Shown here: positions 1 through 64,000 of the stretch, piece by piece
How positions within the stretch are numbered: the first letter of the stretch is position 1
How the letters are laid out: each line of letters opens with the position of its first letter
Assembly: GCA_014879445.1 (NCBI GenBank)
Contig: JACSSC010000025.1
Coordinates: 1 to 64,000, forward strand
Direction: 5' to 3'
Source: Candidatus Competibacteraceae bacterium
GTDB taxonomy: Bacteria > Bacteroidota > Bacteroidia > CAIKAF01
Length of the DNA: 64,000 nucleotides
Program-made: the position numbers and the translations under genes
The notes under the pieces: generated by a model
What the model was told of the DNA's origin: nothing
The model's database searches: none
The model's input: the letters and a program-made list of their open reading frames with translations, nothing else

Positions 1-1063
1 AATCCTTCGATAACGAATGTAACCACAGCCAACAGCGGTACTTATACCGTAACAGTAACGGATGCCAACAGCTGTACGGCAACGGCCAGTACGAATGTTA
101 CTATTTATGCCTTACCTACTCCCACAGCCAACAACAATACACCGGTTTGCGAAGGAGTTACCGTGAGCATTACATCCACACCTGCCGGCATGGCTTCCTA
201 TAATTGGACTGGTCCGGGTGGTTATACATCTTCCACACAAAATCCATCCATTACCAATCCAACCACAGCCGAAAGTGGCACTTATACCGTAACAGTAACA
301 GATGGAAATGGCTGTACAGCCACTGCCAGCACTGTGGTAACTGTAAACGCCATGCCAATACCAACAGCCGGTAATAATGGCCCTGTATGTAGCGGAGTAG
401 ATATCAATTTAACTTCTTCAGGAGGTGCATCCTATAGTTGGAGCGGCCCGGGTGGCTATATATCCGTCGCTCAAAATCCTGTATTAAGCCCTACAACACC
501 CTCTATGAGCGGTACTTATACGGTTACCGTGTCATCGGGTGCAGGATGTTCGGCCACAGCAACTACTTCGGTAACGGTAAATGCCTTGCCTGTACCTGTG
601 GCAGCTAATGATGGCCCACATTGCGAAGGACTGGTGCTTACACTCAATTCGATGGGTGGGGTTAGTTATAACTGGACGGGTCCGGGCGGATACACATCAA
701 CTGACCAAAGCCCTGTAATAAATCCGACAGCAGCATCCCAAACCGGCACCTATACCGTAACGGTAACAGATGTGAATGGTTGTACAGCAACAACCAGCAC
801 AGATGTAACGATTTACGCTTTGCCTGTTCCATCTGCTGCAAGTAGCGGCCCTGCCTGCCAAGGGCTTTCGATTAATTTGGCCTCAGGCGGTGGCGTAAGT
901 TACAGTTGGGTAGGCCCTAATGCCTTCTCATCGGCTATGCAAAACCCTGTATTGAATAATGTGGATATCAGCCATGCCGGAACTTATACCGTAACGGTAA
1001 CCAGCAGTGATGGCTGTACGGCATCAACTACTGTAGATGTTGTAGTAAATCCGTTGCCACAGC
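1..1063 (+). repeat. Tandem Ig-domain coding repeats, period 234-240 bp
   Basis: The phrase (c/t)ttataccgtaac.gtaac recurs at about 41, 281, 515, 749 and 983, giving spacings of 240, 234, 234 and 234 bases. Each unit encodes one Ig-like module, and the first is cut by the window edge. The third copy (515) is the most diverged at DNA level. Such arrays can change copy number by recombination and can collapse in short-read assemblies. Confidence 0.85.
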
Positions 1064-1836
1064 CCAATTATAGTGCAGCCAATATAATAGGTTGCAGCCC
1101 AGTATGTGCTGATTTTAGCGATTTGAGCGTAATCGCCACAGGAGCAGTTACAGGTTGGGAGTGGAGTGCCAATGGCAACGTATTTAGCAATGCACAAAAC
1201 CCAACACAGTGCTTCAGCACACCGGGTACATATGATATATTGTTAACAGCCACTTCTGATCAGGGCTGTACTTCATCGTTTATCATCAATGATTTGGTAA
1301 CGGTATATGTTAATCCTATAGCTGACTTTACCATATATCCAGAGGTGATTATATCCAATAATCCAACGGCAAACTTCACCAATACAAGTACAGCCAATGC
1401 GATATTATGGAATTGGAACTTTGGAGATGGCACATTTGGCACCGATGAAAATCCGATACATTTATATGCAGATACCGGACAGTTTTGCATTACGCTGACG
1501 GTACAAACCGCACAGGGATGTCAGGACACCACTACACATTGCTTGTATATCTTCCCCGAGTATAAAATATACATACCTAACACATTTACACCCAATGATG
1601 ATAAGATTAATGATTTCTTTACCGTTGGCGGTATGGGAATTGAGAGTATAGAAATGCAAATCTTTAATCGTTGGGGAGAGTCGGTTTATACCACGACCTC
1701 AATGTTGGGTTGGCCCGGAACGATTGGTAGCACAGAAGTTATAGCCAAGCAAGATGTATATGTGTACAAGATTTGGGTAATCACCTTTCAGGGCGAAGTG
1801 TTCGAATACTACGGACACGTAAATCTCCTGCGCTAA
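1..1836 (+). CDS. Ig-repeat surface adhesin with gliding-motility/T9SS C-terminal domain (5' end outside window)
   Basis: The frame is open from base 1 with no start, so the gene begins upstream; the track's GTG at 163 is internal. The visible part is a run of about 78-80-residue Ig-like repeats (Ig_7/SprB-repeat type), each with a YxWxGPxG motif, a SGTYTVTVTD-type strand and a CTA(T/S)AST ending. A PKD domain follows (WNFGDGTFGTDENP) and then a C-terminal domain beginning IYIPNTFTPNDDKINDFF with FNRWGE. That ending is the gliding motility-associated (CHU_C, type B) sorting domain, which sends proteins through the type IX secretion system to the cell surface. Expected role: a secreted or surface-bound adhesin. 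The repeats are conserved enough to be recognised at DNA level. Family assignment is firm; the ligand is unknown. Confidence 0.9.
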   Translation, partial: NPSITNVTTANSGTYTVTVTDANSCTATASTNVTIYALPTPTANNNTPVCEGVTVSITSTPAGMASYNWTGPGGYTSSTQNPSITNPTTAESGTYTVTVTDGNGCTATASTVVTVNAMPIPTAGNNGPVCSGVDINLTSSGGASYSWSGPGGYISVAQNPVLSPTTPSMSGTYTVTVSSGAGCSATATTSVTVNALPVPVAANDGPHCEGLVLTLNSMGGVSYNWTGPGGYTSTDQSPVINPTAASQTGTYTVTVTDVNGCTATTSTDVTIYALPVPSAASSGPACQGLSINLASGGGVSYSWVGPNAFSSAMQNPVLNNVDISHAGTYTVTVTSSDGCTASTTVDVVVNPLPQPNYSAANIIGCSPVCADFSDLSVIATGAVTGWEWSANGNVFSNAQNPTQCFSTPGTYDILLTATSDQGCTSSFIINDLVTVYVNPIADFTIYPEVIISNNPTANFTNTSTANAILWNWNFGDGTFGTDENPIHLYADTGQFCITLTVQTAQGCQDTTTHCLYIFPEYKIYIPNTFTPNDDKINDFFTVGGMGIESIEMQIFNRWGESVYTTTSMLGWPGTIGSTEVIAKQDVYVYKIWVITFQGEVFEYYGHVNLLR

Positions 1837-1863
1837 TAGCGCCCGCTTTAAGTTAAAAGGGGA

Positions 1864-1884
1864 TGTTGAAGGGCGTATTCAACA
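1864..1884 (+). terminator. Possible weak terminator hairpin after the adhesin
   Basis: TGTTGAA / TTCAACA form a perfect 7-base stem around a 7-base loop, 28 bases after the adhesin stop codon. No strong U-run follows, so termination here is uncertain. Confidence 0.3.
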
Positions 1885-2002
1885 AGGTATTTATTACTAT
1901 ATTGTGAACTATTTCAACTTTTTTGAAAAAAAAAGCTCCACAGAAGTAAAGAGAGAACAAAAAATTCTCTTGAAGATAATAAAATCAAAATGATATCTCC
2001 AT

Positions 2003-2020
2003 ACTTCGACTATGCTCAAC
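2003..2020. repeat. CTTCGACT-N-GCTCA intergenic motif
   Basis: The string acttcgactatgctcaac matches, from memory, a short motif (CTTCGACTCCGCTCAGC-like) that recurs in intergenic DNA of many Bacteroidota genomes. Only one copy was noticed in the window, so the repeat call rests on recollection rather than on repetition seen here. Confidence 0.35.
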
Positions 2021-2550
2021 ATGTATATTAAAGCGGGTTCGTTCAACACGGGTTTATCTTATCTCTATTTTATTTTCAAAGGTATTCAATGAATTTCATT
2101 GCTTGTGCGGCTAACATAACCTAATATTAGCTAGTGTGCGTAGTAGATTTCTATTTCACTATCAGTTTTCGTGTCATTATTCCGTTGAAACATTCAGTTT
2201 AGGAAAAAAATTCAATGAGTACAACTCCATTTGCTTGCAGATGAAAATCATATATTGAATCATTCAGTGAAATAGTGCTTGTATTAAAATGTTGTTTGGA
2301 TAGAGATAGTTTACTGCATTAGTTCATGAATATCCGGCGTTTATTAATGAGTTGAATCAATAAATCACATTATTGTTGATTGAATCAATGATAGTTATTT
2401 GACCTGGATGAACAGTTGTAATTCCCGGAAATTTTAGCGATATATTTCTTCCGCTTTGAAAATAATTATCGAAGTTCGATACCAATACCTTATTGGTAAT
2501 TCGTCGTTTATATGGGTACCATTTACAAATGTATTTTTTAATTTTTAGGA

Positions 2551-2676
2551 GCGCAGGATGGTTTTGCGCCAGGGATAGGAAGGGCGCTGCCCATAGGCAG
2601 CGGTGCGTAGCACCGTAGCGAAGCGTAGCCCTGCATAGCCCGACGACCTGCTGCTGCAAGTGCAGGGCGGGTGCCC
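2551..2676 (+). repeat. GC-rich structured intergenic element with consecutive hairpins
   Basis: This block is much richer in G+C than its surroundings and folds into several perfect stems: GCGCA/TGCGC (2551-2569), CGCTGCC/GGCAGCG (2585-2602), CGGTGC/GCACCG with a 3-base loop (2601-2615), and GCCCTGCA/TGCAGGGC (2628-2668). The backbone gcgccagggatagg ... agcccgac ... gggtgccc resembles, from memory, an intergenic element found in many Bacteroidota genomes whose variable hairpins sit between an AGGGAT.GAAG core and an AGCCCGAC core. I cannot name it or give its function; it could be a REP-like mobile repeat or a structured RNA. Confidence 0.55.
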
Positions 2677-2717
2677 ATAATCATCAAAAAAATTGCGCTA
2701 TAGGTTGAAGAAAAAAA

Positions 2718-2737
2718 AAGCCCCTTGAGAGGGGCTT
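2718..2737 (-). terminator. Rho-independent terminator of the exported lipoprotein gene
   Basis: AAGCCCC-ttgaga-GGGGCTT is a perfect 7-base stem with a 6-base loop. Read on the minus strand it lies just past the stop at 2756 and is followed by a run of U (the plus-strand A-run at 2711-2719). Confidence 0.85.
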
Positions 2738-2755
2738 ACTGAAAAAAAATAATCA

Positions 2756-3328
2756 TTATTTGCGAATCAATTCAAAGCTATCGAGGAAAGATTTGGTATC
2801 GGCATCGCTGGGATAATCACTGGCACGAAGAATACCTACCTGATACAGGCGATTGTTGACCATAAAGAGTTTGTAAACTGTGGCAAACTGTGGGCCTTTA
2901 GCTTTAAAAAACAAACCGGGGTGACCGTCAATCTCAATTTTCTTTTCGTCTTCAAGTTTGGCGCTAATGTTTGAGACAACCCCTTCTTTAGATCCTTGAA
3001 GCATTTCGCCTTTGTCGCCGGCATCTACCAATTCTTTAGGATAATCGGAAAACGCAACCATGTATGCCTCATCATATCCTTTTTCATACATATACATGTG
3101 CATATCAATGTCGCCCACTTCGGTTGGAACTTTTTCGTTGGAAATGGTGGGTTCTCCGGGAAAAGCAATTTTAAAATTACCCTCTTCGGTAGTAAATTTA
3201 TTGACATTTTCGGAAGTTGTTGTTGAACTGTTGTCGGATGTTGTGTTATCTGATGCTTTCTTTCCGCAACCTGCAGCTAAAAGCAATGAACAAGACAATA
3301 CAATCGCGAATACAAATTGTTTTTTCAT
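2756..3328 (-). CDS. Exported lipoprotein of unknown function (paralogue of next gene)
   Basis: A 190-residue protein. It begins with a lipoprotein signal peptide whose lipobox ends LAAGC, so Cys21 would be lipidated. A Ser/Thr/Asn-rich linker (about residues 25-42) follows, then a compact domain starting NFKIAFPGEPT and ending DTKSFLDSFELI. The same domain pattern (FKI.FP.EPT, MYEK....AYMVA.SDYP, NNRLYQV.ILRA) occurs in the adjacent upstream gene, so the two are tandem duplicates. No catalytic motif is visible. It is expected in the periplasm or at the outer membrane. Related proteins in Bacteroidota are annotated only as hypothetical. The two genes are 37 bases apart on the same strand and probably co-transcribed, ending at the strong hairpin at 2718-2737. 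Confidence 0.8.
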   Translation of the reverse strand: MKKQFVFAIVLSCSLLLAAGCGKKASDNTTSDNSSTTTSENVNKFTTEEGNFKIAFPGEPTISNEKVPTEVGDIDMHMYMYEKGYDEAYMVAFSDYPKELVDAGDKGEMLQGSKEGVVSNISAKLEDEKKIEIDGHPGLFFKAKGPQFATVYKLFMVNNRLYQVGILRASDYPSDADTKSFLDSFELIRK

Positions 3329-3365
3329 GTGTTTTGATTTTTTAATGATGGGTAAAAATATACAA

Positions 3366-3923
3366 TTATGATGTTAACTCAAAACTGGCAATAAAAGATT
3401 TCACATCTTTTTTAGCGGGTAATTCGTTTGCTTTAAGGATGGCCACTTGATAAAGGCGATTATTACGTAAAACCAACAAATAAGAAGTGCAGTATGCATT
3501 ACCTCTGCCATCAAATGACAAAGCCGGGTAGTTTTGAATTTTGAATCGTTTCACATTTTCACCGGTTGCGCCAAAGTTGCCAAGAACGCCACCTTTAGAA
3601 GCTTCCATCAGTGCATAGGGGTCTTGGCCTTGCATACTGGATTCGGGATAATCGGAGTATGCTACCATGTATGCCTCTGAGGGGCTTTTTTCGTACATAA
3701 ACATCACCATTTTAATATCGCCCAAATCAGTAGGTACATTATCTTCGCTACGTGTAGGTTCGGCTGGAAACATAATTTTAAATTTTCCATCAGCAGAGTG
3801 GTACTTTTGTTTTTTGCCGGCCAGCACCTTTCCAGCTTCTTGTGTGCATTGATGCGTAAGAGGCATGGCTTGTACTCCATATCCAAACACAACCAAGGCC
3901 ATTAAAACCAATGATTTTTTCAT
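3366..3923 (-). CDS. Exported protein of unknown function (paralogue of preceding lipoprotein)
   Basis: A 185-residue protein with a cleavable-type signal peptide (about residues 1-19, ending near VQAMP) but no lipobox. The mature part has the same fold signature as its neighbour: FKIMFPAEPT, VPTDLGDIKM, MYEK.PSEAYMVAYSDYPE, NNRLYQVAILKA and KSFIASFEL at the end. It has extra cysteines (CTQEAG near the N-terminus, AYCTS mid-domain) absent from the paralogue, which may form a disulfide. One member of the pair would be soluble and periplasmic and the other membrane-tethered. Function is unknown. It is the first gene of the likely two-gene transcript. Confidence 0.8.
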   Translation of the reverse strand: MKKSLVLMALVVFGYGVQAMPLTHQCTQEAGKVLAGKKQKYHSADGKFKIMFPAEPTRSEDNVPTDLGDIKMVMFMYEKSPSEAYMVAYSDYPESSMQGQDPYALMEASKGGVLGNFGATGENVKRFKIQNYPALSFDGRGNAYCTSYLLVLRNNRLYQVAILKANELPAKKDVKSFIASFELTS

Positions 3924-4199
3924 AATTTTTTGTGAATTTTTTCGAGTACAAAGTAAGAATAAATCATGCCAAAAAATAGTAGTTTTATATCTTTAAATTT
4001 ATCATTATTTCGCAAATGGCTGATAGGTAGATGTATAGCTTAATTGATTTGAATATAAAAATATTTGAAATAGGTCATTTGCCTGAGATATCAAACATGA
4101 TATGGGTAGCCATACGAACACTTTGTCTGGGGCATTGTTATTCGATTCGATCGGATATAATTATGTAATTTTAGCCAATCATATTTTCTATTATACGTT

Positions 4200-4967
4200 A
4201 TGAAATTACATTACAGGGTTTATGGGCAGGGGAAACCGCTATTTATTTTGCATGGGTTGTTTGGTTCGGCAGATAATTGGAATACTTTAGCGAAGATGTA
4301 TGCAAAGGCGTTTGAGGTGTATGTTATTGACCAACGCAACCACGGATTATCGCCCCACAACGAGCAATGGAGCTATCAAGTGATGACAGAAGATTTGATG
4401 GAGATTGTAACAGAAAGGGGTCTTGAGCGGGTGTATATCATGGGTCATTCGATGGGTGGAAAAACAGCTATGTTTGCTGCCTGTATATATCCTAACGTGT
4501 TTGATAAACTTATCGTTGCTGATATATCTCCGAGGCATTATCCTGTACATCATGATGGCATATTAGAAGCATTATGTGAGCTGCCATTACAACAAATACA
4601 ATCGCGTCAAGAAGCAGATGCTTGGCTATCTGGGAGGATTAAAGAATTCGGGGTGAGGCAATTTTTGCTAAAAAGTTTGCATCGCCTGCCGGATGGCGGA
4701 TTTGGTTGGCGATTTAATTTACCTGTAATAAAAAAAAATATTGAATCGGTAGGAGTGGCATTGCCGAATACGTATCAGTACCCTCATCCTGCATTATTTG
4801 TCAAGGGCGAAAAGAGCACGTATATCACATTAGAAGATGAATGGCAGATAAAACAACAATTTCCGTTTAGTACAGTAAACATCATATCAGATGCCGGCCA
4901 CTGGTTACATGCAGAGCAGCCCGATATATTTTTAGCTAAAACCCTCTCGTTTTTGATGAATGGCTAA
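4200..4967 (+). CDS. Alpha/beta-hydrolase, YbfF-like esterase
   Basis: A 255-residue single-domain alpha/beta hydrolase without a signal peptide, so probably cytoplasmic. The oxyanion region is ILHGLFGSADNW, the nucleophile elbow is GHSMGG (Ser near residue 82), the strand VYVIDQRNHGLSP is typical of the YbfF/abhydrolase_1 branch, and the catalytic His lies in DAGHWLHAEQP near the C-terminus. Family members hydrolyse short acyl esters and thioesters; the natural substrate is not known. Its last 8 bases overlap the start of the next gene, which implies translational coupling. Start ATG at 4200 fits the HGLFGS-type N-terminus. Confidence 0.85.
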   Translation: MKLHYRVYGQGKPLFILHGLFGSADNWNTLAKMYAKAFEVYVIDQRNHGLSPHNEQWSYQVMTEDLMEIVTERGLERVYIMGHSMGGKTAMFAACIYPNVFDKLIVADISPRHYPVHHDGILEALCELPLQQIQSRQEADAWLSGRIKEFGVRQFLLKSLHRLPDGGFGWRFNLPVIKKNIESVGVALPNTYQYPHPALFVKGEKSTYITLEDEWQIKQQFPFSTVNIISDAGHWLHAEQPDIFLAKTLSFLMNG

Positions 4968-6891
4968 TACGTTGCGACATATAACCGAAGAAATCAGGAA
5001 ACAAATACATCCGTTTCGCTTTCATCAAAAAGGGAAACAGGAAGTGATGAATCAACAAATAAGGCAAAAATTATCAGATTTATCAGCCGATGATGATGCT
5101 TGTGGGAAGTTACGCAATCAAATACAAGTGATAGCCAAGGAGGCAAATTTTGTGAATGCATTTACCGAATCAGGCATTTTTTCAGGGTCGGGTTTGCTTT
5201 CAGAAATACTCAGAAGAATTTCTTTGTCGCTTTTGCCTGAGGTGTATTCGCCCCATGATTTCAGGGGTTTTATTCAACGAGTATTTTTCAAAAACAATGA
5301 TTTCAAGTGGCTTAATGCGCTGGATGAAGAAACGATACAAAGGTTGTGGACCATTTTGAATAAAGACCATTTTCTACGCAAGGCGCTCAGGCCTTCAATT
5401 GCCAACTCGTTGGTAGTATTGTCGCATAGAATTGCCGTACTGGGGTTAGAGAATGAGTTGGCTGACAAGATGCCAGAATTAGATAAGCTCGATTCTCCAT
5501 TTATGGAACAAAGTGCATCCATAATACATTTGGTATCTATTATTGAAAAAGAACAAATTGTTGTTTCAACACACGACAGTTCATTAAATGAAGTATTATC
5601 GTTGTTGCAAAAATGTGAAGACATTATCCAAACGCTCAGAGAGAAAAGAAATGAATATGGTATTTCGTTTTCCTTATCACTGATTTTGGTAAGATTGAAA
5701 CAAATGATAATCCGGATGCGCTTATTACTCGACATTGTAGTAGATGACGATGAGAAGAATCGTATGGCATTTTTTTGTTTGTTTAGTGAAATTGTAAAAT
5801 CTGAAAATAACCGATACAGCATCCGCTATTATGTAGGAAAAAATTCCGATTTGATTGCATATCAGGTTACCGAGCATGCGAGTAAAAGCGGTTCTCATTA
5901 TATCACATCCGACGTCAAGGGATATTGGCAACTTTTTCGAGATTCTATGCAAGGGGGTGTTTTTGTAGGTTTTATGGCATTATTCAAAATTCTGATTTAT
6001 TATTTGCGCATATCGCCATTTGGTTATGCCTTTATGTATAGTTTGAATTATGCATCGGGTTTTGTAGGCATGCATCTTACACATTCGGCTTTAGCCACCA
6101 AACAACCGGCACTGACGGCACAGGCATTGGCTACATCTATTGACAAAGACAAATCCGGGAATCGTCAATTTGCCGAGATGACTGCAAAAATTTTCAGGAG
6201 TCAATTTGTTTCTTTTATGGGAAATCTTGTTGTCGTGTTTCCGTTAGGATTATGCATTGCGCTATTGTATAGTTGGCTGATGCCAGAACCATTAACACCC
6301 GATGAAAAAGCCATGCAGCTTCTCAACGAAATACATCCATTTCATAGTCGTTCGTTGATATATGCCGGTATTGCAGGATTTTATCTTTTCTTATCCGGCT
6401 TGCTTTCAGGATATATTGAGAATTTGGTAGTATATGCGGTATTGAAAGAAAGAATTGTGCAGCATCCTATTTTTTCGCGATGGATTAAGCATGGAAGCTT
6501 GTCTCGATTGGCTGGATTTGTAGATCGCAATGCAGGGGGCATTGTCGGCAATGCATTTTTCGGTCTTTGCATGGGTTCAACACCGATAATAGGTTCATTT
6601 TTTGGGCTTGATTTAGATGTAAGACATATCACTTTTGCGGCGGCAAATTCAGGTATAGCTTTGGGGCATTTTATGTTTGATGTTCCGTTGCTAACTATTA
6701 TTATGGCTTTTGTGGGTGTTTCGATGATTGGCTTCACCAATTTTATGGTAAGCTTTCTGCTTTCGTTCATGCTGGCGGTTAAGGCGCGAAGCATTTCATT
6801 ATCCGGCTATAAGTATTTGCTGATTGAAATTTGGCAACTGTTTAAGCGACGACCCCGAACATTTTTTTTCCCGCCACGCAGTTCAGTATAA
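4960..6891 (+). CDS. PF10136 (so-called site-specific recombinase, Gcr-type) membrane protein
   Basis: A 643-residue protein with a mainly helical N-terminal half (about 1-320, no membrane segments) and a C-terminal half with several hydrophobic helices. The segment YLRISPFGYAFMYSLNYASG followed by HLTHSALATKQPALTAQ is the hallmark I associate with PF10136. That family is labelled site-specific recombinase from an early gonococcal gene (gcr). I see no tyrosine- or serine-recombinase catalytic motif, and the topology indicates an inner-membrane protein, so the name should not be taken as function. It overlaps the upstream hydrolase by 8 bases and is probably co-translated with it. Its biochemical role is unknown. 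Confidence 0.75.
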   Translation: MANTLRHITEEIRKQIHPFRFHQKGKQEVMNQQIRQKLSDLSADDDACGKLRNQIQVIAKEANFVNAFTESGIFSGSGLLSEILRRISLSLLPEVYSPHDFRGFIQRVFFKNNDFKWLNALDEETIQRLWTILNKDHFLRKALRPSIANSLVVLSHRIAVLGLENELADKMPELDKLDSPFMEQSASIIHLVSIIEKEQIVVSTHDSSLNEVLSLLQKCEDIIQTLREKRNEYGISFSLSLILVRLKQMIIRMRLLLDIVVDDDEKNRMAFFCLFSEIVKSENNRYSIRYYVGKNSDLIAYQVTEHASKSGSHYITSDVKGYWQLFRDSMQGGVFVGFMALFKILIYYLRISPFGYAFMYSLNYASGFVGMHLTHSALATKQPALTAQALATSIDKDKSGNRQFAEMTAKIFRSQFVSFMGNLVVVFPLGLCIALLYSWLMPEPLTPDEKAMQLLNEIHPFHSRSLIYAGIAGFYLFLSGLLSGYIENLVVYAVLKERIVQHPIFSRWIKHGSLSRLAGFVDRNAGGIVGNAFFGLCMGSTPIIGSFFGLDLDVRHITFAAANSGIALGHFMFDVPLLTIIMAFVGVSMIGFTNFMVSFLLSFMLAVKARSISLSGYKYLLIEIWQLFKRRPRTFFFPPRSSV

Positions 6892-6905
6892 CAAAAAACT
6901 TGTTT

Positions 6906-7697
6906 TTACATGGCCCCGCCGCCACTGTTTTTAGGTTCTTTTTTGGTCAAACTTGCCACCAAAAATTCACGGTTCATGCGGGCAATGTTTTCGATGGAAA
7001 TCCCTTTTGGACATTCCGCTTCGCAAGCGCCCGTATTACTACAATTTCCGAACCCTTCGGCATCCATCTGGCCAACCATATTCAGAACACGCTCTTTTCG
7101 TTCAGGTTTACCTTGAGGAAGCAAGGTCAATTGAGAAACTTTTGCAGAAACAAAAAGCATAGCCGATCCGTTGGCACAAGCAGCCACACAAGCGCCACAA
7201 CCAATACATGCAGCTGCTTCAAAAGCTTCATCAGCATTTTGTTTGGGTATTGGAATGTTATTAGCATCCTTTGCACTACCTGTGTTGACGGAAATAAACC
7301 CGCCTTTAGCTATAATTCTGTCAAAAGCAGAACGGTCAACAACTAAATCCTTGACTACAGGGAATGCCTTGGCTCGCCACGGTTCGATAATAATAGTATC
7401 GCCATGATTGAATGATCGCATATGCAACTGACACGTCGTAATTCCATATTTTGGGCCATGTGGCCTGCCATTGATATACAAACTGCACATTCCGCAAATA
7501 CCCTCTCGGCAATCGTGGTCAAAAGCAACAGGTTCTTCGCCTTTTTGAATGAGTTGCTCATTGAGCACGTCAATCATTTCTAAAAAAGACATATCGGGAG
7601 AAATATCTGCAACCTGGTATGTTATTAACTTGCCGGCAGTACTTGCGTTTTTTTGTCGCCAGATTTTTAATGTCAGATTCATATTTCCACTACTCAT
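6906..7697 (-). CDS. sdhB: Succinate dehydrogenase/fumarate reductase iron-sulfur subunit
   Basis: A 263-residue electron-transfer subunit of complex II. The N-terminal ferredoxin domain holds the [2Fe-2S] ligands in CREGICGMC (Cys63, 68, 71). The C-terminal domain has [11 protein letters not shown] and [15 protein letters not shown], the ligands for the [4Fe-4S] and [3Fe-4S] centres. It passes electrons from the flavoprotein to the membrane cytochrome b. It is the third gene of a C-A-B operon, 33 bases after sdhA. The start at 7697 gives a short MSSGN extension; Met6 (MNLTLK) is an alternative start. Direction (succinate oxidation or fumarate reduction) cannot be told from sequence. Confidence 0.96.
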
Positions 7698-7730
7698 GAC
7701 TAATGACTATTATCGGTTTGATATAAAAAA

Positions 7731-9767
7731 TTATTTGTAAGATCGTTGAGCCACCTTAATGGCTTTAAATTCAAGATTTTCTTTATGCAATTCAAACTGA
7801 CCGTTACCTTTGTTCTCCCAGGCAGCTACAAAAGAGAAGTGGGCATCATCGCGTTGAGCTTCACCTTCCTCTGTTTGATATTCTTCACGAAAATGGCCTC
7901 CGCAGGATTCGTTTCGTTGCAAAGCGTCCATACACATCAACTCACCTAGCTCAAGAAAATCGGCAACACGTCCGGCTTTCTCCAATTCGAGATTGAGTTC
8001 ATTGGCCTCTCCTGTAACCCTAACCTCCTTCCAAAACTCATCACGAATGGCTTGAATTTCTTTGATAGCGACCTTTAGCCCTTCGGCATTTCGGGCCATT
8101 CCGCATTTATCCCACATCACCTTTCCCAATTTTTTATGGAAATAATCAACCGACTTGGTGCCCTTAATGGAAAGGAGTTTATGAATTTGGGCCTGCGTAT
8201 TTTGCAATGCAGCATCAAAAGCTGGATGTTGGGTTTTAAGTTTATCAATAGAGTCGGATTTGCCTTTTTCGGCACTCATGCGACTCACTTCGGTGCTAAG
8301 GTATGCGCCAATGGTATAGGGAATAACAAAATATCCGTCGGCTAATCCTTGCATCAAAGCAGATGCTCCGAGACGGTTAGCTCCATGATCGCTGAAATTA
8401 GCTTCGCCTAATGCATACAGGCCTGGAATGGTTGTCATGAGGTTGTAATCAACCCAAAGGCCACCCATGGTATAGTGAACAGCGGGATAAATCTGCATGG
8501 GTTCTTCATAAGGATCTACACCGGTAATTTGTTTGTACATATCAAATAGGTTACCGTATTTTTCTTTCACCACATCTTTGCCCAATGCTTTAAGTTGAGC
8601 ATCTGTAGGATTAGATATGCCTTTTTTTGTGGCTTCAGCTCGACCATATTTCTCTTTCATATTAAACTGAAAGTCGAGAAAAACGGCTTGCCCTGTAGCA
8701 TTCACACCAAATCCGGCATCGCATCTTTCTTTAGCTGCTCTTGATGCCACATCGCGTGGCACTAGGTTCCCGAATGCAGGATAACGACGTTCTAAATAGT
8801 AATCTCTGTCGTCTTCAGCAATATCGCTTGGTTTTTTCTTGCCCGATCTAAGCTCTTCAGCATCCTCTTTCTTCTTGGGCACCCAAATTCTTCCATCATT
8901 TCGGAGTGATTCAGACATGAGTGTGAGCTTTGACTGATGATCGCCGGAAACAGGAATGCAAGTAGGGTGAATTTGTGTATAGCATGGATTAGCAAAGAAT
9001 GCGCCTTTTTTGTTGGCTTTCCAGGCAGCTGTAACATTGCTTCCCATGGCATTTGTAGAAAGGAAAAATACATTACCGTATCCACCGGTACAAAGCAATA
9101 CAGCGTGTCCAAAATGTTTTTCAAGTTCGCCGGTGATGAGGTTACGGGCTATGATACCACGTGCCACGCCATCAATGGTCACCAATTCGAGCATTTCATG
9201 ACGTGCAAACATTTGTACATTGCCTAATCCGATTTGTCTTTGCAATGCACTATATGCACCAAGCAAAAGTTGCTGCCCTGTTTGGCCGGCTGCATAAAAT
9301 GTTCGTTGCACCTGGGTTCCTCCAAACGAGCGATTACTAAGAAGACCGCCGTATTCGCGTGCCAAAGGCACGCCTTGAGCCACACACTGGTCAATAATAT
9401 TTCCGCTAACTTCCGACAAGCGATGTACATTGGCTTCCCGTGCACGATAATCGCCCCCCTTGATGGTATCATAAAAAAGTCGGAATATACTATCTCCATC
9501 ATTTTGATAATTTTTAGCAGCATTTACCCCCCCCTGAGCTGCAATGGAGTGCGCCCTCCGTGGCGAATCTTGAAAACAAAATACTTTTACCTTATATCCC
9601 ATTTCTGCCAGTGTAGCAGCAGCCGAAGATCCGGCTAAACCTGATCCCACAACAACAATTTCAAGGTTGCGCTTGTTGGCTGGATTTACCAACGGAACAG
9701 TGGAACGATAGGTTGTCCACTTCTGATCTAATGGGCCTTCGGGAATTTTAGAATCAAGTACTGACAT
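7731..9767 (-). CDS. sdhA: Succinate dehydrogenase/fumarate reductase flavoprotein subunit
   Basis: A 678-residue catalytic subunit that interconverts succinate and fumarate. The dinucleotide-binding motif [10 protein letters not shown] lies near residue 41, and [13 protein letters not shown] carries the His (about 73) that binds FAD covalently. Substrate-site elements include [29 protein letters not shown] and the [18 protein letters not shown] loop. The length matches the B. subtilis/Bacteroidota type with a five-helix single-subunit anchor. It is 25 bases downstream of the cytochrome gene and upstream of sdhB. It works on the cytoplasmic face of the inner membrane and links the TCA cycle to menaquinone. 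Confidence 0.96.
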
Positions 9768-9792
9768 ATCGGCTTTTTGTTTTTACAAGTAA

Positions 9793-10464
9793 TTATTGAA
9801 TAAATCCGAAATACATAGATATGGGCATCAGTGCAAAAAGCAAAGGGCAAAGAATGGCAAATAGCATCCCAACTGTCTTAATCATTGGATTGTATTTAGA
9901 ATGGTTTAGCCCTAACGACTGAAATGCACTCTTGAAGCCATGCAATAAGTGAAATGCAAGCGCAATACAACCTCCAACATAAATTCCAACAACCCAAATA
10001 TGAGAAAAAATGAATTTCATGCGCTCATATAAATCTATCTCGTGTCCTGTAGCAAATTGATTTGATCTGTTTGGAATCCAAAAATGTGCGGAGTGAATTA
10101 TTAAAAACAACAACAGCAGCAAACCTAAAATCCCCATACTTCTTGAATACCATGTGCTATTGGCGGAAGCACCTTTACCGTGATAAGCAATAGGACGGGC
10201 CTTTCGGTTTTGCGCTGTTATCATAATGCCATCTATTATATGAATTAGCAAGCCCAATACAAGTACGATTTCCATTGCACGAATAAGGGGATTGGTTCCC
10301 ATAAAGCTGGCTGCCTTCAAATAGGCCTGACCACCGTCATTCAAAAAAACCAATGCATTCACACCGGCATGCACAATCAGAAACGTAATCAGAAAAAGGC
10401 CTGTAAGACCCATCACAACTTTCTTAGCCACAGATGATTTAAGTAAACCTTTGTTGCCTGACAT
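9793..10464 (-). CDS. sdhC: Succinate dehydrogenase cytochrome b558 subunit
   Basis: A 223-residue membrane anchor of complex II with five predicted transmembrane helices. Candidate haem ligands are His32 (LIVHAG), His75 (LLIHIIDG), His124 (LIIHSAHFW) and His172 (ALAFHLLHG), as expected for the di-haem cytochrome b558 family that reduces menaquinone. It is the first gene of the sdhCAB operon. A TACATTTG box at 10480-10487, about 16 bases upstream of the ATG, fits the Bacteroidota -7 consensus and implies a very short leader. Confidence 0.93.
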   Translation of the reverse strand: MSGNKGLLKSSVAKKVVMGLTGLFLITFLIVHAGVNALVFLNDGGQAYLKAASFMGTNPLIRAMEIVLVLGLLIHIIDGIMITAQNRKARPIAYHGKGASANSTWYSRSMGILGLLLLLFLIIHSAHFWIPNRSNQFATGHEIDLYERMKFIFSHIWVVGIYVGGCIALAFHLLHGFKSAFQSLGLNHSKYNPMIKTVGMLFAILCPLLFALMPISMYFGFIQ

Positions 10465-10479
10465 AATTCAATATTTTTG

Positions 10480-10509
10480 CAAATGTAACAATTCAAAGAT
10501 TAAATGAAA
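10480..10509 (-). promoter_or_regulatory. Probable promoter of sdhCAB
   Basis: Read on the minus strand: TTTC-N18-TACATTTG, against the Bacteroidota consensus TTTG/TTG-N17-23-TAnnTTTG. The -7 box matches fully and the -33 box has one mismatch. Confidence 0.5.
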
Positions 10510-10639
10510 CACTAAATTATGATTTAGATTCATTCAAAAATTCAGTTGAAAATTAACTGATTTATCCTATTATGATGAATTTTATCCAATTTATACAGAT
10601 AAAATGTTTGAATTTGAAGAAAGTTTTCTATATTAGTGC

Positions 10640-10861
10640 ATGGAATCATCTAAAACAGAACCGCCCTCATCCAATAATCATTCAGGTGAAGCAAATCAGT
10701 TTCCCTTAAAATCGCGCTTACATCAAGCCATCCGTTTTCAGCATTTTCGCCGTCGCGAACGTATCAAACCGCGTGTGGGTCTCATGCTGTTTGTGTATGC
10801 ATGTATGCTGATTATGCTTGGCTATTTACTAATAGAAATAATGAAGCTGGCGAAGGGTTAG
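10640..10861 (+). CDS. Small single-pass membrane protein, unknown
   Basis: A 73-residue protein: a hydrophilic, Ser/Asn-rich N-terminus, a basic stretch (FQHFRRRERIKPR) and one hydrophobic helix (VGLMLFVYACMLIMLGYLL) near the C-terminus. The positive charge before the helix suggests the N-terminus stays inside. It stands alone on the plus strand between two minus-strand operons and ends 10 bases from the convergent AsmA-like gene. I do not recognise the family. The intact frame, ATG start and sensible topology make it likely real. Confidence 0.55.
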   Translation: MESSKTEPPSSNNHSGEANQFPLKSRLHQAIRFQHFRRRERIKPRVGLMLFVYACMLIMLGYLLIEIMKLAKG

Positions 10862-10871
10862 TCCATAACCA

Positions 10872-13439
10872 TTATTCAAACTCAAATTCATCAGATTGTA
10901 GCTCATTCTTCTTCTTTTCTTTTTTTTCTGTAGGAAATGGTGTGGACTTTTGTATCGTGCTGTCCTTCTTGAACCAACCAAACTCTTCGTGTAAGATCTG
11001 TTTCAAGTTTTGTTTTTCCTTTTTCATATCTTCTTTCATTTTTTCACGTACGCTTTTTCCATCATAACTCACTTTGGGGTCGTTGGCCGGCCCGGTCATT
11101 TTAAGATACAGGCGTGCGCCTGAATTTTCGTCTTCTATAATCTCCCCAAACTCTTCTTGATTGCGGTTTCGTTTAAATTTTTGCGCCAACAAATCCTTTA
11201 ATAATACATTGAAACGGTAATCAATTATATTATCAAATGTATGTGTGCCTGATAAATTGATATTAATAGCCGATGACAGTATATTCATTTCTGGCATTCT
11301 TATCGTTTCGTTTTCGATAATAATTTGATTGGTAAGCGTGGCAAAACGGATGTGCTTTAACTCCTCAACACGAATAAATTTCGACAGCGACTCTAGTGAG
11401 GTAAGATTTTTTATCTCGCCTTCATGAATAGTTAAATCGGCTATTACCTGAAGTGTGGATAGCCGAGCAACAAGTTGCTGATTGAACTCAACCGACAATT
11501 TGATAGACGCATCTAATTTTCCGCCAATGTTTTCATCAATGATGGATTTTTGACCAAAATTATCACACTCATAAAACAATCGTTGAAGTTGAATTTTCGA
11601 CAATACAGATTGGCAGGTTATCAGCATGGTCGAATCGGTGATCATTCTTGCCGTTCCTCTCAATGTAGTATTTCCGCCGAATGCCTGCATCTGAAGATTA
11701 TCAACCGATAAATATTGGTTCTTGAAATTGGCAGCGCCTGATATTTGCTTGGCTTCAAATTTATTAAATGTAAGCCGGTTCATCGTGAGTATCAGCGACA
11801 AATCAACCCGATCTGGAAGTTCTGCTTTCCACTTAGATTGGCTTGACTTCTTATGATTATCATCAGTTAACAACTCATGTAATATAAAATGATTAGCATG
11901 CAGATTAGCTCTAATCTGTAAAGGTGCATCAGGTAAGAAAAGGTACGCCGGAAGATTTTCCAATGTGCCATTTAACGTAATGTCGGAAGAGCCAAGCATA
12001 CCTGACACTTCAATAAGTTTTGCATTGCTGTTTGAAAACTCTAGTTTCCCGCTGATTTTCGTAAAAACATGTTTCTTTTCTTCGGGCACAATACTAACCC
12101 CTTTGAGAAAGGCATTACCTGAAAGTGAGCTTCGTTGATAATCATGAATAGTGAATGGGTGATTGTCCGTTGTTTCACCTGAAAAATTTGCATTAACCTC
12201 CATCAATCCATCCATGGAAGATATACCCGGGATCGGCAAAAAATTGTGTAGCTCTGACAGGTGTATGATGCTTTGTGTGGTAAATGCTAATGAATTATTT
12301 TTTGCCCAAGTATATGTTAGTGTTCCCTTGATGCTTGATTGCTTCAATTGTCCTTGAAATGATGATACAGAAAGCTGTCGATTTTTAGCATTTTGACTGC
12401 TTTGATACATGCCTGCAAGTTGAATGTTATTCATCTGATGCCCAGAAGGTTTATATGTCACTTGCCCATCTCTTATGCCAAAATTCATATTAATATCAGG
12501 CGTATATCCTTTCGACGTATTTCCTTTTACAGACATTTGCAAATAAAACTCCCCCTTGCTCTTATACTCGTCTTCAAATTTTTTCCACTCTCCAGGCAAT
12601 AAAGAGATGAAAGATTGAATATTTATTTTTTTTCCACTAAGCTGAATATCTATAAAACCTGTGCTATCAGTTTTAACTATCCCTGAGCCATTAACCTGTA
12701 AATTCTCGATAGAGATTTCAGCGTTTTTAACAGATAGCAATTGTTCTTTTGAATTGTTTTCAAAACGGATATTAAGCTTTACGTTCGTATTCTGTAACAA
12801 GTCAATATCGCCCATTTTTAACTGTTCTATAAAAATGGAGCTGACAATGGCTGCTTTGTGCTTTTGCTCTGAAAGCTGTCCACTCATTTTTGATGAAACA
12901 ATAAGCAATCTTATGGATTGGTCGCGCTGACGATTTTCAAAATCAAGATGAATATTTTTGAGGCCTATTCGATTAAAACGGAAACTTTCCGATGATGAAG
13001 ATTTCATTTTTTCATTCTTCTTGAGAATGGAGAAATTGTTTTTACCGTTTTTATCAATTCGTAGGTACAGCGACGCATTTTCTATATCAATATGTTTAAA
13101 AGTATAATTGCCTGAAAAAATATCCCAAACATTAAAAGAAAGATAAATTGATTGGGCTTTAAGTAGTTTCGCTTTATCTTTTTGGTCTGAGATTTCATCA
13201 CAACTTACTTGCTTAAACGCTAGTGATGCTTGAGGAAATTTTTTCCAAAGAGAGAGATGAATCTCTTGAACTTCAATTTTAGTATTGAGGTTATCGTTGA
13301 TTTCAGCGATGGCATAACGAATTATTTTATCTTCAAAAAAATAAACAATCAACACACCGGCAATAAGAAGCAGAGCAATGACAGAAGTTGCAATAAGCAA
13401 AATCCGCTTGCAAGTTTTAATAATCCGATTTTGATTCAT
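10872..13439 (-). CDS. AsmA-like inner-membrane-anchored protein
   Basis: About 855 residues: one N-terminal transmembrane helix (RILLIATSVIALLLIAGVLI) followed by a long beta-rich periplasmic region and a charged Lys/Glu tail. The opening after the helix (IEVQEIHLSLWKKFPQASLAF) and the C-terminal LSGTHTFDNIIDYRFNVLL are typical of the AsmA family, whose relatives are bridge-like proteins implicated in outer-membrane lipid homeostasis. The track starts at 13472; I prefer the ATG at 13439 (MNQNRI), which puts basic residues directly before the helix. It lies downstream of the LysE gene with an 86-base gap, possibly in the same transcript. The assignment is by overall pattern. Confidence 0.75.
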   Translation of the reverse strand: MNQNRIIKTCKRILLIATSVIALLLIAGVLIVYFFEDKIIRYAIAEINDNLNTKIEVQEIHLSLWKKFPQASLAFKQVSCDEISDQKDKAKLLKAQSIYLSFNVWDIFSGNYTFKHIDIENASLYLRIDKNGKNNFSILKKNEKMKSSSSESFRFNRIGLKNIHLDFENRQRDQSIRLLIVSSKMSGQLSEQKHKAAIVSSIFIEQLKMGDIDLLQNTNVKLNIRFENNSKEQLLSVKNAEISIENLQVNGSGIVKTDSTGFIDIQLSGKKINIQSFISLLPGEWKKFEDEYKSKGEFYLQMSVKGNTSKGYTPDINMNFGIRDGQVTYKPSGHQMNNIQLAGMYQSSQNAKNRQLSVSSFQGQLKQSSIKGTLTYTWAKNNSLAFTTQSIIHLSELHNFLPIPGISSMDGLMEVNANFSGETTDNHPFTIHDYQRSSLSGNAFLKGVSIVPEEKKHVFTKISGKLEFSNSNAKLIEVSGMLGSSDITLNGTLENLPAYLFLPDAPLQIRANLHANHFILHELLTDDNHKKSSQSKWKAELPDRVDLSLILTMNRLTFNKFEAKQISGAANFKNQYLSVDNLQMQAFGGNTTLRGTARMITDSTMLITCQSVLSKIQLQRLFYECDNFGQKSIIDENIGGKLDASIKLSVEFNQQLVARLSTLQVIADLTIHEGEIKNLTSLESLSKFIRVEELKHIRFATLTNQIIIENETIRMPEMNILSSAININLSGTHTFDNIIDYRFNVLLKDLLAQKFKRNRNQEEFGEIIEDENSGARLYLKMTGPANDPKVSYDGKSVREKMKEDMKKEKQNLKQILHEEFGWFKKDSTIQKSTPFPTEKKEKKKNELQSDEFEFE

Positions 13440-13525
13440 AATGGTTATGTTATACCATAACGGCACAGGCATAAAATTAATGTATGAAATGAAAAATAAA
13501 CAAATTCAGCAAATGATATTTAAAA

Positions 13526-14158
13526 TTAAATCAGACCTATTGTTGCCTTTACAATCAAAGCCACCCCAAATAGCATAAAAACAACACCAAGCACAAGCGA
13601 AGTATAAAGCATAAAGCGGGGTGTAATGAACCGTCGGAGCTTATGAGCAAAAAAAGCTTTTAGAATATCAAAAAAAAGCATGGTAGCAAGTATGGCTAAA
13701 AAATGTTGCATCATTCTGCTTTCGATGCCTTCGTAGTTGGCAGAAGCTAGCGTAACGGCTCCAATCCAAAAAAGCAAAACGGAAGGATTTAGTAAGTTAT
13801 ACAGAAATCCTTTTATAACCAGCCAAAAGGGATGTGATTTTGTGCCCTTAATATATTCACGTGCTGCTTTGATGCGTGCAGATTTTTTTTTAAAAGAGCG
13901 CAATCCGATTACTATCAGTAGCACTCCGCCTACCAACAGAATATATTGATTCCACAAAGGATTTCCAACCCATCTTCCCACACTATAATATGCGCCGGCA
14001 ATACATACAATATCAGCAAGTATAATACCTATTTCCATCAGCATAGCACGATAAAATCCTTCTTTTAATGAAGTTTGAATTAGGACAAACATAACGGGGC
14101 CGGCGCTAACACTCAACACCAGCCCAACTAATATTCCTTGCCATAACGCTTCTGTCAT
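13526..14158 (-). CDS. LysE/RhtB-family amino-acid exporter
   Basis: A 210-residue polytopic inner-membrane protein with six likely helices. The N-terminus GILVGLVLSVSAGPVMFVLI with SLKEGF is the signature of LysE/RhtB exporters. These proteins export amino acids or analogues using the proton-motive force; the substrate cannot be told from sequence. The basic cytoplasmic loop (RSFKKKSARIKAAREY) is typical. It is 27 bases downstream of the M1 peptidase, so the two may be co-transcribed, which would fit export of amino acids freed by peptide breakdown (inference). Confidence 0.85.
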   Translation of the reverse strand: MTEALWQGILVGLVLSVSAGPVMFVLIQTSLKEGFYRAMLMEIGIILADIVCIAGAYYSVGRWVGNPLWNQYILLVGGVLLIVIGLRSFKKKSARIKAAREYIKGTKSHPFWLVIKGFLYNLLNPSVLLFWIGAVTLASANYEGIESRMMQHFLAILATMLFFDILKAFFAHKLRRFITPRFMLYTSLVLGVVFMLFGVALIVKATIGLI

Positions 14159-14185
14159 ACGCTGATTTTGAAAACAAAAGAACTG

Positions 14186-16537
14186 CTATTTTTGATGACG
14201 CTGCATAGGATTAGGCACCTTTTCATTTTCATCGTAATTTATTTTGGATTTAAATAAATCGAATCGAGATTTAACATCTAGCAGAGGCCAGTTGTTATTA
14301 CGTTCATCAATGTCGGCTGTTTCTTTGAATGGGTCAATCTGAATAGAAAGCACTTTCTTTTCTTTAAGAAAAGTTTTGACAACTTTCTGCTCATTTTTTC
14401 GCCAGATGTATGCACTTATACGTGTTATTTCACTGCTACCATCTGCATAATTCCATTGAATAATAACCGGCATTACCAACCCACCTTTATTAGAAAGATG
14501 TAATTCATACAAATAATAATTTTCAAATTTCTTAAATTCATTATCTGTAAGGGTTTCCCAGTCATCGTAGTATTTCTCAACAAAACGAAAACTTGAGTCA
14601 TTTTCGGGATTATAGTAGTAATAAAAATCACGAAGGGTTGTATCAGTATCCACCAAAAAAACCATCCCGCTTTCCTGGTTTCGTTGTTTGGTAATATGTT
14701 TGAACTTATCTCTGTATTGAGGGCGAATCAGTACTGTATCGGTACTATAAGGTACTTTTTGAGCATGATTTAGTTGAAAAGTACGCACACTATCCAAAGA
14801 AATATCGACGGGCTGAATATCAAAAAACCAACCTCGCCAAAACCAATCTAAATCCACTCCTGAAGCATCTTCCATAGTGCGAAAAAAATCAGCTGGCGTA
14901 GGGTGTTTGTATGCCCATCGACGACAATATTGAGAAAATGCAAAATCGAAAAGTTCGCGTCCCATGATTGTTTCACGAAGAATATTGAGCGCTGTAGCCG
15001 GTTTCCCGTAAGCATTATGCCCAAACTGAATGATGTTCTCACTATTGGTCATGATGGGTTCGAGCTGTTCTTTTGGCAATCGCATGTAATCCACGATCTT
15101 ATGAGCTGGGCCTCTTGAAGAAGGATAGTTATTGTCAAACTCTTGTTCAGCTAAAAACTGCACAAAAGTATTCAGGCCTTCGTCCATCCAACTCCACTGA
15201 CGTTCATCACTATTAATAATCATGGGAAAAAAGTTGTGCCCTACTTCGTGAATAATAACGCTAATCATTCCATATTTCATGCGTTCGCTGTATGAACCAT
15301 CCGGCTCTGTGCGTCCATAATTAAATGCAATCATAGGATATTCCATACCATTGGAGGCCTCAACGCTAATGGCAACAGGATATTGGTAAGGTATAGTGTA
15401 TTTGGAATAAACGCGAATTGTGTGAGCCACGACTTTGGTTGAATATTTTCTGTAGAGATGATAAGATTCTTTGGGATAAAAACTCATACACATTACTTTC
15501 TTCCCATGGTTGTCAATCGCCATGGCATCCCAAATGAATTTGCGTGAACTTCCCCAAGCAAAATCACGAACATTCTCAGCAGTAAATTCCCATGTTTTAT
15601 ACTGATTATGGACAGGATTTTGTTCTTTCTGTCGGGCCTCTTCCAACGTAACAATCTCAATAGGTTCATGCGTATTTTGTGCTTGTTGCCATCTGCTCCA
15701 AGCAGCTGATGGGAGTACTTTTTTTAGATTTACACAAGTGCCTGTAGATGCAACCACATGGTCGGCAGGGACCGTCATTCTAACCCTGTAATTACCGAAT
15801 GGCAGTGCAAATTCTCCACGTCCAGTAAACTGCTTATTATTCCACCCTTGAAAATCACTGTACACAGCCATCCTGGGGAACCACTGTGTGATTGTAAAGA
15901 GTGCATTACCGTCAGGCATCATTTCATAACCGCCTCTTCCTCCAATACGCATTCTTTCCGGAATTTTGTATTTCCATTTGATGCGTATGGATATCTTTCC
16001 CCCTGCTTTAAGTGGTGTCGGCAAATCTATTCGCATCATGGTTTGATGAATGGTATAAGGCAATGGATTCCCTTTGGCATCAGCCACAAGTAAAATATTA
16101 ACCCCATAACCTTCAAGCCATGTATCTGATTTAAACCTATCAAGCGTTTCAGTTAACACGGGTGTGCCTATTCTGCTTCCGTCAAAAAAATTGCTTTCTG
16201 CCGATGGGTGATGTTGGTTTTCATCAAGCTGTATCCATAAATAATGAAGCAGATCGGGTGAATAGTTATAATAGGTTATGATTTCATCGCCTTCCAATAT
16301 TCGGTTGGGCTCATCCAATCGAGCACTAATATCATAATCGGCACGCTGCTGCCAATACTGATGTCCAGGCGCTCCCGAAGCTGTTCGATAGGTATTGGGA
16401 TCAGAGAGCATTATGCCTAATTGCTCAAATTTATTCCCATGATTAGATTGGGGATTATGTTGCAAATTTTGTGTATAGATGTTATTTACCCAACACAAAA
16501 AACCAAACATGATGATATACTTGTATGCCATTTTCAT
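14186..16537 (-). CDS. M1-family metallopeptidase, exported
   Basis: A 783-residue protein with an N-terminal signal peptide (about 1-22). The gluzincin zinc site is HEVGH (His430, His434) followed 18 residues later by Glu453 in WMDEGLNTF, the exact M1 spacing. The exopeptidase loop that reads GAMEN in classical aminopeptidases is NGMEYPM here, as in many Bacteroidota M1-like enzymes, so aminopeptidase activity is likely but specificity is open. It has no T9SS domain and is probably periplasmic or surface-attached. Its start overlaps the stop of the HupE/UreJ gene by 4 bases (ATGA), indicating coupling. Confidence 0.9.
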   Translation of the reverse strand: MKMAYKYIIMFGFLCWVNNIYTQNLQHNPQSNHGNKFEQLGIMLSDPNTYRTASGAPGHQYWQQRADYDISARLDEPNRILEGDEIITYYNYSPDLLHYLWIQLDENQHHPSAESNFFDGSRIGTPVLTETLDRFKSDTWLEGYGVNILLVADAKGNPLPYTIHQTMMRIDLPTPLKAGGKISIRIKWKYKIPERMRIGGRGGYEMMPDGNALFTITQWFPRMAVYSDFQGWNNKQFTGRGEFALPFGNYRVRMTVPADHVVASTGTCVNLKKVLPSAAWSRWQQAQNTHEPIEIVTLEEARQKEQNPVHNQYKTWEFTAENVRDFAWGSSRKFIWDAMAIDNHGKKVMCMSFYPKESYHLYRKYSTKVVAHTIRVYSKYTIPYQYPVAISVEASNGMEYPMIAFNYGRTEPDGSYSERMKYGMISVIIHEVGHNFFPMIINSDERQWSWMDEGLNTFVQFLAEQEFDNNYPSSRGPAHKIVDYMRLPKEQLEPIMTNSENIIQFGHNAYGKPATALNILRETIMGRELFDFAFSQYCRRWAYKHPTPADFFRTMEDASGVDLDWFWRGWFFDIQPVDISLDSVRTFQLNHAQKVPYSTDTVLIRPQYRDKFKHITKQRNQESGMVFLVDTDTTLRDFYYYYNPENDSSFRFVEKYYDDWETLTDNEFKKFENYYLYELHLSNKGGLVMPVIIQWNYADGSSEITRISAYIWRKNEQKVVKTFLKEKKVLSIQIDPFKETADIDERNNNWPLLDVKSRFDLFKSKINYDENEKVPNPMQRHQK

Positions 16538-17124
16538 GATAATAATTCTCCAAATCTTTCAAGAACAAGCATTAATGCAATGCCTGAAACAGCAGCAGAA
16601 ACATATTGATTCCAACTCCGTTTGCTTATTCCAAAAATGATTGGTAAAAGTACAGAAATAAATAATACAGCTGCAAGAATAATCAACTGGCCGGCCTCAA
16701 TACCCAAGTTGAATGCAAAAAGCGGAATGAGTAAGTCCTGCGTTTTGCCCAACATTGATTTTAAAAGAGTGGAAAACCCCATTCCATGAACCAGCCCAAA
16801 CCCTATGGATGCAAGATAATGATACAGATTAGGAAATAATCTATTTTCATTTGCATATCGAAGATTATAAAGACAGGTTATAAAAATCGTTAAAGCAATC
16901 AGCCATTCTACTAAAACAGTAGGAAAAGAAAAAATGTCCCATACGCTCAATGCCAATGTAAGCGAATGGCCTACAGTAAACCCTGTAACAAGAACTAGTA
17001 AAACGCGCCATTGATGAAATCCATAACCGCCACACAAGGCAAGCAGAAATAAGATATGGTCATATCCCGAAAAATCAGCAATATGCTCCAATCCTGTACG
17101 AAAAAAAATGTAGAAATCTGTCAA
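16534..17124 (-). CDS. HupE/UreJ-family membrane protein
   Basis: An approximately 196-residue polytopic protein with conserved membrane His motifs: GLEHIADFSGYDHILFLLAL, GFTVGHSLTLAL and GFGLVHGMGFSTLL, characteristic of HupE/UreJ, a family linked to nickel or cobalt handling in some bacteria. The track's start at 17208 would overlap the divergent DUF6702 gene by 83 bases and adds a tail absent from family members. A TTG at 17124 (TTG ACA GAT TTC) gives the expected N-terminus, so I place the start there. It is translationally coupled to the M1 peptidase. Metal transport is possible but unproven for this Bacteroidota branch. Confidence 0.82.
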   Translation of the reverse strand: MTDFYIFFRTGLEHIADFSGYDHILFLLALCGGYGFHQWRVLLVLVTGFTVGHSLTLALSVWDIFSFPTVLVEWLIALTIFITCLYNLRYANENRLFPNLYHYLASIGFGLVHGMGFSTLLKSMLGKTQDLLIPLFAFNLGIEAGQLIILAAVLFISVLLPIIFGISKRSWNQYVSAAVSGIALMLVLERFGELLS

Positions 17125-17146
17125 TATGTTTATTTTTGAAACGAAT

Positions 17147-17671
17147 ATGAGCAGCAAGTTTAATGTTTTTTTTGTATTAATTATTCTTGTATTGATTGGT
17201 AATTCCAATTCGATGCATGCTTTTCCGCATCCATTTTATGTTAGTATTACAGAAATCAGAGTGGAAACATATGCTAAATCCATAACTGTAAGTTGCCGCA
17301 TGTTTATGGATGATTTGGAAGATGCCATAAGTAAGTTATACGAAGAAAAAACTGACCTGATAAAGAGCGTTGAAAAACAATCCCATGCAGAAATCTTGTC
17401 GCAATATATTCGACAACATTTACAAATTTTAAGTGGTGGGCAATTTTGTCTGTTGCAAATGGTGGGTTACGAAATAGAAGACGAAGCTGTTTGGTGTCAT
17501 TTAACATCAGACAACATTTCATTTGATGGCGCAATTCATGTTACCAATCGCCTGCTTTATGATTTTATATCCGGTCAAGTTAATATTATACATGTATATA
17601 TTAATAATCAACGCCAAACTTCTCGTCTGATATACCCCGATTCAAAGCATACATTTTCTATTACTAACTAA
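17147..17671 (+). CDS. DUF6702-family exported protein
   Basis: About 174 residues from the ATG at 17147 (the track uses 17126). There is a signal peptide (FNVFFVLIILVLIGNSNSM), then HPFYVSITEIRVE and a motif of the form C.MFMDDLEDAI, which are the conserved features of DUF6702. Members often sit next to M1 peptidases and HupE-type proteins in Bacteroidota, as here. Function is unknown; the protein is probably periplasmic. Its stop codon is followed directly by an ATG of the next gene (TAAATG), so the two are likely co-transcribed. Confidence 0.82.
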   Translation: MSSKFNVFFVLIILVLIGNSNSMHAFPHPFYVSITEIRVETYAKSITVSCRMFMDDLEDAISKLYEEKTDLIKSVEKQSHAEILSQYIRQHLQILSGGQFCLLQMVGYEIEDEAVWCHLTSDNISFDGAIHVTNRLLYDFISGQVNIIHVYINNQRQTSRLIYPDSKHTFSITN

Positions 17672-17689
17672 ATGATTCAAATTTTTATA

Positions 17690-20107
17690 ATGTTTAGAAA
17701 AATCCAACCACTATACTTCACACTTATATTGCTTTCGGGGTTCATGAGTTTGACCATTAAAGCACAACACGCCGTACGTGGCGAAGTGATTTTGCAAGAC
17801 GGATCACCGGTTGAATTTGCCTCTATCGTATTGTACAATCTACAAGACACATCTCGATTTATTGGCACTGTTACGAGTGCAGATGGCAAATTTGAGTTCT
17901 TGTCTGTACCTTTCAAATCAGCATTCGTTCGTGTTTCCATGATAGGATATACAACTTCACAATCACCTAATTTCGTACTACCTCATTCCGAGATGGTGAC
18001 AGTTATAATGCAACCCTCTATGCAAGATATCCAAGAATTCAGTATTGTAGATTTTAAGCCCAAACTCGAAATAGAGGCAGGAAAAACTACGCTAAATCTC
18101 GAAAACTCAACCATTGGTGCAGGAGTAAATGCCTTAGAATTAATTCGCCGTATTCCAGGTGTGTTTGTGGATAGCGAAGGGAACATATCAATAAAAGGGA
18201 AGAGTGGCGTTAATGTGTATATTGACGACAAACCCACATACATGAATGGTCGTGAGTTAAAGAATCTGCTTACCAGCATCAATGCTTCAAATATTGAAAA
18301 GATAGAAGTGCTTACTCAACCCGGTGTTGCATTTGACGCTGAAGGCAATGCCGGTATTCTGAATATACGACTTAAGAAAAAAATGAATCTAGGATTTAAT
18401 GCAACGCTGGAAGGTCTTTTTGGGCAAGGATTTTATCCTAAGGCCGGCACAACATTTACTTTTAATTATGGCAAAGGGAAATGGCATTTATTTGGCACTT
18501 ATGCATATAATTTCAACAAAGGCAGAATGGAAACCAGTATGGCCCGAACGATTGGAAATGCCGCTTATGAAAGGGTCTATATTGGGGTTTCCAGAGACCA
18601 TTCGCATATGGCTAAATTGGGTTTTGATTATGACATAAATTCAAAAATTACTATCGGTGCATTTGTAAATGCAAATCTTACACATAACGATTGGAAAGGG
18701 GGAGGAACAGCTGTTTTCTCTAATCCCGTTGCGCAAATCACAGATTCTTTAAACACCACCAGTGATTATACACCTTGGCATTCATATAATTTTCAATTCA
18801 ACCTGAATACACGTTGGAAAATTGATTCAGCCGGACAAAAATTAAGTGCACAAATTGATGGAGGCACATATTTGGAATATACTTATGGAAATGTTTGGTT
18901 TAATTACTTCAATACCTGGGGCGACACAATCCGACCATCACAACATAGATGGTTCTCACAAACCCCCGCCATATACCTGATTTCAGGAAAAGCCGATTAT
19001 GTGCATCCTAAACTCTTGGGCTTTCATTTCGAAGCCGGTATCAAAACCAGTTTCGTTACTAACGATGCACCCGTAGAATACAGAACACGTGATTCGCTAC
19101 TCAACGAAGTAATTATAGCAGGACAAACCAATCACTTTCTATATCAAGAAAATATCAATGCCATTTACTTTTCTTTCAAACGGAATTTCAAAAAATGGGG
19201 CTTTAATTTTGGGCTTAGAGGCGAGCACAGTAATATTACCGGCACTCAACTCCTCTCAGGACAAAAAAACAAACAACATTATTTCAATATTTTTCCAACT
19301 GCCGGCATCAATATTAATCCACATTCCAAGCACTCCATCTCTTTACTATACACTCGTCGAATTGACCGACCTTCATACGACGAGTTAAATCCATTTATTT
19401 ATGTACTGGATAATTTCAGCACATATCAAGGCAACCCTAACCTTTTGCCTGCATTTTCTGATAACCTTGAATTCAATTATACCCTATTTGAGGCGCTTAC
19501 ACTTACCTCATCTTATAGTTATATCTCGAATTCTGCCTCCGAAGTTTTTATAGAAGACCCAAATCAACCAAACAAATTGATTTTTACTTCCGGCAACATT
19601 AAATCTGTTCAAAATTTTTCTTCCGGGTTAACCTTTGCCATGCCCGTTGGCAAATGGCTTTTTATGATGGTTGGCGGCATGGGTGTTTATAATTATTTCA
19701 ATGATACCATTCTGAATATCTCTAGCAATGGTTGGTTTGGTATGTTTAACGGCTATTTTGAATTTTATCTTCCACTCAATTTTTCGATTGAGCTAAGCGG
19801 ATATGCTTTAACAGGTATGCCAGCCGGACAACAAATGACTCGACCTATGGGAGAAGTGAATTTGGGCGCTTCAAAAACTTTTTTTAATGATCAATTAACA
19901 CTTAAATGCAGCTTGAGTGATGTGTTTTTTACAACACCATTTCGTGCCGATGGAAACGCCCCTTCCGGCGAAACTTTTTACAGTACTTTCATGTGGGATA
20001 GCCGTGTTTTCAGATTTTCTCTAAGCTATAAGATTGGAAAAGGAAATAAGCAATATGAAAATAAAACTGACGCTATTTTTGAAAGAGTAGGAGGTGGCAG
20101 AAAATAA
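17690..20107 (+). CDS. Outer-membrane beta-barrel receptor (TonB-dependent-receptor-like, OMP_b-brl_3)
   Basis: About 805 residues. In order: a signal peptide ending near TIKAQ, a carboxypeptidase-regulatory-like domain (AVRGEVILQDGSPVEFASIVL), a plug-like domain (LELIRRIPGVFVDSEGNISI, VNVYIDDKPTYMNG) and a long barrel ending RFSLSYKIGKG. This is the layout of the outer-membrane beta-barrel family 3 proteins, relatives of TonB-dependent receptors. The ligand is unknown. I favour the ATG at 17690 (MFRKIQ) over the one at 17672. The stop is only 3 bases from the convergent thioredoxin gene. The short charged C-terminus (VGGGRK) follows an otherwise ordinary barrel. Confidence 0.85.
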   Translation: MFRKIQPLYFTLILLSGFMSLTIKAQHAVRGEVILQDGSPVEFASIVLYNLQDTSRFIGTVTSADGKFEFLSVPFKSAFVRVSMIGYTTSQSPNFVLPHSEMVTVIMQPSMQDIQEFSIVDFKPKLEIEAGKTTLNLENSTIGAGVNALELIRRIPGVFVDSEGNISIKGKSGVNVYIDDKPTYMNGRELKNLLTSINASNIEKIEVLTQPGVAFDAEGNAGILNIRLKKKMNLGFNATLEGLFGQGFYPKAGTTFTFNYGKGKWHLFGTYAYNFNKGRMETSMARTIGNAAYERVYIGVSRDHSHMAKLGFDYDINSKITIGAFVNANLTHNDWKGGGTAVFSNPVAQITDSLNTTSDYTPWHSYNFQFNLNTRWKIDSAGQKLSAQIDGGTYLEYTYGNVWFNYFNTWGDTIRPSQHRWFSQTPAIYLISGKADYVHPKLLGFHFEAGIKTSFVTNDAPVEYRTRDSLLNEVIIAGQTNHFLYQENINAIYFSFKRNFKKWGFNFGLRGEHSNITGTQLLSGQKNKQHYFNIFPTAGININPHSKHSISLLYTRRIDRPSYDELNPFIYVLDNFSTYQGNPNLLPAFSDNLEFNYTLFEALTLTSSYSYISNSASEVFIEDPNQPNKLIFTSGNIKSVQNFSSGLTFAMPVGKWLFMMVGGMGVYNYFNDTILNISSNGWFGMFNGYFEFYLPLNFSIELSGYALTGMPAGQQMTRPMGEVNLGASKTFFNDQLTLKCSLSDVFFTTPFRADGNAPSGETFYSTFMWDSRVFRFSLSYKIGKGNKQYENKTDAIFERVGGGRK

Positions 20108-20110
20108 AAA

Positions 20111-20638
20111 CTACTTCAACGTGGATTTGAATGATTGCATATACACTGGCCATTCAATGGTTTTGTATGAATCTGTGGCAAAATACATGAGAATGGGTTC
20201 AATCTCGGCAGGTTTCATAAAACCTGCAATGGGCTGTATCATACCCAAATTTTCATCCAGATATACGATAGTAGGATAGCTGAGTTTGCCTTGTAGCATT
20301 TCAGCGGCTAATTCATTATATCCATTTCTGCCACTAGCAACAAAATTATAGGTTTTACCATTAAATACAATCGGCGTTTTTTGCTCTGCATCTAACTTAA
20401 CAGGATGAAAATATGTATTCAAAATTTCAGAAATGACAGGATGTTGAAAAGTTTGTTGATCCATCACTTTGCACCATCCACACCAATCGGTATATACATC
20501 TATAAAAAATTTTTTCTTGTTTTCTTTATTCGCTTTTTCTGCCTGCTCAAGTGTCTTCCATTTTACATCCGACTGTGCATGAAGTGCCAACTGTGTACCT
20601 CCTGTTAGTATGGCCAAAAAAAGTAAGATTTTTTTCAT
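20111..20638 (-). CDS. Exported thioredoxin-fold protein (CGWC)
   Basis: About 175 residues from the ATG at 20638 (MKKILLFLAIL), which gives a clean signal peptide; the track's 27 extra residues look like untranslated leader. The redox motif is DWCGWCKVMD (Cys53, Cys56), followed by TFQHP and the cis-proline region LSYPTIVYLDE. Proteins of this kind are periplasmic thiol-disulfide oxidoreductases (thioredoxin_7/DsbD-gamma-like). The C-terminus, about 50 residues beyond the thioredoxin fold, is of unknown role. It lies about 93 bases downstream of the response regulator and may belong to that transcript, which would link thiol redox to the cysteine-rich and metal genes nearby (inference). Confidence 0.85.
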   Translation of the reverse strand: MKKILLFLAILTGGTQLALHAQSDVKWKTLEQAEKANKENKKKFFIDVYTDWCGWCKVMDQQTFQHPVISEILNTYFHPVKLDAEQKTPIVFNGKTYNFVASGRNGYNELAAEMLQGKLSYPTIVYLDENLGMIQPIAGFMKPAEIEPILMYFATDSYKTIEWPVYMQSFKSTLK

Positions 20639-20731
20639 AAAACTTATCATAACTGCATCTAAGATAAGAAAATTTTGCAATAATGCTTTCTTCAAATTCA
20701 TGTCATTGCCATTAATCATATCTTAATAATA

Positions 20732-21445
20732 TCAATTTTCGGGCACGATAAGCTTAAATCCTATCCCATGTACCACCTGAATTTTAATACGCTCGTCAGC
20801 AGACAGATATTTACGAAGTTTGGAAATAAAAACATCCATACTTCGACCGGTAAAATAATCATCCTTGCCCCAAACAGATTTCAAAAGTATTTCACGGGTA
20901 ATTACCTGATTTTTGTGCAAGCAGAGTATGCGTAGCAAATTGGCTTCCCGTTCAGTCAAATGACGAGAATCTTCTCCCTTTATCAGCACAAATTCGGGAT
21001 AATTGAACACGTAAATCCCTAACTCAAAAATATCTTTATTTTCGGGCGACATGGAAACTCCCTGGCTTCTTTTAAGGATGTTGCTTACCCGCAATACCAA
21101 TTCTTCCGTTGAAAACGGTTTGGTTATATAATCGTCTGCCCCAATTTTCAATCCCTTTATCCTATCCTCAGACAATGATTTAGCCGAAAGAAAAATGATA
21201 GGCACCGTAGTATTAATTTTTCGAATAAATTCAGCCACCTCATATCCGTCTTGATGAGGCAACATGATATCGAGGATACATAAATCAAATGATTGTGTGC
21301 CAAACTTCTGAATGGCAGATTGGCCATCTGTGCAAAGTGTAACTGTATAATTCTGCTCTTCAAGCAAATCTTTAACTACCATTCCCAAATTCTGGTCATC
21401 CTCAACATAAAGGATATGAACGAGTGAGATGTTGTTGTCTTCCAT
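20732..21445 (-). CDS. OmpR/PhoB-family response regulator
   Basis: A 237-residue protein: a receiver domain with acidic pocket VEDD, phospho-acceptor Asp59 in LCILDIMLP, Ser in FLSAKS and Lys in DYITKPFSTEEL; then a winged-helix DNA-binding domain (LTEREANLLRILC ... DVFISKLRKYL ... VHGIGFKL). It receives phosphate from the kinase encoded 6 bases upstream. Likely targets are nearby or autologous promoters; no operator was identified. In Bacteroidota, pairs of this type often regulate envelope or metal functions, but the stimulus is not visible from sequence. Confidence 0.93.
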   Translation of the reverse strand: MEDNNISLVHILYVEDDQNLGMVVKDLLEEQNYTVTLCTDGQSAIQKFGTQSFDLCILDIMLPHQDGYEVAEFIRKINTTVPIIFLSAKSLSEDRIKGLKIGADDYITKPFSTEELVLRVSNILKRSQGVSMSPENKDIFELGIYVFNYPEFVLIKGEDSRHLTEREANLLRILCLHKNQVITREILLKSVWGKDDYFTGRSMDVFISKLRKYLSADERIKIQVVHGIGFKLIVPEN

Positions 21446-21451
21446 AAATGA

Positions 21452-22741
21452 TCATTGATTATTTTGCAAAATTATTCTAAAAATCGTGCCAATTCCAGGC
21501 GTTGATGATAATTCTATCTTGCCTCCATGCAGTTTGACAATTTTTCTCACGTAGCTTAAGCCGAGCCCGAAACCCTTGACATTGTGAACATTACCAGTTG
21601 GAACGCGATAAAATTTCTCAAAAATCATTTTCTGATACTCTTTCGGAATGCCAATGCCGTTGTCTTGAATTTCAATTACTAAATGATGGTATTTGTTATA
21701 GGTTCGTATTTGAATTAAAGGGTCTTCTTTGCTGTATTTCAATGCATTATCAATTAAATTAAAAATAACATTAGTCAGATGATCGTTATCACCTAAGATA
21801 TGGTCAGATTGGGCATCTAAAGCGAGTTTAAGTTCACAATTTTTTTCAATGGCACGAACGCGAATTTTCTCAACCACATTTTTTATCAAAGCATGGGCAT
21901 TTATAAGATTCCTTTTCAATTTAGTACGTGTTGAGTCAAACATGGCAATATTTAATATTTGATCAACCTGTGACTTAAGCCGCATACCTTCATCTTTGAT
22001 GATATGGGCATATCTCTTAACTTTCTCCGGATTCTGGTGGATGGATTCTTTTAACAACTGATCGCTTGATACTGTAATAGTAGCAATAGGGGTTTTAAAC
22101 TCATGCGTCATATTATTAATAAAATCGGTTTTAATTTCAGATAATTTTTTTTGTTTGAAAATAGCCATAAGAAGATATACAAAAAATAAAACAATGATGA
22201 ATACCCCGATTGAAGAGTATATCATAATGCCCATTTGCCTGGATATATACTTACCTTTGGAAGGAAAGAAAACACCAAAACGATGACTGTCTTTGTTTAA
22301 ATTGAAAGAAGATATGGAAGGAGATATCGGTTTGCTCTTCTTAACTACAACTCCGTTTTTATCCATTTCAAGAGCATGGCTCCAAATTACAGAATCAAGA
22401 AAACAATCGTAAATAACATATTGAAAATCGAGATAAATACCATATCGGTTAAACTCTATCAGAAGCAGATTTTCTAAATGGTCAGGACTGGTAGTATTCG
22501 TAATATCAACAGTAAAATAATCGGATGAAAATTTAGATACAGGTTCTCGTACACTCAATGTGTCTTTATTATAACGATTAATCTGTCCGGCAACACTCAT
22601 CAAAGCCAAGCTAACTCGATTGTCAAACTGCTCTTCCGTAAAATCTCTTGCTTTCTGCACCCAGTACACTTGTAGCCAAATCAAACCACCCAAAATAAAA
22701 GCTGAGAAGAAAATAATAAAACGGATCGTACGATTTGTCAC
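21452..22741 (-). CDS. Sensor histidine kinase
   Basis: A 429-residue inner-membrane kinase starting with GTG at 22741. Transmembrane helices at about 8-28 and 172-196 enclose a periplasmic sensor of about 140 residues with no domain I recognise. The DHp helix has NNMTHEFKTPIATI with phospho-His213; the ATPase domain has NLIDNALKYS (N box), DNGIGIP (G1) and GFGLGLSYV (G2). It forms a kinase-regulator operon with the gene 6 bases downstream. It is divergent from the HYC_CC_PP/TonB-receptor genes, with 108 bases between the starts, so control of those genes is a natural hypothesis. Confidence 0.93.
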   Translation of the reverse strand: MTNRTIRFIIFFSAFILGGLIWLQVYWVQKARDFTEEQFDNRVSLALMSVAGQINRYNKDTLSVREPVSKFSSDYFTVDITNTTSPDHLENLLLIEFNRYGIYLDFQYVIYDCFLDSVIWSHALEMDKNGVVVKKSKPISPSISSFNLNKDSHRFGVFFPSKGKYISRQMGIMIYSSIGVFIIVLFFVYLLMAIFKQKKLSEIKTDFINNMTHEFKTPIATITVSSDQLLKESIHQNPEKVKRYAHIIKDEGMRLKSQVDQILNIAMFDSTRTKLKRNLINAHALIKNVVEKIRVRAIEKNCELKLALDAQSDHILGDNDHLTNVIFNLIDNALKYSKEDPLIQIRTYNKYHHLVIEIQDNGIGIPKEYQKMIFEKFYRVPTGNVHNVKGFGLGLSYVRKIVKLHGGKIELSSTPGIGTIFRIILQNNQ

Positions 22742-22754
22742 AGTATTTTTTTTT

Positions 22755-22762
22755 CAAAGGTA
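22755..22762 (-). promoter_or_regulatory. -7 box of the kinase/regulator operon
   Basis: On the minus strand this reads TACCTTTG, a full match to TAnnTTTG, 13 bases upstream of the GTG start. A convincing -33 element at the right spacing was not found. Confidence 0.45.
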
Positions 22763-22837
22763 CAATTTTAGTTTTTTGAAAAACAGGCAACTGAGAATTT
22801 CTGCTCTATGAAACATAATAAATAATGGTAAAATTAT

Positions 22838-22845
22838 TACATTTG
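22838..22845 (+). promoter_or_regulatory. -7 box of the HYC_CC_PP gene, implying a leaderless transcript
   Basis: TACATTTG matches the Bacteroidota -7 consensus and ends only 4 bases before the ATG at 22850. Transcription would begin at or next to the start codon. No TTG was found at the usual distance upstream, which may mean an activator is needed. Confidence 0.4.
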
Positions 22846-22849
22846 TGTA

Positions 22850-23341
22850 ATGAGAAAACGACAAGTAATAGCATTATTTCTGCTTTTGATTTTCGCTACA
22901 GGGATTCAAGGTTTTAGTATTACGCGTCATTATTGCACACATTCGGGCGAAGCATTTTATGGTTTAGGTTATGCTCCGAAGCATACCTGCTCGACAGATC
23001 TCGAATTAAATCAAGATGCCTGCTGTGCTAAAGAGCAAGAGAGCAAGCAGGAAAATCAAAATAAGTCATGCTGTGCCACAAATATTGAATCTTCATCACA
23101 TAACCATACAGATTTCACAGAAGATTGTTGCAGTGATGAGCATGCATACTTTCAGGTCTTAACGCAATTTTTAAAAGATTCTGTCAACCTGAGTTTTTTA
23201 TCATTTTATACACCCCCGACGGTTATCATTTATTATCAGTCGTATTCATTTTTCTTACTACAAAATGAAGCATTTTTTTGGAATGATCCCGAAGATATTT
23301 CAGTTCCCGACTTAGCTTATATTTCGGTATTTCGCATTTGA
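22850..23341 (+). CDS. HYC_CC_PP-family exported cysteine/histidine-rich protein
   Basis: A 163-residue protein with an N-terminal hydrophobic signal segment, then RHYCTHSGE (the HYC motif), two clusters of adjacent cysteines (DACCAKE, KSCCATN) and a His/Cys/Asp stretch (SSHNHTDFTEDCCSDEH), and a Tyr/Phe-rich C-terminal part containing TPP. These are the features behind the name HYC_CC_PP. The many paired cysteines and histidines suggest soft-metal (for example copper) binding outside the cytoplasm; this is inference from composition. It is followed by a TonB receptor on the same strand and faces the kinase gene, a layout consistent with metal sensing and handling. Confidence 0.8.
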   Translation: MRKRQVIALFLLLIFATGIQGFSITRHYCTHSGEAFYGLGYAPKHTCSTDLELNQDACCAKEQESKQENQNKSCCATNIESSSHNHTDFTEDCCSDEHAYFQVLTQFLKDSVNLSFLSFYTPPTVIIYYQSYSFFLLQNEAFFWNDPEDISVPDLAYISVFRI

Positions 23342-23426
23342 TTTTTCAGCTTATTGACATATAGCATCATCAACGATGTCAATTTCAGTATGCATTAATT
23401 TTGAAAAATCAATTGATGAAATTAAA

Positions 23427-25646
23427 ATGAAAAATATTTTTTTTATTATAATCATAAGCAGCATCTCGCTTATGACATTCTCGCAACATCCCGTAACGGG
23501 CATTGTGCAGGATGAAAATGGTACACCTTTAATGGGCGCAAATCTGTATTGGGCTCAATCACAAACTGGCACAATAACCGACACATCTGGATATTTCTCA
23601 ATTGCGCCACCCGATTCAATGGTTAATCCATTGATTGTATCTTATATTGGATATCAAACCGACACATTTTTGGTATCACCTGGCGATCGTGTAAAAATTA
23701 CACTAAATCCATATGCTCTATTAAACACAATTGTTATTGAAGCAACCACTCAGAGAAGCTTTTACTCTAGCCAGACAGCATCTCTTACAGAATATCTCAC
23801 ACAAAAAGAATTCAGAAAAGCCGCATGTTGCAACTTGTCAGAAAGTTTTGAAACCAATGCATCTGTTGATGTTAGTTTTACAGATGCATTAACGGGAGCC
23901 AAGCATATTCAAATGCTTGGATTAGATGGAAAATATGTGCAGCTTACCACCGAATTATTACCCTCAATTCGTGTTTTGGCTGCGCCATTTGGCCTAACAT
24001 ATATTGCAGGACCATGGCTTGAAAGCATCCAAATATCAAAAGGTGCAGGATCGGTTGTTAACGGATTTGAAGCCGTTACAGGTCAAATCAATATTGAATT
24101 ACGCAAACCGGAAGATGATAAACGGCTTCACTTGAATGTTTATGCCAATCATATGGGAAGAGCTGATGCGAATGCCATCTTCTCTCACCGATTTCGAAAT
24201 GGGAAATGGTCAACGTCATTCCTATGGCACGGAGATATCTTGGCCACAAAAATTGATCATAATAACGACAGTTTTTTGGATATGCCTTTAGTAAAACAAA
24301 CAAGCTTTGTGCACAGATGGAAATACAATGGGGATAGAATTGAAACCATGTTCGGTATCAAAGGATTAATAGAAGATCGAGAAGGCGGCAATCTTCCGTA
24401 TTTCAGAAACGATACGCTCTTCCCCATGTATGGATTTGGCATGCAAACATGGAGGGCTGAAGGTTTTTGGAAATTTGGCATCTTTTTTCCCGGACAGGAA
24501 TGGAAAAGTATTGGAATTCAAACCACCGGAATTTATCATGATCAGCGCGGATTTTTTGGCAACAAAAAATACACAGGCACCCATAGCCATGCATATTTAA
24601 ATATTATTTACCAGTCCATAATATCAAATACTAAGCACAAAATTAAAACAGGTGCCAGCTTTATGTTTGATCAAGTAGTCGAATCATTTGACTCTAGTTC
24701 TTTCAATCGTACAGAGTTTATTCCCGGAGCTTATGTTGAATACACCTTTGATAATCTTCGAAACCTCACGTTGGTTGCCGGAGGACGTGTTGATTATCAC
24801 TCTATGTTTGGCTTCTTCCCTCTTCCACGTATCAATCTGCGATGGGAGATTACAAAGGGTTTGATTATGAGAATATCTGGTGGTCGAGGATGGCGTGTTC
24901 CTTCCTTATTTGCAGAAAACACCCCTTTACTCGTATCATCGAGAAACTTAGTTTTTAATGGATATGAAATCAAACCTGAAGTAGCTTGGAATTATGGAGC
25001 TAGCATGCAATATACTTTTCAGGTTCGAAAAAGAGACGCTGTACTGGTGTTAGATTTTTTCAGAACAGATTTTACCAATCAGCTATTGGCTGATCGTGAA
25101 TCTCAATCAGAAATTAGATTTTACAATCTAGTAGGGGCTTCGTATTCCAATGTATTACAATTCTCATTCAGTATTGAGCCCATAAAAAAATTTGAGATTC
25201 GTGTTGCCTATAAATGGCAGGATGTACGCGCTACATTATCGGGTATATTGCAAGAAGTGCCGTTGGTTTCTACGCATAAAGCATTTGTAAACCTTAGTTA
25301 TACTACACCTAAATGGGGATTTACTTTTGATGTTACAGCCAAAATCAATGGCCCTTCTCGATTACCTGACATCATAGATCCAAGTGGACATACTTGGGGA
25401 ACATACACACCCTGGTATCCGGTTTTCAATGCTCAAATAACCAAAGATTTCAAAATACTATCATGGTATGTGGGTTGCGAAAACATAGGAGGATACACGC
25501 AACATAGCCCAATAATTGGAGCACAAAATCCATTTGGAAACGATTTTGATGCATCGCTGATATGGGCGCCTCTTTTTGGTCAGATGTTTTATACTGGATT
25601 GAGATTTGATTTGGAGTACAAGCAAAAAATAAAACAAAGTCAGTAA
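23427..25646 (+). CDS. TonB-dependent outer-membrane receptor
   Basis: About 739 residues from the ATG at 23427 (MKNIFF), which begins a good signal peptide ending near TFSQ; the track's 23376 start adds a poor leader. In order: a carboxypeptidase-regulatory-like domain (HPVTGIVQDENGTPLMGANL), a plug domain with KAACCNLSESFETNASVDVS and VVNGFEAVTGQINIEL, and a 22-strand-type barrel ending YTGLRFDLEYK. The CCNLSESFETN-type plug is one I associate with receptors adjacent to HYC_CC_PP and metal genes. Uptake of a metal or metal chelate is plausible, not shown. Its last 7 bases overlap the convergent comF gene. Confidence 0.88.
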   Translation: MKNIFFIIIISSISLMTFSQHPVTGIVQDENGTPLMGANLYWAQSQTGTITDTSGYFSIAPPDSMVNPLIVSYIGYQTDTFLVSPGDRVKITLNPYALLNTIVIEATTQRSFYSSQTASLTEYLTQKEFRKAACCNLSESFETNASVDVSFTDALTGAKHIQMLGLDGKYVQLTTELLPSIRVLAAPFGLTYIAGPWLESIQISKGAGSVVNGFEAVTGQINIELRKPEDDKRLHLNVYANHMGRADANAIFSHRFRNGKWSTSFLWHGDILATKIDHNNDSFLDMPLVKQTSFVHRWKYNGDRIETMFGIKGLIEDREGGNLPYFRNDTLFPMYGFGMQTWRAEGFWKFGIFFPGQEWKSIGIQTTGIYHDQRGFFGNKKYTGTHSHAYLNIIYQSIISNTKHKIKTGASFMFDQVVESFDSSSFNRTEFIPGAYVEYTFDNLRNLTLVAGGRVDYHSMFGFFPLPRINLRWEITKGLIMRISGGRGWRVPSLFAENTPLLVSSRNLVFNGYEIKPEVAWNYGASMQYTFQVRKRDAVLVLDFFRTDFTNQLLADRESQSEIRFYNLVGASYSNVLQFSFSIEPIKKFEIRVAYKWQDVRATLSGILQEVPLVSTHKAFVNLSYTTPKWGFTFDVTAKINGPSRLPDIIDPSGHTWGTYTPWYPVFNAQITKDFKILSWYVGCENIGGYTQHSPIIGAQNPFGNDFDASLIWAPLFGQMFYTGLRFDLEYKQKIKQSQ

Positions 25647-26353
25647 TGCACGGCACATGCTATACTAACTGCACCAATCTTTTTAGCGCCTGCCTGTAAC
25701 AAAGTGTGAGCACATGATTCGAGCGTAGAGCCGGTAGTTATAACATCATCTACTAATATCAAATTCTTTCCGACAATCCTTTCTGGATGAATGATAGTAA
25801 ATTTATCTTTCACATTTTGCCAGCGGTCGAAGCGCGACTTTTTGGTTTGTGTTTCTGTATATACGGTACGTACAAGAATATCTGATAGTGTTTGAATACC
25901 TGAGGAATTCGTTAGGCCCAAAGAAAACTCTGCGCTTTGATTAAATCCTCGTTGTCTATGTTTAGTAGGATGGAGTGGTACGGGGATAAAACAAAAAGGA
26001 TTCCATTGTTGAAGAATTTCTTTAAGCTGAAATCCGTAATATTCGCCTAAAAAACGTGCTAAATTTCGATTATTCTTATACTTAATTTCATGTAATAATC
26101 TTTGTACTTTTAAACCTTTTTCAAAAAAGAAAAGCGAAGTTGCAAAATTTATGGTTACACGCCCTCTAAAAATCTTTTCTACAGGATTGGCAGATACTAA
26201 GTGATATTGGGTTTGAGGGAGCTGCAACATGCAGGGTATGCATATCTCTTTTTCACCACGAACTAATTTTTGCCCGCAAGCTGCACAGGTTTCAGGATAT
26301 ATCAAGCCAATGATATCAGACAAAATTTGGATATTTTTCCAGAAAGGATTCAT
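25640..26353 (-). CDS. comF: ComF-family phosphoribosyltransferase-like protein
   Basis: A 237-residue protein with an N-terminal zinc-ribbon-like region (PETCAACGQKL ... CIPC), a central PVPLHPTKHRQRGFNQS motif and the PRPP-binding signature NLILVDDVITTGSTLES. ComF proteins are needed for natural DNA uptake in several bacteria, probably in handling single-stranded DNA, but the enzymatic role is unclear. It is cytoplasmic. The gene starts 3 bases after the large outer-membrane protein gene, so the two share a transcript. It overlaps the convergent TonB-receptor gene by 7 bases, with no terminator between them. Confidence 0.88.
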   Translation of the reverse strand: MNPFWKNIQILSDIIGLIYPETCAACGQKLVRGEKEICIPCMLQLPQTQYHLVSANPVEKIFRGRVTINFATSLFFFEKGLKVQRLLHEIKYKNNRNLARFLGEYYGFQLKEILQQWNPFCFIPVPLHPTKHRQRGFNQSAEFSLGLTNSSGIQTLSDILVRTVYTETQTKKSRFDRWQNVKDKFTIIHPERIVGKNLILVDDVITTGSTLESCAHTLLQAGAKKIGAVSIACAVHY

Positions 26354-26356
26354 AAA

Positions 26357-29300
26357 TTAGAAAAAAGCTCTGACCTGCATAGTGGCGATATGTACAAAAG
26401 GAGCGCCTTCAGATTTTCGACCATCGTATTGTAGTGTAATTTGCAAATAATTACCAATAGTGCGTTGAAAGGAAGCTCCCCAAGTAACATTAATCCCCGT
26501 TTTCAAACTCTCAAGCATCTCAAAAGAAAGTGCAGTATTAGGAATCCCGTTATAATCAATCCATATCAAATTTCCCCTCACCTGCAATTGTCCTTTGGCT
26601 ATAAAATTTGTTTTTAAGTCAATTCCCCAATCATGGATACGCGCCAATTCGCCACCCTGAAGAAGAGTATCCCCAACCACTCCCCGATTTTCTTTATAAG
26701 ACATCCGATATGTAGTACCAATGCGCCATTTGGTATTCGGCTGAAAAACAAATTCCGGTTTTACATCGGCATAAATAATTCTATAATTTCGATTACGCAA
26801 CCATTCCGACTCATATGTTTTTTCGCCGGAAGACGTTTCCAAAAGTATCGTAAACATTCTTATAAATGCCCATCTAAATCGCATAGAACCATATTGATGA
26901 TTGCGTGTATCCAAACCATTGCTCATCAACATTTTTTGCCTGTTGTCATGGTAATTCAACTCAATGCCCAGTTTAGAATGAAAGCGATTGACATAAAGGG
27001 TCTGTCTGAATAAATAGTTTAATGAAATTAAAGAAGTATCAGCAGTAGCAATTTGAAATGGATTAAAAGAGGATGCAAAATCATCCATTTGCGTTTTTCG
27101 TTCAGTTTGTAATATAGTTTGCGAACTGAAACGCGACAACACTTTTTTCCAACCCTTGGCTTTCTTCCATATAGCGGGAGATTGCAGATTGAGTGATGCG
27201 GTGAATTGATTATAATATGTTCGAATAAATTCAGCAGTTGGAACAAAAAACCTTATATAAGTTAAGCCGTCAGTGCCCACAATTGTACCTGTGCGGATTT
27301 CAAACTCATCGCGTTGTTTAATGCCATCACCATTATAATCAATCCATACATGAGAGCCCAGCGTATTTAGAGATTGAACATATTGAAAATCTCTCCTGTT
27401 TTCCATGCCCGAACCTGTTTCGTAAAAAAGATTTAATCTAACCGCTCCTTTTCCATAATTGCCATTATACTCTAAACGAGTCAGTAAAGTATTTTCATTA
27501 TTTCTTTTAAGCAACATAGTATCTGTAATCTGCAAGTAACGATAAGTAACTGCCGACTTAAAAAAATGATTTTCGTGTGGCTTTAATTCAAATGATGCGC
27601 CTGCAAAATGAGCTATGGCCGCCATTTCAAGTATATTATTTGCCGACAAATAATCCAATCTGTTTTTATAAAACACCCGCCATCTGTTTTCGTTTGATTT
27701 ACCTTGATGTAAAAAAAACTCCCACTCATTAAACATATAACTGTTTCCGGCCAGCGAATCTGTTTGTCCGTTATAAAAAACATTGTATTCTGTTTCTCCC
27801 TGAACACCAATGGATAAAGGTTTCCAGTGACGAGCAGCCAAAATCCTTTGCCTTAAAAAAAGTGTATTTTGTATTGTATCATTTGATGACATCTGACTCG
27901 CATCCCACTTCAACTCCCACCTTTTGTATTTAATATCCAATTGCAATTGATTGCGGTGAGCCAAATAATCTGTTCCTTTTATATACATTCCTGATGAGAC
28001 AATAATCTTACCCCACGATGGTTGCATAATCTGTATAGAAAGCTGAGGAATATAATCGGTAGAGTTAAATTTTTTCTGAATCTGACTATTGGGATTGTTG
28101 CGATTAACAAAATTCCAATCACGTTCAAATTCAACCGATCGGAAACGAATGACAGGTACAAAATTTTCATTCACATGTTCATAAGTTGCTAGGGCAAGTA
28201 GTTGCAATGTGTCGTTTGATTTTTTCTTTAAATTCGCATTGTAGGAAGCTTTAATCCTAAATGCATACCCTAAGTCATCCTCGCCATTGAGTGATGAAAA
28301 TGTGTTTTTATCAAACCTACTCAAAGCCCCTTCAGCATCAATCTCCCATTTTTTTCTCGCTTGATAATTTGCACCAAAAGTAAACATAAGATGACTCTTT
28401 GGAGCCACAAGCAATACAACGGGTTCATATCTGCCATTTTTACTCCCATCAATATTAGGTGCAATCCACTCAAAAATTTTTCCGTTAGCTGAAGAAGGTT
28501 TAAGAACATAGTTTCCATTTCCCTCTCCTACATCTGAAAAGCTTAAACGATAGTAAGCGCTATCAGGGTGTACAGAGTACACATATATAGAATAGTTTTG
28601 AGAAAAGACATTGGTATCAATCATTTTGTAGAGAATTTCGAAAGTATTAAATCCAACCGAATCGGCAGAAGGTGCAAAGGCCTGCTGAATTTGGTCGCCA
28701 ACTTGGCTTAGGATAACTTTTTGCGTATCACTCAATGCTTGACCGAGTGGTGAGTTCTTATCATCGAATTCTGTAAAAAAATTTGCTCTATATGAAAAAC
28801 CTTTATATTTCCATTCATTACCTGCTTGTACCATCCACCTTTGATAGTTTCTATCGGCATATTCAAATTCAATCACAATTCTAGAATCTTTTGTAATCAG
28901 TCGGTTAGAGGTAAATCTGATTTCGGCAGTATTATAATCAATGATATAATCATTTTCCTGGCCTCTCTCCATTTTTTTTCCATCTATAAAAACTACTTCG
29001 GTGCCAGAAAGAACAACAATAAAAAACTCACCTTCGTTGCCTGATAAGCGATATGGACCTTGATTACCTTCCATTCCCATCATTTCCTGTCGTCTAAATT
29101 TTCCTCGTGCCACAGCACCGGCAACCATACCATTAATGCTGCCTGTCTCTTCATTTTTAAATAGCTTATGGTTGGGAATAGCGGTTTTTATGCTTATGCC
29201 CTGTGCTCTTTTATTAATATTCAGAAAATATCCTGTAGGTTTTGTGATAAAAAAATCTCCTCCAATAACCTGTGTGCTGCCTTTTGAAAGCTGTATAAAA

Positions 29301-29941
29301 ATTTTGTCAAAGTCCTGCAATTGCTGAGTATTCCCATCGGGCTGAACAGGTATATTTTCATCTGTAATTGCAGCAAGAATTTCGATATCATTATTCAGCT
29401 TTCCTGCTAATTGCAGATTAAACGATGATACCAATGAAGCATCCTGAGCATTGCCAAATGCAATGCCTCTGGTCAAGCTCCCAGATTTGGTAATTCCATC
29501 CATACTGAACAATTGACTACGATGCAAGTGTTGTTTAGAGTCATAAGCAGTAGATGTGGGTTGGTTTCCCGGCATTTTCCATTTAGTAATAATTTGTTGC
29601 TTGATAGGGTCTTTAGCGGTAGCTGAAAACAAAACTGAAAATGTTCGATAAGTTGCCGTAAGTAATTCTTCCGACATACCTGCGGCATACCATTTGTCAA
29701 GATACAAAGTAAGTCGGGCTGACTCAAAATCGAGTTTGTAAAATGATTCAGGCACTTTGACATTTCGTTGTTGCAGCGAAAAAGAGGATGGGATGATGCT
29801 GAGTGTATCGAGAGTAATGGTATCAGTAAGAGCAAATGTTTTAACTCTGCTATTCGACAGCGTTTGTGCCGTAGCCAATTGCTTGCCCCAACAACACATT
29901 AGCCAAACAGCAAAAATATATGGTATGCGTATAGTTGACAA
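26357..29941 (-). CDS. Large conserved outer-membrane beta-barrel protein of unknown function
   Basis: A 1194-residue protein with a signal peptide (IPYIFAVWLMCCWGKQLATAQ) after a TTG start at 29941. The N-terminal third has SGSLTRGIAFGNAQD, ENIPVQPDGNTQQLQDFD and GDFFITKP, then GPYRLSGNEGEFFIVVLSG with VVFIDGKKMERGQENDYIID, a pattern I know from large uncharacterised Bacteroidota proteins resembling parts of the SprA-type surface machinery. The rest is rich in alternating aromatic beta-strands ending VRAFF, as for a barrel. DYNGDGIKQRDEFE is a Ca2+-binding loop-like motif. Role unknown; export, adhesion or DNA uptake are possibilities. It is coupled to comF (3-base gap). Confidence 0.75.
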   Translation of the reverse strand: MSTIRIPYIFAVWLMCCWGKQLATAQTLSNSRVKTFALTDTITLDTLSIIPSSFSLQQRNVKVPESFYKLDFESARLTLYLDKWYAAGMSEELLTATYRTFSVLFSATAKDPIKQQIITKWKMPGNQPTSTAYDSKQHLHRSQLFSMDGITKSGSLTRGIAFGNAQDASLVSSFNLQLAGKLNNDIEILAAITDENIPVQPDGNTQQLQDFDKIFIQLSKGSTQVIGGDFFITKPTGYFLNINKRAQGISIKTAIPNHKLFKNEETGSINGMVAGAVARGKFRRQEMMGMEGNQGPYRLSGNEGEFFIVVLSGTEVVFIDGKKMERGQENDYIIDYNTAEIRFTSNRLITKDSRIVIEFEYADRNYQRWMVQAGNEWKYKGFSYRANFFTEFDDKNSPLGQALSDTQKVILSQVGDQIQQAFAPSADSVGFNTFEILYKMIDTNVFSQNYSIYVYSVHPDSAYYRLSFSDVGEGNGNYVLKPSSANGKIFEWIAPNIDGSKNGRYEPVVLLVAPKSHLMFTFGANYQARKKWEIDAEGALSRFDKNTFSSLNGEDDLGYAFRIKASYNANLKKKSNDTLQLLALATYEHVNENFVPVIRFRSVEFERDWNFVNRNNPNSQIQKKFNSTDYIPQLSIQIMQPSWGKIIVSSGMYIKGTDYLAHRNQLQLDIKYKRWELKWDASQMSSNDTIQNTLFLRQRILAARHWKPLSIGVQGETEYNVFYNGQTDSLAGNSYMFNEWEFFLHQGKSNENRWRVFYKNRLDYLSANNILEMAAIAHFAGASFELKPHENHFFKSAVTYRYLQITDTMLLKRNNENTLLTRLEYNGNYGKGAVRLNLFYETGSGMENRRDFQYVQSLNTLGSHVWIDYNGDGIKQRDEFEIRTGTIVGTDGLTYIRFFVPTAEFIRTYYNQFTASLNLQSPAIWKKAKGWKKVLSRFSSQTILQTERKTQMDDFASSFNPFQIATADTSLISLNYLFRQTLYVNRFHSKLGIELNYHDNRQKMLMSNGLDTRNHQYGSMRFRWAFIRMFTILLETSSGEKTYESEWLRNRNYRIIYADVKPEFVFQPNTKWRIGTTYRMSYKENRGVVGDTLLQGGELARIHDWGIDLKTNFIAKGQLQVRGNLIWIDYNGIPNTALSFEMLESLKTGINVTWGASFQRTIGNYLQITLQYDGRKSEGAPFVHIATMQVRAFF

Positions 29942-30058
29942 CTGATCAATTTTACATTAGCCGGAATACTCCGGGTTCATATATCCCCTCATGTATTTTC
30001 AAAGATACGCCAAAGGGCAATGTGATGTATAAATTGAGCAAAAAGTAGATTATAATTT

Positions 30059-30988
30059 TTAGAAGAAACAATCAGATGGTCGTCGTTTACGCTTTCCGAG
30101 ATCAATACCAATGAGAATTTCGTGCGATCCATAATCATTGTAGCGCAAGTCATTGTATGGAAAATCAAAAGCATATACCACATGAACTTTTTCTAAAAAA
30201 TAGTAGCCGATATTAAAGCCAAAAGATTCGTTAAACCTATACAACATTCCCATCCATACTTTTTTATTCCAAACAAAACTCGGATTAAGTGTAAAAGTGA
30301 AAGGTGCATTTTCGCTAATTTGCAAAATGGCTGATGGTTTAAATTCCCACACCCGTGCAAAAGATAAATTGTATCCGCCCATCAAAAAATAATGACGTGA
30401 AATAACCGGCTGTTGGCCAATAGCCATTGGTGCACCCATAGTAAATGGCAACAAACGTGGTATTGAAACACCAACAAAATGTCGTTTGCCATGATACATA
30501 AGTCCAAACCCAAAATTTGGCACAGCCGACAGTTGGCCGGAACCCAAATTGGGATCGCTTGGATCATCAACAATCAACCCATTAAAGTTAGCTTGATAAA
30601 TATCCGCACCGGCACTGATGCCAAAACTCAAACGGTGGTTTTGACGGTTTAGCTTCAGGTTATATGCAAAATCGGCATAAATCGCTTGCTGTAAACGAAC
30701 ACCTATCATGTCATTCTGAAAATTAAGTCCAATGCCAAGTTTATCTTTAAGCAATGGCATAGAAAAGCTAAAGAATTGTGTATGCGGAGCTCCCTGAATA
30801 CCCACCCACTGACTCCTATGATGCAAGACAAAATGTATAGTACCTCGACTACCTGCATAAGCTGGATTGTATGCCAGGGGATTGAACATGTATAGTGAAC
30901 TTTGCGCATCCTGCTGCGCACTTACCCTAAACGAAAAACTGAGGAAAATAATTCCTAGCCAAAGGTTGATGATGATTGCACTACGCAT
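30059..30988 (-). CDS. PorP/SprF-family type IX secretion outer-membrane protein
   Basis: A 309-residue protein with a signal peptide ending near RVSAQQ. It continues DAQSSLYMFNPLAYNPAYAG, the hallmark of the PorP/SprF family, and RSQWVGIQGAPHTQFFSF, and ends with a short beta-barrel. Members work with the T9SS to attach or secrete specific large cargos; multiple copies per genome are usual, each often near its cargo gene. It stands 117 bases upstream of the 1194-residue outer-membrane protein gene. A TATATTTG promoter box lies at 31011-31018. The specific partner cannot be named from this window. Confidence 0.92.
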   Translation of the reverse strand: MRSAIIINLWLGIIFLSFSFRVSAQQDAQSSLYMFNPLAYNPAYAGSRGTIHFVLHHRSQWVGIQGAPHTQFFSFSMPLLKDKLGIGLNFQNDMIGVRLQQAIYADFAYNLKLNRQNHRLSFGISAGADIYQANFNGLIVDDPSDPNLGSGQLSAVPNFGFGLMYHGKRHFVGVSIPRLLPFTMGAPMAIGQQPVISRHYFLMGGYNLSFARVWEFKPSAILQISENAPFTFTLNPSFVWNKKVWMGMLYRFNESFGFNIGYYFLEKVHVVYAFDFPYNDLRYNDYGSHEILIGIDLGKRKRRPSDCFF

Positions 30989-31010
30989 AAGAATAATAAC
31001 ATCCGATTTT

Positions 31011-31018
31011 CAAATATA
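31011..31018 (-). promoter_or_regulatory. -7 box of the PorP/SprF gene
   Basis: On the minus strand this reads TATATTTG, a full TAnnTTTG match, 22 bases upstream of the ATG at 30988. The -33 element is not clear. Confidence 0.45.
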
Positions 31019-31082
31019 CAAAAAATCAGCGAATTAACACGATAGGGCGAAAATCAATCAAATTTTGTTGTAAAAGAAATCA

Positions 31083-31244
31083 TTAATGATGCCCGTGTTG
31101 TTCAGTAGCAGGTTGATTCGCATGATGGGCATCTGCATTTTTTGCAATTAGCCCCATGACAGGTATCAAAATTGCCATTGTGAGAACAAGAATAATCCAA
31201 ATTGAAACATTTTCACTTTGTTGAGAGTTGCTATGTGTGCTCAT
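31083..31244 (-). CDS. 53-residue single-pass membrane protein with His-rich tail (not in ORF track)
   Basis: This reading frame is below the track's length cut. It starts with ATG at 31244, has a polar N-terminus (MSTHSNSQQSENVS), one strong hydrophobic helix (IWIILVLTMAILIPVMGLIA) and a tail with six histidines (NADAHHANQPATEQHGHH) ending at TAA. The organisation is too regular to be chance: hydrophobic block, flanking polar ends, proper start and stop, and it fills an otherwise empty gap. The His-rich tail suggests metal binding or association with a metal-containing membrane complex, which is inference. I recognise no named family. Confidence 0.6.
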   Translation of the reverse strand: MSTHSNSQQSENVSIWIILVLTMAILIPVMGLIAKNADAHHANQPATEQHGHH

Positions 31245-31353
31245 AATTAAAATTTTAAGACCAAAATAAGCAATTATTCAAACAGAATGCAATATCCTTA
31301 AGACATTTGCATCAGTTATAAAATTTGGCAAAATAATTGTAAATTTGCCACCT

Positions 31354-31761
31354 ATGAGAATCATAGGCATCATTGGGTTAATATTTGTATGGGGCTTGGG
31401 ATTTGCACAAGCACAACAAGGCACCGTAGTTATACATTACGAGCGTGGGATTGAATCATCTATTCATGCATTTATTGCCTCTGCACAAGAAGAAAAAACG
31501 AAAGGATTCAGGGTGCAGCTTTGTTCTGAATCGGGTAATAATGCCAAGGGCATTGCCAATTCCGTCAAATCTCAGTTTTTGCAACGATATCGCAAGGTTC
31601 CGGCATATTTGATATGGGAATCTCCTAATTTTAAAGTGCGTGTTGGTGATTTTAAAAATCGCTTAGATGCTACTTTATTTTGGAAACAAATTCAGGACTA
31701 TTTTCCTCAGTCCTACGTTGTTATGGATCAGATTAATTCCATTAAGATCGCTGAAAATTAA
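31354..31761 (+). CDS. Exported SPOR-domain protein
   Basis: About 135 residues from the ATG at 31354; the track's 31345 start is a TTG three codons upstream. A signal peptide ends near GFAQAQ. The C-terminal region (GFRVQLCSESGNNAKGIANS ... AYLIWESPNFKVRVGDFKNRLDA) is a SPOR domain, which in many bacteria binds denuded peptidoglycan glycan strands and brings proteins to the division site. In Bacteroidota short periplasmic SPOR proteins are common. It overlaps nothing and ends 2 bases from the convergent xth gene. A TAAATTTG box at 31340-31347 lies just upstream of the start. Confidence 0.85.
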   Translation: MRIIGIIGLIFVWGLGFAQAQQGTVVIHYERGIESSIHAFIASAQEEKTKGFRVQLCSESGNNAKGIANSVKSQFLQRYRKVPAYLIWESPNFKVRVGDFKNRLDATLFWKQIQDYFPQSYVVMDQINSIKIAEN

Positions 31762-31763
31762 TT

Positions 31764-32543
31764 TTATTTCAATTTCTTCATATCTATTTCAAGCAATGTG
31801 GGACAATGATCTGAATGATATGCTTCAGATAATATTTCAGCCCTATTCAATGCTCTAAGTAAGGAAGCTGTTACAAACTGATAATCTATACGCCATCCTT
31901 TATTTTGCTTTCGAGCATTGTGTCTGAAGCTCCACCAAGTATATTGATGAGGTTCGGGATGATAAACCCTGAATGTATCAATAAAACCCGAATCCAAAAA
32001 ATTCGTTACCCATGCACGCTCAGCCGGTAAAAAACCGGTAGTGTTTTTATTGGAAATGGGATTATGTATATCAATTTCTTTGTGGCAAATATTCACATCA
32101 CCGGTAATAATAAGCTGCGGATGAGATTGCCTAAGATTTTGAATGTAGTTGTAAAAATCATCTAAGAATTTATATTTGAAATCCTGTCTATAATCTCCTG
32201 ATGTGCCTGAAGGGAAATAAGCCGAGATTACACTAAAACTACCAAAATCTGCTCTAATGACTCGCCCTTCATCGTCATAATCTTTCATACAACAGCCATA
32301 TTCAACATGAAGGGGTTTTTGTTTGGAAAGAATTCCGACACCACTATATCCCTTTTTTTGGGCGGGAAACCAATATGCATGATATCCCAAATCATCAAAC
32401 ACACCGTTGGGTAATTGGTCGGGAGTAGCTTTTATTTCCTGAAAACAAAGAATATCGGGATTTGCTGATTGAATCCATGTTGCCAATCCTTTTGAGAGTG
32501 CAGCCCGAATTCCATTTACATTGTAACTAATAATTCTTGTCAT
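31764..32543 (-). CDS. xth: Exodeoxyribonuclease III (AP endonuclease, ExoIII/Xth family)
   Basis: A 259-residue enzyme that cleaves DNA at abasic sites and removes 3' blocking groups in base-excision repair. The motifs are all present: IISYNVNGIRA with the metal-binding Asn, CFQEIKA (metal Glu), ITGDVNICHKEIDIHNP (Asp/Asn pair), RIDYQFVT and the terminal catalytic YHSDHCP. The length is that of the bacterial ExoIII family. It is cytoplasmic. It lies 44 bases downstream of the IMPase gene on the same strand and probably shares the lgt-IMPase transcript. Confidence 0.93.
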   Translation of the reverse strand: MTRIISYNVNGIRAALSKGLATWIQSANPDILCFQEIKATPDQLPNGVFDDLGYHAYWFPAQKKGYSGVGILSKQKPLHVEYGCCMKDYDDEGRVIRADFGSFSVISAYFPSGTSGDYRQDFKYKFLDDFYNYIQNLRQSHPQLIITGDVNICHKEIDIHNPISNKNTTGFLPAERAWVTNFLDSGFIDTFRVYHPEPHQYTWWSFRHNARKQNKGWRIDYQFVTASLLRALNRAEILSEAYHSDHCPTLLEIDMKKLK

Positions 32544-32587
32544 ATTTTACATACATTAAAACACATAGAAAATTAGAGCGATTGAAA

Positions 32588-33382
32588 TCACTTTGAAAAA
32601 AATGTGCTGTTAATGATTGATTGAAATTCCTTATAAACAGATGGAGCTGCTGCTATTATTTCACTTCCAAACAGATAATCTTTATGACCAGAGAAATCGC
32701 TCAATACCCCTCCTGCTTCTTCCACAATTAACGCACCGGCTGCAACATCCCATGCATGTAGTCCAAATTCGTAATAGGCATCAAATCGTCCGCAGGCAAC
32801 ATAAGATAGGTCGAGAGCTGCAGTACCAATACGCCTGACTCCACGTGTTTGACGAATTATTTTTTCCAAAACAAGCAAAGTGGGCTGCATTTGAGCGAAG
32901 TTGTTCACTGAAAACCCCGTTGCTACAAGTGATTCTGTTAATGATTTTGCATGAGAAGTTTGAATCGGCTTATTATTCAAAAAACTTCCCTTGCCCCGAA
33001 TTGCTGAAAAAAGCTCATTAGATCCAACATCATATACAACTCCCATCACCAAATAATCATTTTGCATCAAAGCAATGCTAATACAATAATGTGGAATACG
33101 ATGTATAAAATTAGTAGTGCCATCAAGTGGATCAATAATCCAAGTAAACTCAGCTGATCGCTTTATTTGCCCACCTTCTTCATTGATATACGATGCTCCT
33201 TGCAATACTTTATCTAATGATTCAACAATGCGATTCTCAGCCGTTTTGTCAACGTAAGAAACCAAATCATGCAAACCTTTAGCTTGTATAGATGTAGGTT
33301 GAAATGTGGCAGCTTCTAATCGAATGTATTCGCCCACATTAATTGCAATTTGTTTAACCTGTTCTAATATTGAAGTCAGCAA
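32588..33382 (-). CDS. suhB: Inositol-monophosphatase family phosphatase
   Basis: A 264-residue Mg2+- and Li+-sensitive sugar phosphatase. The metal-binding sites are in INEEGG, WIIDPLDGTTNFIH (DPLDGT signature) and AWDVAAGALIVEEAGG. Substrates may include inositol-1-phosphate or related sugar phosphates; CysQ-like activity on PAP is a possible alternative, though the overall pattern fits IMPase/SuhB better. It is cytoplasmic. The gene starts 2 bases after lgt ends, showing tight operon structure. Confidence 0.88.
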   Translation of the reverse strand: MLTSILEQVKQIAINVGEYIRLEAATFQPTSIQAKGLHDLVSYVDKTAENRIVESLDKVLQGASYINEEGGQIKRSAEFTWIIDPLDGTTNFIHRIPHYCISIALMQNDYLVMGVVYDVGSNELFSAIRGKGSFLNNKPIQTSHAKSLTESLVATGFSVNNFAQMQPTLLVLEKIIRQTRGVRRIGTAALDLSYVACGRFDAYYEFGLHAWDVAAGALIVEEAGGVLSDFSGHKDYLFGSEIIAAAPSVYKEFQSIINSTFFSK

Positions 33383-33384
33383 AA

Positions 33385-34689
33385 CTAAATCTTTAATAAT
33401 TTGTGCTGAATTTTCCCTACTAATAACGCACCTGTGAGTCCAATTATAATGAGTGATGTAGCAATAATTTCAGCTTGGGTAATATGAAATCCAGCAATAT
33501 TATATGTGCTATTTACACGAATTTGTTCTATAAAGAAACGCTCAACACCATTTAAAATTAAGTAAATGGAGAAAATCATTCCTGCAGATTGAACACGGCG
33601 ACGTAATAACCAAAGTGAGAAAAAAATACAAAGTGCCATAAGTGTTTCGTAAAGGGGAGTGGGAAAGACCGGTAATGGCAAACGATTACAGTACTGACCC
33701 TGACATCCAGTGATAGGAATGCCTTCCTCATTCACGTTATGCGGAAAATCAAAAGCAAAAAAGGCATCTGGCAAAAATCCAAGAGCTGCGGGTTTTTTAA
33801 AATACGTATAATCCACTTCATCAACAGCATTGCCATAATAAAAAAATACCGGTTGGCCACTAGGCGTAAGTGCTTGCAAATCGGACAAAATGGAATCACG
33901 ATGTGCAATCGTATAGGTTCGGTCTTCTTGAATACGATACGCGCTATTGATAACACCCCAGTCGCCATCACCTGCTAGCAAACATCCGATACGCCCTACT
34001 CCATATGCTAAAATTAAACCTGGCGCCACCGAATCGGCTACATGCACTAAAGCAATTTTATTTTTTCTAACATACCACCATACACCACAAAAACCCCCAA
34101 TCAATCCTCCATAAAAAGTCAAGCCACTGGCAGAAATCAAGCTACCTATCGGATCGGCAATAAACTGATCCCAATATTCGAGATTATGAAAAATCTTAGC
34201 ACCAATGATACCAAAAAGTGCAGCAATCATAGTAATGTTTCCGACCAATTGATAGGGACGAATAACAATTGTTTCTTCTTTAGGTGTAGGGAGTTTTGCT
34301 TTTTCTTTTTCTCGATACTTTAAATAAGCAAAAATTCCACCAACTATCAGCCCTCCGATCAGGTTCCCCTCTAGAGAAAGAAGGTAGGCCTGAGGGTTTT
34401 GCTTAAAAAGCACTGAGTCCATGATAGCCCCAAGAATTTTAAACCCTAACACAAATCCCAACAATCCATTTGAGATCAATTCCCATTGAGATGCCGGTTT
34501 ACCTACCCATATTTTCTTGGGGATACCCCTTACCAAACCTTGTTTTTCTTTTCGCTTCAACTCTGAGGCAAGCACCCAAGCTGCAGATAGAAAAGCCAAT
34601 GCCACCATAAATCCAAATGTGGGTGGAAAATTAAAACTGAACTCGGTACCAAAAAGATAATTAATCAGATAATTTAGCGTAGGGAACAT
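33385..34689 (-). CDS. lgt: Prolipoprotein diacylglyceryl transferase, long Bacteroidota form
   Basis: A 434-residue polytopic membrane enzyme of the Lgt family, which attaches diacylglycerol to the lipobox cysteine of lipoprotein precursors. Recognisable elements are GLTFYGGLIGGFCG (the HGGLIG region with Tyr in place of His), GVGRIGCLLAGDGDWG (the GRxGNF signature, altered) and FPTPLYETLMAL near the C-terminus. It is over 100 residues longer than typical Lgt because of a hydrophilic insertion after the signature (about residues 240-330, with a CQGQYC pair). These changes mean activity should be confirmed. It is first in the lgt-IMPase-xth run. Confidence 0.82.
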   Translation of the reverse strand: MFPTLNYLINYLFGTEFSFNFPPTFGFMVALAFLSAAWVLASELKRKEKQGLVRGIPKKIWVGKPASQWELISNGLLGFVLGFKILGAIMDSVLFKQNPQAYLLSLEGNLIGGLIVGGIFAYLKYREKEKAKLPTPKEETIVIRPYQLVGNITMIAALFGIIGAKIFHNLEYWDQFIADPIGSLISASGLTFYGGLIGGFCGVWWYVRKNKIALVHVADSVAPGLILAYGVGRIGCLLAGDGDWGVINSAYRIQEDRTYTIAHRDSILSDLQALTPSGQPVFFYYGNAVDEVDYTYFKKPAALGFLPDAFFAFDFPHNVNEEGIPITGCQGQYCNRLPLPVFPTPLYETLMALCIFFSLWLLRRRVQSAGMIFSIYLILNGVERFFIEQIRVNSTYNIAGFHITQAEIIATSLIIIGLTGALLVGKIQHKLLKI

Positions 34690-34753
34690 AATATTGTTTT
34701 TAATAATCGAATTTAGTAGGGTAAAGGTATAAAGGTTTAGGGATTATTATTTA

Positions 34754-36484
34754 CTAATGTAGTCGGTTTTTGGTCCAACGCTCAAAAAATTTGAGCTGAC
34801 TAGGCATTAACTCATCATTTACATTAAGAGAATAATCGGGAAAATAATTTGCACTAGCAGGTGGCAAGTCGAAAACCCGAACTCGATTGTCAGCCGTTTT
34901 GGTTCGTAAATGAAGTGGATCTCCATTAAAATAATCAAACCATTGACGAATATTACTATTGATGCTCATCCCGTTAATTGTAGCAATGGTTTCGCCTGGT
35001 TGCATACCTGCAAAAAAAGCGGGCGATTCCGGAGCAATCATGGCAATTTTGCCACTGTCTTCACTCAATTTAATACCATAATTCCTTTCGTACAATTCCC
35101 GAGAAGGCGAAATATGCATCGACAAGCCGACATGTCGTAATGTTGAAGCTAATAAAGGTTCAAAATCATCAATGCCCCAAACATACTTCTCAAAAAAAGG
35201 TTTCATCGAACACCCGGCGAAATGCTCAACCGTATTTACATAATCCATCTCACTATATCCTATTCCTCTTTTAGCGAAATTAATATACAGCGACTTCATC
35301 ACATCATCTAATCCATATTTCCCTTCACTAAGTTGAATGATAAGGATATCAAGCATCATAGCAAGCAATGCACCTTCGTTGTATATGGAAGTTTTTCGAT
35401 GAGGCACTCCTGGGTCATATCCATCCACCCACATATCAAAAGACGCCTCGGAAACAGACATGTTGAATCTGGCATAATTATGAAAATGCTTGTTCAACCA
35501 TTCATGAACACATTCAAAAAACTGAGTTTGAGAAAAAACATTTGCTCTAAACAACATGATATCTCCCATATAAGTCGTAACCCCCTCGGCCACATACCCT
35601 GTTCTAAAATAGTTTTCACGAGCAAAATCATAAGGTAACATTTCTACCGGCCTTATTTTCTTGATATTCCAGCTATGATAAAATTCGTGTGACGATAGAC
35701 CGAGCAAATGATCATATCCTTCTTTAAACACATTGTATGATGGCCCAATCATACAAACTGTCGAATTTTCGTGCTCTACTCCATGATAAGATTTATGAGG
35801 TGTAATCTGAAAAAGGAAATGATATTCCTTTTCGGGGAATTCGCTGTAGGCCAATATTTGCTCATTCATAAAGCGTGTAAAATCATGTTCAATACGTTCG
35901 AAATCGGGCTTACATTCGCCTTGAAACCAAAAATACACATCAAGATTATGAATTTTGCAGGAGTGCATTTTGAGTGAAGGACTGGAAATAAAAGGGCTGT
36001 CAGCTAATCGATCAAAATGAGGTGCCGAAAGTATATTCCCGGCTTGATTCCCTCCTTCAAGCCCCGATGCAATTTTCCATCCTTCAGGTAGAATGAGTTG
36101 TATTTCGCATGGTTCTTGCTCTTTTCCTTTTGCAAAAAGAAAACAATTCACGGGATTTACATACAATTGATCATCGCTAAGGTATGTCGATCCTGCATTT
36201 AGAATTGCGGCATAATAATTATAGCGCAGCGTTAATGCTCCTCTAGCAGGTAATAAAATCTGCCATGTTTCGCGTGATGATTTTTCAATTGATAGTGGGT
36301 TTTGCTGAGCATCATATGCCTGAACTCGCAAAATATTGCGAGCAAAATTTCCTAATTCATAACGACCCGGACGCCATGCAGGCAACTGCATTGTGAGAAC
36401 TCCGGCTTCTGCTTCCGGAATTTGTATTTCAATGTTGATGATTTGAGAAGATGCCTGATGCCATGATAGTATATAACGAATCAT
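34754..36484 (-). CDS. M61-family glycyl aminopeptidase-like metallopeptidase with PDZ domain
   Basis: A 576-residue protein without a signal peptide. The N-terminal beta domain (MQLPAWRPGRYELGNFARN) and the zinc site HEFYHSWNIKKIRP (His266, Glu267, His270) with a downstream Glu in YVAEGVTTYMGD are characteristic of peptidase family M61. A PDZ domain follows (about 470-540: IAMIAPESPAFFAGMQPGETIATING). Relatives act as aminopeptidases with preference for glycine or acidic residues. It is probably cytoplasmic. It lies between the M43 protease terminator and lgt with its own upstream space. Confidence 0.9.
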   Translation of the reverse strand: MIRYILSWHQASSQIINIEIQIPEAEAGVLTMQLPAWRPGRYELGNFARNILRVQAYDAQQNPLSIEKSSRETWQILLPARGALTLRYNYYAAILNAGSTYLSDDQLYVNPVNCFLFAKGKEQEPCEIQLILPEGWKIASGLEGGNQAGNILSAPHFDRLADSPFISSPSLKMHSCKIHNLDVYFWFQGECKPDFERIEHDFTRFMNEQILAYSEFPEKEYHFLFQITPHKSYHGVEHENSTVCMIGPSYNVFKEGYDHLLGLSSHEFYHSWNIKKIRPVEMLPYDFARENYFRTGYVAEGVTTYMGDIMLFRANVFSQTQFFECVHEWLNKHFHNYARFNMSVSEASFDMWVDGYDPGVPHRKTSIYNEGALLAMMLDILIIQLSEGKYGLDDVMKSLYINFAKRGIGYSEMDYVNTVEHFAGCSMKPFFEKYVWGIDDFEPLLASTLRHVGLSMHISPSRELYERNYGIKLSEDSGKIAMIAPESPAFFAGMQPGETIATINGMSINSNIRQWFDYFNGDPLHLRTKTADNRVRVFDLPPASANYFPDYSLNVNDELMPSQLKFFERWTKNRLH

Positions 36485-36528
36485 CTTTTTTTCTCAAATG
36501 TACATAAACATGATTGGGATACAAACAA

Positions 36529-36558
36529 AAAAGGAACAGCCGAATCGCTGTTCCTTTT
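36529..36558 (-). terminator. Terminator of the M43 protease gene
   Basis: AAAAGGAACAGC-cgaatc-GCTGTTCCTTTT is a perfect 12-base stem with a 6-base loop, 20 bases past the minus-strand stop at 36579 and followed on that strand by a T-rich tract. Confidence 0.9.
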
Positions 36559-36578
36559 CATAATTAAGATAGCTGCGT

Positions 36579-38834
36579 TTAATCAGCAATTATTTTTTGT
36601 GTTGATGCCACTCCATTAATTTGCAAGCGAACAAAATACACGCCTGAAGCACCAAGTTTTGATCTGTCTAACTCAAAAATCTGTTCGCCTTGTTTCAAAT
36701 TCCCTGCATATAAATTAAATACTATCCTTCCGGTAATATCAAGTATATCTACTTTTACATCACCTGCAGTAAGAAGCTGAAAATATACTTGCGAAATTTG
36801 GGTAACCGGATTCGGGAATATACTGAAATCGGTTTGACCGGTTATATTCTCTTCCACGCCAATGGCCTGAGAATTTTCAATCAATACATCGTCAATATAG
36901 AAGTCGTTTCCATATTGGCCGCCACTTTTCCAAAGAAACATGAGTCGAACATTATCTTCATTCAGATAGGGGGTAATATTAACTGATGCTTCTTTCCATT
37001 GAGCTGCCGTTGTTGGAATAAAACCACCAGGGGCTAAGCCGGCAGTAATAAGACGCACTCCTTTAAGTGTTGCAGTAGCTGTCCCATCAACCGTAATCTG
37101 ACGACGTGACCAATTAAGGCCACAATTGGTAGAAACGTACACGCTGAGTTCATCATTCTGCTCCACATAGGGATTGTCTGTCATTTTAGCATAAGCATAT
37201 TTAAATGTAAGCTTATCATTTTCGATGGTTGTAAGATCAAACATTGGAGAGATTAACGCGTCTGTTTCGAAAGTAATATTATTATCATTCTTTAAACGCA
37301 TAGATTTTGTGCTGAGATAGCCGGCTGTTTCAAACCACTCCCAACGGTTGTTTAGGTTCCCCTCATTAACTGCAAGCCATTTGCCTTGCTCATATAAACT
37401 GCCATATTCAAAGGGCTCGTAATAGATATGACTTGATACATCTGCTACATCATTATATACCCTAACATAATCCTGACGCTCTTTTGTATGAGAGCCCACA
37501 GCATTGGTTGCCGTAAGCGTTACATCATACACCCCAGCTGTATTATAAGTTACAACAGGAGCGGATGAAGTAGAAGTAGCAGGACTTCCACCTTCAAACA
37601 TCCAATCAAGCGAACTGGGAGTAGCATTGTATGTGCCGTGAGCAAATGTAAGAGATTGGCCTGCACAGAGGAGCTTGGTAGTAAACACTTCGTTGGTGCC
37701 GGTACGACTCCAAAAATCAGCAATGGGTGCAGGGGAGCAAGGACTGGCATAGGCAGCATCATCCGTACCCGTTTGAATATTATTAGCACTGGTAATTAAG
37801 CTGCCACGGAATGAGATAGTATTCAATACAAATTCAATTTTACTCTTTTGACCTTTGCTGAACATCCACAAACACTGGTCGGCGGTATAGTCCATAAAGT
37901 TCATCCACATCTCCCCAATCGTATCTCGCATATATAAATCTACATCGTAGCAAGTAGCCGTTTTGGGAATGGGGAAACAGCTTCCACCACTAAAATTTGG
38001 TCCAAAATGAACAGGGGTATCGTCAATGCCGTCACTTCCACAATCTTCATCTCCCCAAATATGAAAAAGACCCAGCCAATGACCGGCTTCGTGAGTTAAT
38101 GTAGCTCCTGTATTTCCAACGGCTGTGCCTGAAGTACCAAAGACGTTGTGCAAAACAGCCACACCATCTGTAGAGGTGAGCGGATATTGCGAGCCAAAGG
38201 CAAAAGGAAACTGGGCATACCCCAAAATGGTGCCCCATTGTGTATCGTTAAAGATAGATTTAACCACCCATACATTAAAATATTTTTCACGATCCCAGTA
38301 GCTGGTTTGCTTGAATTTGGTGAAATCTTTGGCCTGATTGGTTTTAGGGGTATAAACACGAACGATGCCGTCTGTACAATTGCCCTGAGGGTCGAGTGTG
38401 GCTAACCTAAATTCAATGTTGCAATTTGCAACCAACGTATCAAATGTGGGATGCGCCACAAAAGATGGAGTGGTAAGTGCCGAATTGTTTGCATTAAAGT
38501 CCTTGTTAAGTGCAACCATTTGACTCTGAATTTGCGACTTCGAAATGTTTTCGGTACCCCCTTCATGTAATACATGTACTACAACCGGAATAATACGAGC
38601 TCCAGACTCTGATAATTCAAACTGATGAATATCGGCCTGCTGCAACCATAGTTGAAATTCCTGCATAAAAGCTTCCTTCTGAAGCTGAAATCCCGGATAT
38701 TCTTTTTCTATCATCTGGGTTTCGCTTCCGCATCCGTTCTGCTGTTGGGCAAGAGTAGCCAATGGTAAACTCAGCCATACAACTACAGCACACATGGCGG
38801 GCCGAAACAAACGGTTGTAAAATTCTCTTCTCAT
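36579..38834 (-). CDS. Secreted M43 (pappalysin-like) metalloprotease with PKD domain and T9SS sorting signal
   Basis: About 751 residues from the ATG at 38834 (MRREFYN), which gives a signal peptide ending near ATLAQ; the 38879 start adds 15 residues. The catalytic domain has THEAGHWLGLFHIWGDEDC, the extended zinc motif HExxHxxGLxH of family M43, with the usual cysteine pattern. It is followed by a PKD domain (GGSPATSTSSAPVVTYNTAG), a carbohydrate-binding-like jelly roll (DALISPMFDLTTIENDKLTF ... FYIDDVLI) and a type A sorting domain (FSIFPNPVTQISQVYF ... GVYFVRLQING). It is secreted by the T9SS and is expected to degrade extracellular protein. The terminator lies at 36529-36558. Confidence 0.93.
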   Translation of the reverse strand: MRREFYNRLFRPAMCAVVVWLSLPLATLAQQQNGCGSETQMIEKEYPGFQLQKEAFMQEFQLWLQQADIHQFELSESGARIIPVVVHVLHEGGTENISKSQIQSQMVALNKDFNANNSALTTPSFVAHPTFDTLVANCNIEFRLATLDPQGNCTDGIVRVYTPKTNQAKDFTKFKQTSYWDREKYFNVWVVKSIFNDTQWGTILGYAQFPFAFGSQYPLTSTDGVAVLHNVFGTSGTAVGNTGATLTHEAGHWLGLFHIWGDEDCGSDGIDDTPVHFGPNFSGGSCFPIPKTATCYDVDLYMRDTIGEMWMNFMDYTADQCLWMFSKGQKSKIEFVLNTISFRGSLITSANNIQTGTDDAAYASPCSPAPIADFWSRTGTNEVFTTKLLCAGQSLTFAHGTYNATPSSLDWMFEGGSPATSTSSAPVVTYNTAGVYDVTLTATNAVGSHTKERQDYVRVYNDVADVSSHIYYEPFEYGSLYEQGKWLAVNEGNLNNRWEWFETAGYLSTKSMRLKNDNNITFETDALISPMFDLTTIENDKLTFKYAYAKMTDNPYVEQNDELSVYVSTNCGLNWSRRQITVDGTATATLKGVRLITAGLAPGGFIPTTAAQWKEASVNITPYLNEDNVRLMFLWKSGGQYGNDFYIDDVLIENSQAIGVEENITGQTDFSIFPNPVTQISQVYFQLLTAGDVKVDILDITGRIVFNLYAGNLKQGEQIFELDRSKLGASGVYFVRLQINGVASTQKIIAD

Positions 38835-39102
38835 AACTTTAACTTTTGTTTGATACAAAATTGATTCAATATGCCTCACAAAAAAATAACATTTTTTAAA
38901 GGTTATCGTCCTGTTTTAACAAGTTTACAAAACTATATGAAATATGAAGAATAGCCAAACATCATGTTAATTTTTCCAACTTTCGTTATAACATTTTGCC
39001 AATATGCTGTTTATAAGCATTTTAACAATTTGGCTATTTATGATTGATCGGAATCATGGCCTGGTGTTTTGAAAACCGCTTAGCGTTCTTTTCCTTTGCT
39101 GT

Positions 39103-40719
39103 ATGATTGAACATCAAATTGCTTTTGCAAAAGCCGGTATCGGAAGCCATCTGTTTCATGATTATCTGAATGGCCATGTCCCTGTCAGGTTGTTTTATCA
39201 ATACGAACCCTCAATAAAAGGGATTGGAGAGGCCATAGAGCAGAGATTAGAGCATCCTGTAAACAGACAAGCATTGCATCATGTTTTGCAGAGACAATAC
39301 GCTGGAATCAACACAGGCCCAGAGGTTTCATCCAATATTGACTTACTGTTACAACCCAACACCTTGACGATAACCACAGGGCATCAACTAACCCTCGTAG
39401 CATCGCCCCTATTCTACATTTATAAAATCGCCTCTGCAATTTCATTGTGTCGCCATCTTTCTGCCACCCATCCTACTCATCATTTCGTGCCTGTTTTATG
39501 GATGAATTCAGAAGATCACGATTTTGAGGAAATAAATCACTGCTGGATGGATGGACAAAAATTTGTTTGGAGCCCGCCTGACGGGCCTGCCATACCGGTT
39601 GGAAATCGCTCACTCGAAAATATAGACCACTTTTTCTCATCCATTTTGGGAAATTTTATCAAGAACGATACATTAACCAACGTTTTGAAGGAGTGGAAGG
39701 AGATTTACATGCAAAGCAAAAACCTTACTGAAGCTACACACAAACTGATTCATACATTATTTGGCAGATATGGTCTCGTTATCGTTGACCAACAGGATTT
39801 GGAATTAAAAAAAATAGCCCTGCCCGTTTTTAGAAATGAATTGAGCCGGCAACTCTCCTACCATCACGTAAGCCATAGTATGGATTTGCTGCATAATTTG
39901 GGATATGAAAGCCAAGCAAACCCACGTTACATCAATCTTTTTTATTCAGACAACCAATATGGCAGAAACAGAATAGAGGTTGATTCCCAAAATGGATTTA
40001 CAGTATTAAACAGTCCTGTACGTTTTACTATAAACGACTTTGAGCACAATACAGAAACATTATTGCAGGCATTAAGTACCAATGTTATTACACGTCCGTT
40101 ATACCAACAATCTATCTTGCCCGATATCGTCACAATTGGAGGCCCGGCAGAAGTGGCATATTGGCTGCAATACAAATCCATGTTCGACGCATCTGGAATA
40201 TTTTATCCAGTTGTTCTGATGAGAGATTCATTTTTGTTTTTACCTGAAAAAAAATTACATAAACTTCATAAACTAGGGTTCAGCATTTCAGATATAACAG
40301 AAAATCCATCCGTTTTATTGAAACTTTATATACAACACAACGAAGAATCATTTGACCCACTGGGCATCTGTGACAAGCTTTCTGAGCTATTTCAGGAATT
40401 AGCTCAACACATGAGGAAAGCCGATTCTACACTGCAACCAGCAGCCGAAGCATCGTTGAAAAGAACTCTAAAAGAAATCAAAAAATTAGAAGAGAAATAC
40501 TACAGGTCGTTGCGTAAGAAAAATCATCTTGCGGCAGAAAATTTCAGACAGCTTCATGAATGGTGTTATCCGAACGGTGTATTTCAGGAGCGCATTACCC
40601 ACATGCTCGACCTAACAGCCACACCAGACACTTGGATCGAATCACTCCTACAAGATTGCAACCCACTGGATCATCACATAAAAATTATTTCCCATGAGTA
40701 CTCAAATGGAAGAACCTGA
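39103..40719 (+). CDS. bshC: Bacillithiol biosynthesis cysteine-adding enzyme BshC
   Basis: A 538-residue protein matching the usual BshC length of about 530. Recognisable motifs are TITTGHQLTLVASPLFYIYK, VPVLWMNSEDHDFEEINHCW (family motif VFWLASEDHDFEE) and the terminal coiled region. BshC joins cysteine to glucosaminyl-malate, the last step of bacillithiol synthesis, giving the low-molecular-weight thiol used in place of glutathione. It is cytoplasmic. bshA and bshB are not in this window and are expected elsewhere. It overlaps the downstream small membrane gene by 26 bases. Confidence 0.9.
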   Translation: MIEHQIAFAKAGIGSHLFHDYLNGHVPVRLFYQYEPSIKGIGEAIEQRLEHPVNRQALHHVLQRQYAGINTGPEVSSNIDLLLQPNTLTITTGHQLTLVASPLFYIYKIASAISLCRHLSATHPTHHFVPVLWMNSEDHDFEEINHCWMDGQKFVWSPPDGPAIPVGNRSLENIDHFFSSILGNFIKNDTLTNVLKEWKEIYMQSKNLTEATHKLIHTLFGRYGLVIVDQQDLELKKIALPVFRNELSRQLSYHHVSHSMDLLHNLGYESQANPRYINLFYSDNQYGRNRIEVDSQNGFTVLNSPVRFTINDFEHNTETLLQALSTNVITRPLYQQSILPDIVTIGGPAEVAYWLQYKSMFDASGIFYPVVLMRDSFLFLPEKKLHKLHKLGFSISDITENPSVLLKLYIQHNEESFDPLGICDKLSELFQELAQHMRKADSTLQPAAEASLKRTLKEIKKLEEKYYRSLRKKNHLAAENFRQLHEWCYPNGVFQERITHMLDLTATPDTWIESLLQDCNPLDHHIKIISHEYSNGRT

Positions 40720-41206
40720 TAAAACAAGTCAGTCAAAGCAGCGTCAACGAATATCTATTACAACATTTGGGCTGGCTTGTCTTTGCTTCTTGCTTCCATT
40801 CTGTGTTCTTACCTGTGGCAATGATCGTATTGATGAAAAAACATATTCAGGGATTGACATGATGTTGTTACGATTTGGAAATGAAAACCCCGGATTTGGT
40901 GGTTATGCTGACATATTTACGATATTAGCCTTTGTAATGATTATTGGAGGTCTTATCCTCTCAATTTTCAAAGGCAATTACATATGGCGTTCCATTTCCG
41001 GCTCTGCTGCCGTTGTATGTCTGATGATATTATATGTATATGTTAGAGACCAAATCAAATACTCATCACACGAAATGGCAAATTTTATTGAAGTAAAATT
41101 TCGTATTGGATACTTTTTGGCTCTTTTTTTTGCTTTGGTCGGTGCTATTCTGAATTTTAGATATGACCGAGAGGAAAAGGCAGAAAAAAAGAAAGCCGGA
41201 ACATAA
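40694..41206 (+). CDS. Four-helix membrane protein, unknown
   Basis: A 170-residue polytopic protein with about four hydrophobic segments (FGLACLCFLLPFCVLTC, IFTILAFVMIIGGLILSIF, ISGSAAVVCLMILYVYV, IGYFLALFFALVGAILNF) and basic ends. I do not recognise a named family. Its start lies within bshC (26-base overlap), so it is translationally coupled; Met5 (MEEP) is an alternative start, also inside bshC. The stop codon falls in the loop of the terminator hairpin at 41192-41217. Confidence 0.6.
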   Translation: MSTQMEEPDKTSQSKQRQRISITTFGLACLCFLLPFCVLTCGNDRIDEKTYSGIDMMLLRFGNENPGFGGYADIFTILAFVMIIGGLILSIFKGNYIWRSISGSAAVVCLMILYVYVRDQIKYSSHEMANFIEVKFRIGYFLALFFALVGAILNFRYDREEKAEKKKAGT

Positions 41207-41217
41207 GATCCGGCTTT
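41192..41217. terminator. Bidirectional terminator embedding the stop codon of the upstream gene
   Basis: AAAGCCGGA-acataaga-TCCGGCTTT is a perfect 9-base stem. The TAA stop of the plus-strand membrane gene lies in the loop. On the minus strand it is followed by a U-rich tract (from the A-run at 41184-41190), so it also serves rplS. Confidence 0.85.
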
Positions 41218-41237
41218 TCTCAAAAATGATTTTATGT

Positions 41238-41582
41238 TTAAGCAGTAAAAATCTTTTCTTTAATCTTGGCAGCTTTACCTTTAGCTTCGCGAAGATAAAA
41301 CAAACGAGCACGACGAACTTTACCACGTTTTAATACCTCAATGCTGTCAATAAATGGAGAGTTGAATGGAAATATACGTTCAACACCCACACCATTAGAA
41401 ATTTTGCGAAGGGTAAATGTTGCTGTTTTCATTTGCAATACAACCCCTTGAAATTTCTGGATACGCTCTTTGTTTCCTTCTTTAATCTTATAGGAAAGTA
41501 TAATAGTATCGCCAGGGCCAAATTCGGGTAAAGCGTTTGAAGTAACAAATTTTTCCTGCACTTGCTTGATGAGATTGTCCAT
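41238..41582 (-). CDS. rplS: 50S ribosomal protein L19
   Basis: A 114-residue ribosomal protein at the 30S-50S interface. The family signature is complete: [50 protein letters not shown] and a C-terminal [14 protein letters not shown]. The usual trmD-rpsP neighbours are absent, so here L19 is a single-gene transcript ending in the hairpin at 41192-41217. No sign of an autoregulatory leader was seen. Confidence 0.97.
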
Positions 41583-41703
41583 TTTTTATCAAATTTTAGG
41601 GGTGCAATGATACAAATTATTTTGATGCCAAACAATCTTTGCTGTTTTTTTACAATATTTACGCCAACAACTTCATATCAATTTTACATCAAAACACCAA
41701 AAA

Positions 41704-43149
41704 ATGGGAGATTATTTCGCTGATATTCACGTACATTCAACACTTAAATCATTTAATTCGGGCTATCCTTCACCTCGTCATACTATTTGGGATGATGTTA
41801 CACACAACTTAGGAAAAACCGCTCCGGCGCGACTTATTTATAACAGCAGCCGTGAAGTAGCCAAATATAGTCAATCGAACTTTTATGAACTGGCCAAAGG
41901 ACGCGTAAGGGTTGCTACTGTTTCTCTCTATCCGCTTGAAAAGGGATTCCTCGAAATGCGAAGTTTGTCAAAAGCAGTTACTCGTTTGCAGGCACGAAAA
42001 GAAATGGTTGAAGCCATTACCGGTTATGCCTACTCCTCAGTTGAACACATTTTGAAGCACAATGATTATTTTGAAGAACTGCAATCAGAATACAAATACA
42101 TCCGCGACCACCAAGGCGACTCTCCAGATGGGAATTATGCCTATCGAATTGTAAACAACTTTGAAGAATTAACCCAGACCATTAAATCCGATAAACGAAC
42201 CTTGGCCATTGTTCTTTCGATTGAAGGCGCTCATGTTTTTTACAATGAGAAGATGCTCTCCGGCAAACTCAGCCCTCAGGAAATGAAGAAAGAGTTGATG
42301 CAAAATATCATTGCGGTAAAAAACTGGGGCACCCCTCCTTTCACCATTAATCTCAGTCATCATTTTTATAATGGGCTTTGCGGACATGCCAAGAGTTTAG
42401 CCGGCATCATGGGTTCAGGCATTCTGAATCAAAACAAGGGGCTAGAATCAAACCTTACCGGATTAGGCATTAAATGTCTGAAAGAGCTTCTAAGCCCCAA
42501 CAATGGCAAACGAATACTAGTGGACATCAAGCATATGAGCTTGTCGGGGCGCAAAGAATTATACAACTGGATTAGAAGCTATAATTACTTATCCAAAAAT
42601 GATAAAATCCCCATTGTATGTAGTCATACAGGGATTAATGGATACAAAACCATGTCGAGTTCACTGCTTCGTCCAGACAATAATCAAAAAAACAACAGGA
42701 TGTACTTCAACCGTTGGAGCATCAACCTATCGGATGAAGAAATACGCATTATTCACGAATCCGGCGGCATCATTGGTTTGATGCTCGACAAATACAAACT
42801 CGGCGGGGGTCTGTTTTTCAAATCCCTTAAGCTTCTTAAAGACGAACAACAGCTACGAGATGCATACTGCTCTATTTTTATGGACAATGCCTTGCAGATC
42901 GTTTCGGCAGTAGGCAACAAGTCAGGATGGGATTGTATTGCATTGGGCTCCGACTACGATGGAGCAATTTCGCATGTAGATTTTTATGACAAATGCTCTA
43001 CCATGCCACAACTTTCAAATGATTTGATTTCGTTTCTCGAAAGAACACGCCATGGACGCTCTCTCTGGCATGGATACAAACCAAACGAGATCGTTGACAA
43101 AATACTTCGAAAAAACGTAATGGATTTTTACCAACAACATTTTATCTGA
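41704..43149 (+). CDS. Membrane-dipeptidase-like (M19 family) amidohydrolase
   Basis: A 481-residue protein without a signal peptide. It contains DIHVHSTLKSFN near the N-terminus, IEGAHVFY, NLSHHFYNG, LVDIKHMSLSGR, CSHTGINGY and LGSDYDG, which line up with the metal-ligand and active-site motifs of renal-dipeptidase (M19) enzymes; however the first motif is DIHVH where most M19 have DxHND. M19 enzymes hydrolyse dipeptides, including some with D-residues. It is longer than the usual 350-400 residues because of an inserted region near the N-terminus (about residues 30-130). Dipeptidase activity is likely; substrate is unknown. Confidence 0.78.
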   Translation: MGDYFADIHVHSTLKSFNSGYPSPRHTIWDDVTHNLGKTAPARLIYNSSREVAKYSQSNFYELAKGRVRVATVSLYPLEKGFLEMRSLSKAVTRLQARKEMVEAITGYAYSSVEHILKHNDYFEELQSEYKYIRDHQGDSPDGNYAYRIVNNFEELTQTIKSDKRTLAIVLSIEGAHVFYNEKMLSGKLSPQEMKKELMQNIIAVKNWGTPPFTINLSHHFYNGLCGHAKSLAGIMGSGILNQNKGLESNLTGLGIKCLKELLSPNNGKRILVDIKHMSLSGRKELYNWIRSYNYLSKNDKIPIVCSHTGINGYKTMSSSLLRPDNNQKNNRMYFNRWSINLSDEEIRIIHESGGIIGLMLDKYKLGGGLFFKSLKLLKDEQQLRDAYCSIFMDNALQIVSAVGNKSGWDCIALGSDYDGAISHVDFYDKCSTMPQLSNDLISFLERTRHGRSLWHGYKPNEIVDKILRKNVMDFYQQHFI

Positions 43150-43153
43150 TTAG

Positions 43154-43185
43154 TTGTTACCTGAAAACAGATTTTGCTATTTTTG
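43154..43185 (+). promoter_or_regulatory. Promoter of the DUF6580 gene
   Basis: TTG (43154-43156)-N21-TATTTTTG (43178-43185) agrees with the Bacteroidota consensus TTG-N17-23-TAnnTTTG. The ATG follows 28 bases later at 43213. Confidence 0.5.
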
Positions 43186-43212
43186 CCATCACAGAATATT
43201 GAATTTGCTATT

Positions 43213-43800
43213 ATGAAAAATAAACTGGTTTACTTAATTGGCATTATTGCCGCCGCAGGCCTGAGCCGACTTTTACCTCATCCATGGAATTTTTCTCCCC
43301 TGGTGGGCATTACATTAATGGGTGGCGCGCTGATTTCGAATCGAAAACTTAGCTTTCTACTTCCATTAGCCATCTGGCTTTTTACCGACTTGTTGGTAAA
43401 TGCTTTTATATATGCTAAACCGTTAACCGACTTATCCTATTTTATTACCTCCGATGCATTGGGTGTCTATCTGAGCATGTTGATGATTTGGGGTATCGGT
43501 TTGCTGATGAGCAAACGTCTCCGTTTCTCAACTATTTTGGCCGGTACGATTGCCTCCTCTTTGTTATTTTACATTGTTACCAATACAGCCGTATTTTTAG
43601 GGTCTCCATATTACGAGCCCTCTTTAGCAGGATGGCTTCAGTGCATGTATATGGGTATTCCATTCTATCAATCACCTTACGGTACATTGTTTGGCAGTTT
43701 TTTCTTTAACGGTATCATGGGCGACTTGTTTTACTCAGGGATGCTATTCGGCTCTTGGTATTACATCAACCGCCGGGCTTTTGTTCCGGCCATTGCTTAA
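43213..43800 (+). CDS. DUF6580-family putative transport membrane protein
   Basis: About 195 residues from the ATG at 43213 (MKNKLVYLIG); the track start at 43174 lies inside the promoter. Around five membrane helices are seen. Motifs include LSRLLPHPWNFSPLVGITLMGGA and LPLAIWLFTDL, typical of DUF6580, a family related in shape to ECF-type substrate-binding membrane (S) components. No ATPase or T-component gene is nearby, so the transport role and substrate are not known. It lies 92 bases upstream of lepB. Confidence 0.8.
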   Translation: MKNKLVYLIGIIAAAGLSRLLPHPWNFSPLVGITLMGGALISNRKLSFLLPLAIWLFTDLLVNAFIYAKPLTDLSYFITSDALGVYLSMLMIWGIGLLMSKRLRFSTILAGTIASSLLFYIVTNTAVFLGSPYYEPSLAGWLQCMYMGIPFYQSPYGTLFGSFFFNGIMGDLFYSGMLFGSWYYINRRAFVPAIA

Positions 43801-43892
43801 TCCTTTTATTCACTCATCTCTGAGCAGTTAATTTATATTAACCTGCTGCGGCCTACTATATATTCCTTTAGATTTGCATAAAAATACACGTC

Positions 43893-45515
43893 ATGTTTTT
43901 AATTATTTTTGGTTTATTACTTATCCCCTTTCACTTTGGTTTGTGGATTCTGTTTGAAAAAGCAGGCCGAAAAGGTTGGGAGTCCATCGTCCCCTTATAC
44001 AACCTCTTTGTATGGACTCGCATCACAGGTAAACCTTGGTACTGGATTGTGTTATTCCTTTTTCCTGGAGTTAATCTAATGATTTTTGCTGTCATGCTTG
44101 TACAACTTGCCAAAGCTTTCGGGCGACATGGCTGGAGTGAGCACTTGCAATCCATCTTTCTTTTTCCTTATTATTTTATCAAACTGGGTAAAGACAAAAA
44201 AGCAGAATATGTTCCACCATCACAATGGCCTAAACCCAAAAAGAATTTCGTACGCGAATGGGCCGAAGCGCTTATTTTTGCTGTTATTGCTGCCACTTTT
44301 ATCAAAGGTTATTTTGTAGAAGCATTCAAAATACCAACCTCTTCTATGGAAGAGGATTTGCTGATTGGCGACTTTATGTTTGTAAGTCGCCTTCATTACG
44401 GCCTACGTCTTCCCAATACACCACTCACATTCCCTTTTACTCATAATAACTTTAGTGATATCCCATTGGGCTTTATGCCTTTCAAAAAATCTTATCTTGA
44501 CTGGTGGACAATTCCATATACCCGTTTGCCGCGTTTTCAGAAAATTAAACGGAATGATATTGTGGTTTTCAATTTTCCTGCAAATGATACGACAATTCAA
44601 ACCCGTGAATTGGCAGCACATAACTATCACGAACAGGTAATAATGGCTGCATACCAATACCGACAAGCCGATAAACAAAACGCCGTGCCCGAACGAGAGT
44701 GGGAATATTATTTGGCAGAAGGACGGAAATATATTCATAACAAATTTCATGGAAATGTCGTTTATCACCCTGTTGACAAACGCTCTAATTATATCAAACG
44801 CTGCGTTGCCATTCCAGGCGATGAATTAGAAGTACGTAACGGTGTGCTTTATATAAACGGAGCAATAGCCGATAGACCTCACAAAATTCAATATTCATAC
44901 GACATCAAACTTAAGTCAGAATTAAGTAGAAAATACTTGATGCAATTAGGTATTACTGCCGAAGATATGGGCATACGGCCCAATGGCCCTCGGTATCCCG
45001 AGAATCCAGATTTCGACGTAAATTGGGTTCTCTCTGATGAACAATTAGATGTGCTCAAAAACAATCCTTCTATTGATACAATTGCATTAGCCATAAAAAA
45101 AACAGACGAGTACAGCATTTCTGTATTCCCCAATCATCCCAATTTTCAATGGACCCGTGATGAATTTGGCCCGTTAAAAGTACCGGCAAAAGGCCAAACG
45201 GTTGAATTAACTGTTGAGAATCTGCCCCTATATGCAAGAATTATTACAGCTTATGAGGGAAATACACTCCGAGTAAAAGATGGAATTATTATCATTAACA
45301 ACAAGGAAGTAAAAGAATATACGTTCAAAATGAATTATTATTTCATGATGGGCGACAACAGACACAATTCTGCCGATTCAAGGTTTTGGGGATTTGTTCC
45401 CGACGACCATATTGTAGGCAAAGCTCTTATTATCTGGCTTAGTACTGACGACAAAGGCGAGAAATCATTTCCAGCCAACATTCGATGGAATAGAATTATG
45501 CGATTAGTGCATTAA
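43893..45515 (+). CDS. lepB: Signal peptidase I with N-terminal membrane extension
   Basis: A 540-residue S26 signal peptidase, far longer than E. coli-type enzymes. Residues 1-100 form an extra membrane domain (FEKAGRKGWESIVPLYNLFVW, resembling DUF5684). The catalytic core has PTSSMEEDLLIGDF with nucleophile Ser151, NYIKRCVAIPGDELEV with the general base Lys302, and the C-terminal box MMGDNRHNSADSRFWGFV. A long insertion separates Ser and Lys boxes from the last box, as in other Bacteroidota LepB. It cleaves signal peptides on the periplasmic face of the inner membrane. A TAGATTTG box lies at 43869-43876. wbqC follows after 3 bases. Confidence 0.93.
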   Translation: MFLIIFGLLLIPFHFGLWILFEKAGRKGWESIVPLYNLFVWTRITGKPWYWIVLFLFPGVNLMIFAVMLVQLAKAFGRHGWSEHLQSIFLFPYYFIKLGKDKKAEYVPPSQWPKPKKNFVREWAEALIFAVIAATFIKGYFVEAFKIPTSSMEEDLLIGDFMFVSRLHYGLRLPNTPLTFPFTHNNFSDIPLGFMPFKKSYLDWWTIPYTRLPRFQKIKRNDIVVFNFPANDTTIQTRELAAHNYHEQVIMAAYQYRQADKQNAVPEREWEYYLAEGRKYIHNKFHGNVVYHPVDKRSNYIKRCVAIPGDELEVRNGVLYINGAIADRPHKIQYSYDIKLKSELSRKYLMQLGITAEDMGIRPNGPRYPENPDFDVNWVLSDEQLDVLKNNPSIDTIALAIKKTDEYSISVFPNHPNFQWTRDEFGPLKVPAKGQTVELTVENLPLYARIITAYEGNTLRVKDGIIIINNKEVKEYTFKMNYYFMMGDNRHNSADSRFWGFVPDDHIVGKALIIWLSTDDKGEKSFPANIRWNRIMRLVH

Positions 45516-45518
45516 TAC

Positions 45519-46133
45519 ATGAACGCTTCGGTTTTTCCGTTGGCATTTTTACCTACAATTGCTTATGGCTATCTTTGGCTGAATGAGCCCAACCCGGTGA
45601 TTGACCTGGGAGAACATTATGTACGCCAAACTTGTCGAAATAGAACTTATATTCTTGGATCACAAGGCGTTAACATGTTTGTCATTCCGATTATTCAAGG
45701 GCATTCTACGCGCCTACCCATGTATGAAGTTAGGATTGAATATAAGCAACCCTGGCAACGAAAATATTGGCAAGCTATCATTTCTGGATACCAAAATGCC
45801 CCATATTTCGAACATTATGCACCCGAAATCAAAGAACTATGGTTTGAGCAACCTTCTCGATTGGCAGATTATACACTCCCCATCTTTCGTTGGCTGTTAA
45901 AACAAATTGAACCATCTCTTACCATCCATACCTCTGAGCAATATATCACTCAATCAAATAATGACTATAGACAAACTGATTTCTTAAACCCCTCTATTTA
46001 CAAGTTCTTACCATATCATCAGGTGTTTTCTGACCGATATAATTTCTGCCCCAATCTCTCCCTTTTTGATTTGTTGTGCAACAAAGGGCCTGAAAGCTTT
46101 TATGTTATTCAACAAAAAAATTTCTTGGAATAA
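45519..46133 (+). CDS. WbqC-family protein
   Basis: A 204-residue protein opening with FPLAFLPTIAYGYLWLNEP and QTCRNRTYILGSQGVNMFVIPI, typical of the WbqC family, which was named from O-antigen clusters but is also found, as here, as a conserved Bacteroidota protein next to lepB. The molecular role is not established. It is predicted cytoplasmic. It is 3 bases downstream of lepB and so is co-transcribed. The promoter of the next gene overlaps the end of this coding region. Confidence 0.85.
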   Translation: MNASVFPLAFLPTIAYGYLWLNEPNPVIDLGEHYVRQTCRNRTYILGSQGVNMFVIPIIQGHSTRLPMYEVRIEYKQPWQRKYWQAIISGYQNAPYFEHYAPEIKELWFEQPSRLADYTLPIFRWLLKQIEPSLTIHTSEQYITQSNNDYRQTDFLNPSIYKFLPYHQVFSDRYNFCPNLSLFDLLCNKGPESFYVIQQKNFLE

Positions 46134-46153
46134 CGAATAATTTAATACATTTG
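46125..46153 (+). promoter_or_regulatory. Strong-looking promoter of a T9SS cargo gene
   Basis: TTG (46125-46127)-N18-TACATTTG (46146-46153) is an excellent match to the Bacteroidota promoter consensus and lies 27 bases before the ATG at 46181. The -33 element is inside the end of the WbqC coding sequence. Confidence 0.65.
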
Positions 46154-46180
46154 TAATTCAAACTTTAAATTGATTTAAAA

Positions 46181-47170
46181 ATGAAAAGAATTTACTTAAG
46201 CGTTTTAGCCCTTAGTGCAGCATTGTCTGTGCAAGCGCAAAGCAAAGGTAACCCCAACCAAACTTTCAATACCGTTAATGCTGAAATTCAGCAAATGGGT
46301 ATGGATAAAGCTAATGGCGATACTCTGTTTTGGTTGCCTTTGATGGGGTATTACATTAATCCGACCGACCAACCTTCTTTTACTATTGAAACGGAGGATG
46401 TTGACGGACTAACATTAGATGCTAATCTAACCGGTCTTTCAAATGATTTTGGTATTTTTTATTCAACAGACGCAGGAGATATTTTCCCCAATCAGGGTGA
46501 TGTGGATTCCGCATTCTTTTGGTATGCCGCTTCTTGGTTTGCTCCTCCAGGCCAAGCATCCAACTGGTTAAAATTTGGCCCTATCACTATCCCTGCCGGT
46601 GGCGCTACCATGTCTTGGATGCATATGATGACTGATGGTCAGTACAGAGACGGATATCGTGTATTGGTTAATGAATTTGGTATTGATGATATTGACTTCA
46701 CCAATCCTCCTATCTTTACTCGTACCGACAACCAATCAGGTATGCTTAGCGATACCAACTGGACAGATGTAGGTCCTGTTTCGCTTTCTGCTTACGCAGG
46801 CCAGTCGGTTTACATTGCATTCCACCACAATGCCAATGACATGTTCCTTCTTTTCTTAGATGATATTCGCGTACAAGAGGCCAGTGATGCTAGTGTAATT
46901 GAAAATGAAAATGTTACAATGTTATCTGTGTATCCTAATCCTTTCCGCGTAAATACTACTGTAGCTTTTGATTTGAAAGGCGCATCTGAAGTAGTTTTCC
47001 AAATGTACGACTTATCAGGAAAAATGGTAATGCAGAAAAATGCGGGCAATATGTCCGCTGGTATCAACCGCATTGAATTGGATGGTACCGGCTTGTCTGC
47101 CGGCGTTTATTACTACACACTTACTATCAATGGTCAGACATCTTCTGCTCAAAAGATTGTAAAGATGTAA
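46181..47170 (+). CDS. Secreted protein with choice-of-anchor-like domain and T9SS type A sorting signal
   Basis: A 329-residue protein: a signal peptide ending near LSVQAQ, then an all-beta domain (FGIFYSTDAGDIFPN, LKFGPITIPAGGATMSWMHMM, VYIAFHHNANDMFLLFLDDIRV) resembling the cleaved-adhesin/choice-of-anchor J jelly roll, and a sorting domain (MLSVYPNPFRVNTTVAF ... GVYYYTLTINGQ). It is thus exported by the T9SS. No catalytic motif is seen, so adhesion or a structural role is likely. It has its own well-matched promoter and a strong terminator, so it is a single-gene transcript, and may be highly expressed. Confidence 0.88.
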   Translation: MKRIYLSVLALSAALSVQAQSKGNPNQTFNTVNAEIQQMGMDKANGDTLFWLPLMGYYINPTDQPSFTIETEDVDGLTLDANLTGLSNDFGIFYSTDAGDIFPNQGDVDSAFFWYAASWFAPPGQASNWLKFGPITIPAGGATMSWMHMMTDGQYRDGYRVLVNEFGIDDIDFTNPPIFTRTDNQSGMLSDTNWTDVGPVSLSAYAGQSVYIAFHHNANDMFLLFLDDIRVQEASDASVIENENVTMLSVYPNPFRVNTTVAFDLKGASEVVFQMYDLSGKMVMQKNAGNMSAGINRIELDGTGLSAGVYYYTLTINGQTSSAQKIVKM

Positions 47171-47187
47171 TACATCTCTTTAATGTT

Positions 47188-47218
47188 AAAATGGCCATCC
47201 CAAAAAGATGGCCATTTT
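47188..47218. terminator. Bidirectional Rho-independent terminator
   Basis: AAAATGGCCATC-ccaaaaa-GATGGCCATTTT is a perfect 12-base stem followed by a T-run on the plus strand (to 47223); the flanking A/T runs make it usable from either side. It separates the T9SS cargo gene from the convergent radical SAM gene. Confidence 0.92.
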
Positions 47219-47221
47219 TTT

Positions 47222-47992
47222 TTAATAATATTGACAGGATATTCCCAAGCATTCAACAGATTGGGAAATTTCTTGCAATCTCTCTGCCGAAATTTTTTGC
47301 AATCCCGACAAAGGAGTTTCTCGATCTAGCGAATAAATAACTACCGATTGCGGACGTATAATTTCTAAAGCATTAAGCCACGTTTCAACCTCTTTAGATG
47401 TGCTGTTGTCAATCTCTTCTCCATTCACATTCCCTTTTAAAAACATGGCCTGAATCACCAGTTTATTGCCAAATTCAGCCAACTGCTGTACGTAATTACT
47501 CAATGATTTAGTATGAAAAGGTTTATTTATCAACTTATAATAATGCTCATTTGCCGAATCAAGTTTGAGTGTTGGCCTATCAATACGCTGCAATGCCTGA
47601 TGTATGGCAGGTCGCGATAATAATGTACCATTGCTTAGCACAACGGTTTTCACTTTTGGCCAATATTGGTCGCGATACCTATGCACCAAATCTACTATGT
47701 TGGCAAAATCGGGATGCATGGTAGGTTCGCCATTCCCAGCAAATGTAATATGATCAATAGCAACATTGGCATGATACAAAGCAGCAAAACGATCTTCAAT
47801 GGCAGAACGAATGCTCGGGTAAGGAGTAAAGCTAATCTTCTGCTTTTTTAAATTTGTCCATCCGCATTCACAATAAATACAATCGTAATTGCAAATCTTG
47901 TTATCAAGAGGCAACAGATTGATACCAAGAGAATTTCCGTAACGGCGGCTCAGTATCGGACCAAAAACAATTTCATCAAATAATATAGCCAT
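47222..47992 (-). CDS. Radical SAM protein (COG0731-like)
   Basis: About 256 residues from the ATG at 47992 (MAILFDEIV). The motif FGPILSRRYGNSLGINLLP is followed by the [4Fe-4S] ligands CNYDCIYC and the glycine-rich ITFAGNGEPTMHP, as in COG0731 Fe-S oxidoreductases, a group that includes wyosine-tRNA-related enzymes but whose bacterial members are mostly uncharacterised. The enzyme should cleave S-adenosylmethionine to make a 5'-deoxyadenosyl radical; its substrate is unknown. It is cytoplasmic and ends at the terminator at 47188-47218. Confidence 0.85.
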   Translation of the reverse strand: MAILFDEIVFGPILSRRYGNSLGINLLPLDNKICNYDCIYCECGWTNLKKQKISFTPYPSIRSAIEDRFAALYHANVAIDHITFAGNGEPTMHPDFANIVDLVHRYRDQYWPKVKTVVLSNGTLLSRPAIHQALQRIDRPTLKLDSANEHYYKLINKPFHTKSLSNYVQQLAEFGNKLVIQAMFLKGNVNGEEIDNSTSKEVETWLNALEIIRPQSVVIYSLDRETPLSGLQKISAERLQEISQSVECLGISCQYY

Positions 47993-48031
47993 AATTAAAG
48001 ACACAAAGGTATGGGAATATCAGAAAGCCGA

Positions 48032-48796
48032 CTAAATAGAACCATCCATTTTACGAACCATGCGAACTCCTGCCTGGGCAGAAGGCATAATAACTGCTTC
48101 ATGCAAACTAACATGAGAAGGTAGTTCAATACTATATATAATTACATCAGCCACATCATCAGCTTTTAAGGGCATAACTTGGCTATAGACAGCATCAGCA
48201 CGCTGGCTATCGCCTTTGTAACGCACCAAAGAAAACTCCGTTTCTACCATCCCTGGATGAATGGATGTTACACGAATGTGATAGGGAAGTAATTCCATTC
48301 GTATAGATTGAGTAATGGCATCTAAGGCATGTTTGGTACCACAATACACATTCCCGCTGGGATATACCTCTTTGGAAGCAATCGAACTGACATTAATAAT
48401 TTGGCCGCTCTGGCGCTCTATCATTCCCGGGGTAACAGCTCTCAGCACATGCAGCACTCCTTTGATGTTTGTATCAATCATTCGATCCCAGTCGTCGGGG
48501 ATACCCTCGTGTACTGCTCCCAAACCAACAGCAAGTCCTGCATTGTTAATCAATACATCTATTTGCTGCCATAATTGAGGCAACTGATGAATTGACTGCA
48601 TCACCTGCTCACGATTTCTAACATCTAATGATAGTGGAAAAACGTCAGTAAATGCTGACAGTTCGTTAGAAAGTGATTGTATGCGGTCGGTGCGGCGAGC
48701 GGCTAAGATAAGGCGATGACCTTTCTGTGCCAGCTTTCGTGCACAAGATTCGCCAATTCCTGAAGATGCACCGGTAATTAAAATGGTTTTTTTCAT
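48032..48796 (-). CDS. Short-chain dehydrogenase/reductase, YdfG-like
   Basis: About 254 residues from the ATG at 48796 (MKKTILITG), which forms an ATGA overlap with the upstream gene's stop and is therefore preferred over the track's 48808. The cofactor loop is TGASSGIGESCA, NNAG is near residue 88, and the catalytic Ser and YCGTKHA (Tyr-x-x-x-Lys) are present: INVSSIASKEVYPSGNVY. RRTDR after the second strand suggests NADPH. The pattern fits the YdfG/serine-3-dehydrogenase group of NADP-dependent oxidoreductases, acting on 3-hydroxy acids. Substrate is unassigned. Confidence 0.88.
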   Translation of the reverse strand: MKKTILITGASSGIGESCARKLAQKGHRLILAARRTDRIQSLSNELSAFTDVFPLSLDVRNREQVMQSIHQLPQLWQQIDVLINNAGLAVGLGAVHEGIPDDWDRMIDTNIKGVLHVLRAVTPGMIERQSGQIINVSSIASKEVYPSGNVYCGTKHALDAITQSIRMELLPYHIRVTSIHPGMVETEFSLVRYKGDSQRADAVYSQVMPLKADDVADVIIYSIELPSHVSLHEAVIMPSAQAGVRMVRKMDGSI

Positions 48797-50094
48797 GTAA
48801 GTGCCCATTTGGTTTTTCGAGATTTTATACGTTTGGAAAAGCTAAGTATAGCAGCCCATAGAAAAGGGATAGCTGGCACTTTGTATCTAACCACACCTCC
48901 CAATACAGGCGTGCTGATACCTACAATCAAATAAAGTGCAAAAACAAATCCAATACAAAAAAGTGAAAACGAAAGGTTCGAAGATTTGCGACCATTCCAT
49001 ATAATCCATATCATACTAAGTAGAAAAAAAACATTTTCAAGCATTGGCAATAGAATAAAAGCATTGCCATGTACCTCCCACGGCAAAGGACGAAAAAAAG
49101 AAACAAACAATGCCCTCGGAGATTTTATGAGCATATCCCAAAAATCAGGGCTTAAATACTCTGTAGTAACAATAGATCCTGCCTGCTCGGCCACGGCTAG
49201 ATTAACAAAGTTTTGCTGCTTGAATGCCAGCATATGCATAAAATTAAGCGAAGGGAATATATGGTGAATATGAGTAACGATCAGAATACATATTAAAAAG
49301 GTCGAAACATTAAGCATGAGAGAATATTTTTCGGGCATACGTCGGCTAATCAAATAAGCAATAGCCGGAGGAATAAGCGTGGCAAGTACATAAAATTTAG
49401 TGAGCAAAATAAGCCATGTACCTAACAATAACCCCATCCATCGCCAAAATAATGGCGACTTATGTAAGAAAAACAAGGCGTGAATAAAAACACCAACTGC
49501 TAAAAACAAAATCGGTTCTTTGAGACATCCGGAAGACCAAAACATTACCGATGGTATGAGTTGAACTCCCAAAAAAAGTTCATGTTTCCAGTCGCCAATA
49601 AATTGATAAAACACACGAGCCAAAAGAAACAAACCTGTAAAAGAAAAGAAGCTGAAAAAAACCGTATGTACATTGAAGCTACCAAAAGAAAACAAACGAA
49701 TGATAGCATGAATGCGAATCACAATGCGATTATCGTTATACATTGGATTTTCATAGGGCAACATCCAGTTATTCATAAGATGAGCATATTTCCCTCCTGA
49801 ATTAAAATCAGATGCAAATCCAAAAAAATTAGCAAAAAATCCTCGTGTGTCTGTAAAAATCAACTGATATAACGCTTCACTATCATCATAAAACCGATAG
49901 ATATCTGCCTTTGCACGATCTGTATAGTAATAGGTATAAATAAAGTACAGAGCAACGCCGGCTAAAACTTTTAATCCGAATACAGAAACAAACCAATGCT
50001 GCTTAATCCCTTCTACTTTAAAAAATGGAATCTTAAAGATAATCCATCCTAACATGAATGCATAAAGCAGAGTAAGTACGGCATCCGCAATCAT
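48793..50094 (-). CDS. Polytopic membrane protein, possible GT-C glycosyltransferase-like
   Basis: A 433-residue protein with about ten or eleven hydrophobic helices and a large loop in the first half (DRAKADIYRFYDDSEALYQL). The soluble loop and topology (first loop with acidic residues, many helices) recall GT-C-type membrane glycosyltransferases or O-antigen-polymerase-like proteins, but no diagnostic motif could be confirmed. It is translationally coupled to the downstream SDR by a 4-base overlap. Function is unknown; a link to surface-glycan biosynthesis is possible. Confidence 0.6.
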   Translation of the reverse strand: MIADAVLTLLYAFMLGWIIFKIPFFKVEGIKQHWFVSVFGLKVLAGVALYFIYTYYYTDRAKADIYRFYDDSEALYQLIFTDTRGFFANFFGFASDFNSGGKYAHLMNNWMLPYENPMYNDNRIVIRIHAIIRLFSFGSFNVHTVFFSFFSFTGLFLLARVFYQFIGDWKHELFLGVQLIPSVMFWSSGCLKEPILFLAVGVFIHALFFLHKSPLFWRWMGLLLGTWLILLTKFYVLATLIPPAIAYLISRRMPEKYSLMLNVSTFLICILIVTHIHHIFPSLNFMHMLAFKQQNFVNLAVAEQAGSIVTTEYLSPDFWDMLIKSPRALFVSFFRPLPWEVHGNAFILLPMLENVFFLLSMIWIIWNGRKSSNLSFSLFCIGFVFALYLIVGISTPVLGGVVRYKVPAIPFLWAAILSFSKRIKSRKTKWALT

Positions 50095-50168
50095 AAAGCA
50101 AAAAATAATTTTTCAACAAAGCCAACTTTACAAATGTACAAAAAATCAAGGAGGAGTATCTGGCTTCG

Positions 50169-51323
50169 TTATTCAACAAACAGAACCATTCCTTTGAGAT
50201 ATTCCGTTTCTGGATGAAAAATATTAACCGGATGATCGGCTGGTTGTGAAAGGGTATGTAATACACGAATATTTCGTCGCGATTCGAGAGCTGCAGCATA
50301 TACCGTTTGCCTGAAAACATGTGAATCAATCACCTGTGAACATGAAAATGTAAACAATATTCCCCCCTCTCTGATGATTTTTAAAGCAGCAAGATTAATG
50401 CGCTTATATGCCTGAATAGCATTGTGACGAGCTTGCATGGATTTGGCAAAAGCAGGCGGATCTAATACTATTAAATCATAAGCGCCTGAATGCTTTTGTA
50501 AAAAAGGGATTGCATCATTACAAAGCAACCATTCGGATGGACATTCAAACCCGTTTTTTTGCATATTGATTTGAGTTTGTTCTATTGCCCATGCTGAAGA
50601 ATCTAAGGAATGAACTTCCTGAGCTCCGCCTTTGGCAGCATAAACAGAAAACCCTCCTGTATAGCAAAAGGTGTTTAGCACAATCCTGTTTTTGGCATAC
50701 TTCATCAAGCATTTTCTATTATCGCGCTGATCAATAAAAAATCCTGTCTTTTGACCCTTTTCCCAATCCACATGAAAATCCAAACCATTTTCGATAATCC
50801 AAGCTGAAGAAGTGTTTCCTTTTGCGTATCGCCAAGTTTTGGGCTGACGAATTGACTTGACTACAATGGTTTGAAGCTGCTGATTGAAAAGAAGATCTAT
50901 CGAATTCACTATAGAATCCAAGTAGCACTCAATACCTGGATGATGAATTTGAATGACAGCATGCTGATTGTATATGTCAATTATCAACCCGGGCAAGCCA
51001 TCTCCTTCACCATGCACCAATCTATATGCATTTGTATCATTTTGGCAAATAAATCCTGCATTTTGGCGCATCGAAAAAGCAGATTGTAATAACTTAATTA
51101 TTTCTTCTTCAGGATGCTTCGTCTGTGAAAAACCAAGAATGCGCACCGCAATGGAACCTATGTTATAATAACCCCACGCAAGAAACTGATTATGATGAGA
51201 ATAAATCTCAACTGGACAGCCATCCGATAGCGGTTCGTGCGGCATCAATGCCCCTGAAAATACCCACCTATGAAAACGCAACAACGACGCTTCTCTTCCC
51301 TTTCGTACAATTAGCTTTTCCAT
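50169..51323 (-). CDS. Class I SAM-dependent rRNA methyltransferase, RlmI-like
   Basis: A 384-residue protein. The N-terminal PUA domain starts LIVRKGREASLLRFHRWVFSG, followed by an EEHD-like middle and the methyltransferase domain with VLNTFCYTGGFSVYAA (SAM site), HSLDSS and the active-site region LIVLDPPAFAKS. The closing Cys in FTFSCSQ matches the RlmI cysteine. Members methylate a 23S rRNA cytosine (m5C1962 in E. coli); RlmI-like proteins sometimes have other targets. It is cytoplasmic. Confidence 0.9.
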   Translation of the reverse strand: MEKLIVRKGREASLLRFHRWVFSGALMPHEPLSDGCPVEIYSHHNQFLAWGYYNIGSIAVRILGFSQTKHPEEEIIKLLQSAFSMRQNAGFICQNDTNAYRLVHGEGDGLPGLIIDIYNQHAVIQIHHPGIECYLDSIVNSIDLLFNQQLQTIVVKSIRQPKTWRYAKGNTSSAWIIENGLDFHVDWEKGQKTGFFIDQRDNRKCLMKYAKNRIVLNTFCYTGGFSVYAAKGGAQEVHSLDSSAWAIEQTQINMQKNGFECPSEWLLCNDAIPFLQKHSGAYDLIVLDPPAFAKSMQARHNAIQAYKRINLAALKIIREGGILFTFSCSQVIDSHVFRQTVYAAALESRRNIRVLHTLSQPADHPVNIFHPETEYLKGMVLFVE

Positions 51324-51461
51324 ATTTACTACGAATTCGTTACAAAGAAAAGAAATAAACTACCCGATAAGTAAAAACTGATATTTTTCATTACGAACAA
51401 AATTGCATTATATAATTAAACTATTTTTATTCGTTAAGGTCAAACAACCGACACGCAATTC

Positions 51462-51992
51462 ATGACAGAGAATCCCCATATTATTAAGTGGATACAATCA
51501 CCTGAAACTTTCGAAAAAGGTTTTGCTATGCTCATTGACCAATACAAGCGTCCATTATACCAATCCATCAGGCGTATGGTTGTTTCTCACGATGATACAG
51601 ATGAAATATTACAAATTACATTTATCAAAGCATGGAAAGGCCTTTCTAGGTTCAGGCAGGAGTCATCACTTTGGACTTGGCTTTATCGCATTGCCATTAA
51701 TGTAACATTAGATTTCTTGGCTCAAAAGAAAAAAAGAAAATTTACACACCATCTGCCAGAACACATGACACAGGCGATGGATTCTGGATTCAGCGGAACA
51801 GAAATTCAGCGCAAGCTTATAGAAGCCATGCAACAATTGCCTGATAAGCAAAAAGCTGTTTTTAGTATGAAATATTTCGATAACATGACATATGAGGATA
51901 TCTCAAAAATAACTAACACTTCAGTAGGGGCACTCAAAGCTTCGTATCATTTATCAGTAAAAAAAATAGAAGAATTTTTAAATCGTCTTTAA
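51462..51992 (+). CDS. ECF-type RNA polymerase sigma factor
   Basis: A 176-residue sigma factor with region 2 (YKRPLYQSIRRMVVSHDDTDEILQITFIKAWKGL ... SLWTWLYRIAINVTLDFLAQ) and region 4 (IEAMQQLPDKQKAVFSMKYFDNMTYEDISKIT ... GALKASYHLSVKKI), no region 1 or 3: the extracytoplasmic-function class. It should be released from a membrane-bound partner to transcribe stress genes. The next two genes encode a membrane protein and an exported helical protein on the same strand, consistent with a sigma-antisigma operon. The upstream region (51324-51461) is AT-rich; a consensus ECF promoter was not identified. Confidence 0.93.
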   Translation: MTENPHIIKWIQSPETFEKGFAMLIDQYKRPLYQSIRRMVVSHDDTDEILQITFIKAWKGLSRFRQESSLWTWLYRIAINVTLDFLAQKKKRKFTHHLPEHMTQAMDSGFSGTEIQRKLIEAMQQLPDKQKAVFSMKYFDNMTYEDISKITNTSVGALKASYHLSVKKIEEFLNRL

Positions 51993-52034
51993 ACCTTATT
52001 GAACTTCATTCGTCAATACATTAAGATTACTCAA

Positions 52035-52454
52035 ATGAAAAAACATATACAAATACCAGAAAGGCCGAATGAATCAGAATTTACATTCAAGGAGCCGTTA
52101 GGATATTTCGATAATTTGCCTCAAAATATAAAGAATCGGATTCATGAAGATAACAATAAAAGCCGTCAGATACTTATATACAAATTCAGCACTATTACTT
52201 TGGCAGCATCTATCTTGTTGGCGGCTTGGCTGCTGATGCATCCAAAAAAGAAAGAAAACATGAACAACTTAGACGAGACCGAATGGTTGATTAGTATGTT
52301 GGAAACAGAAGGAATTTATGAATGGGGTGAAGATGAGTTTCTAGAATATGTGACAAACAATCTTGAAACACCTATGCGATATACCCATTATGATATTATG
52401 AATTGGATTAATGACGAAGAGTGGGAAGAAGAAGATATTTTATCATTTATTTAG
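52035..52454 (+). CDS. Single-pass membrane protein, likely anti-sigma partner
   Basis: About 139 residues from the ATG at 52035 (MKKHIQIPERP); the track's TTG at 51999 is unlikely. The N-terminal part has FTFKEPLGYFDNLPQNIKNRI, a pattern common in proteins that follow ECF sigma genes in Bacteroidota (PxxYFExLPxxIxxRI), then one helix (TITLAASILLAAWLLM) and an acidic C-terminal domain with WEEEDILSFI. The cytoplasmic N-terminus is where a sigma would bind; this role is inferred from position and pattern. It is 42 bases downstream of the sigma gene. Confidence 0.68.
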   Translation: MKKHIQIPERPNESEFTFKEPLGYFDNLPQNIKNRIHEDNNKSRQILIYKFSTITLAASILLAAWLLMHPKKKENMNNLDETEWLISMLETEGIYEWGEDEFLEYVTNNLETPMRYTHYDIMNWINDEEWEEEDILSFI

Positions 52455-52477
52455 TTTAACTTTTAATACATGTAATT

Positions 52478-52939
52478 ATGAAAACAAAAGCAGGTTTATG
52501 GGTCATCGGACTATTGACCCTTTCTATCTCGGTTGCTGCACAAAAACATGAAGATCGAAAAGAGGAAATCAAAAAAGAAAAGCGAGAATTCATTAATCAA
52601 CATTGTGGCTTTTCACAATCGGAAGCCGACAAATTTTGGAAACTGGATGATGAACTCCAATCCAGAATTGAAGATATCCGCAAAACATCACGCAAAGAAC
52701 TTAAAGCAATCAAAGAAAAAGGGATTGATAATGTTAGTGATGTGGATTTAAAAAAGGCGATGGAAAGCCGTAAAAACACAGAACAAAAAATACTGGATCT
52801 TCGCTGGGAGTATAATAATAGATTTATTGATGCCGTTGGTGTTAAAAAAACAGCCAAGTTTTATGATGGAGAACATGAATTTAGAAAAAAACTAGTTGGT
52901 AAACTTAAAGGCAAGCATGAAGAGATAGATGAAGATTAA
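52478..52939 (+). CDS. Exported helical, highly charged protein (Spy/CpxP-like)
   Basis: A 153-residue protein with a signal peptide (about 1-21, ending SVAAQ) and a mature part that is almost all charged helix (KHEDRKEEIKKEKREFINQH ... LDDELQSRIEDIRKTSRKELKAIKEK). The size, export and charge resemble Spy/CpxP-type periplasmic chaperones and DUF4890 relatives, but the LTxxQ motif is not evident. It is the third gene in the ECF operon and ends at a strong terminator; a periplasmic stress chaperone is a reasonable inference. Confidence 0.6.
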   Translation: MKTKAGLWVIGLLTLSISVAAQKHEDRKEEIKKEKREFINQHCGFSQSEADKFWKLDDELQSRIEDIRKTSRKELKAIKEKGIDNVSDVDLKKAMESRKNTEQKILDLRWEYNNRFIDAVGVKKTAKFYDGEHEFRKKLVGKLKGKHEEIDED

Positions 52940-52953
52940 GTAGTAATAATTTT

Positions 52954-52986
52954 AAAAAAAGGGAGTGAAAAACACTCCCTTTTTTT
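52954..52986 (+). terminator. Terminator of the ECF sigma operon
   Basis: AAAAAAAGGGAGTG-aaaaa-CACTCCCTTTTTTT is a perfect stem of 14 pairs (7 GC-containing pairs plus A-T pairs) followed by a T-run, just after the stop at 52939. Confidence 0.93.
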
Positions 52987-53042
52987 AACTCAAAAAAAAT
53001 AATAAATCTTTCTTCAAGTCAAGGATTAGCAATGCTGATAAA

Positions 53043-54704
53043 CTAATTGCCAACAATTACTTTTTCAATCATTGAGAAATCAGGATAAGTCAGATAAATA
53101 AAATATGCCCCTTGTGATAAAAAAGAAACATCCATGAAGGTATTGGGCTGAGCATTCTCATACAATATTTTTCCGTCCAATGTGAAAAGCTTAATATGGT
53201 TGGGAACAACATTAAAAACAACAACACCATGCATCACGGGATTGGGATAAAAAGCATGAGCTTGACTTTCAGACATAGCAGGCAATGAAGCAAAGCCCAT
53301 GCTAATCTTTGTCCAATACACATCCCATGATCCGGTATTAAGTAGTGTAGTATTGCCAAATTTCATATTAGATCCTTCGAAATATCCCGTCAAAAATACA
53401 TGGCCAAGAGAATCAGCACAAATAGCGTTCCCATATCCCCCAGAAAATCCTGTACCACTAAAGCTATAGGCATGTTCGAGCTGACCATTTGTATTGTAAT
53501 GGGCCAAAAAAATATTATCACCAAAAGCAGAGCTAGAAAGTGTGATGCTGCTAAAAGTTAGGGTTGGCGACGTGTACCATCCGGAAATATATGAATTGCC
53601 CATTTTATCGGCAGCAACGCAATATGCCTCGTTTCCTTCTGGGCCAGAAACCGGATTAGTAGCCCACTGAAAATTACCAAGTGCATCGTATTTGCATGTG
53701 AAAACATTATCATAACCGGTATGGCTATTAGTCAAAGTTGTTGATTCAAAATATCCGTACGTGCCATCAAAACAACCGGACACATAGCAATTACCAACAG
53801 CATCAATATCTATGGCATTCCCCCAAACATCATCATTGGCAGAGGCATTAGCATGCTTAGCCCACTGCATATTACCTGAAGTGTCAAGTTTTACGATAAA
53901 TAAATTTTTGGAACCAGATTCAGCATTATTTAAAACATACAAGCCAAAACTAACTGTAGCACTTTCATACACGCCGGTAACGTAACAATTGCCTGCCATA
54001 TCCGCTTTTATTGCCATACCCTGATCATCATCAGCGCCTCCAAATTTCTGCGACCATTCCGTAATACCTAATGAATTAATCTTAGCAAGAAAAATATCTT
54101 TACCTCCTGAATTACTGAGCGGTCCATCACCAAAATTAATAGAAGAGCTGTAGAAATATCCGGTAAAATAAATATTGCCATTATGGTCGCAACTAATTCC
54201 GGCACCTTGTTCATCACTGCTACCGCCATATCCTTTTATCCATTGTGGAGTTCCGGTGTTATTAATTTTCAAAACAAATATATCCGTGTTTCCGGCATTC
54301 ACAATGGTTTGAGAAGCAAAGGTAATAGACGTGCTTTGAAAATATCCGGTAACATATACCTCTCCATTGTTATTCAATGTAATGGCAGCGCCATAATCAT
54401 CCTCATCACCACCTACACTTACAGCCCATATGCATTGACCTGAGGGGCTAAACTTAGCAATAAATATATCTGTGTAGTCGTCCGATGTTGAATTATTAAT
54501 GAGAATGCTATTGCCAAAATCCAAAGAGGCACTTTCAAACCGACCTGTAATATATGTATTACCTATATAATCGACCGCAATTCCATTTCCTTCATCCAAC
54601 TGATTGCCTGAAGCTCTGTTTGCATAATGAATTACTTGACTCCAATACAATTGAGGCAAAAAGCAAAAAAATGTGATTAAAACATAAAAAGAAATCTTAT
54701 TCAT
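53043..54704 (-). CDS. Secreted beta-propeller (SBBP-repeat) protein with T9SS sorting signal
   Basis: A 553-residue protein with a signal peptide and about seven repeats carrying GNxYITGxFxSxxxxF and a following LAKINxxGxxQWA unit, the SBBP beta-propeller pattern. Residues from about 460 to the end form a type A sorting domain (HAFYPNPVMHGVVVF ... GAYFIYLTYPDF). It is exported by the T9SS. Propellers of this type bind other proteins or polysaccharides; no enzyme motif is visible. It lies on the minus strand next to another T9SS cargo of the same orientation (32-base gap), so the two are probably co-transcribed. Confidence 0.9.
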   Translation of the reverse strand: MNKISFYVLITFFCFLPQLYWSQVIHYANRASGNQLDEGNGIAVDYIGNTYITGRFESASLDFGNSILINNSTSDDYTDIFIAKFSPSGQCIWAVSVGGDEDDYGAAITLNNNGEVYVTGYFQSTSITFASQTIVNAGNTDIFVLKINNTGTPQWIKGYGGSSDEQGAGISCDHNGNIYFTGYFYSSSINFGDGPLSNSGGKDIFLAKINSLGITEWSQKFGGADDDQGMAIKADMAGNCYVTGVYESATVSFGLYVLNNAESGSKNLFIVKLDTSGNMQWAKHANASANDDVWGNAIDIDAVGNCYVSGCFDGTYGYFESTTLTNSHTGYDNVFTCKYDALGNFQWATNPVSGPEGNEAYCVAADKMGNSYISGWYTSPTLTFSSITLSSSAFGDNIFLAHYNTNGQLEHAYSFSGTGFSGGYGNAICADSLGHVFLTGYFEGSNMKFGNTTLLNTGSWDVYWTKISMGFASLPAMSESQAHAFYPNPVMHGVVVFNVVPNHIKLFTLDGKILYENAQPNTFMDVSFLSQGAYFIYLTYPDFSMIEKVIVGN

Positions 54705-54736
54705 TGATAATGGATCTGCAGAAAAAAATTACAGTA

Positions 54737-55867
54737 TTACTTAACAGCAATTTTACCGCGATTCACAACTCTATCGCCGTCTGTAATTTCATACACATAC
54801 AAACCGGTTGGCAATAAAGGAAGCTGAATTTGTTGCATGGATTGCATTATCGTTGTAAAAACAATTCTGCCCTGCAAATCAGTTAAACGGAATGTATGAT
54901 TTGCAAGATTAGTTTCTGACTGAATAGAAATCATGCCTTCTGTAGGATTAGGAAAAACCGAAACAGCTATCATACTCTCTTCAGCCATGCCTAAACCTAT
55001 TTGTGATGCATCACTTTTAAAGCGTGCACTAATAGGTGCATTGCTATGATTTACATCAATGGCACAAAGACCAAATTTTTCGCCATTCGCATACCAAGTA
55101 TATATACGGTTTGTATCCAGCATCACACCTGCCAAATTGGGATTAATAAGTTGAAGTAAAAAATCGGGAGCCAAACTCCAACCTGAAGGAATATTTAAAA
55201 AAGGAGGGCAATTGATAGGATTCGGTGCAAAAATAAATACAGAATCACGTGTTTGCTCTTCGCTGTATGCTCGTAATACACTTGAATAAGTTCCAGTAGG
55301 CAATTGCAATGAGCCAGAAGCATCAAATGTAACCAACATGTTAGTATGACGAACCAACATGGCAGAGTCAATCGTAATCTGACAAGTCAAGATATTAGTA
55401 TCTACTCCCAAATAACTGGTTTCGGCAAATGAAGATTGTGTGCTAAAAGAAGTGCTGAGAGAAGCCGGAAATTCTAGATATTTGAATGGTGGATTGTATT
55501 GCACGTCAGAAGCAATCGGTCCAAAAGCAAAATAAAAACCTAAATTATACACAGCTGATGATGTTTTTTCAAAAAAGAAAACACCTTCGTTTGATGCAAT
55601 GGCTAAGTTTGCCGTTGGATAATTCGAACTATTAGGCAAAGTAGTCGGATTCAGAAAAAAGAGCGTATCTAATGTTTCAGTATTTAAAGAAGAGAAATCC
55701 CATGTTTGCCCTGAACCTGAAGCTCCAACAGACACGCCTGGTGTTTGATCCATTCCCATATACACCTGATCGCCGACGTTGCCAAAATCAGATGATGTAA
55801 TTGTTTGTGCAAACATAATGGATGCAGAAAGCAGGGATAATCCCATTGTGTAAAAGTACTTTTTCAT
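54737..55867 (-). CDS. Secreted protein of unknown function with T9SS type A sorting signal
   Basis: A 376-residue protein with a signal peptide ending near IMFAQ and a sorting domain (IAVSVFPNPTEGMISIQ ... GLYVYEITDGDRVVNRGKIAVK) of about 75 residues. The intervening domain (about 20-295) is beta-rich, with SGSGQTWDFSSLN near the start, a motif frequent in Bacteroidota surface proteins. No catalytic residues are evident. Located upstream of the propeller gene, both cargos may act together at the cell surface. Function is unknown. Confidence 0.87.
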   Translation of the reverse strand: MKKYFYTMGLSLLSASIMFAQTITSSDFGNVGDQVYMGMDQTPGVSVGASGSGQTWDFSSLNTETLDTLFFLNPTTLPNSSNYPTANLAIASNEGVFFFEKTSSAVYNLGFYFAFGPIASDVQYNPPFKYLEFPASLSTSFSTQSSFAETSYLGVDTNILTCQITIDSAMLVRHTNMLVTFDASGSLQLPTGTYSSVLRAYSEEQTRDSVFIFAPNPINCPPFLNIPSGWSLAPDFLLQLINPNLAGVMLDTNRIYTWYANGEKFGLCAIDVNHSNAPISARFKSDASQIGLGMAEESMIAVSVFPNPTEGMISIQSETNLANHTFRLTDLQGRIVFTTIMQSMQQIQLPLLPTGLYVYEITDGDRVVNRGKIAVK

Positions 55868-55943
55868 ATTATATCATAATTAATATAACCCAAATGTAAA
55901 GCTTTTTGTGCAGATCTTACATGATGATATTAAAAAACTTAGC

Positions 55944-57347
55944 TCACTTTAACTTTTTAGTAAGCAATACTATATTTTCAACATGATGAGAATGTGGGAA
56001 CATATCAACCGGCTGAACGGCTTCAATGTGATAATATTGTGTCAAAAATGATAGATCGCGTGCCTGAGTTGCAGGGTTGCAGCTTACATAAACGATACGA
56101 CTGGCTCCGGATTGATTCAAAATGTGTATAACACCAGCATGCATGCCAGCACGAGGTGGATCTGTGATGACAACATCGGGCTTGCCATGCTTTTCAAACA
56201 AAGTTGGTGTAAATACATCTTTCATATCTCCGGCATAAAACGAAATATTGGCAATACCATTGAGTTTGGCATTCTCACAAGCATCATCTATAGCATCTTG
56301 CACATACTCAACCCCAACAACATGCTTGGCACGACGAGCCACATAGCATGCAATTGTACCTGTTCCGGTATATAAATCATATACAGTTTCATCGTTACGG
56401 ATATCAGCCAAATTGCTAACTGCTTGATATAGTAATTCGGCCTGTAATGTATTCGTTTGAAAAAACGATTTAGGACGAATCTGAAAAGTCAGATTATCTA
56501 TCATTTCAGTAAGAAAAGGCATACCTTTATACAAATGCACCGGCAAGTCGTGTATTGAATCATTCTTTTTAGTATTCAAAACATAATGAAGCGAAACAAT
56601 TTGGGGGAAGGCGTCGGCTAATGATTTCATCATATCAATAGCCATATCAGGAATATCAACACCAAGAATCAGCACAATCATCCACTCGCCACGACGGTTA
56701 TTACGAAAAATAACATTTCGCAACAATCCCTCTTGTTGGCGTATATCATAAAAAGAAAGTTGATGAGTAATGGCATAGGTTCGGATAAAATTCCGCATTT
56801 GGTTAGAGAGTTCATCCTGCAAGTAACACGACTGTATATCAAGAATCTTATCAAATCTGCCTGGCACATGAAATCCTAATGCAGGTTGAGGTATAACACC
56901 TTGTAACATTTCTTCTTGTGTAAGCCATTTCTTATGGCTGAAGGAAAATTCCAATTTATTTCTGTAATGTGTGGTTTTAGCGGATGACATGATAGGGCGC
57001 GGAGTTAGAATGTCTAATTTTCCGACATGCACCAATTGTTCTGTAACCTGTTTTTGTTTAAAAAGAAGTTGTTCGTTATACAAAACATGTTGCCACTTAC
57101 AACCGCCACATTGGCCAAAGTGAAGGCAAAATGGCTGAGTACGCTTAGCCGATGGATGAATTAATCTGACCAGCGATGCTTCAGCATAGTTTTTTTTTTC
57201 TCTGTAAACTTCTATATCAGCAACATCTCCAGGCACAACACTTTTAACAAAAATCACTTTCCCGTCATATCGGGCTACAGAAACCCCCTCTGCGGCAAAA
57301 TCAGCAATGGAAATGCCTTCGATTAAGTAAGGTGTTCTTTTCTTCAT
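55944..57347 (-). CDS. rlmD: 23S rRNA (uracil-5-)-methyltransferase, RlmD/RumA family
   Basis: A 467-residue protein with an N-terminal TRAM domain (IEGISIADFAAEGVSVARYD), an iron-sulfur cysteine set (CLHFGQCGGCKWQ plus a later Cys) and the methyltransferase domain (VYDLYTGTGTIACYVARRA, VVITDPPRAGMH, and the catalytic Cys in YVSCNPATQARDL). It methylates a uracil in 23S rRNA using SAM, with a covalent Cys intermediate (U1939 in E. coli). It is cytoplasmic. The gene is alone in its orientation. Confidence 0.94.
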   Translation of the reverse strand: MKKRTPYLIEGISIADFAAEGVSVARYDGKVIFVKSVVPGDVADIEVYREKKNYAEASLVRLIHPSAKRTQPFCLHFGQCGGCKWQHVLYNEQLLFKQKQVTEQLVHVGKLDILTPRPIMSSAKTTHYRNKLEFSFSHKKWLTQEEMLQGVIPQPALGFHVPGRFDKILDIQSCYLQDELSNQMRNFIRTYAITHQLSFYDIRQQEGLLRNVIFRNNRRGEWMIVLILGVDIPDMAIDMMKSLADAFPQIVSLHYVLNTKKNDSIHDLPVHLYKGMPFLTEMIDNLTFQIRPKSFFQTNTLQAELLYQAVSNLADIRNDETVYDLYTGTGTIACYVARRAKHVVGVEYVQDAIDDACENAKLNGIANISFYAGDMKDVFTPTLFEKHGKPDVVITDPPRAGMHAGVIHILNQSGASRIVYVSCNPATQARDLSFLTQYYHIEAVQPVDMFPHSHHVENIVLLTKKLK

Positions 57348-57459
57348 CAGGGCTCAAACTTACCAAAGATTTTGATTGTAACCTGCAAAAAACAGCAAAA
57401 GGCATATTGTGATAATTATGTTGTAATTTTGTTTACCATTGCATTGAAAAAAGCAGCTT

Positions 57460-58653
57460 ATGATAGAGATAGCCGAAAGAGTAAAATACATGTCAGAATC
57501 TGAAACATTAGCCATGGCTCGAATGAGTCGTGAGTTGAGAGCAAAGGGACATGATGTCATCAGCTTGAGTTTAGGAGAGCCCGATTTTGACACACCTGAT
57601 TTTATAAAGCAAGCAGCTCACGAGGCCATTGATCAAAACTATTCGCATTATACACCTGTGGCCGGATACGACGAATTATTAGAAGCCATTTGCGAAAAGT
57701 TTACACGCGACAATGATCTTCACTATCAAAAAAATCAGGTTGTAGTATCAACCGGTGCTAAGCAGTGTATTGCCAATACCATGCTGGCGCTGGTGAATCC
57801 CGGTGATGAAGTATTGATGCCCGCCCCTTACTGGGTAAGTTATCGCGAAATAATTAGGTTAGCCGGTGGTATTCCAGTTGAAATATTTGCACCGATTGAA
57901 GCTGATTTCAAAATAACGCCCGAACAACTCCAAATGGCTATTACTCCTAAAGCAAAGGTTTTGATATTTAGCAGCCCTTCTAACCCTACCGGTTCGCTTT
58001 ATACACGAAATGAGTTGATAGCACTTTCTGAAGTGATTAAAAATGCACCTTGGCTCACGGTTATTTCAGATGAAATTTATGAACTCATCAACTACGATGG
58101 CCAGCATACAAGTATTGGCAGCATACAAGGCATGCAAGATCAGGTTGTAACTATTAACGGATTAAGCAAAGGGTTTGCCATGACAGGGTGGCGCCTCGGA
58201 TATATGGGTGCTCCTACTGCCATAGCACAGGCCTGCATTAAAATTCAGGGACAAGTTACTTCTGCCACTTGCTCTATTACACAAAGAGCTGCCATTGCCG
58301 CTTTAAAAGCAAATCCGCAACAAATGATGTATATGAAAGATGAGTTTGAAAGACGGCGTAATATCGCATACAAACTTCTTTCAGAAATGGATGGCCTGAA
58401 ACTAAACAAGCCCTCCGGTGCTTACTATTTTTTTGTTGATATCAGCCATTATCTTGGCAAAAAAGTCGGCTCAACTGTTCTTCATTCTGCAGATGATTTT
58501 TGTCAGTACCTCCTGCATGATGCATACGTTGCTACTGTTCCCGGTTCGGCATTTGGTGCTTCCAATTATGTTCGCATTTCCTTTTCAACTACTGAATCAC
58601 TAATTCGTGAAGCCATTGAAAGAATCAAAAAATCTCTTTCAAAAATCTCCTAA
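57460..58653 (+). CDS. Pyridoxal-phosphate-dependent aminotransferase (aspartate-type, class I)
   Basis: A 397-residue class I/II aminotransferase: SLSLGEPDFDTPDFIKQAA near the N-terminus, SNPTGSLYTRNEL, SDEIYELINYDG, and the PLP lysine in NGLSKGFAMTGWRLGYMG. The arginine that binds the substrate carboxylate lies near the end (FGASNYVRISFSTTE). The pattern is that of thermophilic-type aspartate aminotransferases (AspC/AspB) that use aspartate and 2-oxoglutarate; related enzymes accept other amino acids. A TAATTTTG box at 57424-57431 lies upstream. It is cytoplasmic. Confidence 0.92.
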   Translation: MIEIAERVKYMSESETLAMARMSRELRAKGHDVISLSLGEPDFDTPDFIKQAAHEAIDQNYSHYTPVAGYDELLEAICEKFTRDNDLHYQKNQVVVSTGAKQCIANTMLALVNPGDEVLMPAPYWVSYREIIRLAGGIPVEIFAPIEADFKITPEQLQMAITPKAKVLIFSSPSNPTGSLYTRNELIALSEVIKNAPWLTVISDEIYELINYDGQHTSIGSIQGMQDQVVTINGLSKGFAMTGWRLGYMGAPTAIAQACIKIQGQVTSATCSITQRAAIAALKANPQQMMYMKDEFERRRNIAYKLLSEMDGLKLNKPSGAYYFFVDISHYLGKKVGSTVLHSADDFCQYLLHDAYVATVPGSAFGASNYVRISFSTTESLIREAIERIKKSLSKIS

Positions 58654-58722
58654 CTTTGATTCATATAAATTGTATTTTATATAATCCTTTTGTAATAGTT
58701 TCTAATTAATAACAACTCTTAA

Positions 58723-60567
58723 ATGCCCATAAATAAGGCATTAGCCCGAATAAAAGAAAATTTCAACCTGTTCATCTACCCCGGAAGAACAAAGGTGTTG
58801 AACGTATTGCGATTTTTACGACTCTTTGTTTCATCTTTCATGGTTGGCTCTTTGGTATATTATTATGGTTTCCCACAAGAAGAGGGAGCTATTGCCACAC
58901 ATATTATCCTTATTCGTTCCAGTTTTATTTTTTTTATTCTTAGTTATGTCATCCGACTTTTTTTCGAATTCGAAGTAATTAGATTTATTAAAGCAAATTG
59001 GTTTGAAGGGGGTTTCATGCTTTTCCTTTTTCTCGATTTAATTAGTTATTTCTTTGTGGGGCAATCCATTTTTAAACTTATTTTTGAAGGATTAGCTACT
59101 GAAAGTGCTATCAATATATTTGGTGTATTCACGCAAATTTGCTTATTACTGATTGTATTAATGGAATTTGGAAAAGCAAGCCAACGATTAACTTATCTAA
59201 AGATTAATCCATCAATACTTTTTATTGCCTCATTTCTAATACTCATTGTAGGTGGCGCATCATTACTTATGATGCCAGAGATGACAGCAGACGGACAAGG
59301 TATGCCATTTCTGAATGCCCTTTTTACTGCCACAAGTGCCTCCTGTGTAACAGGATTGATTGTTGTTGATACAGCTACTTACTTTTCATTTAAAGGAATA
59401 GTTCTTATTATTTTGCTGGTTCAATTAGGCGGATTAAATATTATTTCATTTGCCACATTCTTTGCTGCCTTTTCTAAAAAAGGGATTGGGCTACGTCATC
59501 ATACCATCATCAAAGATTTTATGAGCTACGACTCACTATCAAGCACACATGGCCTTTTAAAGCGAGTTGTGATTATGACATTCGTGATTGAATTGTTCGG
59601 CTCAATACTAATTTTTTTAACTTGGGATTCCAGAATTCCATTCGAAAATACAGGACAAAAAATTTTTTACTCTGTATTTCATTCCATTTCTGCATTCAAT
59701 AATGCCGGATTCTCTACCTTCTCCAATGGACTTTTTGAGCCCATTGTTCGCGAATCTTATTATTTACATGTAGTGGTTGCAGGCCTCATTTTTATGGGAG
59801 GTTTAGGCATTCCTGTTCTCAATGATATACTCGACCCCAATAACCTTCGCCAACGAATGCTATTCCCATGGAAACGATTACAGCTCTCAACCCGAATCGC
59901 ATTATATACATCAATTATTTTGATTATTGTTGGGGCGCTAATTTTTTATTTTGCTGAAGTTCAGAACCCATACCAAAACTCCGAAGGAGGTATGGGCGAA
60001 TTATCTTTTTTTGGACAATTAGTTACTTCCTTTTTTCAAAGTATTAGTACCCGAACGGCTGGATTTAACACTACCAATGTTGCATTACTTTCTACGCCGG
60101 TTTTATTGATTTTTTTATTGATGATGTTTATTGGAGCTTCTTCTGGTGGTACAGGAGGTGGTATCAAAACTTCAACATTTGCCGTTATTTTTTTATCGGC
60201 AATTGCTACTATTCGCGGCAAAAAATTTGTAGAAGTGTACAAACATACCATTTCATCCGAATTGCTATATAAGGCATTTTCTATCTTCCTTTTTTCACTT
60301 TCAGTAGTTTTTGTTGCTACGGTAATTCTTTCCATTACCGACCCAAATATTAGTTTAATCCAGTTGGTATTTGAGGAAGTTTCTGCTTTTGCTACAGTTG
60401 GCCTTTCAACAGGGATAACTGCTCAGTTATCCGACCCTGGGAAAGTGGTATTAATTGCCTCCATGTTTATTGGACGCGTGGGCGTTCTTACTCTTGCCTT
60501 TGCACTTAGTAAGAAAACCATCTCTACCAGCTACAAGTATCCCGACGGATATGTAATGATTGGTTAA
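58723..60567 (+). CDS. trkH: TrkH-family potassium uptake channel subunit
   Basis: A 614-residue integral membrane protein with the four selectivity-filter loops: TSASCVTGLIVVD, FNNAGFSTF, STRTAGFNTTN and FATVGLSTGIT, each around a conserved glycine. An extra N-terminal region of about 150 residues has further membrane helices, typical of Bacteroidota TrkH. It takes up K+ with TrkA-type nucleotide-binding partners, which are not adjacent here. No signs of truncation. Confidence 0.94.
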   Translation: MPINKALARIKENFNLFIYPGRTKVLNVLRFLRLFVSSFMVGSLVYYYGFPQEEGAIATHIILIRSSFIFFILSYVIRLFFEFEVIRFIKANWFEGGFMLFLFLDLISYFFVGQSIFKLIFEGLATESAINIFGVFTQICLLLIVLMEFGKASQRLTYLKINPSILFIASFLILIVGGASLLMMPEMTADGQGMPFLNALFTATSASCVTGLIVVDTATYFSFKGIVLIILLVQLGGLNIISFATFFAAFSKKGIGLRHHTIIKDFMSYDSLSSTHGLLKRVVIMTFVIELFGSILIFLTWDSRIPFENTGQKIFYSVFHSISAFNNAGFSTFSNGLFEPIVRESYYLHVVVAGLIFMGGLGIPVLNDILDPNNLRQRMLFPWKRLQLSTRIALYTSIILIIVGALIFYFAEVQNPYQNSEGGMGELSFFGQLVTSFFQSISTRTAGFNTTNVALLSTPVLLIFLLMMFIGASSGGTGGGIKTSTFAVIFLSAIATIRGKKFVEVYKHTISSELLYKAFSIFLFSLSVVFVATVILSITDPNISLIQLVFEEVSAFATVGLSTGITAQLSDPGKVVLIASMFIGRVGVLTLAFALSKKTISTSYKYPDGYVMIG

Positions 60568-60592
60568 ATCCTGCTGATTATTGCTATCTTTG
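60560..60592 (+). promoter_or_regulatory. Promoter of the menaquinone methyltransferase/porT operon
   Basis: TTG (60560-60562)-N22-TATCTTTG (60585-60592) matches the Bacteroidota consensus and lies 22 bases before the GTG at 60615. The -33 element overlaps the end of trkH. Confidence 0.6.
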
Positions 60593-60614
60593 CGCCCATT
60601 AACTTAATTAAAAA

Positions 60615-61337
60615 GTGAACGTCACTCCGATAAAAGATTCAGACAAATCGAAGAAAGAACAAGTAGCTGATATGTTTGACAACATTTCTCAACGCTATGA
60701 TTTCTTAAATCATTTTCTCTCTTTGGGCATAGACCGGCTATGGCGAAAACAACTGGTCAAAATGGTTCAAAATGATAAACCTCGTTCTATAATAGACGTA
60801 GCAACTGGAACCGGCGATTTGGCTATCGCTTTAGCTAAAACATATCCCGATGTTATTGAAGGTATTGATATTTCCGAAGGAATGCTCTCCGTTGGAAGAA
60901 AGAAAATTGAGAAACAAAATTTGGCTGTTCCCATTCATTTGCAATGGGGCGACTCTGAAAATATTCCATTTGATGATAATTCGTTTGATGTTGCCACCGC
61001 AGCATTTGGTGTTCGAAATTTTGAAAACCCGCTTAAAGGCCTCAAAGAAATGCACCGCGTTCTCAAACCTGGAGGGAAAATATATGTACTTGAATTCTCT
61101 CAACCAAGCTCATTCCCGTTTAAACAAATCTACACTTTTTATTTTCGACATATATTACCGCTGTGGGGCAGATTAGTTTCTAAACATGCATCGGCTTATT
61201 CATACTTGCCTGAAAGCGTTCAGGCCTTTCCGTATGGAAAGAACTTTACCGATTTACTGGCAATTGCCGGATTTAAACAAACGGGAATCAGGCAGTTAAC
61301 CTTTGGCGTTGCCAGTATATACACCGGAATAAAATAA
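60615..61337 (+). CDS. ubiE: Demethylmenaquinone methyltransferase (UbiE/MenG family)
   Basis: A 240-residue SAM-dependent methyltransferase starting with GTG. Motifs: VADMFDNISQRYDFLNHFLS, IDVATGTGDLAIALA (SAM site), FGVRNFENPLKGLKEMHRVLKPGG and the C-terminal FGVASIYTGIK. In organisms with menaquinone as the only quinone it does the last methylation of menaquinone synthesis. It is directly upstream of porT, a conserved neighbourhood in Bacteroidota. It is the first gene of the promoter-driven group. Confidence 0.94.
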   Translation: MNVTPIKDSDKSKKEQVADMFDNISQRYDFLNHFLSLGIDRLWRKQLVKMVQNDKPRSIIDVATGTGDLAIALAKTYPDVIEGIDISEGMLSVGRKKIEKQNLAVPIHLQWGDSENIPFDDNSFDVATAAFGVRNFENPLKGLKEMHRVLKPGGKIYVLEFSQPSSFPFKQIYTFYFRHILPLWGRLVSKHASAYSYLPESVQAFPYGKNFTDLLAIAGFKQTGIRQLTFGVASIYTGIK

Positions 61338-61368
61338 AATCGTTGTATCTTCGTTAACAAACCTGAGT

Positions 61369-62112
61369 TTGAAAGTGTTTCGAAAAATTAATCATACACG
61401 TATTTTTTTACTGAGTTGCCTACTTTTGATTTTAGTTGGCGAAGGCACCGCGCAGGTGCGTCAACGCAAACAAAAAAGAATTTCTGCCGAGAATATGCCT
61501 AAATATGATAGACGCATGTTTCACTTCGGTATCAACCTTGGCATGAATCTTAACTGGTTAGCTATTCGCCCCATCGCCGACTTGCGTTCGCTCAGCCCAG
61601 ACACTATATATTCTGTAAACTATTTAATTCAGCCCGGCTTTACAATGGGAATCGAAACCAATCTGCGGCTCAGCAATCATTTCGACCTGCGATTCACACC
61701 TACTCTAACTTTGGGTTCAAAATCTATCGTTTACCAACGACCTAGAGGAGTCGTTAATCAACTTGATGTAGAATCTACACTACTAGAATTTCCTTTATAT
61801 ATCAAATTCAAATCCGTTCGCCTTACCAATTGGCGCGCCTATGTCATAGGTGGTGGCAAATACATTTACGATCTTTCTAACAAGATCAATGCAGATGATG
61901 CAAGTGAATATCCTGTAAAACTTCGCCCACATGATGTTACGGCTGAAGTAGGATTTGGTATGGATTTTTATCTTCCTTATTTTAAATTCTCAACTCAGGT
62001 TAAGGCCTCTTTTGGTTTTCTGGATTTAAAACATCCGGAAAACAATGTGTTTAACAATGCCATTGACCACATGAACTCACGTTCTGTGTTCATTCAGTTT
62101 CTATTTGAATAA
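61369..62112 (+). CDS. porT: PorT-family outer-membrane protein (type IX secretion/gliding)
   Basis: A 247-residue protein with a signal peptide (ILLSCLLLILVGEGTAQ type) and a beta-barrel rich in F, Y and alternating polar residues: FHFGINLGMNLNWLAI, FTPTLTLGSKSIVYQ, YVIGGGKYIYDL. The size and its place after ubiE agree with PorT, needed in Porphyromonas for T9SS secretion. The start codon is TTG at 61369; GTG at 61375 is an alternative. The stop overlaps the next gene's ATG (TAATG), showing coupling. Together with PorP/SprF and the cargo genes it supports a working T9SS in this organism. Confidence 0.88.
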   Translation: MKVFRKINHTRIFLLSCLLLILVGEGTAQVRQRKQKRISAENMPKYDRRMFHFGINLGMNLNWLAIRPIADLRSLSPDTIYSVNYLIQPGFTMGIETNLRLSNHFDLRFTPTLTLGSKSIVYQRPRGVVNQLDVESTLLEFPLYIKFKSVRLTNWRAYVIGGGKYIYDLSNKINADDASEYPVKLRPHDVTAEVGFGMDFYLPYFKFSTQVKASFGFLDLKHPENNVFNNAIDHMNSRSVFIQFLFE

Positions 62113-63659
62113 TGCAACAAGAAATTGAGATCTCACTTTGGCCTGAAGAGACCGGCAACGACTCCATTATTAAGCAAAAAATTCTGAGTATATTACAACT
62201 TCATGATTCCGAAACCATCCATTATACATTGCATAAATATTCCATTGATGCACGATCAAAACATGTAAAAATACGACAGCGATATCAGGTTTGGATAGGA
62301 GAAAATCCCCTCCCACAAGAACAAGTTGAGCCCATATTTCAAAATGTAAGTTGTGCCGAACCTGTGCACATCGTTGGGGCAGGGCCTGCCGGCCTTTTTG
62401 CCGCATTACAGTTAATCGAAAAAGGTAAAAAACCAATCATCATAGAACGCGGAAAAGATGTAAAAAGTCGTAGACGCGATATCGCTGACCTTACCAAAAA
62501 CCATATCGTTCATCCCAACTCCAATTACTGCTTTGGCGAAGGAGGCGCAGGCGCCTATTCAGATGGAAAACTATACACCCGATCCGACAAACGTGGGGAT
62601 GTAAAACAGGTGTTGCATTTATTACACTTCTTTGGTGCCGACAAGGATATACTTGTTAATGCAAAAGCACACATTGGCACTAACAAATTGCCAAAAGTGA
62701 TCGAAAATATTCGCAATTTTATCTTATCTGCCGGTGGAGAGATTCACTTTTCTAGTCGGTTTGATAATTTTTTTATTCGAGATCAACAATTAATAGCCAT
62801 ATCCGTTAATCAACAACGCATAGAAACCAATCGCCTGATACTAGCAACAGGACACTCTGCTCGCGACGTGTACGATTTGTTGCACAACAATAAAATTTTA
62901 ATGGAGGCAAAGCCCATTGCAATGGGCGTTAGAGTTGAACATCCTCAAATGCTGATAGATCAACTCCAATATCATACACCCAATCGCAATCCGCATCTAC
63001 CACCTGCCTATTATAGCTTATCTGCTCAGATAGATGGACGAGGCGTATATTCATTTTGTATGTGTCCGGGTGGTATTGTGGCTCCATGCGCAACTGCCCC
63101 AGGCGAAATTGTAACCAATGGGTGGTCGCCATCAAAACGAAACAACCCGTTAGCAAATTCAGGCATTGTTGTTGAACTTACTCTTCAAGATATTTTCGAA
63201 ATCACAAAACGAAACGACGCTATGGCAACGCTTAGTTTACAAACTCAAATTGAAAAAAATGCCTGCGTTGGAGGGCCAAATAGTCAAATCGCACCGGCTC
63301 AAAGAATGGACGATTTTGTACATAACCGAGTTTCTTCTAACCTGCCCGAGAGTTCCTACTTACCTGGGATATCATCCGCCTCATTATCAGATATTTTACC
63401 TGTGTCAATTACCCAAAAACTTCAAAAAGCATTTTTTGTTTTTGGACAAAAAATGAAAGGGTATTATACCCATGAAGCCCTCCTAATTGCCCCCGAAACC
63501 CGAACATCAAGCCCCGTTCGCATACCCCGAAATATTGACAATTTTCAACACATCTCATTATCAGGGCTTTACCCATGTGGAGAGGGAGCTGGATATGCTG
63601 GAGGTATTGTGTCAGCAGCTATCGACGGCATGAGATCTGCCTCATACTCAGCACTATAA
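62112..63659 (+). CDS. FAD-dependent oxidoreductase (NAD(P)/FAD-binding)
   Basis: A 515-residue flavoprotein. An N-terminal segment of about 85 residues precedes the dinucleotide-binding motif HIVGAGPAGLFAALQL; then RGKDVKSRRRDI, NYCFGEGGAGAYSDGKLYTR and a GD-type motif close to the C-terminus (GLYPCGEGAGYAGGIVSAAIDG). This is the pattern of a family of bacterial FAD-dependent oxidoreductases (COG2509-like) of unknown substrate. The gene overlaps porT's stop by one base, so they are co-translated, and a role linked to quinone or envelope metabolism is possible. Confidence 0.85.
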   Translation: MQQEIEISLWPEETGNDSIIKQKILSILQLHDSETIHYTLHKYSIDARSKHVKIRQRYQVWIGENPLPQEQVEPIFQNVSCAEPVHIVGAGPAGLFAALQLIEKGKKPIIIERGKDVKSRRRDIADLTKNHIVHPNSNYCFGEGGAGAYSDGKLYTRSDKRGDVKQVLHLLHFFGADKDILVNAKAHIGTNKLPKVIENIRNFILSAGGEIHFSSRFDNFFIRDQQLIAISVNQQRIETNRLILATGHSARDVYDLLHNNKILMEAKPIAMGVRVEHPQMLIDQLQYHTPNRNPHLPPAYYSLSAQIDGRGVYSFCMCPGGIVAPCATAPGEIVTNGWSPSKRNNPLANSGIVVELTLQDIFEITKRNDAMATLSLQTQIEKNACVGGPNSQIAPAQRMDDFVHNRVSSNLPESSYLPGISSASLSDILPVSITQKLQKAFFVFGQKMKGYYTHEALLIAPETRTSSPVRIPRNIDNFQHISLSGLYPCGEGAGYAGGIVSAAIDGMRSASYSAL

Positions 63660-63757
63660 TTTTTCTCAACGGTGGTATTGTGAATAAAACGTATGTTAAA
63701 AAATTGGCGAAACTGCTTCTAAATACCTATCTTTCGTTAAACTTTAAATCCAGGCCT

Positions 63758-63946
63758 ATGAACATAACTATGCTTGATTACGCAAAAACCATCCTGGAAA
63801 AAGTAAGCTTTGATGTCAAACTTTTTAAAAAAGAGTTTGATAAAGCTGTAAAAGTATTAATGCCGGAAGAAGTAAATGAATTGATTTGTTGGATTAAAAA
63901 TCATTTTGAAGGACAACCGGTACTTAAAGTGTTGGAAGCGTACTAA
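63758..63946 (+). CDS. Small conserved Bacteroidota protein, unknown
   Basis: 62 residues from the ATG at 63758 (MNITMLDYAKTILEKVSFD), the natural start; the track's 63575 start runs inside the end of the FAD gene. The sequence LDYAKTILEKVSFDVKLFKK followed by a short helical tail ending VLKVLEAY is known to me as a widespread small protein in Bacteroidota without assigned function. It is about 98 bases downstream of the oxidoreductase, ending in a terminator. Confidence 0.75.
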   Translation: MNITMLDYAKTILEKVSFDVKLFKKEFDKAVKVLMPEEVNELICWIKNHFEGQPVLKVLEAY

Positions 63947-63968
63947 TTTTACGCCCATTTTGTTTTGT

Positions 63969-63999
63969 ACCCTGATGAAGCCACTCATCAGGGTTTTTT
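63969..63999 (+). terminator. Terminator at the window edge
   Basis: ACCCTGATGA-agccac-TCATCAGGGT is a perfect 10-base stem with a 6-base loop, followed by a T-run (tttttt). It ends the group from ubiE to the small protein. Confidence 0.9.
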
Positions 64000-64000
64000 A

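Follow-up and report, generated by a model that had tools for sequence, protein, structure and literature searches.

In the window analysed here, a 64,000-nucleotide stretch of a Candidatus Competibacteraceae genome (contig JACSSC010000025.1), the gene for an exported, cysteine-rich protein of the HYC_CC_PP family is proposed to be a cis-acting leader ORF for the TonB-dependent receptor gene that lies behind it. As judged from sequence, the probability of this reading is put at roughly 0.6. As an architecture it is well supported, with the gene pair, the invariant cysteines, the position of the promoter box, an RNA stem, a fixed spacing and the sharing of the leader with efflux operons all obtained by computation. 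What is conserved as a module is the pair formed by the HYC_CC_PP gene and a TonB receptor carrying an invariant Cys-Cys pair in its plug. It is drawn differently from the original prediction, in which a two-component system and a thioredoxin were joined to these two genes in a module for the sensing, redox handling and uptake of a soft metal.

The five genes were found among the ORFs of the window where they had been placed originally, with matching coordinates and motifs. The neighbours on the - strand are a periplasmic thioredoxin-like protein with a CGWC motif (20111-20719; PF03190/PF13899), an OmpR-type, RprY-like response regulator (20732-21445) and a histidine kinase with a GTG start (21452-22741), which lies outside the conserved module. 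A spacer of 108 nt separates the kinase gene from the HYC_CC_PP gene (22850-23341, + strand, 163 aa), and each side has its own Bacteroidota -7 box, namely TACCTTTG for the kinase gene (22755-22762, - strand), which is kept in the sister genome G003, and TACATTTG for the HYC_CC_PP gene (22838-22845, + strand). The receptor gene follows on the + strand (23427-25646). Its ORF opens at 23376, but the start is most likely at 23427, since residue 18 of the ORF is the first that the family alignment covers. The receptor possesses a carboxypeptidase-regulatory domain (Pfam PF00593, PF13715), and the Cys-Cys plug that had been reported for it was located as AACCNLSESFETN at residues 149-161. Cys151 and Cys152 of this plug (codons 23826-23831, + strand) are the only invariant cysteines of the receptor, being present in 38 of 38 aligned sequences.

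The window protein was assigned to the HYC_CC_PP family on the basis of a profile from which the window's genus had been left out and which matched it along the whole length, in two segments (E 6e-14, 49 bits). This was despite a score of only 14.3 bits against NF047658, under the curated cut-off of 28; an NF047658 search of the genome itself gave no match, the window protein scoring below threshold. NF047658 is matched by 62 of the 68 aligned family members. The protein has a signal peptide, eight cysteines and six histidines, and both the HYC motif (with C29) and the CC motif (93-94; codons 23126-23131, + strand) are present. It contains three CC pairs (58-59, 74-75, 93-94), one more than had been counted. 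C29, C93 and C94 are invariant in all 68 aligned members and C59 is found in 65. The position of the C-terminal PP is also fixed (P147 in 59/68, P148 in 65/68), lying 56 +/- 2.1 residues from CC across the family and followed by a tail of 16 residues; the N-terminal half is variable, with a distance from C29 to CC of 32 +/- 9. The window protein is the sole member of the 68 with E at position 148 and its PP is degenerate (P147-E148; codons 23288-23293, + strand), with the register kept, while PP is retained in both congeners possessing the gene. Identity between congeners is 34-37% for HYC_CC_PP and 65-75% for their receptors. The predicted structure of the HYC_CC_PP protein is poor (pLDDT 69), and a full-text literature search found no paper naming HYC_CC_PP and no published function for it.

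The pairing of the two genes recurs across Bacteroidota and was followed through related genomes; Segetibacter koreensis and Spirosoma terrae (loci L136 and L147) are among its carriers. Comparison of coordinates put NF047658 matches immediately before the receptor, on the same strand, in 28 genomes. This is the independent count; a HYC-like gene was also found to precede the receptor in 96 of the 108 loci having enough upstream sequence (of 118 in all), using a profile that was itself seeded from upstream genes. A secreted HMA-domain protein of ~118 aa is encoded in the operon at 74 of the 118 loci, either between HYC_CC_PP and the receptor or downstream of the receptor. All 24 of the HMA partners tested match Pfam HMA. 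The conserved cysteines of the protein form a CxxC and, at the C-terminus, a CC. The window's genome carries its HMA gene on a separate contig (C15). The receptor was found in 79 of 100 relatives, and its co-occurrence with the HMA protein across 100 genomes was significant (76 with both, 14 with neither, 3 and 7 discordant; p 1.4e-9). Heme-copper oxidase was also tried as a phyletic marker and was uninformative, being near-universal (97/100). Furthermore, an AraC-type regulator with an N-terminal HMA-like CxxC stretch occurs in 15 loci and a CopA-type copper ATPase in 5 loci (one representative scanned). The HMA partner, these neighbours in some relatives and the invariant plug cysteines support the uptake of a soft metal, probably copper, as originally predicted, and import of copper by the receptor is our best guess from gene context.

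Most of the best-scoring NF047658 proteins are encoded not before a receptor but at the head of CusA/CzcA RND efflux genes, which follow HYC_CC_PP directly or after an HMA gene. The presence of one leader family on both uptake and efflux operons is more in keeping with regulation than with a structural partner of the receptor.

A predicted RNA stem joins the end of the leader to the start of the receptor. Its left arm (23329-23348, + strand) is made up of the last codons and the stop codon of HYC_CC_PP, and its right arm (23402-23422, + strand) ends 4 nt upstream of the receptor ATG, with 19 bp formed between them. The stem region of the window has an MFE of -38.1 (z -4.15), and none of 500 shuffles was as low. 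A stem of at least 8 bp was present in the minimum-energy fold of 89 of 105 family loci and, in a non-redundant set, of 32 of 38, compared with 9 of 70 controls; the leader stop codon is itself paired in 74 of the 105. Receptor-heading loci had 17 paired bases versus 4.1 in shuffles, loci where another gene (mostly HMA) comes next had 15 versus 3.7, and CusA-heading loci had 14 versus 2.5, with the values for control gene pairs being 2.8 and 3.5. When arms were exchanged between loci, own arms paired at -14.7 and swapped arms at -8.7 kcal/mol (controls -9.2 and -9.1). This swap test was relied on instead of pairwise covariation, which gave some double changes on poorly alignable sequences. A role of the hairpin as an intrinsic terminator was rejected, as a U run is absent, and a search of Rfam assigned it to no family, with one weak snoR66 match below the gathering score.

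The promoter of the HYC_CC_PP gene also has an unusual position. As first noted, TTTG is absent at -33 and the mRNA may be leaderless. The -7 box ends 4 nt before the ATG. The same TAnnTTTG box occurs 4-6 nt upstream of the start in two sister genomes, and in 42 of 95 homologues the distance from its end to the start codon is 11 nt or less, compared with 3 of 254 among control genes that have signal-peptide-like starts and were picked by the same rule (p 4e-24). The most frequent distance in the family is 4 nt, and a near-leaderless box was found in 11 of the 25 members of a separate set. A box abutting the start codon predicts that the HYC_CC_PP mRNA is leaderless or near-leaderless. The expectation of an activator, which had been drawn from the missing -33 box, does not follow, as this absence alone gives no reason for one. 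The comparative evidence favours probable control in cis, exerted by the leader together with the RNA stem.

Given this architecture, the following mechanism can be envisaged. Transcription would begin at or beside the HYC_CC_PP ATG, and the nascent exported peptide would bear C29, C59, C93 and C94, the last pair ~56 residues before the C-terminal proline motif, a distance which is enough to clear the ribosome tunnel and the membrane by the estimate of the CutF paper (PMC9973294). With the leader stop region paired to the stretch before the receptor start, translation of the receptor would depend on whether the ribosome reaches the end of the leader: at the stop codon it would melt the stem and expose the receptor start, and if held earlier it would leave the stem closed. 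A soft metal, most likely copper, might bind the emerging cysteines and so alter the reach or the speed of the ribosome, by analogy with CruR and CutF. The receptor would then import the metal and possibly pass it via its plug cysteines to an HMA chaperone of the periplasm, whose gene lies elsewhere in the genome. That the control is translational, that a metal is sensed, that this metal is copper, that the ribosome arrests and which way the response runs are what we infer from the features described.

Certain of these features count against the leader reading. A ribosome that paused at PP would still be 16 codons short of the stop and should not get as far as the stem, and the window copy itself is without the second proline. 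The failure to detect homology to DUF2946, described below, also weighs against it. In addition, a leader found on both uptake and efflux operons could not serve both with one polarity under a simple copper-excess signal.

Among the alternatives, the one closest to the original prediction is that the HYC_CC_PP-receptor operon is activated by a metal-sensing two-component system divergent from it, the thioredoxin being a redox partner. The genes are divergent neighbours across the short spacer in an arrangement common to the sister genome G003, and the -33 box is absent. Elsewhere in the family and class, however, the kinase, regulator and thioredoxin lie away from the receptor, save for the thioredoxin in G027. 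Orthologues of the kinase were found in 16 of 16 family genomes; the window and G003 are the sole cases in which they adjoin the receptor, and in G002 and G005 the kinase is kept where the receptor is absent. The regulator follows the kinase in all ten relatives with a complete locus. Orthologues of the thioredoxin are located apart from the receptor in nearly all relatives, the exceptions being G003, where it adjoins the regulator at a contig end (L199), and G027, which has a tandem of thioredoxin, HYC and receptor genes. Co-occurrence with the receptor was significant for neither the kinase nor the thioredoxin (p 0.21 and 0.28 in the two tests). The regulator is RprY-like and not CusR/CopR-like: its best match is to RprY of the RprXY system end to end, but at 267 bits against the NF051850 cut-off of 370, and it scored 111.5 and 133.7 bits with TIGR01386 and TIGR01387, against cut-offs of 292.6 and 279.2. 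This alternative is considered very improbable. On synteny and co-occurrence, the two-component system and the thioredoxin were rejected as members of the module and are best read as core genes that are mere neighbours here.

Two further explanations keep the gene pair and differ in what it does. HYC_CC_PP may be a working exported metal-binding protein, a metallochaperone at the surface or in the periplasm from which the receptor is loaded, with the stem only coupling translation of the two genes. The signal peptide, the cysteines and histidines and the tight pairing with the receptor, seen independently with NF047658, are consistent with this. However, the same family heads CusA efflux operons that have no receptor, its sequence diverges fast yet the CC-PP spacing is preserved, the fold is poorly predicted and the precedent leaders CutF and CruR work in cis; we regard this explanation as unlikely. 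It is also rather unlikely, to a slightly greater degree, that the receptor serves for a different substrate (heme, cobalamin, zinc or a metallophore), with HYC_CC_PP sensing that substrate or the status of export in place of copper. The receptor model (pLDDT 87.5) matches TonB-dependent transporters of the PDB broadly at ~12% identity, with ZnuD, BtuB and OprC all among the structure matches (OprC at rank 43, TM 0.63-0.72), which speaks for this view. Standing against it are the HMA partner, the copper ATPase and HMA-AraC neighbours, the CusA operons and the invariant plug CC. The receptor shares the TonB-transporter fold with the copper transporters OprC, CrtA and MbnT. When the CxxxM-HxM site of OprC was looked for, CxxxM was absent from the window receptor and one HSM was found at 475; the invariant plug CC also sets it apart from CrtA, which lacks a conserved Cys (PMC12914433).

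The leader reading has precedents in CruR (PMC9426467) and CutF (PMC9973294), which are tested copper-sensing leaders of Proteobacteria, with arrest demonstrated for CruR (PMC12992588). As in both, HYC_CC_PP is the first gene of a metal operon and is exported, with a Cys motif that lies at a fixed spacing from a C-terminal PP motif throughout the family. CutF, the leader of cutFOG in Rhodobacter capsulatus, is likewise a small exported protein with a Cys motif and C-terminal prolines that heads a copper operon, and has a stem-loop over the ribosome site of the next gene; for HYC_CC_PP a start-masking stem-loop is predicted, as checked against shuffles, neighbours and swapped arms. The Cu motif of CutF lies 45 residues away from its C-terminal motif, with 30 + 17 residues estimated for tunnel and membrane (PMC9973294). 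HYC_CC_PP differs in its predicted leaderless mRNA, in a stem that overlaps the leader stop codon and in its longer CC-to-PP distance (~56 residues). CruR of Bordetella pertussis (bp2923) is, like HYC_CC_PP, the first gene of a TonB-receptor operon (PMC9426467, PMC12992588), but has RAPP three residues from its end, a 162-bp spacer and Rho termination. In contrast to SecM, a pause at the PP of HYC_CC_PP would sit too far upstream to reach the stem. No homology to DUF2946 was detected for the 68 members at E<=1 among the matches listed (25 of 38 families).

If true, the leader role would give a testable function to a family that scores over the NF047658 cut-off in a majority of the genomes sampled from the class (114/198). 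It would fill a reported gap, as RAPP/RGPP copper leaders were described as missing from Bacteroidota (PMC12992588), would suggest an outer-membrane copper receptor of a new type and would be a rare conserved instance of leaderless mRNA in gene control. The idea is partly foreshadowed, in general terms, by the CutF-like survey, which already predicts such leaders in Bacteroidota and records numerous members there, as well as TonB and RND neighbours (PMC9973294). The filter of that survey is PP within the last 15 residues, at the edge of which the 16-residue tail of HYC_CC_PP falls. A broader reading, held tentatively at somewhat under even odds, is that HYC_CC_PP proteins form a Bacteroidota-wide class that senses copper with an exported nascent chain made from a leaderless mRNA, has no sequence relationship to CruR and CutF, and switches both uptake (Cys-plug TonB receptor and HMA chaperone) and efflux (CusA) operons via the stop/start stem.

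The last residues of HYC_CC_PP form a conserved F-x-I, and this end of the leader could be a second pause site.

The range of targets of the HYC_CC_PP leaders is broader than the TonB-dependent receptor and the RND efflux gene CusA, because genes encoding DUF3347, HMBD, T9SS-sorted and beta-propeller proteins were also found downstream of such leaders (L036–L065). In Runella, the slot immediately upstream of the receptor is taken by the gene of an HMA-MauE fusion protein (L144, 9176–9985; also L145). In Spirosoma terrae (L147, 12296–12859) and at 14 further loci, the receptor gene adjoins that of an AraC-type regulator of 188 aa whose N-terminus is HMA-like (CxxC). In some relatives, this protein is a candidate for the transcriptional control of the module.

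The HMA partner of the window's own genome (118.7 bits against the operon HMA profile) is encoded on contig C15 (L211, 838–1218, minus strand), divergently from the gene of a secreted protein of 100 aa that is rich in Cys (KSCCAKGDD...; 1310–1612, plus strand), with this gene pair being remote from the receptor. Among the loci seen, the only tandem to include a thioredoxin occurs in a relative (G027, contig C141, 101–3703), where the thioredoxin, HYC_CC_PP, receptor and HMA genes follow one another on one strand.

Within the window, a DUF6702 gene followed by an OMP_b-brl_3 receptor faces away from a HupE/UreJ-like gene (16534–20107). These genes possibly represent a second metal-related set; HupE has been associated with His-rich CutF-like leaders (PMC9973294).
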